Virus record (IMG/VR): IMGVR_UViG_3300021962_000642 | Coordinates: 1 to 24,076 of that record | DNA length: 24,076 bases | Direction: 5' to 3' (one strand) | Source: a virus | Part shown: piece after piece, positions 1 to 24,076 of the stretch | Layout: each line of letters begins with the position of its first letter | How positions within the stretch are numbered: the first letter of the stretch is position 1 | Translations under genes and position numbers: made by a program | The notes under the pieces: model-generated | Told to the model about the DNA's origin: nothing | Databases searched by the model: none | What the model saw: only the letters and a program-made list of their open reading frames with translations

Positions 1-8
1 TATCCCAC

Positions 9-37
9 AAAAAAAACCCCCAGAAACTGGGGGTTTT
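9..37 (-). terminator. Intrinsic terminator closing the minus-strand late operon
   Basis: Read on the minus strand, CCCCCAG and CTGGGGG (33-27 and 23-17) pair around a TTT loop, and a run of eight T follows (16-9). Four A/T pairs extend the stem at its base. This is a textbook rho-independent terminator about 50 bases after the stop of the last minus-strand gene. Four T also flank it on the plus strand, so weak bidirectional activity is possible. Confidence 0.9.
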
Positions 38-89
38 GGAATGTAAAAATAGGACTAAGAATACAATGGCAATAGGATTAAGTCCATCA

Positions 90-311
90 TTATTTATCGT
101 CCTGGTCCTTGGTTGTTTCGTTCTTTTGGTTACGAATCTTAATTAGCTCTGAATACATTTTCAAAAAGGTCCACACAATAGATGCAGCTCCAAGTAAAAC
201 TTTAAGACCTAAGTCCCAATCCATTGCAGTCATTCCCAAAAATACCCCGGTGTTGACGTAGGGCACTGGATCATTTCCTAAGCCCTTTAGGACTTGTATA
301 GTATCGTTCAT
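90..311 (-). CDS. Small single-membrane-segment protein, possibly holin-like
   Basis: This 73-residue protein has a polar N-terminus, one hydrophobic stretch at about residues 32-52 (from the WDLGLKVLLGAA region to about WTFLKMY) and a highly charged Lys/Asp/Glu-rich C-terminal tail. It is the last gene before the strong terminator. Size, one membrane segment and a charged tail fit a small phage holin or holin-like protein, but I recognise no family motif. No endolysin gene is visible nearby. A small membrane protein of another role (spanin-like, superinfection-related) is equally possible. The leader before the ATG is A-rich with no Shine-Dalgarno sequence. Its 5' end overlaps the 3' end of a small basic ORF at 271-390 by about 41 bases. 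Confidence 0.6.
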   Translation of the reverse strand: MNDTIQVLKGLGNDPVPYVNTGVFLGMTAMDWDLGLKVLLGAASIVWTFLKMYSELIKIRNQKNETTKDQDDK

Positions 312-390
312 GTATGTATTTTTTAAGTTTTTCCTCGTTAGCCTCAGAGTTCTTGTAACTCTTAGACAGTTTTATTTTAATCTGCTTCAT
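271..390 (-). CDS. Small basic hypothetical ORF (39 residues)
   Basis: The gap between the adaptor gene (stop at 394) and the membrane-protein gene (start at 311) holds an ORF starting at ATG 390, three bases after the upstream stop. It starts MKQIKIKLSKSYKNSEANEE and ends SPKGLRK, is very Lys-rich, and overlaps the next gene in another frame by 41 bases. The tight spacing after the preceding stop and the complete use of the gap argue for a real gene. The short length and the overlap argue against it. I recognise no function; it may instead be a leader peptide or chance. Confidence 0.4.
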   Translation of the reverse strand: MKQIKIKLSKSYKNSEANEEKLKKYIHERYYTSPKGLRK

Positions 391-393
391 GCA

Positions 394-1026
394 TTAGAAT
401 ATTGTTCCTGGACCCATAGAGTTAGGATACAAACACTCTGGGCAAAATCCATTTCCAAATGTAGTCTGGTTGTTAGTAATACCATATCTCTTTTTCCAAG
501 CATAAGGCATAGTTGGTGTAACCAAAGTGCCATACATTGGATTCTGCTGCGACGGAAAATTTCCATCTTTTACAGACTGCGAGAAATAAGTCCTATACGA
601 TTCTGGATGAAGTTGCACCCAATACACCATCCTTTCGAGATATTGGTTTCCAGTAGTTCTGCACTCTTGCTGCAAGAACTGTAACTCCTCTAAAGTTATC
701 CCGTCTGCATTCTCAGACTTAGGAGAAACTACAGAACGGTTAAAGATTTTATACTTTAAGAATGGGAGTGCACGCATCAGTGCAAGCTGCACTAAAGCCT
801 TGGAAATATAGTTGTCTAACAGAAACTGGTTTTCCTCGGTAACCGTATTGTTTAGAATTTGGTTTTGGAATTCAAAGTAAAACGTAGAACCCAAGTAATA
901 CTGCAATTCTGAATCCTGTGCTTGTAAGACATAGGGAATAAGATCCTTCGGGCTTACGTTCTCGTTAACCGAAGTATAGGCCTTTAAAGCCTGTTCACTG
1001 ACGAATAATGCTACTCTTGTGCTCAT
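394..1026 (-). CDS. Head-tail adaptor/connector-like protein
   Basis: This 210-residue, mostly helical protein starts one base after the portal stop, as expected for the connector that docks under the portal ring. Residues 8-60 look like the opening helix of phage connector proteins (surface-entry helix, then a segment on YYLGSTFYFEF). Residues about 66-90 form a second helix (FLLDNYISKALVQLALMRAL). The C-terminal third is rich in Pro, Gly and aromatic residues and may be an extended arm. The resemblance is to the uncharacterised connector-like proteins that follow portals in Bacteroidota phages (I believe DUF6712-like; not verifiable here). The role is inferred mainly from position. Confidence 0.6.
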   Translation of the reverse strand: MSTRVALFVSEQALKAYTSVNENVSPKDLIPYVLQAQDSELQYYLGSTFYFEFQNQILNNTVTEENQFLLDNYISKALVQLALMRALPFLKYKIFNRSVVSPKSENADGITLEELQFLQQECRTTGNQYLERMVYWVQLHPESYRTYFSQSVKDGNFPSQQNPMYGTLVTPTMPYAWKKRYGITNNQTTFGNGFCPECLYPNSMGPGTIF

Positions 1027-1027
1027 A

Positions 1028-2197
1028 TTATTGGATTGCGTCTACTGTTTGTTCCCCGATTTGCTCGTTATCGTCATTGAACAATTTCAGTTGTTCAATG
1101 TAAAGCTCTGTATCATATCCGTAGTAACCTATCAAACGATCAAACAGTTTAAGAAGATTTTTTTGTAGCGGTATGATTACTGTATTTGTAAATAGAGATG
1201 AAGCCGCCAACATCTCATCTTTATTATTTCCAAGACCAGCACCTCCGAGATCTTTAATACCTAAAAGCAAAGGCGAGGTAATTCTAAATCCAGTTAACAA
1301 AGACTGCGAAATTCGCTGAGAAAGTTGAATGTAATAGTCAGAGTTTTCAGCAGCAATAGGAACTACTTCCGTACCATGTTCTTTGTTGTCTGCAAAGCTC
1401 AAGAAGAATCGCCCAGCACCTTCTACACCACTAAACGTAGAAGCTAATGTTTGGTAAATCTCTTGTTGGGTAGCAGGATCAGGAATACCATTGTTCATGC
1501 TGATAAACAAAGAAGGTGCTAAGCCTTGCTGAAGATTATACCAGTGGAATGAATCAATCATGATATCCACGTTAGCAGCTGTAATTGATCCGGACCAGTC
1601 AGGCAAACAGTAGTATTTTTCTGCTGGGTTATAGTTACGATAGAAAAGTATTTGTCTTGGGTATAGATCTGCCTTAGCAGGATCGAAAGCTTTTACTGAA
1701 ACTGGTTTGTAAAGTGCTTTTTTCCAGTCTGCCCAATTGGACGAATACCAGTAAAATTCTACTTTGTCTGTCTCTTTATCGATAACTCCAGATCTAACAT
1801 CATTGAAATCCATGTTGTAGATTTCCACAATGTTTTCGCCAAGTTCGTCCCAAATAATCTGGAGGTAAAAGCCGCCGTAAATAAGCTGGTCTAAAGCAGC
1901 ACGAGAAAAAATATCATTCCAACCATCGATCGGATTAGCTCTTTTCAGAATGTATTCCAATTCTGGATCTTTAGTTCTTAGACCTTCGCCAACTGTGTAA
2001 ACCAATTTAGAGTTTACACAAGTTCTGGCCATTGCCGAAGAATTGTAAATAGGTGTGATAACATTATTGGGATAAAGATTATCCCCTCCGAAATTAATCC
2101 AAGGTTGCCCCCTTTGATGGAAAATAGTCGGCATCACAGGATTAGGAACCTCTTGCGAGAATTTCATAATCGGATTAAACTTAGGTTTTGCTTCCAT
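1028..2197 (-). CDS. Phage portal protein
   Basis: At 389 residues this matches the shorter portal proteins (PBSX/SPP1-type fold). The portal is the dodecameric ring at one capsid vertex through which the terminase pumps DNA and to which the tail attaches. Residues about 30-60 carry the opening found in many portals (WINFGGDNLYPN, then a Cys/Ser-rich helix with VYTVGEGL). A middle region at about 95-180 holds the clip and wing strands (GGFYLQIIWDELGEN). A C-terminal helical part at about 290-345 contains SQSLLTGFRITSPLLLG, the conserved tunnel-loop region. The gene is preceded by a good ATACTT element and follows the oppositely oriented glycosyltransferase gene, so it probably has its own promoter. 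Its distance from the terminase gene is unusual. Confidence 0.88.
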   Translation of the reverse strand: MEAKPKFNPIMKFSQEVPNPVMPTIFHQRGQPWINFGGDNLYPNNVITPIYNSSAMARTCVNSKLVYTVGEGLRTKDPELEYILKRANPIDGWNDIFSRAALDQLIYGGFYLQIIWDELGENIVEIYNMDFNDVRSGVIDKETDKVEFYWYSSNWADWKKALYKPVSVKAFDPAKADLYPRQILFYRNYNPAEKYYCLPDWSGSITAANVDIMIDSFHWYNLQQGLAPSLFISMNNGIPDPATQQEIYQTLASTFSGVEGAGRFFLSFADNKEHGTEVVPIAAENSDYYIQLSQRISQSLLTGFRITSPLLLGIKDLGGAGLGNNKDEMLAASSLFTNTVIIPLQKNLLKLFDRLIGYYGYDTELYIEQLKLFNDDNEQIGEQTVDAIQ

Positions 2198-2231
2198 ATC
2201 TTAAAGAAGTATAATTTTTGGTGAAGATGAC
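2198..2231 (-). promoter_or_regulatory. Conserved upstream element of the portal gene
   Basis: On the minus strand the leader reads GTCATCT, twelve bases, then ATACTTCTTTAAGAT directly before the ATG. The same layout with the same spacing precedes the gene starting at 10846. Because the upstream neighbour lies on the other strand, a promoter is needed here, so this may be a late promoter or a combined promoter and translation-start element. The ATACTT core is at 2207-2212. The function is inferred. Confidence 0.5.
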
Positions 2232-2232
2232 A

Positions 2233-2256
2233 TAAATTTGCAATTTGTAGTATAAT
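2233..2256 (+). promoter_or_regulatory. Candidate promoter for the glycosyltransferase gene
   Basis: TAAATTTG at 2233-2240 matches the Bacteroidota -7 consensus TAnnTTTG. A TATAAT at 2251-2256 is an alternative -10 box of the sigma-70 type. The nearest TTG upstream (2218-2220) is closer than the usual -33 spacing, so the match is incomplete. The A-rich leader before ATG 2275 has no Shine-Dalgarno sequence, which is normal for this host group. Confidence 0.4.
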
Positions 2257-2274
2257 ATATATATTAAAAAACTT

Positions 2275-3207
2275 ATGGAACAGAAAACAAAAGAGGTTAA
2301 GAACGGAATATATGACACTTCCGAAAAAGCAAATGGCAATTTAGTATTTCATATTAATGGTGGACTTGGTAAATGTATTATGGCTACTGCTGTTATTCGT
2401 TCCTATAAAACAGCGTATCCAAAGTCGAAAATCGTGGTAGTGTCTGGCTACCCAGAAGTATTTCTACATAACCCAGATGTTTACAAGAATTTTCCGTTTG
2501 CTACACCATATCTTTGGCAGGACTACTACGGTAACCCAGATTACAAAGTGTATGCACACGATCCATATTTAAACGTAAAATGGATTAAGAACTTCCCAAC
2601 CCACTTTATTAAGATCTGGTGTGAGGAAATGTTTATCCCGTGCACACAAGAAACACCATTGCTTTTCTTTAGCGGACCAGAAGCTGACGAACTTAATGCT
2701 ATGATTCAGGTTCCCAAACCCCTTTTAGTAGTGCAATCAACAGGTGGTTCTACACCATCTGCCAGATCTTGGACCAGAAATCCACCACCACACGAACTCG
2801 AAGAATACCTGGCCAAGTACAAAGAAACACACTACATCCTACACTTGGCAGTTAAAGACACTCCAGTTTTGCAAAATATAGATCAGAGAGTAGACTCTTT
2901 CGATCGGAGAAAAGCTATGTGTCTAATGTATTTTGCCAACGAGGTATTGGGAATTGACTCCTACGGACTACATGCCAGAGCAGCAAATCCTAACGCTGGT
3001 CCCTCAACATTTTTCCTTCCGCTTGCCGAGTCAGAACAACGATTGGGCTATGCCTTAAAAAACATGAAATACCTGACCCCTTCTCAGGAAGTTCAGGATT
3101 TACTTAAGAATCACCAAGACTATTATGCTACGGTGTTTAAGTTGGGCATAGAAGATGCCTCAGAAAACTGTCCAGTTCCTATTGGAACCAGATGGTTTAA
3201 CTTTTAA
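2275..3207 (+). CDS. GT9-like (heptosyltransferase-type) glycosyltransferase
   Basis: This 310-residue protein is the only plus-strand gene. Residues 26-42 (HINGGLGKCIMATAVI) form a Gly-rich turn and helix like those opening GT-B glycosyltransferases of the ADP-heptose/GT9 type. A second strand-turn (KIVVVSGYPEVFLHNPDV) follows, and the C-terminal half contains VLGIDSYGLHARAAN at the place of the GT9 donor-binding motif (normally DTGxxHxA). That deviation makes the donor sugar uncertain. It would act in the host cytoplasm. Likely substrates are the virion's own Ser/Thr-rich fibres encoded next door, or host surface glycans to block superinfection; both are inference. Its stop overlaps the stop of the facing fibre gene by three bases in TTTTAAAA. 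Being alone on the opposite strand suggests separate timing or later acquisition. Confidence 0.7.
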   Translation: MEQKTKEVKNGIYDTSEKANGNLVFHINGGLGKCIMATAVIRSYKTAYPKSKIVVVSGYPEVFLHNPDVYKNFPFATPYLWQDYYGNPDYKVYAHDPYLNVKWIKNFPTHFIKIWCEEMFIPCTQETPLLFFSGPEADELNAMIQVPKPLLVVQSTGGSTPSARSWTRNPPPHELEEYLAKYKETHYILHLAVKDTPVLQNIDQRVDSFDRRKAMCLMYFANEVLGIDSYGLHARAANPNAGPSTFFLPLAESEQRLGYALKNMKYLTPSQEVQDLLKNHQDYYATVFKLGIEDASENCPVPIGTRWFNF

Positions 3208-3980
3208 AAGTATTGGATTATTCTAACAAATCCAGAGGATCCAGCTATACCAGCTGAAGCTCTACCGCCATCGAAAGAAGCGTTACCCCCTCTACCTCCA
3301 GCACCTTTAGAAACTAAATCTATACTTGTTTGAGGTAGAGTAAATACGTAAGCTGTAGAGGCTACACCAGGATTAGAAATTACACAACAGGTAGGAAGTG
3401 TTGCACACCATCTGGCAGCACCGCCACCTCCACCACCTCTTGTGGTAAAAGTGATTGCATTACTACCATTGGTTCCGTTACCGTTGGTTCCACCGCCACC
3501 GGTGTTACCACATTTGTTGTTACCGATACCACAACCAAAACCACCAGATGCAGAACCATTAGGAACTAAACCATTTCCTCCACCGAATCTTCCACCAGTA
3601 GCAACGAGGCAAGCACTTGGACCTCCGCACCAAACGGAGTTACCACCATTGCAACCATTGCTTCCGTTACTTCCACCTGCTCCACCACCACCTACAGTAA
3701 CAGGGCCAGAGGCAAGAACTGCACATCCAGGAAAGCAACAAACAGAAATACCACCACCTTGTCCGCCACCACCACCGGAAAAATAGAAAGAAGGACAGCT
3801 ACACCCTGCAACTGCAGTATCATTAGCTCCTCCGCCTCCTCCACCACCACCGATGGTAATAACTTGGATTAATTTTGCTCCTGGGCAACAGAACCAGCAA
3901 CCACCGCTGGTGTAATCATTAACAACTGGTTGTGAACCGCCGCCCGTAGAGATTAAAGTAGGTGAACCAAATAAAGACAT
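3204..3980 (-). CDS. Cys-rich glycine-rich tail fibre/adhesin protein (copy 2)
   Basis: The 258-residue protein begins with a short arm and then a Gly-rich-domain opening (GCWFCCPGAKLIQVITIGGG), followed by long Gly-rich loops typical of phage adhesins that form polyglycine sandwiches. It ends GFVRIIQYF, matching the KVIQYF of its paralogue at 8281-9198. I count 16 Cys, unusual for a phage fibre tip and suggestive of disulfides or metal binding. It follows the 818-residue collagen-like fibre with a one-base gap, so the pair probably forms one fibre: shaft and head first, glycine-rich tip or adhesin second. The assignment rests on composition and the paralogy. Its stop overlaps the stop of the plus-strand glycosyltransferase gene. 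Confidence 0.7.
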   Translation of the reverse strand: MSLFGSPTLISTGGGSQPVVNDYTSGGCWFCCPGAKLIQVITIGGGGGGGGANDTAVAGCSCPSFYFSGGGGGQGGGISVCCFPGCAVLASGPVTVGGGGAGGSNGSNGCNGGNSVWCGGPSACLVATGGRFGGGNGLVPNGSASGGFGCGIGNNKCGNTGGGGTNGNGTNGSNAITFTTRGGGGGGAARWCATLPTCCVISNPGVASTAYVFTLPQTSIDLVSKGAGGRGGNASFDGGRASAGIAGSSGFVRIIQYF

Positions 3981-3981
3981 A

Positions 3982-6438
3982 TTATCCGAAATTTACTGCC
4001 CATGCACCGAAGTAATCAGTGCCGTTATACTGAAGTGTTACTAAATCTACAGCACCAACTGTTGTTGATAATGTAGGAGGAACTGAATTTGCCCATTTGA
4101 TAGTTGGCCAAGTAATAGAGTAAGAACCAACACCGCCTTGTGTGATAGTAATGCTGTAGTTAGCTCCTGCGATAGGATTGCTTAAACCAAGGTTAACTGC
4201 TCCAACCAAATCTACTGACTGGTTGTTACCGTTATTCCAATCCAAAGTTACGTTACCAGTAATGTTACCTACTGCGTGGAATTTAGAAGCACCTTGACCG
4301 AAAGCAATTAAGTGGTTAACGTGAGTAGCCCCAACTTTTTCAGAAGTTAAACCTGATCCAATTACATAAGCATTATCGTGACAAACAAAGCTGGCTCTAC
4401 CAAATACACCATTACAGTTTCCAGCATTAGCTTGGTTATTATAACCAACTAAAACTGTAGTATTTGCTCCACTGTTGTAGTTAGTATCTCCTATCAATGT
4501 AGAAGAAAAATTACCCTGGTTTTGGTTGTTATTTCCGAAAAGATAACCATAACCACAGTTAGTAGAATTAGAACCAATAACTATGGAATAAACAGAATAG
4601 TTGTTACTTTCTTGACCGATTAAGATCGAGTAGTTATATGGGGGATTGTTATTTACTGTGTTTAATTGATTTAAAAAGTTACCAATTACAATACCAGCAC
4701 TCGCATGGCTGTGAGTAATTCTGTTACCAATGTTGATAGATCCAACGTCTGTAGCATTCCAAGCTGAACACTGGTTAACTACCAAGCTACAGCTTCCAAT
4801 TGCTATAATTGCAGGAGCAACTCCACCACCCCAGCAATTTACAGGAACTACTCTATTTCCAATTACTGTTTGTGTGTTTGTATAAGAGGTTGTTCCAGGA
4901 CCGATACTGATACCGCCACTGGTTGAAGCAGCACCAAAACCTATAGCGTTATTAACAGTGCCTACTGCATTTTCTCCGATGATAATAGCATCAGTAGTAA
5001 CCCCTGCAGTAGCACCAATTGCATCAGAAATTAAAGTGCTTGTGTTAACAACTGAAATTGGGCTTGGAGTTCCAGAAATACCAGAGGTTCCAGATGTTCC
5101 GTTTACACCAGATGTTCCGCTGGTTCCTGATCCGTCTACACCAGAGGTTCCGGAAGAACCAGATTGACCAGAGGTTCCAGAAGATCCAGATACACCAGAG
5201 GTTCCAGAAGAACCCGAACTACCAGATGTTCCAGAAGAACCGTTAGCACCTGAAGTTCCAGAAGATCCAGAGCTTCCTGATGAGCCCGATTGGCCTGAAG
5301 TTCCTGAAGACCCTGAACTACCAGAGGATCCAGATTGTCCAGATGTTCCTGAAGATCCTGAACTACCCGAGGATCCAGATTGTCCTGAAGTTCCTGAAGT
5401 TCCATTAACACCAGAGGTTCCAGAAGAACCAGATGAACCTGATGATCCCGAACTTCCGCTACCGCCTGAACCTGTTACACCGACTATACCTAAACTGTTA
5501 ACTGTTAGTAATGAAACTGAAGGGGTTGCTAAAGCTGCAAAAGTTAAATTATCAGCAAAGTATGCATCACCACCAAAGTTTATTTCATTTTCACCTATAA
5601 CAATATAAGGGAAACCTGCAGTTGTGCCAATATAAGCACCTGTTGCAGAACCAAAAGTTTGTACAGAAGCATTAGCTAAAATGTATTCCGAACTGTAAAT
5701 ATCATAATCACCCGTAAAATTACCTTGTGCAAGTGTTTGTTGCAAATTCTGGTTAGGAGAAACCCCAGAGGTTCCAGATGATCCGTTAACACCTGAGGTT
5801 CCAGAAGATCCATCAGCACCTGAAGTTCCCGAAGAACCGTTTACACCCGACGTTCCAGAAGAACCACTTGCACCACTGTTTCCAGAAGAACCAGATGAAC
5901 CTGATGATCCAGAACTGCCTGACGACCCTGAACTACCACTTGATCCGGAACTACCACTTGATCCAGAGTTGCCTGAAGATCCTGATGATCCAGAACTACC
6001 TGAAGAACCTGAACTTCCACTTGAACCGGAGTTACCAGAAGAACCAGAACTTCCAGAAGAACCAGAAGATCCTGAGCTACCTGACGATCCTGAGCTACCT
6101 GAAGATCCTGAGCTACCGCTCAAACCTGAAGTTCCCGAAGATCCTGAACTACCTGATGAACCGGAAGTTCCAGAGTTTCCGTTAACACCAGAGGTTCCAG
6201 AAGAACCAGATACACCCGATGTTCCAGAAGTGCCAGAGGTTCCCGATGCACCAGTAGGACCAATCGGTCCACCAGTTACGTTACCTGTAAAATTAATAGT
6301 GGTGTTGGAAACCTCGAAGGGTAATACGTTTCCAAATCCATCAGTCACTGGGGCAAGAGCTCCGGTAAGCCCAGCAGCCCCTACATTCAGCACACCACCG
6401 TAGGTAGCGCATATCGAAGTTCCGGTTAAATTGCTCAT
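3982..6438 (-). CDS. Long collagen-like tail fibre with a YadA-like head
   Basis: The 818 residues are modular. Residues 1-56 form an N-terminal attachment region. Residues about 57-227 are Gly-X-Y repeats, mostly GSS and GTS with almost no Pro after the first GPIGPTG. Residues about 228-320 form a globular spacer, and about 322-458 a second Gly-X-Y block. Residues about 462-715 contain short repeats of the type SILIGxxSN, SIVIGSNS, TVLVGYNN, as in the left-handed beta-roll heads of trimeric autotransporters. The last 100 residues (ITWPTIKWAN, YNGTDYFGAW) resemble the C-terminal domain of phage fibres. A trimeric, receptor-binding fibre is the natural reading. An ATACTT element precedes the ATG. 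Confidence 0.82.
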   Translation of the reverse strand: MSNLTGTSICATYGGVLNVGAAGLTGALAPVTDGFGNVLPFEVSNTTINFTGNVTGGPIGPTGASGTSGTSGTSGVSGSSGTSGVNGNSGTSGSSGSSGSSGTSGLSGSSGSSGSSGSSGSSGSSGSSGSSGSSGNSGSSGSSGSSGSSGSSGSSGNSGSSGSSGSSGSSGSSGSSGSSGSSGSSGNSGASGSSGTSGVNGSSGTSGADGSSGTSGVNGSSGTSGVSPNQNLQQTLAQGNFTGDYDIYSSEYILANASVQTFGSATGAYIGTTAGFPYIVIGENEINFGGDAYFADNLTFAALATPSVSLLTVNSLGIVGVTGSGGSGSSGSSGSSGSSGTSGVNGTSGTSGQSGSSGSSGSSGTSGQSGSSGSSGSSGTSGQSGSSGSSGSSGTSGANGSSGTSGSSGSSGTSGVSGSSGTSGQSGSSGTSGVDGSGTSGTSGVNGTSGTSGISGTPSPISVVNTSTLISDAIGATAGVTTDAIIIGENAVGTVNNAIGFGAASTSGGISIGPGTTSYTNTQTVIGNRVVPVNCWGGGVAPAIIAIGSCSLVVNQCSAWNATDVGSINIGNRITHSHASAGIVIGNFLNQLNTVNNNPPYNYSILIGQESNNYSVYSIVIGSNSTNCGYGYLFGNNNQNQGNFSSTLIGDTNYNSGANTTVLVGYNNQANAGNCNGVFGRASFVCHDNAYVIGSGLTSEKVGATHVNHLIAFGQGASKFHAVGNITGNVTLDWNNGNNQSVDLVGAVNLGLSNPIAGANYSITITQGGVGSYSITWPTIKWANSVPPTLSTTVGAVDLVTLQYNGTDYFGAWAVNFG
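5065..5471 (-). repeat. Second Gly-X-Y coding repeat block of the long fibre
   Basis: A degenerate 9-base repeat encodes [12 protein letters not shown] triplets. Codons for Gly and Ser vary between copies, so the array is not a recent exact expansion. One phase defect, GVDGSGTSG, lies near 5125-5145. Confidence 0.85.
5758..6270 (-). repeat. First Gly-X-Y coding repeat block of the long fibre
   Basis: About 57 consecutive Gly-X-Y triplets, dominated by GSS, with GNS, GTS and GVN interruptions. At the DNA level this is a run of degenerate 9-base units that could recombine and change shaft length. Confidence 0.85.
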
Positions 6439-6445
6439 TTAGTAT

Positions 6446-6451
6446 AAGTAT
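6446..6451 (-). promoter_or_regulatory. ATACTT element before the long fibre gene
   Basis: The 42-base leader contains A-rich sequence, then CATACTTATACTAA directly before the ATG; the core ends seven bases from the start codon, as at the 10846 gene. It may be a promoter or a translation signal. Confidence 0.35.
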
Positions 6452-6480
6452 GTTTTTTTCTTGAGTTGTTACAGATTTTA

Positions 6481-8274
6481 TTATACAACTGAAACTGATT
6501 GTATGTAGGCATAAGATGGAGTTTCTGAAGCATAGATATTTGCTGCTTTAGATCTAATACCAAAGTAGATAGGGAACGAAAACTTAGTCCAGTCTGTATA
6601 CGTAGCAGGATCAATGTTTATAGTGTAAGTAGCAAAGGTATCTGTAGGAGTTAAGGCTTGTTCAACTACTTGGTTTACGTTTGGCCCATACTGAACTGCT
6701 AAATAATCCCAGTTTGCTTCTGCTCCAGCATCTACTTTAAGTGTAAAATTTACGCTAAAAGGAACTTGCGGCTTATCTAATACACCAATTAATTTGTATA
6801 GATTTACAGTGCTGGAATTAGTAGAACCTGAACATCCTGAATGTAATTTTAGAACCCCTCCAGTTTTAAAATATAGATTATTGTAACCATCCATTGTTTT
6901 AAGACCTTCAACATCTCTAACTTGAACAGTTTGTAAATTAGTTTGACACAAATAATTTAATGGAAAAACCTGACTTGTGTTATAATAAAAGTTAACCATT
7001 GGTCGTAGACTGTCTAAGGTAATTCCCTCTGCTTCTAAATCAACTATAAATTGTCCAGCTGAGGTTAATGGAAAAAATCCTGTTTGTGCAGCGTAAGGAC
7101 CTAACAACTGAATATCCTGGATTTGCGAAGTTACGTTTGATAAAGAGTAATAAACAACACCGGGTTGATTACAATAAAAAATAAAACTCTTTATGTATTG
7201 TCCACCTGCACCTGCTATAGTTCCAGATGTTGGATAATTTACATAGTTAGTATTAGATGTAAGGGTAAGGTTATCGTATCTAAGTTTAAGATTAATTTGG
7301 TTGATAGATCCCTCCCTTTGCTGGGCTGAACCCATAGCAAAAGCTGCTATGGCAGAAGTATTTGCTTGACCAGCAACGTTAGTGCTTAATGTTGCATAAA
7401 CATCACATTCAAAAACATCTGGTCTGTCACTGTTAACAGTTTGTGCAGCGTTCAAAGCAATCATACCAGAGTTAGATCCTGGAGTAGAATTATAAATCAC
7501 AGACGGAACTAAAGGATTTGCCTGCCAAATACCCAAATAAACCGACTGTGAACTATTAGTGCTACCCTTTACTAAAGCAATTTCTTTGAAAGCAAATGAT
7601 GAACCTGAAGCACCAGCGTTAGGCAACCATAAGAAACTCGTGTGTGCCATAAAGCGATCCCAAATTAGATCTGTGCCCCATTGTCCTAAACCCCCACCAG
7701 TTGCTGTAAAAGCAAAACCGTTACCTGAGTTTGCTGTGGCAATTGGTTGACCGGTTCTTCTTATTACTGTCCAACCCAATTGAACTGTAAAATCATTAGA
7801 CCAACCTCCAGAGATAGTAATACCAGTTCTTCCGTTTGGCTGAACATCAGTTGTAGACCAGGTTTCAAATAAGGTAGTTCCAGAAGAAGAATAGTGGTAA
7901 GTTTCTATTCTTCTAACATCGCTAACTGTAGTTGTTGCCATAGGCCAAAACATACAGGTTGTAATAGTAGTTGTAGTAACCGCAAGAACTTTGATGTGGA
8001 ATTTATCAAATCCAAATTGTCCGTCCTCAAATGAAAGAATATCGTCTACCAAAACTGTTCCTACTTGGGAAACCGAAGTGTTAATAACGTTAGAATTTTG
8101 GGTAAATGTAAACGTTCCAGACAAGTTAGCAGACCATTGTCCTCCAGCAACTTTAATGAAGTCGTTAGAAACGGCAACTTGCATTGCTTTATAAACCGTT
8201 TTGTAAGGAGTAGTTGTAGAACCGTTTCCTGTAGTATCGTTTCCTGTTAGGTAGTTAGTGTGTATAAAAGCCAT
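6481..8274 (-). CDS. Tailspike-like receptor-binding protein
   Basis: The 597-residue protein opens with YLTGNDTTGNGSTTTPYKTV and then a helix and DFIKVAGGQW. This layout (Gly/Asn-rich turn, PYKT, Ala-rich helix, then D-x-I-x-V-x-x-G) is typical of the start of right-handed beta-helix proteins of the pectate-lyase/tailspike type. The rest is beta-rich and full of Ser, Thr, Asn and aromatics. The last 120 residues, with WDYLAVQYG and FGIRSKAANIYASE, look like a beta-sandwich, possibly carbohydrate-binding. No catalytic residues can be assigned, so depolymerase activity is undetermined. It lies between the two collagen/glycine-rich pairs, six bases from the upstream gene, so it is likely a distal tail component made with them. 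Confidence 0.6.
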   Translation of the reverse strand: MAFIHTNYLTGNDTTGNGSTTTPYKTVYKAMQVAVSNDFIKVAGGQWSANLSGTFTFTQNSNVINTSVSQVGTVLVDDILSFEDGQFGFDKFHIKVLAVTTTTITTCMFWPMATTTVSDVRRIETYHYSSSGTTLFETWSTTDVQPNGRTGITISGGWSNDFTVQLGWTVIRRTGQPIATANSGNGFAFTATGGGLGQWGTDLIWDRFMAHTSFLWLPNAGASGSSFAFKEIALVKGSTNSSQSVYLGIWQANPLVPSVIYNSTPGSNSGMIALNAAQTVNSDRPDVFECDVYATLSTNVAGQANTSAIAAFAMGSAQQREGSINQINLKLRYDNLTLTSNTNYVNYPTSGTIAGAGGQYIKSFIFYCNQPGVVYYSLSNVTSQIQDIQLLGPYAAQTGFFPLTSAGQFIVDLEAEGITLDSLRPMVNFYYNTSQVFPLNYLCQTNLQTVQVRDVEGLKTMDGYNNLYFKTGGVLKLHSGCSGSTNSSTVNLYKLIGVLDKPQVPFSVNFTLKVDAGAEANWDYLAVQYGPNVNQVVEQALTPTDTFATYTINIDPATYTDWTKFSFPIYFGIRSKAANIYASETPSYAYIQSVSVV

Positions 8275-8280
8275 GTTTTA

Positions 8281-9198
8281 TTAGATATTTGGGTTGTAAT
8301 AATATTCAGTAGATAATGGTTGGTCACCACTTGCAGTTGGGGTATAATAATATCTGGTGTTAAACTGTATCATCATTGGGACAACTGGAGGAGCAGTAAA
8401 ATATTGTATTACTTTCATAACCCCTGAACCTCCAGCACCACCATTTCTTGTATTAATATAATCGTTAGAAGCCGCTCCACCTCCACCTGCTCCATAACCA
8501 GACGCATTAGAACCAGACTGATTGCATCCTGAAGATTCGTAGTTTTGTCCGCCTGCTCCACCTGTTCCGAGAGTAATACCACAGATAGTTCCACCCGCTC
8601 CACCTGCTCCACCACAACCTAATAATCCATATAAGCATAAAGCTCTACCTCCGCCTCCTCCACCACCCCCGGGAGTTGCTGAAATTGCTTGCCCAGGTTC
8701 TCCAGCGTTTTGTGAGAGATATCCACCGCCTCCAGAATTAAATGCACATGCTTTAGATCCTCCACCGCAAGATGAAGATAAACCACCAGCACCACCAGCA
8801 GAAGTAGATGAACCAGCACCGGCAGAATAAATTGGAGCTGGTGCAATTGAACCACCGTTTGCAACAACTAAAGCTCCAAAACACGTAGATCCGCCGGCAG
8901 TATTAGATCCTCCGCCATTTCCAATTATAACGCATTGTGAAGAACCAAAACCAGAAGTTAAAGAACAAACTATAACTCCTCCTGCTCCTCCTCCACCGCC
9001 ACCAGGAAATCTTGAAGGATTAGCCATAGCACAATAACCACCAGATCTACCACCGGCTCCACCACCAATAGCTACTACTTCGATATAGGTAGCACCAGGA
9101 CAGCATGTCCACGTTCCATTTGCAGTAAACAGTTGCTCTACTGGTGGTAAAGCAGCTGCTGCAGCCGAGTCAATTATACCTATTCCTGATAGTATCAT
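8281..9198 (-). CDS. Cys-rich glycine-rich tail fibre/adhesin protein (copy 1)
   Basis: The 305-residue protein has the opening GTWTCCPGATYIEVVAIGGG at about residues 28-48, long Gly-rich loops, and a GVMKVIQYF close. It is clearly paralogous to the 258-residue protein at 3204-3980 but carries an extra 30-residue Tyr/Pro-rich C-terminal tail (FNTRYYYTPTASGDQPLSTE). I count about 12 Cys. GTWT-x-PxG-type openings are the hallmark of the phage glycine-rich fibre domain; here the residue before Pro is Cys in both copies. The start is two bases from the stop of the shorter collagen-like fibre gene, with which it likely assembles. Confidence 0.7.
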   Translation of the reverse strand: MILSGIGIIDSAAAAALPPVEQLFTANGTWTCCPGATYIEVVAIGGGAGGRSGGYCAMANPSRFPGGGGGGAGGVIVCSLTSGFGSSQCVIIGNGGGSNTAGGSTCFGALVVANGGSIAPAPIYSAGAGSSTSAGGAGGLSSSCGGGSKACAFNSGGGGYLSQNAGEPGQAISATPGGGGGGGGRALCLYGLLGCGGAGGAGGTICGITLGTGGAGGQNYESSGCNQSGSNASGYGAGGGGAASNDYINTRNGGAGGSGVMKVIQYFTAPPVVPMMIQFNTRYYYTPTASGDQPLSTEYYYNPNI

Positions 9199-9199
9199 A

Positions 9200-10159
9200 T
9201 TATGCTTTTAAGTCTCCGAACAAATACCAAGTATCAGTTCCAGTTTTCAATAGGGTTGCTGCAGAATTTTGGTAGTTAAGATTCTTATAACCTTGTGCAG
9301 AGTTTAGTGTTACTCCTCCAGTTGCAGCAATATCTACTGCTCCTGCACCACTTCTAACAATTAGAATTTGGGCACCAATTTGGAAAGCCTGCGAAGAGTT
9401 AAGAGGAACTGTTACAGTAGTAGCAGAACCAGATGTCATTGTAACTGCTTTACCCGAGTCAGCAACTACCAATCCGTAAGAAGATGTTTGGTTGTTGATG
9501 GTAACAAAAGCAGTATCTATACCCGAGGTGCCTGATGTTCCTGAAGAACCGCTAATACCCGAAGTGCCCGAAGTGCCTGATCCGTCTACCCCAGAAGTGC
9601 CAGAAGAACCACTGGTTCCATTAACACCTGAAGTTCCATCTACACCACTTGTTCCGTTTACACCCGAGGTGCCATCTACACCAGATGTTCCAGAAGAACC
9701 AGTTTGCCCCGAGGTTCCTGAAGAACCTGAAGATCCAGACGAACCTGACTGTCCAGAAGAACCACTGGTTCCATTAGCACCAGAAGTTCCATTAACTCCG
9801 CTGGTTCCGTTTACACCAGATGTTCCGTTAACCCCAGAGGTTCCGTCTATACCCGAGGTTCCAGAAGAACCTGAGTTACCTGAAGTGCCTGAAGAACCAG
9901 AAATACCCGATGTTCCTGAACTGCCACTAACACCAGAAGTTCCGTTTACCCCCGACGTTCCAGACGTTCCTGAAGAACCAGACGAACCAGATATAAGTGC
10001 AGAGTTTCCGTTAGAATCTATTAGATAAACTTTGTCTCCTGAACCGGATGTAGACCCATACATTGCCACATAACCAGCAGGTGGAATTTCGGGTGAATTA
10101 GTTAGGGAGAAATTTATCTGGCCTCCCGTTGTGCCGACTATGAATTTTGCGTTGCTCAT
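9200..10159 (-). CDS. Shorter collagen-like tail fibre protein
   Basis: The 319 residues have an N-terminal region with a [14 protein letters not shown] turn (1-57), a Gly-X-Y shaft at about 58-215 ([10 protein letters not shown] and GSSG variants, no Pro) and a compact C-terminal domain at about 218-319 ([38 protein letters not shown]). That C-terminal layout is common in phage fibre heads and ends right after the aromatic LFG motif. The shaft shows the same [12 protein letters not shown] phase break as the long fibre, pointing to shared ancestry. It starts the host-contact gene block and is followed almost without gap by the glycine-rich copy 1. The leader is A-rich with no Shine-Dalgarno sequence. 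Confidence 0.8.
9514..9990 (-). repeat. Gly-X-Y coding repeat block of the shorter fibre
   Basis: About 52 Gly-X-Y triplets encoded by degenerate 9-base DNA units, with more GVN, GVD and GID variants than in the long fibre. One phase break lies near 9571-9600. Confidence 0.85.
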
Positions 10160-10174
10160 TTTGTTAATTATCTT

Positions 10175-10846
10175 TTAGCAATAGCCAAATGGTGCCTTTT
10201 TTTGTGTCAATTGGAATGGAGAATCTATCAACAGGGTGCCACCATTCTCTATGACAACCTCCGGACAATAAGTCACTATGTTTTTATCTACCTCGAATAC
10301 TGTCCCTGCCTCGATAGTGCAAGGGAATTGGTAAAGAGGAACTTGCTGCACATAAACAATGCTTTGGAATTCGTTATTAGCAAGCGTATATGGTTCAAAC
10401 TGTATCTCGTTCTCACAGTCGACAATTGGTTGCAAGAATGCCTGACCCCTGTCTATAATTTTATAGGTAATTTGGCAAACATTCCAAACAGTTCTTGTAA
10501 AATTCCAGAAATCTTCGTCCGTATTCCAGACTGCACAAGCTAAGGGCTGATATTCTGGATCTAACGAAGGAGCAGATGTGTTAAACACCTGGTATTCCCA
10601 GTTGCCATCTGGATACAAATAAACTTTCCCATTGTAGGGATCGTTTAGTTCGTTTACTCCTACCAGTTCCACAGCCAATTCCACGAAACGAGCATTACGT
10701 CTAACCACTGTAGGGTTAACAGCAAATGTTTCTCGGGAATAAGAGTTTGTAAACACAAACAGGAAAAAATTACCTACGGAATCAGCACCAACGGTGTCCG
10801 CATAGATAATTAAATTGTTAGTTGTGTTCGGTGTGAGGTTTAACAT
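10175..10846 (-). CDS. Unrecognised late structural protein
   Basis: With the start set at ATG 10846 the protein is 223 residues, beginning MLNLTPNTTNNLIIYAD. A longer frame from GTG 10867 would add MKIYFYK, but those bases are the conserved ATACTT leader element, so the shorter start is preferred. Early motifs FFLFVFTNSYSRE and RRNARF, then GNWEYQVF, resemble a small protein recurrent in Bacteroidota phage structural operons, with beta-rich composition. The C-terminus (CPEVVIENGGTLLIDSPF) has the look of a short beta-solenoid. It sits between the putative tail-tube gene and the fibres and may be a tail-tip or fibre-attachment part. No function can be named. Confidence 0.65.
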   Translation of the reverse strand: MLNLTPNTTNNLIIYADTVGADSVGNFFLFVFTNSYSRETFAVNPTVVRRNARFVELAVELVGVNELNDPYNGKVYLYPDGNWEYQVFNTSAPSLDPEYQPLACAVWNTDEDFWNFTRTVWNVCQITYKIIDRGQAFLQPIVDCENEIQFEPYTLANNEFQSIVYVQQVPLYQFPCTIEAGTVFEVDKNIVTYCPEVVIENGGTLLIDSPFQLTQKKAPFGYC

Positions 10847-10878
10847 CTTATAGAAGTATATTTTCACCTACAGATGAC
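10847..10878 (-). promoter_or_regulatory. Conserved upstream element of the 10846 gene
   Basis: The minus-strand leader reads GTCATCT, twelve bases, then ATACTTCTATAAG directly before the ATG. It nearly duplicates the portal leader, including the spacing. It lies just downstream of a strong hairpin (10885-10908), which is where a fresh promoter would be useful. The ATACTT core is at 10854-10859. Confidence 0.5.
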
Positions 10879-10884
10879 ACAACA

Positions 10885-10908
10885 CGGGCCGAGAAAAATC
10901 CCGGCCCG
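10885..10908 (-). terminator. Strong GC hairpin after the tail-tube candidate
   Basis: CGGGCCG pairs with CGGCCCG, and on the minus strand a G-U, G-C and A-U pair extend the stem to ten pairs around a TTTT loop. It begins 34 bases after the stop at 10943. The T-run after it is poor (TGTTGTG), so it may be an mRNA-stabilising or processing hairpin rather than an efficient terminator. Confidence 0.55.
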
Positions 10909-10942
10909 ATTGAGCATATAATAAACTCTGCCTTTTTGTGTG

Positions 10943-11470
10943 TTAGGCAGGAACTATTGTGCATCCGGTCAAAGCCGACAAAGATGCAACTTGATACATC
11001 ATTTCTGGCTCTTGAGCGGATATTGTTAGGGTGTATTGACTCGCGTCGCCAGGTGCTACCCCAGTAACAGTAGTTCCAGCAGTAACTGTGCAACCACGGG
11101 TAAGTCCAATAAACCATAGAACATTATTAGAATCTTCCACAATTACGCGGGAAGCTCTGTTATACGAAAGCAACTGAAGTTGCTGACGCTTAGCTGAAGA
11201 TAGGTGTTGGATATTAATCGTCAAGGCTTGATCCCAGAAACTTGAGCCATTTGTTTGAGAAATGTTAAAAGTTTCAGTGACCCCCCCAGTATCTTTCGGA
11301 AGTGCGAATTCATAGAATTGCCCGGTTGCTCCAGAGAGTGACGTAATACCAGCAGTAGCTCCAGCAGTAATTGAAGTGTAATCGAAGTCCGTGCTGATGT
11401 AGCAGGTCTTGATACCACCTATCGAATCTAAGCAATCTAATGCTATAGAATTTGTTAACTGACAGCTCAT
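10943..11470 (-). CDS. Probable major tail (tube) protein
   Basis: This 175-residue, beta-rich protein lies immediately downstream of the major capsid gene and is bounded by hairpins on both sides, as expected for a highly expressed virion subunit. It starts MSCQLTNSIALDCLDSIGGI and has alternating beta segments (TETFNISQTNG, ALTINIQHLSSAKRQQL, RVIVEDSNNVLWFIGL), then a C-terminal YTLTISAQEPEMMYQV. The strand-helix-strand layout with an acidic-Pro motif near the end resembles tail tube proteins. A capsid decoration protein is the main alternative. The role is inferred from size, beta content and position. Confidence 0.5.
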   Translation of the reverse strand: MSCQLTNSIALDCLDSIGGIKTCYISTDFDYTSITAGATAGITSLSGATGQFYEFALPKDTGGVTETFNISQTNGSSFWDQALTINIQHLSSAKRQQLQLLSYNRASRVIVEDSNNVLWFIGLTRGCTVTAGTTVTGVAPGDASQYTLTISAQEPEMMYQVASLSALTGCTIVPA

Positions 11471-11500
11471 ATTATTTGGTTTTCTGTTTTTTTTAAATAA

Positions 11501-11523
11501 GGGAGGGATTATTAGTCCCTCCC
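11501..11523 (-). terminator. Hairpin after the major capsid gene
   Basis: GGGAGGGA and TCCCTCCC form a perfect eight-pair stem around a seven-base loop, 13 bases after the capsid stop. On the minus strand it is followed by TTATTTAAA. It is a plausible partial terminator or 3'-end stabiliser that would enrich capsid mRNA over downstream genes. Confidence 0.65.
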
Positions 11524-11536
11524 GTGATCAATTCAA

Positions 11537-12466
11537 TTAGATGGTAGACACACCCTGTGATGCGTATACACTTGTTCCCATGCGGAATTTTCCAAGCACG
11601 TTAACGACATCGACTGATGGGTCATAATACATGGTCAATTTGTCAGCGTCATCCAAAAGACCTGTTCCGAAGAACACATACTTCTTAGGGTAAACAATGA
11701 TGTGGTTGTTCACGTTAAGTCCAGGTAATCCTGCGATAGTCATTCTTGTTCCAGGCCATGTGAAGCTCATTAGACCGTCTCCAGAAGCGTTAGAAACATT
11801 GGGGTATTGTGTCACCAAGGCGTTGCCCTTATCAAGCAAAGCTTGCACCGCAATAGCGTAGTTAGTCATAGACATATACATCACCAAGTCATTCTCTTGC
11901 TTAAGAGCGTTGCTTAGTTTTCCGTAGATGTTCCAGATAGTATCGAAAGCAGTAGCAACTACCAAAGGAACTGCAATACCAGCACCAGTAGCGCCGATTG
12001 CTCCGTTAGCAATAGTAGCTTGTGCAAGCAAACCATCCAAAGTTCCACCATCACCTTGCCAGATAGTATTTTCTACATACTGGGCGATGTTGTTAATTTT
12101 GTTGTTAATAATTGCTTGTTCAAAGGGCACACTTTCTAAGTAAGCTGTAGGAGAAAGTTGTGAACTCAACCACACGTCATAGAGGGAGGAGGGGCACAAT
12201 TGTTCCTTGAGCATCTTCGACTGCACTACCAAGTCGATTTGTTCGAAGATAGTTTCGTTGGTTCCAACTTGACCGGCTCCGAATCCGCAAGCAGTATCAA
12301 GAATATCCGCTTGAGAGTTAAGAATGTTAATTGCAGAAGTTCCTGCAGTTTTACCAGCCAAAATGGTCATAACCTGCAAAGAGGTTGGCTTTAATAGGGC
12401 CTCAGAAATCAAATTTCCGTCAAGCTGATCTATATAAGCAGGTAAGTTTGATAAATTAAAAGACAT
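11537..12466 (-). CDS. Major capsid protein
   Basis: The 309-residue protein follows the protease and scaffold-like genes in the canonical order and has its own 3' hairpin. Features that fit an HK97-fold capsid are an N-terminal helical arm region, a central stretch with long alternating strands, and C-terminal segments WPGTRMTIAGLPGLN and NHIIVYPKKYVFFGTGLLDD, as in the P-domain/A-domain strand pairs of capsid subunits, then YYDPSVDVVNVLGKFRMGTS. The mid-region CPSSLYDVWLSS and FEQAIINNKINNIAQYVENT is helical, as a spine helix would be. The leader AAAAAAACCCAATAATC has no Shine-Dalgarno sequence. Family membership is inferred without a database search. Confidence 0.82.
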   Translation of the reverse strand: MSFNLSNLPAYIDQLDGNLISEALLKPTSLQVMTILAGKTAGTSAINILNSQADILDTACGFGAGQVGTNETIFEQIDLVVQSKMLKEQLCPSSLYDVWLSSQLSPTAYLESVPFEQAIINNKINNIAQYVENTIWQGDGGTLDGLLAQATIANGAIGATGAGIAVPLVVATAFDTIWNIYGKLSNALKQENDLVMYMSMTNYAIAVQALLDKGNALVTQYPNVSNASGDGLMSFTWPGTRMTIAGLPGLNVNNHIIVYPKKYVFFGTGLLDDADKLTMYYDPSVDVVNVLGKFRMGTSVYASQGVSTI

Positions 12467-12488
12467 GATTATTGGGTTTTTTTAAGGT

Positions 12489-13088
12489 TTAGAATTTGTT
12501 TTTTGCTTTGTTAGCAGATTTGAGTTTTTCGATAACTTCCAAGCGTGATGCAAGAACTGAAAATTCTTCTTTAGCTTCAGAATTGAAAGTAGTCAGTTTA
12601 GAAGTAGCTGGAGTCTTACTCATCTTTTCCATTTTAGATTTGTAAGCGGCCATTTCTTCTTTTACGACTGCAACCTCTTTAGCTACTTCTTCAATAGCTT
12701 CCATACAGGTCATAATCAATTTTTTCATTTCCTCTGGCTTAATAGTCAAAGGCTCGCCTGGTTCAACGGTTTCATCCATTACGTCAGGAACGTTTTCGTT
12801 AGCTGCTGCTTCCACTTCGATTTCATCGATTGGTGCCGCAGGGGCTTTTACGCTTACAATTACGCCGTTTTCGTCGACTACAACTTCAGTGCCATCCTCT
12901 GTGACGTGAGTTCCAGCAGGTGCAGGTGCTTTTTCTCCAGACTCGGCAACAACGAATATCTTCTTGCCTGCTTCGAAAGCTTCTGCTTCTACTTTTGTAA
13001 CTCCATCAGAAAGAATTGCTTCAGCAAGTTTAACCTCGAGTCCAAGAGCGATCTTGATTGCGTTAAGTTTAGACTGATAGTAATTCAT
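12489..13088 (-). CDS. Capsid scaffold-like protein
   Basis: This 199-residue acidic protein lies between the protease and the major capsid gene, the classic scaffold position. The N-terminus is helical (SKLNAIKIALGLEVKLAEAI). Residues about 40-85 form a short beta region (GTEVVVDENGVIVSV) and then a Pro/Ala/Glu-rich linker. Residues about 115-160 form a strong coiled-coil candidate (PEEMKKLIMTCMEAIEEVAK, VVKEEMAAYKSKMEKM). The C-terminal 35 residues are Lys-rich, as in scaffolds that dock to the capsid shell through a basic helix. It is probably cleaved by the protease and removed during maturation. The assignment rests on position and composition. Confidence 0.72.
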   Translation of the reverse strand: MNYYQSKLNAIKIALGLEVKLAEAILSDGVTKVEAEAFEAGKKIFVVAESGEKAPAPAGTHVTEDGTEVVVDENGVIVSVKAPAAPIDEIEVEAAANENVPDVMDETVEPGEPLTIKPEEMKKLIMTCMEAIEEVAKEVAVVKEEMAAYKSKMEKMSKTPATSKLTTFNSEAKEEFSVLASRLEVIEKLKSANKAKNKF

Positions 13089-13170
13089 ATAGTTTTGATA
13101 ATTATTTTGGGGTGTTATCTTGAGTAAGTAGAGAAGAACTGGGGCATGACATTTCCTACCTCAGAAAAAT
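13089..13170 (-). other. 82-base intergenic region before the scaffold-like gene
   Basis: No convincing gene is seen; the only ATG frame is 16 codons. GTAAGTA and TACTTAC could pair across a loop of about 40 bases, but the stem is weak. The 3' part is the A/T-rich leader of the scaffold-like gene. A promoter could lie here, but no consensus stands out. Confidence 0.4.
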
Positions 13171-14601
13171 TTACTTACCTGATCTTAAGATCTTTCTAAT
13201 TGCTTCGTATTTAGCCCGGTCCTGTTGGTAAGCCTCGTAGTCTTGTTTGTCCAAGAATGAACCCTCGATAGAAAATCCAGAAAGTTTACCTGCCTTAATC
13301 ATCTTCCAAGTGTTAGGATCTTCTACCCTCATTTTAATTGCCCATGCCCCGATTGGTGCTTCAAAGCCATAAACAGAGTTTATCTTGTCGTCCTCGTTCT
13401 CTACCAACCAAGTTTCCATTACATAAGCACCAGCCTTATTGTCTTTGTGCTGTATGTTAGTCTCTCTGTTACGTAGCTCTTTCATAAACTTCTCAGAGAT
13501 TCTGGCAATTACCTCTTTAGAAAACTTAACGTAGTAGGGTTTGCCATCTTCGTCCTTACGAATAATCTCTGTGTCAGGAACCATTGCAATACCAACTACA
13601 ATCTGTTCGTCCTCAGAAGCAAACACTTGTCTCCAAAGTTCTACGTTTTTAAGAATAGAATCTGCTTTACGCCCGGCGTATTTTCCGGTCGGTGCCCACT
13701 TACCGTTCTGCTTTTCGTAGATCTCGATAATGTAACCTGGATCCAGTTCGTCACCAGAGATAGCAAACGAAGTGCCTGGGACTAATTTATCTCCAGATCT
13801 TACAATGTCTCTAATTCTACCACGGGGATTTTGATCTGCTGTTTTCCAAGATACTGCATCTCCAACTTTAAGATCCGCTACGTCTGCAAATTCTAAAGGT
13901 TGTGACATTGGTTCAAGCAAGTAAGAAGCTATTGTTTCTAAGTGACCCATCATGTAGGTAACGTCGTGTATCATACCAGTCTCTTCGTCAATCTCGTGCA
14001 TAACGTCTATGAAATCTCTAACCAATAGTCCAGCCTCTAATAGTTGGGCCTCGTTAGCCTCGTTAGCCTCGAGCACTTGTTTTTCTATTTCAAATACGCG
14101 GTCAGCTTGTAGGGCTGCTGCTCTAATCATACCAGCAGTATCATCGTCTATAGGCATTTCCACCAAGTGGGTGAATGTTGCTATAGCACCAGGACACACT
14201 TCAAAATGTCTGGTTGGGTAACCTAACACCTCTATGTTTCCTTCAGCTGCTGCTTCTACTTTAGCTTCTACCAGGCCTGGTCTTTTCTTAACCAATTCGT
14301 CTATGTAAGCAGGCAGAGCAGATGGATCAAACTCGAAGTTTTCCTCTCCGTGCTCTTGTTTCCAAACCGAGTAACAGATAGCTACAGCCTGATCTTCTGG
14401 TTTGCCTTCTTTAATGTTAACCGCTACACAACGGGGTATAAAATCTTTTTCTGACTCACCACCTTGTGGCATTACGAAATCCTCCTGCTTAAAAGCCATC
14501 CAGTTGATTGCAATAGCGGGAGAATCAACTAACGAAATTTTAGCGACACCAGATTCCTCTATCTCTTCTATAATTTCTAAGTCAATTACATTTTTCTTCA
14601 T
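13171..14601 (-). CDS. XkdF-like prohead protease with an inserted domain
   Basis: The 476-residue protein combines several segments. At about 53-80, FIPRCVAVNIKEGKPEDQAV and AICYSVW match a Cys/Trp motif common near phage structural-protein N-termini. A helical region follows at about 130-235. At about 246-315, VGDAVSWKTADQNPRGRIRD with DPGYIIEIYEKQNGKWAP resembles a DUF2945/tudor-like small beta barrel. At about 335-455 lies a domain like B. subtilis XkdF, a phage serine protease: QHKDN (His about 385) and GFSIEG (Ser 444) are the likely catalytic residues. Position before scaffold and capsid genes fits a maturation protease. The barrel insert is unexplained and may bind capsid or nucleic acid. 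The ATACTT element at 14608-14613 precedes the start. Confidence 0.8.
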   Translation of the reverse strand: MKKNVIDLEIIEEIEESGVAKISLVDSPAIAINWMAFKQEDFVMPQGGESEKDFIPRCVAVNIKEGKPEDQAVAICYSVWKQEHGEENFEFDPSALPAYIDELVKKRPGLVEAKVEAAAEGNIEVLGYPTRHFEVCPGAIATFTHLVEMPIDDDTAGMIRAAALQADRVFEIEKQVLEANEANEAQLLEAGLLVRDFIDVMHEIDEETGMIHDVTYMMGHLETIASYLLEPMSQPLEFADVADLKVGDAVSWKTADQNPRGRIRDIVRSGDKLVPGTSFAISGDELDPGYIIEIYEKQNGKWAPTGKYAGRKADSILKNVELWRQVFASEDEQIVVGIAMVPDTEIIRKDEDGKPYYVKFSKEVIARISEKFMKELRNRETNIQHKDNKAGAYVMETWLVENEDDKINSVYGFEAPIGAWAIKMRVEDPNTWKMIKAGKLSGFSIEGSFLDKQDYEAYQQDRAKYEAIRKILRSGK

Positions 14602-14607
14602 ATAGGT

Positions 14608-14613
14608 AAGTAT
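14608..14613 (-). promoter_or_regulatory. ATACTT element before the protease gene
   Basis: The 18-base gap after the tape-measure stop contains AAAACATACTTACCTAT directly before the ATG, matching the element at the fibre, portal and 10846 genes. In such a short gap a translation role is as likely as a promoter. Confidence 0.35.
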
Positions 14614-14619
14614 GTTTTA

Positions 14620-16872
14620 TTATAGTGCTGCCAAATCGGAGATACGTTTATCTGCTTCTTGCTGCGAGGATACCTCAGAGGCAACTACATAGGTTTTAAC
14701 AATAGGTTGTTGCATAGACTGCTGGGATGACATCATAGACGAATTCTGATTACCTTGGTCGTTAATGCTTTCGAGTAGCGGTAAGAAATCCATAGTTGCT
14801 TTTCTGTTTACTACAAATTCTCCGCCCTCCAGTTCTCCAGAGAATGTTCTAACGCCACCACTGTCATGTGAAGGACCGTTTATTAGACCACCTTCTGCAA
14901 ACTTAGAACCTGCAGCACCACCGCCATACTGTGTTGCTTGGATCTGGGCAACGTTTGCCATACCAGTTGCTACGACCAATGCTGCTAATACACCGCCGAC
15001 TGCTATACCTAAACCTGGTGCGATCTTGTTTAGGTTCTGAACTGAGGTAAATGCTGAAACTGCACCAGTAATAGTAGAGATAATAGATTCTGCTATTTGC
15101 AGTTTCTTGTTCTGCTCAAAATATTTCTTTTCGATTTCTTCTCTTGCTGCTGCATCTTCACCTGCTGCTTTCAATTCTCTTGCTTTAGCAGCTTCTTGCA
15201 TAGCACCAATAGTTGCTAAAGTCTGTCCTGCTACAGCAACTGCGGCGTCGTAAAGTGCCTGTGCGTTTGCTTTCTTTTCCTCTGTAGTTCTCTTGTCGTT
15301 ATCTGCTACAGCGTTGTCAGCATCTATTTGAACCTGGGCAGTGTCCAGAGCAAGTTGTTTAACCTTTGCGTTATAGTCTGTATCCAGTTCTAACTTCTGG
15401 GTTAGTAGATCTCCATACTCTTGAGTTTCTGTTAGACCTGCATCTTGCAGTCTTTTAAGTTCAGAATCTATTTCACCTGTTCTCTTATCGTATGCTTCTT
15501 TGTCTAAAGCTCTTTGCTTTTCTATTCTGTCCTTTTCAATCTTAACAAGTTCTTGTGCCTTCTTAAACTCATCTGTAATTGTGTTCGCCCGGATCTTCTT
15601 AAGTTCGGTATCGAAATCCAGAGCAGATTGCTTTTCGTCTTGACTTGCTTGGTATCTTGCATCATTAAGTTTCTTCTGTAGATCGATGCGTTCCTTGGTC
15701 AGTGTATTCTGGTTTTGCAGTGCCTCAGTTTCCTGACCAGTAATACGTTCGTTAAGTTCTGAAAGTTGTAACTGTGCTGCTTTTAGTTTAACTAAGTCGT
15801 CGTTAGATTTAGTTAGTGCATATTGGGCGGCTGCAGCAGCAATGATAATATTGATCTGCTCCTTCTCTTTCTCTGCCTGTTCTTTCTGTGATGCTAATAG
15901 ATCTTGGTTTGCTTTAAGTCTATCACCCAAAGACTTAGTCTCGTCATCACGAAGTTGGCGTAGTTTTTCCTGAGTTGCCTGATAATCAAGTTGTATCTTT
16001 TGCCTGGCTGCTTCAGCCAATGCTGCTTGTTTCTGCAACTGAACTGCACGCTCTGCTTGTTTGTTAAGTGCTTTAAAATCGGTATTCTTAATACCTTCTG
16101 TTACACCATCTACTACTGCAGTTAAACCATCCGCAATTTCACCAACCGCTTTACCAAAATTCTGGGCAATTTCTTTTCCGCCTTTAGCAATCTCTTTGCC
16201 CGCCTCTCCTATTTTTTCTTTAGTTAGGCCGATTTCTTTATTAAGTGCCTCGATCTTCTTGGTGTCACCAGAACCAAATATGCTATCTTCCCACGCTGCC
16301 TGAACCTCAAGTGTAATTAACTTAATGCCCTGTAGTGCAGCAATCAAAATGTTCAAGGCAACTTTCAATGCACCGCCCAGTAGTTTCTGGGTTGCCTCGA
16401 ATCCACCATTTTGTTTGCCTATAGCTTCTACGTTTTTAAATACCGCATCTGTTACATTAGCAACCAATCCGTTCAGGATATTTAAACCTTGTCCTAATAG
16501 ATCCGTTGCCTTTTGTGAGCCTTTTAGTGCACCAGTAAACGCACCGAATATTGCTGCTGCACCCGTCCATTTTGCAACTTTACCAAAAGCACTTGCTGCA
16601 CCTTTACCGACATTCACGATACCCTTGCCTACGCTAACCGCACTCTTAGAAATCTTGCCCATAACAGATGCGAATCCGCTGGCTTTCTTAGATGCCTTAC
16701 CTAACTCGTCTCCTGCTTTGTCTGCAGCGGTAGCAAGGTTTGCAGCACCTTGTGTGGTTTTTGCCTGGTTGGTTATAATTTCCTTTTGCAAGGTTATTAG
16801 TTCCTCCATCGAATTGATTAACTTATCAATTCCATCGGCACTAATTTTTATTTTAAAATCGTCTTGGGCCAT
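14620..16872 (-). CDS. Tail tape measure protein
   Basis: The 750-residue protein has the expected tape-measure profile. A helical N-terminus is followed by Gly/Ala/Lys-rich amphipathic repeats (GKGIVNVGKGAASAFGKVAK) at about 70-150 and a hydrophobic segment at about 165-190. A very long Gln/Lys/Glu/Ala-rich coiled-coil region spans about 260-560, a membrane-active segment (GLGIAVGGVLAALVVATGMA) lies near 620-645, and a C-terminal FAEGGLINGPSHDSGG/GELEGGEFVVNRKAT motif starts at about 658. That Gly-rich motif is characteristic of phage tape-measure C-termini. The protein sets tail length and takes part in DNA ejection. A variant ATATTT element lies 16 bases before the ATG. Confidence 0.9.
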   Translation of the reverse strand: MAQDDFKIKISADGIDKLINSMEELITLQKEIITNQAKTTQGAANLATAADKAGDELGKASKKASGFASVMGKISKSAVSVGKGIVNVGKGAASAFGKVAKWTGAAAIFGAFTGALKGSQKATDLLGQGLNILNGLVANVTDAVFKNVEAIGKQNGGFEATQKLLGGALKVALNILIAALQGIKLITLEVQAAWEDSIFGSGDTKKIEALNKEIGLTKEKIGEAGKEIAKGGKEIAQNFGKAVGEIADGLTAVVDGVTEGIKNTDFKALNKQAERAVQLQKQAALAEAARQKIQLDYQATQEKLRQLRDDETKSLGDRLKANQDLLASQKEQAEKEKEQINIIIAAAAAQYALTKSNDDLVKLKAAQLQLSELNERITGQETEALQNQNTLTKERIDLQKKLNDARYQASQDEKQSALDFDTELKKIRANTITDEFKKAQELVKIEKDRIEKQRALDKEAYDKRTGEIDSELKRLQDAGLTETQEYGDLLTQKLELDTDYNAKVKQLALDTAQVQIDADNAVADNDKRTTEEKKANAQALYDAAVAVAGQTLATIGAMQEAAKARELKAAGEDAAAREEIEKKYFEQNKKLQIAESIISTITGAVSAFTSVQNLNKIAPGLGIAVGGVLAALVVATGMANVAQIQATQYGGGAAGSKFAEGGLINGPSHDSGGVRTFSGELEGGEFVVNRKATMDFLPLLESINDQGNQNSSMMSSQQSMQQPIVKTYVVASEVSSQQEADKRISDLAAL

Positions 16873-16912
16873 TATGGTGCTTTATTTTAAATATGTTTTT
16901 CTGGTTAAGTGT

Positions 16913-19900
16913 TTAGTTAATCTGAATTGTTACGTCTACATTCCAAGTATCTGCGCCCACTGGTCCTAAGTTTGGTCCATTGTAACTGGCAGGAGTGATC
17001 ACGTTATCTGTTAGGTATAGCACTGCATTTTTAAAATACTTAACCTCTGCAGAACCTGTGTAAGGAGCAGGAACAGTAAACTGATACTGGAAATTAGAAC
17101 CAGTTGCATAAGTTGGATAATGGTTTACGTTGAAACTTGATCCAGAATCAAAATCCTGTCCGTTATAGAAGTAGTCAACCCCATTGAACGAAATATAGTA
17201 GGTAGATGTTATCTCCCCGGCGGTTGCCCCTGCGTTCTGCACATTGAATACTATGGTTTCGCTACGTCCTGTGCAACCTATTGCAGGGAACACGCAGTTG
17301 CCTGTAGCGCCCGCTGTAGGACCTGTAACATCTACATAGTATTGTCCGTTAGAAACGTAAACTGAACCGGTCCCTCCTACTGGATATTGCTCATAAGGAT
17401 CGTAATAGAAGTCGGTTGCTGTTTGCAAAACCCCAGTGTTTGTATACATTGATTGCACACCATCTGAATTAGGTGCCTCGATGCAACATGCAGACACAGA
17501 ATCCGAGGCAACAACAAACTCTGATTTGTCTTCTAATGGATTACAAATACAAGTTGTGCATAATCCTATTCCGATTACTGTAGTCCCATCAGGTCCAACT
17601 TGAATCGCTGAACCATCCCCTATATTTTTATACCATAAGCCTGGGGTTAAGGGTGCACCATCTTCGGTTGAAAAGACTCTGCTTGATAATTCTAAACTTG
17701 CTCCGTTACCCCATATAGAAATTTCACCAACTGAGCAGCAGCAAACTTCACAGAAGTTATTGCCTACACAAACGTTGTTAAATTCTGTTAAACCACCAGG
17801 CACACAGTCACAACCAGAACAGGTTCCGACTGCTTGGATATTACCAAAGGATACAACATAAACATCTACACCATCGAAATAGTAACCGTCCAGAACTGGT
17901 TGGTCTCCCGCTATATCATAACTAACCGTAGATGAATCTGCAAAGGTTTCCCCGTCGGTATAAACCGGGGCGGAGTAAGTTAAGCAGCAACATGCATCAC
18001 AAAGTGTTTCTGAAAAACAAATACCAGACTGCAAGTAACGTCTTATTCCTACAGAAATGCCAGTAATGTTAATTCCCAAGTTACCTAACTTAAGCAACTT
18101 AACTCTCACGTTGTTCTTGGCGTTTAGGACAAAGTCTTTAATTTCTAAAACTAACCACCAAGAATCTTTAACAAAGATCTTATCGTTAAACGATAGACCT
18201 TGCACATCCTCTACATCTAATGCAAAGGTTGCCTCCATAATTCTGGAATAAGGGTCATATAGAGATTCCCACCAATTAGCCCAGTATTGGGTGAATGCTG
18301 TTTGTTCTGTTCTGCCGTCAAATCCTACAAATTGCTTATCCCAAAACTGAGTAGGGTTTAACCAGTTAAGGTCAAATGAATCTGCATTAAATGGGTAAGT
18401 GTCGAAAGAAGAAAACAGCGGATACTTTGTTTGAACTACAGGTGTTCCGTTGTTGTCTAAAAACCAGTTAAAACTTGAATCGGGCACGTCAACAAGACCA
18501 TTGTAAAAACCTATTCTCGGTTTAATCTGCATAGGTTGTCTTTGCGCCTCGGTGTCTAAACAAAAGTGGGGAATTAAAAACTTAGTAGATAATCCTAAAG
18601 GTGCTAATGGCAAAGGAGAAAATAAAGACTTAATCTCTTTAACGCCAGTAATAAGTTCTATACCAGAATCAATATTGTATTGGCCAAAGGTTTCTTTATA
18701 GGAATCCTGATAGTTCTTGTTATACAAATCTCCCTCTTCGGAATCCTTAAAGATGAATTCCCGGGGTTGGGTATAAAACAAAGGTTGGATTGCTATGTCA
18801 GAATTCTCGTTTAACTTGTCAGTCCAGTCTTTCTGTGTTCCCCCTTTTACCCAGTCATTGTAGGGTTCGATCAAGAAGTTGTTAGGATTGTCTTTGTCAG
18901 GTTCCCATACTAATTTAAATCGGTCGTTTATCGCTTTAATGAATTCCAGTTGCTTATATTGCACAGGCAAAAAACCAGTAGGATCTAAAGTCTGCGGGGT
19001 AGGAATAGTTAACGTGATAGTCCCGCCGAATCTTAATTGGAAAACGTCGTATTGATTACCAATGTTTACTATGTAGAATTCTACTAAGTCGTTTTGCTGT
19101 AGACTTAAACCAGTAAAGACTGGAAAGTTAGTAGGACTGGTTGTTCCACCAACAGAAAGTAATACTGTTTTAGTAATAGCAGGAATCATCACCTTGTCTG
19201 GACGAACTGTTCTGTCTACAGTTTGAACTACAACACCATTACGCTTTACATTCATCCTAAGCAGAACATTGAAGTTCGGAGTTACAAAGAATGGATTCGG
19301 TGTTACCCTTGCTGCAAGTTTTAACTCGAAGTTATAAGTTAGATTACTTACCGGGACTTTATACCAGTTGTTGATAGGATCCCAGGCATTACCATAGTTT
19401 TCAATAACTGACCCTATCGGAATTTTCAATGGTGGAAAACCAATAACAGGATTTAGTGTAGGACCTTGTTTTGTATTAGCAGAGAAGTTAATGTCAGGAA
19501 CAGAAAAGGGTGAGGCATAGTTGCTACCTAAATAGTAAACCCGGTTCAGCGTATTCTCTACGAAATTAGAAGTGTATGTGTAGTTGGTCCCCGCGAAGAT
19601 AGCATCCCAAATTACTTTGGTTCTAATAGCAGGTTTGAACTGGAGGATATCTAATGGGTGGGAAGAGTTAGTGAATCCCTGTTGTGAAGTGGTTCCGTTA
19701 AACTTAGTTAGAGTTGATTGCTCTGGTTGGTTCTGGTCATCGTAAGTGTAACCATATTCTGCTAAGGGATAAACGATGTCACCGTTTAGCAAACCCATAG
19801 CACCTGGTGACCACGATTTTATGATGTTTGCATAGGTATAACTGTGTGACAAGTTAGACAGATCTAAAGCAGATAAATCTCTGGGACCTACCTCAGTAGC

Positions 19901-20275
19901 AAATGCAGACGTAGTGCCTAAAAAGGTAATCTCGTATTCTATTTTGCCCGTAGAATCGTTTCTGACAATATTCATTAACTGGATATTGCCCACCTCGAAC
20001 GATGCACCATCTACCAGAATGTAAGCAGCAGTTCTCCTGGTTGCATTGAAGTCTATTGCGTTAACATTAAACACCGACTTAAAAAATATACCATTGGGCG
20101 TTGTATGCGGAACCCTAAAGGTTCTACTGAAAGCAGACTTGTTAACAGTAATATCGTCGACGGATAAAACCGATTTAGTTATCTTAATTGGTTCCTGAGG
20201 GTATAAGTCTAACTCGACGTATCCTGCGTATCCAGTTGCACCCTGATCTAAGGCATAAAGTTGAACGTATTGCAT
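16913..20275 (-). CDS. Large tail-tip/baseplate-like protein with Cys-cluster repeats
   Basis: The 1120 residues divide in two. Residues 1-750 are beta-rich, with an N-terminal ELDLYPQEPIKITKSVLSV and a region at about 430-560 (VQYKQLEFIKAINDRFKLVW, FLIEPYNDWVKGG) like the central tail-tip/hub protein of other Bacteroidota phages. Residues about 760-1000 contain repeated Cys clusters: CDACCC (about 762) and CSGCDC (819), CEVCCC (843) and CTTCIC (905), then a degenerate ACCIE (930). Each unit has about 65 residues and a G.Y or LWY turn between clusters. The last part (about 1000-1120) is beta-rich. It likely forms the tail tip reaching the cell; the Cys units may bind metal or be disulfide-linked. 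TAATG couples it to the upstream gene. Confidence 0.7.
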   Translation of the reverse strand: MQYVQLYALDQGATGYAGYVELDLYPQEPIKITKSVLSVDDITVNKSAFSRTFRVPHTTPNGIFFKSVFNVNAIDFNATRRTAAYILVDGASFEVGNIQLMNIVRNDSTGKIEYEITFLGTTSAFATEVGPRDLSALDLSNLSHSYTYANIIKSWSPGAMGLLNGDIVYPLAEYGYTYDDQNQPEQSTLTKFNGTTSQQGFTNSSHPLDILQFKPAIRTKVIWDAIFAGTNYTYTSNFVENTLNRVYYLGSNYASPFSVPDINFSANTKQGPTLNPVIGFPPLKIPIGSVIENYGNAWDPINNWYKVPVSNLTYNFELKLAARVTPNPFFVTPNFNVLLRMNVKRNGVVVQTVDRTVRPDKVMIPAITKTVLLSVGGTTSPTNFPVFTGLSLQQNDLVEFYIVNIGNQYDVFQLRFGGTITLTIPTPQTLDPTGFLPVQYKQLEFIKAINDRFKLVWEPDKDNPNNFLIEPYNDWVKGGTQKDWTDKLNENSDIAIQPLFYTQPREFIFKDSEEGDLYNKNYQDSYKETFGQYNIDSGIELITGVKEIKSLFSPLPLAPLGLSTKFLIPHFCLDTEAQRQPMQIKPRIGFYNGLVDVPDSSFNWFLDNNGTPVVQTKYPLFSSFDTYPFNADSFDLNWLNPTQFWDKQFVGFDGRTEQTAFTQYWANWWESLYDPYSRIMEATFALDVEDVQGLSFNDKIFVKDSWWLVLEIKDFVLNAKNNVRVKLLKLGNLGINITGISVGIRRYLQSGICFSETLCDACCCLTYSAPVYTDGETFADSSTVSYDIAGDQPVLDGYYFDGVDVYVVSFGNIQAVGTCSGCDCVPGGLTEFNNVCVGNNFCEVCCCSVGEISIWGNGASLELSSRVFSTEDGAPLTPGLWYKNIGDGSAIQVGPDGTTVIGIGLCTTCICNPLEDKSEFVVASDSVSACCIEAPNSDGVQSMYTNTGVLQTATDFYYDPYEQYPVGGTGSVYVSNGQYYVDVTGPTAGATGNCVFPAIGCTGRSETIVFNVQNAGATAGEITSTYYISFNGVDYFYNGQDFDSGSSFNVNHYPTYATGSNFQYQFTVPAPYTGSAEVKYFKNAVLYLTDNVITPASYNGPNLGPVGADTWNVDVTIQIN

Positions 20276-21669
20276 TATTGATTTTGCTTTTGTTGAACCT
20301 TGGTGTATTGTAAACTGTAAGTTGCTTGGGTTAACTTAACTTGTTTAACTAACCTATAGGCGTAATCAACGGTGAGACTTTTTATTGTTAGTGGGGTAGG
20401 TGTATCTCCTACATAAACCAAAATGTCTGGAGACTGTGAAATGTATCCTAAGAAGTCTAATTGGTCTTGGGTTAACCAGTCACTCTGTATCTCCATTGTT
20501 TCTGTTACAGTCTTGTTAAATGATTTAGACCCGCCTCTCATATAGTTAGGCGATAAGTTGCTATCGATGCCGTTAACTGCTACAGGTCTTGTGCCCGACC
20601 AGTTTAATGGGGTTTGGAAATATTCTGAACCCGGAGAGTTAGTTACCTTTTGGTAAAACATTGTGAAGTTCCAGTAATCACGTCCGCCTAATTCGTTCAA
20701 CCAAGACACACGAACTCTGGGGTATAAGTAGTTACAGTCAGGTTGAACTCTGTATGTTATGAGTTCCGACGCTGCAGTTCCGGGCGAGGTTGAAGTAGTG
20801 GCAGATGACTTTACAAACGCCTGAACGGTGTAGTAAGACGTATTGTTGTCCCAAATGCCGTGAGTCCTTAAATTCTCCGGACCAGTCTTAACAGTTAACT
20901 GTGTAGTTGCCTGGTTGAAAACCTGAGATGTATAAGCAGCAGTTGTCTGTGGACCACCACCTGCAGAAATTAAGTTCTGAACATTGTCCGTTCTAAGAAG
21001 AGTGCCAGCAGAGTTGTATTGTTTGTATTGGATCAATTGAACTGCGTAATTAAAAGATGAACCCAGTTCGTTCCAGTTTAAGAACGATAGCGTGCTGTAG
21101 TCATAGTTGTAAACGTATCTTGTAGTTGTATCTTGCGATAAAAACTTACCATTAGTATCCATAATGTAATCAGACCAGAAAACATAGTTTGTGGTTGATG
21201 CCATATTGTTAATAGCGGTTTGATATGGTAAAGCAGCGGGGATTACCAAAACTGTAGAACCAGCACCTTCTTCATTACCTAATGGGAATTGGGGAACGCC
21301 AATGTTACCATACCCATCTTCAGTTACAATAGCACCAGTGTTATCCTCGTATTGTTCGCCTACTAAAATATCTACAGTAGCCAAGATGTTTGCTGAATTA
21401 CCAAACATAGTAGGATAGTAGTCATTTTCTACTGAATAAAGAGTTAGATCAATATAGGGTTGGAGAATAGACGAGATGTCTAACATGCCTACCCCAGTAG
21501 GATTAGGTCTTTGTCTAATAGTTGCATTAGGACCTGTGGCACCGTTGATATAGACCTCGAAGACGTAAACCATATCTGTTGAACTGGCTAAACTTGATGT
21601 GCACGAATACACTATTGGGTTATACGCTGGAGACCAGTAATGGGGTTTGAAATTTACTGCAGTAATCAT
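20275..21669 (-). CDS. Tail-tip/distal tail-like protein
   Basis: The 464-residue beta-rich protein starts at an ATG that overlaps the TGA of the chaperone's -1 frame (ATGA) and ends in a TAATG overlap with the next gene. N-terminal FKPHYWSPAYNPIVYSC, then DMVYVFEVYING and LDISSILQPYIDLT, repeats a strand layout I recognise from structural proteins of Bacteroidota phages that sit between the chaperone and the hub. The C-terminal part (TETMEIQSDWLTQDQLDFLG and SLTVDYAYRLVKQVKLTQAT) resembles the adaptor strands of distal-tail-like proteins. It probably joins the tail tube to the large tip protein. The precise family is not certain. Confidence 0.65.
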   Translation of the reverse strand: MITAVNFKPHYWSPAYNPIVYSCTSSLASSTDMVYVFEVYINGATGPNATIRQRPNPTGVGMLDISSILQPYIDLTLYSVENDYYPTMFGNSANILATVDILVGEQYEDNTGAIVTEDGYGNIGVPQFPLGNEEGAGSTVLVIPAALPYQTAINNMASTTNYVFWSDYIMDTNGKFLSQDTTTRYVYNYDYSTLSFLNWNELGSSFNYAVQLIQYKQYNSAGTLLRTDNVQNLISAGGGPQTTAAYTSQVFNQATTQLTVKTGPENLRTHGIWDNNTSYYTVQAFVKSSATTSTSPGTAASELITYRVQPDCNYLYPRVRVSWLNELGGRDYWNFTMFYQKVTNSPGSEYFQTPLNWSGTRPVAVNGIDSNLSPNYMRGGSKSFNKTVTETMEIQSDWLTQDQLDFLGYISQSPDILVYVGDTPTPLTIKSLTVDYAYRLVKQVKLTQATYSLQYTKVQQKQNQ

Positions 21670-21953
21670 CTTATGTTTTGTTTGATTTGCTTTATTGCTT
21701 CTCGCTCTTTTTTAATTTGGTCTTGTTTCCACGCGAGCCAGTTGAAGCCTTCTCTGATCCTAAGGTTGGTAGCTTTATGAAATCTTGTGGGGTCTTCAGC
21801 TGCAAGGGTGTTAATAAGGATCCACCAGTTTCTTGCAACCCTAACGCCATATTTCTCATTGCTTTGCTTTCTACCTCGGACAGGTTCATCTCCTCCGTTA
21901 GATTCAGCAAATAGGTTACGATATTCTCGAAAGATCGATTCGCGAAACGCAAA
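21666..21953 (-). CDS. -1 frameshift extension of the tail assembly chaperone (GT-like)
   Basis: In the -1 frame relative to the upstream ORF, 95 codons are open from the T-run to TGA at 21668-21666. The frame opens only four codons before the slippery run (TAA at 21974-21972) and contains no ATG, GTG or TTG, so it can hardly be expressed alone. It reads FAFRESIFREYRNLFAESNG and later KYGVRVARNWWILINTLAAE, then LRIREGFNWLAWKQD and a Lys/Glu-rich helix. This looks like the T portion of lambda GT-type chaperones, which binds the tape measure. Its TGA overlaps the ATG of the next gene (ATGA), as other junctions in this block do. The predicted fusion has 271 residues. A homopolymer sequencing error is the main alternative; either way this segment appears to be true coding sequence. 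Confidence 0.75.
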   Translation of the reverse strand, partial: FAFRESIFREYRNLFAESNGGDEPVRGRKQSNEKYGVRVARNWWILINTLAAEDPTRFHKATNLRIREGFNWLAWKQDQIKKEREAIKQIKQNIR

Positions 21954-22480
21954 AAAAAACTTATCGCTGACTTAACATATTGGAGTGGTAACTCTTTGAA
22001 AATCTCGCACTGTTCGTCGTAGTTAATCTCATTGTAGGGAACAATATCCTTAGTAAATACGTTCTTCTTGATTATAGGGCGATAAAGAATAGCAAGGACC
22101 TTGTGATACTTTAGGTGTAGGTCTTCAGAATTTGCCAAGACATCTAAGTCTGCAAATTCACCAATGGTCATATCGTTCATGTTTACCAGACCATACTTAA
22201 CACCATTGAAAGTAAACTCCTGAGAGATCTGTTGGATATCTTGGGTAAAGTAAAAGTTAAGCATGCCTACTATACTCGCCCATAGCATCTTCCAGTTATC
22301 TGTCTTAAGTTCTCTAAGCAATTTAACTTCGCAACCAGATAGTGCAGAGGCAATAGCAAAGTGTGCATCTAAGTCATCTCTGTCGATATCAGAATAGATC
22401 TCGTAATACTGTCGGAGAGTAACAGTTCCTATAACATAGTCCTGACCTCTAAGTGTGAATGTTATTTTTTGGTTGTTCAT
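21692..22480 (-). CDS. Tail assembly chaperone (G-like, 0-frame product)
   Basis: The 262-residue ORF begins MNNQKITFTLRGQDYVIGTV and is mostly helical. Strand residues (FTFNGVKYGLVNMNDMTIGE) are followed by ADLDVLANSEDLHLKYHKVL, a pattern I associate with phage tail chaperones. It sits upstream of the tape measure in the tail block, as G proteins do. Codons 174-176 (AGT TTT TTT) contain a canonical T TTT TTT slippery heptamer. Without slippage translation continues 86 codons to TAA 21694-21692, giving an acidic helical stretch (TEEMNLSEVESKAMRNMALG) and a Lys/Ser-rich end. With -1 slippage it joins the extension at 21666-21953. Whether both tails are used is untested. An ATGA overlap joins it to the upstream gene. 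Confidence 0.72.
   Translation of the reverse strand: MNNQKITFTLRGQDYVIGTVTLRQYYEIYSDIDRDDLDAHFAIASALSGCEVKLLRELKTDNWKMLWASIVGMLNFYFTQDIQQISQEFTFNGVKYGLVNMNDMTIGEFADLDVLANSEDLHLKYHKVLAILYRPIIKKNVFTKDIVPYNEINYDEQCEIFKELPLQYVKSAISFFLRFANRSFENIVTYLLNLTEEMNLSEVESKAMRNMALGLQETGGSLLTPLQLKTPQDFIKLPTLGSEKASTGSRGNKTKLKKSEKQ
21953..21959 (-). promoter_or_regulatory. Candidate -1 ribosomal frameshift site (T TTT TTT)
   Basis: A run of nine T on the minus strand (21959-21951) is read AGT TTT TTT TTG in the 0 frame, so the heptamer T TTT TTT has the X XXY YYZ phase needed for tandem slippage. I see only short palindromes just downstream (TTCGCGAA, TCGA...TCGA), so no strong stimulatory structure is evident by eye. 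Confidence 0.7.
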
Positions 22481-22857
22481 TTAAATTGTCTTTGTAAGTA
22501 TTTCTTAATAGCTCCTGTGATTAAAACATTTGTAGCTTTTAAGACACGGGGAGGAATAGTTAACCAGAATCTGGGTTTTATTCCGTCGTCTCCTTTGCCC
22601 GGGTTAGGATCCCAAGGCTTTCTATCTTTAGCAGCATATCTGCCTGTTCCCATATCTAAGTAAACCCCGTAACCATCCGCCTCTACAATAAACCCGAAAT
22701 CGGATGTCGATGAGTATCTTGGTATTACCTTAACACTCTTTTTAAGATCGCCCCGGTCCCTACCTTCTTTAGCTACGGGTGCTTGATTCTTTAAGGCAAT
22801 AGCAATTATTCTGCTTGCCTTGTCCATAGCCATTTTTATTTCGGTAGGTATTTTCAT
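22477..22857 (-). CDS. HK97-gp10-like head-tail connector/tail completion protein
   Basis: The 126-residue basic protein has the gp10-family profile. An N-terminal amphipathic helix (MDKASRIIAIALKNQAPV) is followed by a loop ending RGDLKKSVKVI, a strand (FGFIVEADGYGVYLDMGTGR) in which Y-x-x-Y/L-x-x-G-T is the family hallmark, and a C-terminal helix (TNVLITGAIKKYLQRQF). Such proteins close the neck or join head and tail. The start overlaps the upstream stop as TAATG and its stop overlaps the chaperone start as ATGA, so the set is translationally coupled. Confidence 0.75.
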   Translation of the reverse strand: MKIPTEIKMAMDKASRIIAIALKNQAPVAKEGRDRGDLKKSVKVIPRYSSTSDFGFIVEADGYGVYLDMGTGRYAAKDRKPWDPNPGKGDDGIKPRFWLTIPPRVLKATNVLITGAIKKYLQRQFK

Positions 22858-23324
22858 TATATAAACGCGGCGTCACAAAGATTAAATGGTGACTTAACTA
22901 TTACATCCAGTTCGGCAGACCACCCCGTTAAATTATTATTATAGGCCTCTTGAAAGGGGCTTAGGCTTATTGGGGTTTCTACAAACATGTCTACCTCAGT
23001 CCACGGGGTTAAGATAATTTTACTTAGTAGATCTTGGGCTATAGAGAACGTGCTATTGTAGCGATTAATCTGTAGATCTTCTACGTTGTCTTTAGCAATG
23101 TCTGCTACGATCATAGAGAAGCCTAACACTGTTCTACCGAATCTATCCAAAGAAGACAAACGGGGAACCAAGAATACCAATGGGAATCTTTGGAACGGGT
23201 GAACATCTGTTTGCACATCTACGTCGGTTTCCATACCGAACTGAAATTGCTTAACAGCCATGTGGGATAAAGCAATCTGTTCGAATTGCTCTACTACTTG
23301 TTTGTATGAAATGATATCCGACAT
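22857..23324 (-). CDS. Tail terminator-like protein
   Basis: The 155-residue protein has an N-terminal helix (YKQVVEQFEQIALSHMAVKQF), strands with a Pro (RFPLVFLVPRLSS, TVLGFSMIVADIA), a helix (STFSIAQDLLSKIIL), and final strands LTGWSAELDVIVKSPFNLCD. This alpha/beta layout with GW and a conserved Cys near the end recurs in Bacteroidota phages beside the gp10-like gene and fits a tail terminator or neck subunit. It opens the coupled tail block and follows the HNH gene by 35 bases. An ATACTT sequence lies 14 bases upstream of the ATG. Confidence 0.6.
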   Translation of the reverse strand: MSDIISYKQVVEQFEQIALSHMAVKQFQFGMETDVDVQTDVHPFQRFPLVFLVPRLSSLDRFGRTVLGFSMIVADIAKDNVEDLQINRYNSTFSIAQDLLSKIILTPWTEVDMFVETPISLSPFQEAYNNNLTGWSAELDVIVKSPFNLCDAAFI

Positions 23325-23339
23325 AAAGTGTTTTGTTAT

Positions 23340-23345
23340 AAGTAT
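23340..23345 (-). promoter_or_regulatory. ATACTT sequence before the tail terminator-like gene
   Basis: CAGTATACTTATAAC lies between the HNH stop and the next ATG. It shares the core with the other leaders, though at a longer distance (14 bases). A promoter here would restart transcription after the inserted HNH gene. Confidence 0.3.
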
Positions 23346-23359
23346 ACTGAAGTGGGGAT

Positions 23360-23857
23360 TTATCGAAGTTTCTTTCCAGATATCTTCCAGCCCTCGATAA
23401 TTGGTTCCTGCCCGGTTTCTATAGCATGCCTAATCTTAGTGGCATGAATGAGAGTTATCTCTGCTGCTTTAGCAAGACTTAGCCCAATATGCACAATTGG
23501 TGTGCCCACCTTTTCTACAATAATAGAGTAGTTAATAGAGCATTCGAATGGCTCGTGCCAGAACAGATTTGTAATAGCCAGGTTATCTCTGTCTGCATCT
23601 TTAAAACCTACATGAGGAAGATTATCTGGGTTAGGTAGCCAAGTAGCTGCTAACACCTTGTGTGCAGATTGTGTTCTGGCAAGTTCAGGTCTTTGGGGAT
23701 TGCCTAAGGTAACAGAGTGGTAACCAGTTACTGGGTTCTTATATGTTCTGCGGAGTTTGCCCGCCACAGTGCCTTTGCCGGCTTTGCATCTTCTGAAGTT
23801 ACCTAAGTCCGAACATTCATAGTTTGGGAACTGCTCTATTACTTTCCAATTTTCCAT
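23360..23857 (-). CDS. NUMOD4/HNH homing-endonuclease-like protein
   Basis: Residues 4-22 (WKVIEQFPNYECSDLGNFRR) are a clear NUMOD4 DNA-binding motif. Residues 66-100 have the layout of the HNH_3 nuclease (HKVLAATWLPNPDNLPHVGF, then DN and TNLFW). The His usually found in the V-N-H-x-D motif is Phe85 here (VGFKDA), so the core may be inactive or rely on His82. The C-terminal 60 residues (LSLAKAAEITLIHATKIRHAIETG) resemble a NUMOD1/helix-turn-helix tail. Such free-standing genes insert between phage genes and spread by cutting gene-less relatives. It separates the terminase from the tail block, consistent with an insertion, and has short gaps on both sides. Confidence 0.8.
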   Translation of the reverse strand: MENWKVIEQFPNYECSDLGNFRRCKAGKGTVAGKLRRTYKNPVTGYHSVTLGNPQRPELARTQSAHKVLAATWLPNPDNLPHVGFKDADRDNLAITNLFWHEPFECSINYSIIVEKVGTPIVHIGLSLAKAAEITLIHATKIRHAIETGQEPIIEGWKISGKKLR

Positions 23858-23884
23858 CGTCGTTTATTATTATATATCTCTACC

Positions 23885-24076
23885 TCAGATTGGTTCTCCA
23901 ATGGGCTTAGATCTGCCCATAACTGCGTATCTCGGACCGTCTTGTAGGGATGTAATAGCATACCTGAAGGCATCTTGTAAGTGGTTCCAAGAATCTATAG
24001 GCTTATCAGTCCCAGTTCTGTAAGAGTAGTTGTAGTATTCCTCTTTTAGGTTTTCTGAAGCAGGGTTGGCAAACAC
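23885..24076 (-). CDS. terL: Terminase large subunit, C-terminal fragment
   Basis: Only the last 63 codons are in the window; the 5' part lies beyond base 24076. The GTG at the edge is probably an internal Val codon, not a start. The motif PIDSWNHLQDAFRYAITS matches the C-terminal end of the terminase nuclease domain, where D-x-x-x-D-A-x-R-Y-A carries metal-binding Asp of the RNase-H-like fold. The full protein would be the ATPase/nuclease that packages DNA through the portal. Confidence in the family is good despite the short fragment. Confidence 0.75.
   Translation of the reverse strand: MFANPASENLKEEYYNYSYRTGTDKPIDSWNHLQDAFRYAITSLQDGPRYAVMGRSKPIGEPI

Follow-up and report, generated by a model that had tools for sequence, protein, structure and literature searches.

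Extension of a tail assembly chaperone by a -1 change of frame is a known kind of phage gene expression, and in the lambda-type chaperones ribosomal slippage is the known mechanism (PMC5009743). Slippery sequences differ in strength: in E. coli, U_UUU_UUU is reported to shift far less readily than A_AAA_AAG and represents a weak shift site (PMC5009743), and in a reporter test a tail chaperone cluster gave 6-7% frameshifting (PMC3711429). RNA polymerase can also change the frame of a message. The usual site of such transcriptional realignment is a homopolymer of eight or more (PMC3711429), and selection against A or T runs begins at nine nucleotides in many bacteria (PMC1088944).

Here we highlight a gene on the minus strand of a 24,076-nucleotide stretch of viral DNA, referred to as the window. 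We lean towards the explanation that it encodes a chaperone of the G/GT type whose frame change would occur mostly where RNA polymerase slips on nine consecutive T's. The features on which this reading draws are the following, together with what each rests on:

22477-22857, minus strand: preceding gene, tail completion (HK97 gp10-like), 126 aa; PHROG 5 match, weak PF04883 match; overlaps the chaperone start
21692-22480, minus strand: 0-frame gene, putative G-like tail assembly chaperone, 262 aa; open reading frame, PHROG 32199 match and predicted fold
21951-21959, minus strand: T9 run, proposed slip site; sequence, and T9-T11 in relatives
21953-21959, minus strand: T_TTT_TTT heptamer in 0-frame phase, inside the T9 run; sequence
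21666-21953, minus strand: -1-frame extension, putative T-like domain, 95 codons plus TGA; translation, conserved motif and predicted helices
21692-21950, minus strand: stretch readable in both frames downstream of T9; constraint on both frames
20275-21669, minus strand: following gene, 464 aa, tail gene of unnamed function, without family match; its ATGA start overlaps the -1-frame stop
14620-16872, minus strand: tape measure protein gene, third downstream; PHROG 1538, E 1e-9

Within the 262-codon frame the run is read as AGT TTT TTT TTG CGT, and it is the only A or T homopolymer of nine or more in the window. The -1 frame opens after a TAA, 12 nt 5' of the T's (GTC AGC GAT AAG TTT), and this opening contains neither ATG, GTG nor TTG. 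After the slip it encodes 95 residues (FAFRES...QNIR), which together with the 176 residues ahead of it give a predicted fusion of 271 aa. Since the 0 frame itself stays open for 85 codons beyond T9, nearly the whole tail is dual coding. An earlier note on this DNA had claimed an in-phase T_TTT_TTT within T9, a start-less -1 frame with a 12-nt lead and 95 codons, and a 271-residue fusion; the run is found as described (minus strand, 21959-21951), translation confirms the frame, and the fusion length is correct. The same note had also drawn on the overlap between the -1-frame stop (TGA, 21668-21666) and the ATG of the following gene (ATGATT). The overlap is present in the window, but it does not discriminate between the frames, because the arrangement is swapped in the relative L003/L008, where the 0 frame runs into the next gene's ATGA and the -1 frame stops 22 nt earlier.

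The gene lies between neck/tail-completion genes and tail genes, and the tape measure gene follows after two further genes, of 464 and 1120 aa. Relatives carry the terminase ahead of the chaperone gene, and in the window's subfamily the neck genes as well; a PHROG 38559 gene comes next in the window, in phage P12024S and in relative L078. A second frame that lacks a start and is linked by a -1 step to the late part of the first gene is a trait of the G/GT type and is present here. Position and organisation make a lambda G/GT-type tail assembly chaperone very probable; we infer this function because the anatomy fits that type, and no curated family names the gene. PHROG 32199, whose function is unknown, covers 0-frame residues 20-181, in 12 of 34 members the -1 part matches PHROG 38404, and the 'tail protein' family PHROG 166 gave weak matches to 7 of the 34. 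Pfam returned no match for the gene. Fold comparison with solved chaperones gave only the HK97 chaperone 2ob9 at a non-significant E of about 6, and a named viral chaperone was matched weakly (E 0.026). A further fold match of low TM-score, R9VW65 of Flavobacterium phage 6H, was dropped, as it has no T run of seven or more and no comparable -1 frame.

Some observations on databases and surroundings stand beside these results. PHROG 32199 and PHROG 38404, both families of unknown function, match the G-like and some of the T-like parts of what is apparently one gene. Five BFVD proteins of 234-260 aa (A0A516L611, A0A516L5A8, A0A6J5MY57, A0A6J7WJY4 and A0A6J7XA66) match both the G-like and the T-like models, as expected if the two halves belong together; they are possibly in-frame fusions, annotated frameshifts or homopolymer indels. 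Elsewhere in the window, a homing-type gene (23360-23857, minus strand) that resembles HNH endonucleases and carries a NUMOD4 motif sits after the end of the terminase gene and ahead of the tail-completion genes. Two minus-strand genes (3982-6438 and 9200-10159) encode proteins with long collagen-like GSSGTSG repeats and a Pfam Collagen match, probably fibres, and the only long plus-strand gene in the minus-strand block (2275-3207, 310 aa) has no Pfam match.

As a single-protein query, the window's gene found no match in viral contigs or cultured phages. A first relative, a 28-kb viral contig, was reached via the portal protein; its 0-frame homologue is 31% identical and carries T9 in identical phase, and its -1 peptide is 41% identical (E 3e-20). 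Alignment-seeded scans yielded at least several hundred relatives, from which 223 loci (some sharing a contig) were analysed and 219 are intact at the site. The run is T9 in 148 of these, T10 in 68, T11 in two and T8 in one (L189), which places T9-T11 in 218 of 219 intact loci from about 33 clusters (<50% identity), and the -1 frame past the run has a median length of 86 codons. The conservation of run and -1 frame, which the earlier note had proposed to check in related phages, is thereby established, and chance origin is excluded because the arrangement is conserved among relatives. L189 may represent an assembly error or a shorter functional run. In another locus, L012, a T7 run was initially taken as the site and then rejected, the homologous site being T9.

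The -1 domain leads to the same site when used on its own. A scan seeded by this domain alone found T9 or T10 at the domain start in 78 of 78 loci, some on contigs counted already, with no in-frame fusion among them. Across 34 aligned relatives the domain keeps the motif FR...Y..LF...KWGWY...GDI.KF..TKL...LTYL. No relatives were found in the GTDB genomes scanned, and the only cultured relatives found are the Nonlabens phages P12024S and P12024L, the latter a relative by protein match only. The P12024S annotation lists the two parts as separate hypothetical proteins, gp38 and gp39, in agreement with the claim that automatic annotation overlooks the extension.

Selection on both frames can be read from their divergence. 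In a clade of 49 members the 0 frame closes while the -1 frame is still open. There, third positions of the -1 frame diverge by 0.09 over the last ten codons ahead of the 0-frame stop and by 0.37 over the first ten beyond it, with regional means of 0.16 and 0.33. This step at the end of the 0 frame indicates that its tail restrains sequence change over its whole length. The window's subfamily (14 sequences) retains 51% identity in the -1 domain, 52% in the G domain and 40% in the 0-frame tail, and every codon position of the overlap diverges less than the third positions ahead of the shift (0.62). These patterns indicate that the short and the extended product are both under selection, and the proposed check on synonymous-site constraint accordingly shows both frames constrained. 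Structure prediction is in line with this: it was mostly confident for residues 1-217 of the 0-frame product, with disorder at 219-262, and for residues 34-93 of the -1 domain, which are predicted to form helices.

Against this background, the idea that the two frames stem from a wrong run length or from a gene with one dead frame is most improbable for the window and already refuted for the family as a whole. Homopolymers are error-prone, but the identical two-frame layout recurs in contigs of many metagenomes and in one sequenced isolate, T10 and T11 members retain both frames, and the selection just described acts on both. It is also improbable that the -1 frame is expressed separately, by internal initiation or re-initiation, and that no fusion is made. 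The annotated start of P12024S gp39, an ATG that shares bases with the 0-frame stop (TAATGG), would fit such a route; among the 219 loci, however, a -1-frame ATG occurs upstream of the run in five and within 20 codons downstream in two, and conservation of the -1 frame sets in directly at the run (L/F-x-F-R).

The remaining question concerns the machine that slips. The earlier note had named a tail chaperone with a programmed -1 ribosomal shift; the conserved start-less extension and the G/GT anatomy stand, and the ribosome is one of two candidates for the slipping machine. Classical frameshifting, in which a pair of Phe-tRNAs moves back by one base on T_TTT_TTT, agrees with the precedent of the lambda-type chaperones and with the reporter value given above, and the heptamer is in phase in every intact member. 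To place it in phase, however, a run that starts at codon position 3, 2 or 1 requires seven, eight or nine T's, respectively, and the observed minimum is nine in all three registers, bar the single T8. Where fewer T's precede the core, more follow it (Fisher test across cluster-by-register states, p 2e-6, an optimistic value because clusters share ancestry). The comparison set, 376 kb comprising 474 other genes from these loci, holds no T run of nine or more against 4.6 expected and five A runs of that length against 25 expected, a fivefold depletion. It does tolerate 37 in-phase T7/T8 heptamers; in-phase T7/T8 runs are no more depleted than out-of-phase ones (ratios 0.69 and 0.68), so that avoidance is not register-specific. 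Neither kind of stimulator was detected: folding after the run resembles shuffled sequence (mean z 0.03, in a model that leaves pseudoknots aside), and the best upstream Shine-Dalgarno match is 2-4 of 6. The low shift-proneness of U_UUU_UUU likewise speaks against the ribosome. With runs of nine or more in all registers, T≥9 absent elsewhere, T7/T8 tolerated and no stimulator, we favour RNA polymerase slippage with modest confidence, and regard ribosomal slippage as a tentative, less probable alternative. On the ribosomal reading, the additional T's would be a by-product of amino-acid and dual-coding demands, or would enhance the slip. Several points do weigh against the polymerase: part of the local sequence is dictated by the two phenylalanines with their hydrophobic or aromatic neighbours and by the dual-coding overlap, T8 occurs in L189, the avoidance of long runs elsewhere may stem from replication slippage, and longer U runs could also aid ribosomal slipping.

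If polymerase slippage is the main route, the gene would work as follows. It would mostly give the G-like 0-frame protein of 262 aa, and a minor product of 271 aa would join the G domain to a folded -1-frame (T-like) domain. RNA polymerase would slip on the nine T's, adding one U (or dropping two), and ordinary translation of the altered mRNA would then read SFFFAFRE; the ribosome may contribute at T_TTT_TTT. As the gene's position and organisation suggest, the two proteins would together cover the tape measure protein and bring in tail-tube subunits. We infer both the synthesis of the fusion and the role of the polymerase from sequence features. A peptide spanning SFFFAFRE would demonstrate the fusion but not the mechanism, because both mechanisms yield the identical protein.

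A -1 extension of a tail chaperone is not new in kind. As far as the searchable literature shows, the new elements are an unannotated family, a tail that in the window's subfamily is dual coding almost throughout, and a register-free T9-T11 run that suggests a different slipping machine; our searches of open-access papers turned up no tail chaperone for which polymerase slippage is described. The results suggest a likely function and a complete product for PHROG 32199, in hundreds of uncultured phage contigs, and they explain why gene callers lose half of the longer protein. We incline slightly towards the wider proposal that widespread uncultured phages set their G:GT ratio by polymerase slippage on register-free runs of T9-T11, while one stretch of DNA encodes two alternative C-terminal tails. 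If the polymerase is what slips, the product ratio would depend on host transcription and not on translation, and the dosage of tail chaperones would have been solved by two different machineries. The same is the case for dnaX.

Altogether, the locus shares traits with three kinds of described systems. Like lambda gpG/gpGT, and the HK97 gp13-type genes, it would yield a short product and a -1-extended one from a single gene not far from the tape measure gene, with a shared N-terminal domain, a separate C-terminal domain and a start-less -1 frame. It differs from lambda, where the ribosome slips (PMC5009743), in the T9-T11 homopolymer used in any register, in the long, dual-coding 0-frame tail, in the position of the tape measure gene three genes downstream, and in having no detectable sequence homology. 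In Shigella mxiE, IS elements and Thermus dnaX, a run of about nine T's or A's likewise bridges two frames and structure is unneeded, and in mxiE the longer product arises via a U added at a U run (PMC1088944); these are cellular or transposon genes, whereas the window's is a phage tail gene with a proposed slip. The third kind comprises gp38-gp39 of the Nonlabens phages P12024S and P12024L (PHROG 32199). The P12024S 0-frame product is shorter than that of the window (175 aa) and the pair is annotated as two proteins, yet it has T9 followed by a -1 frame.
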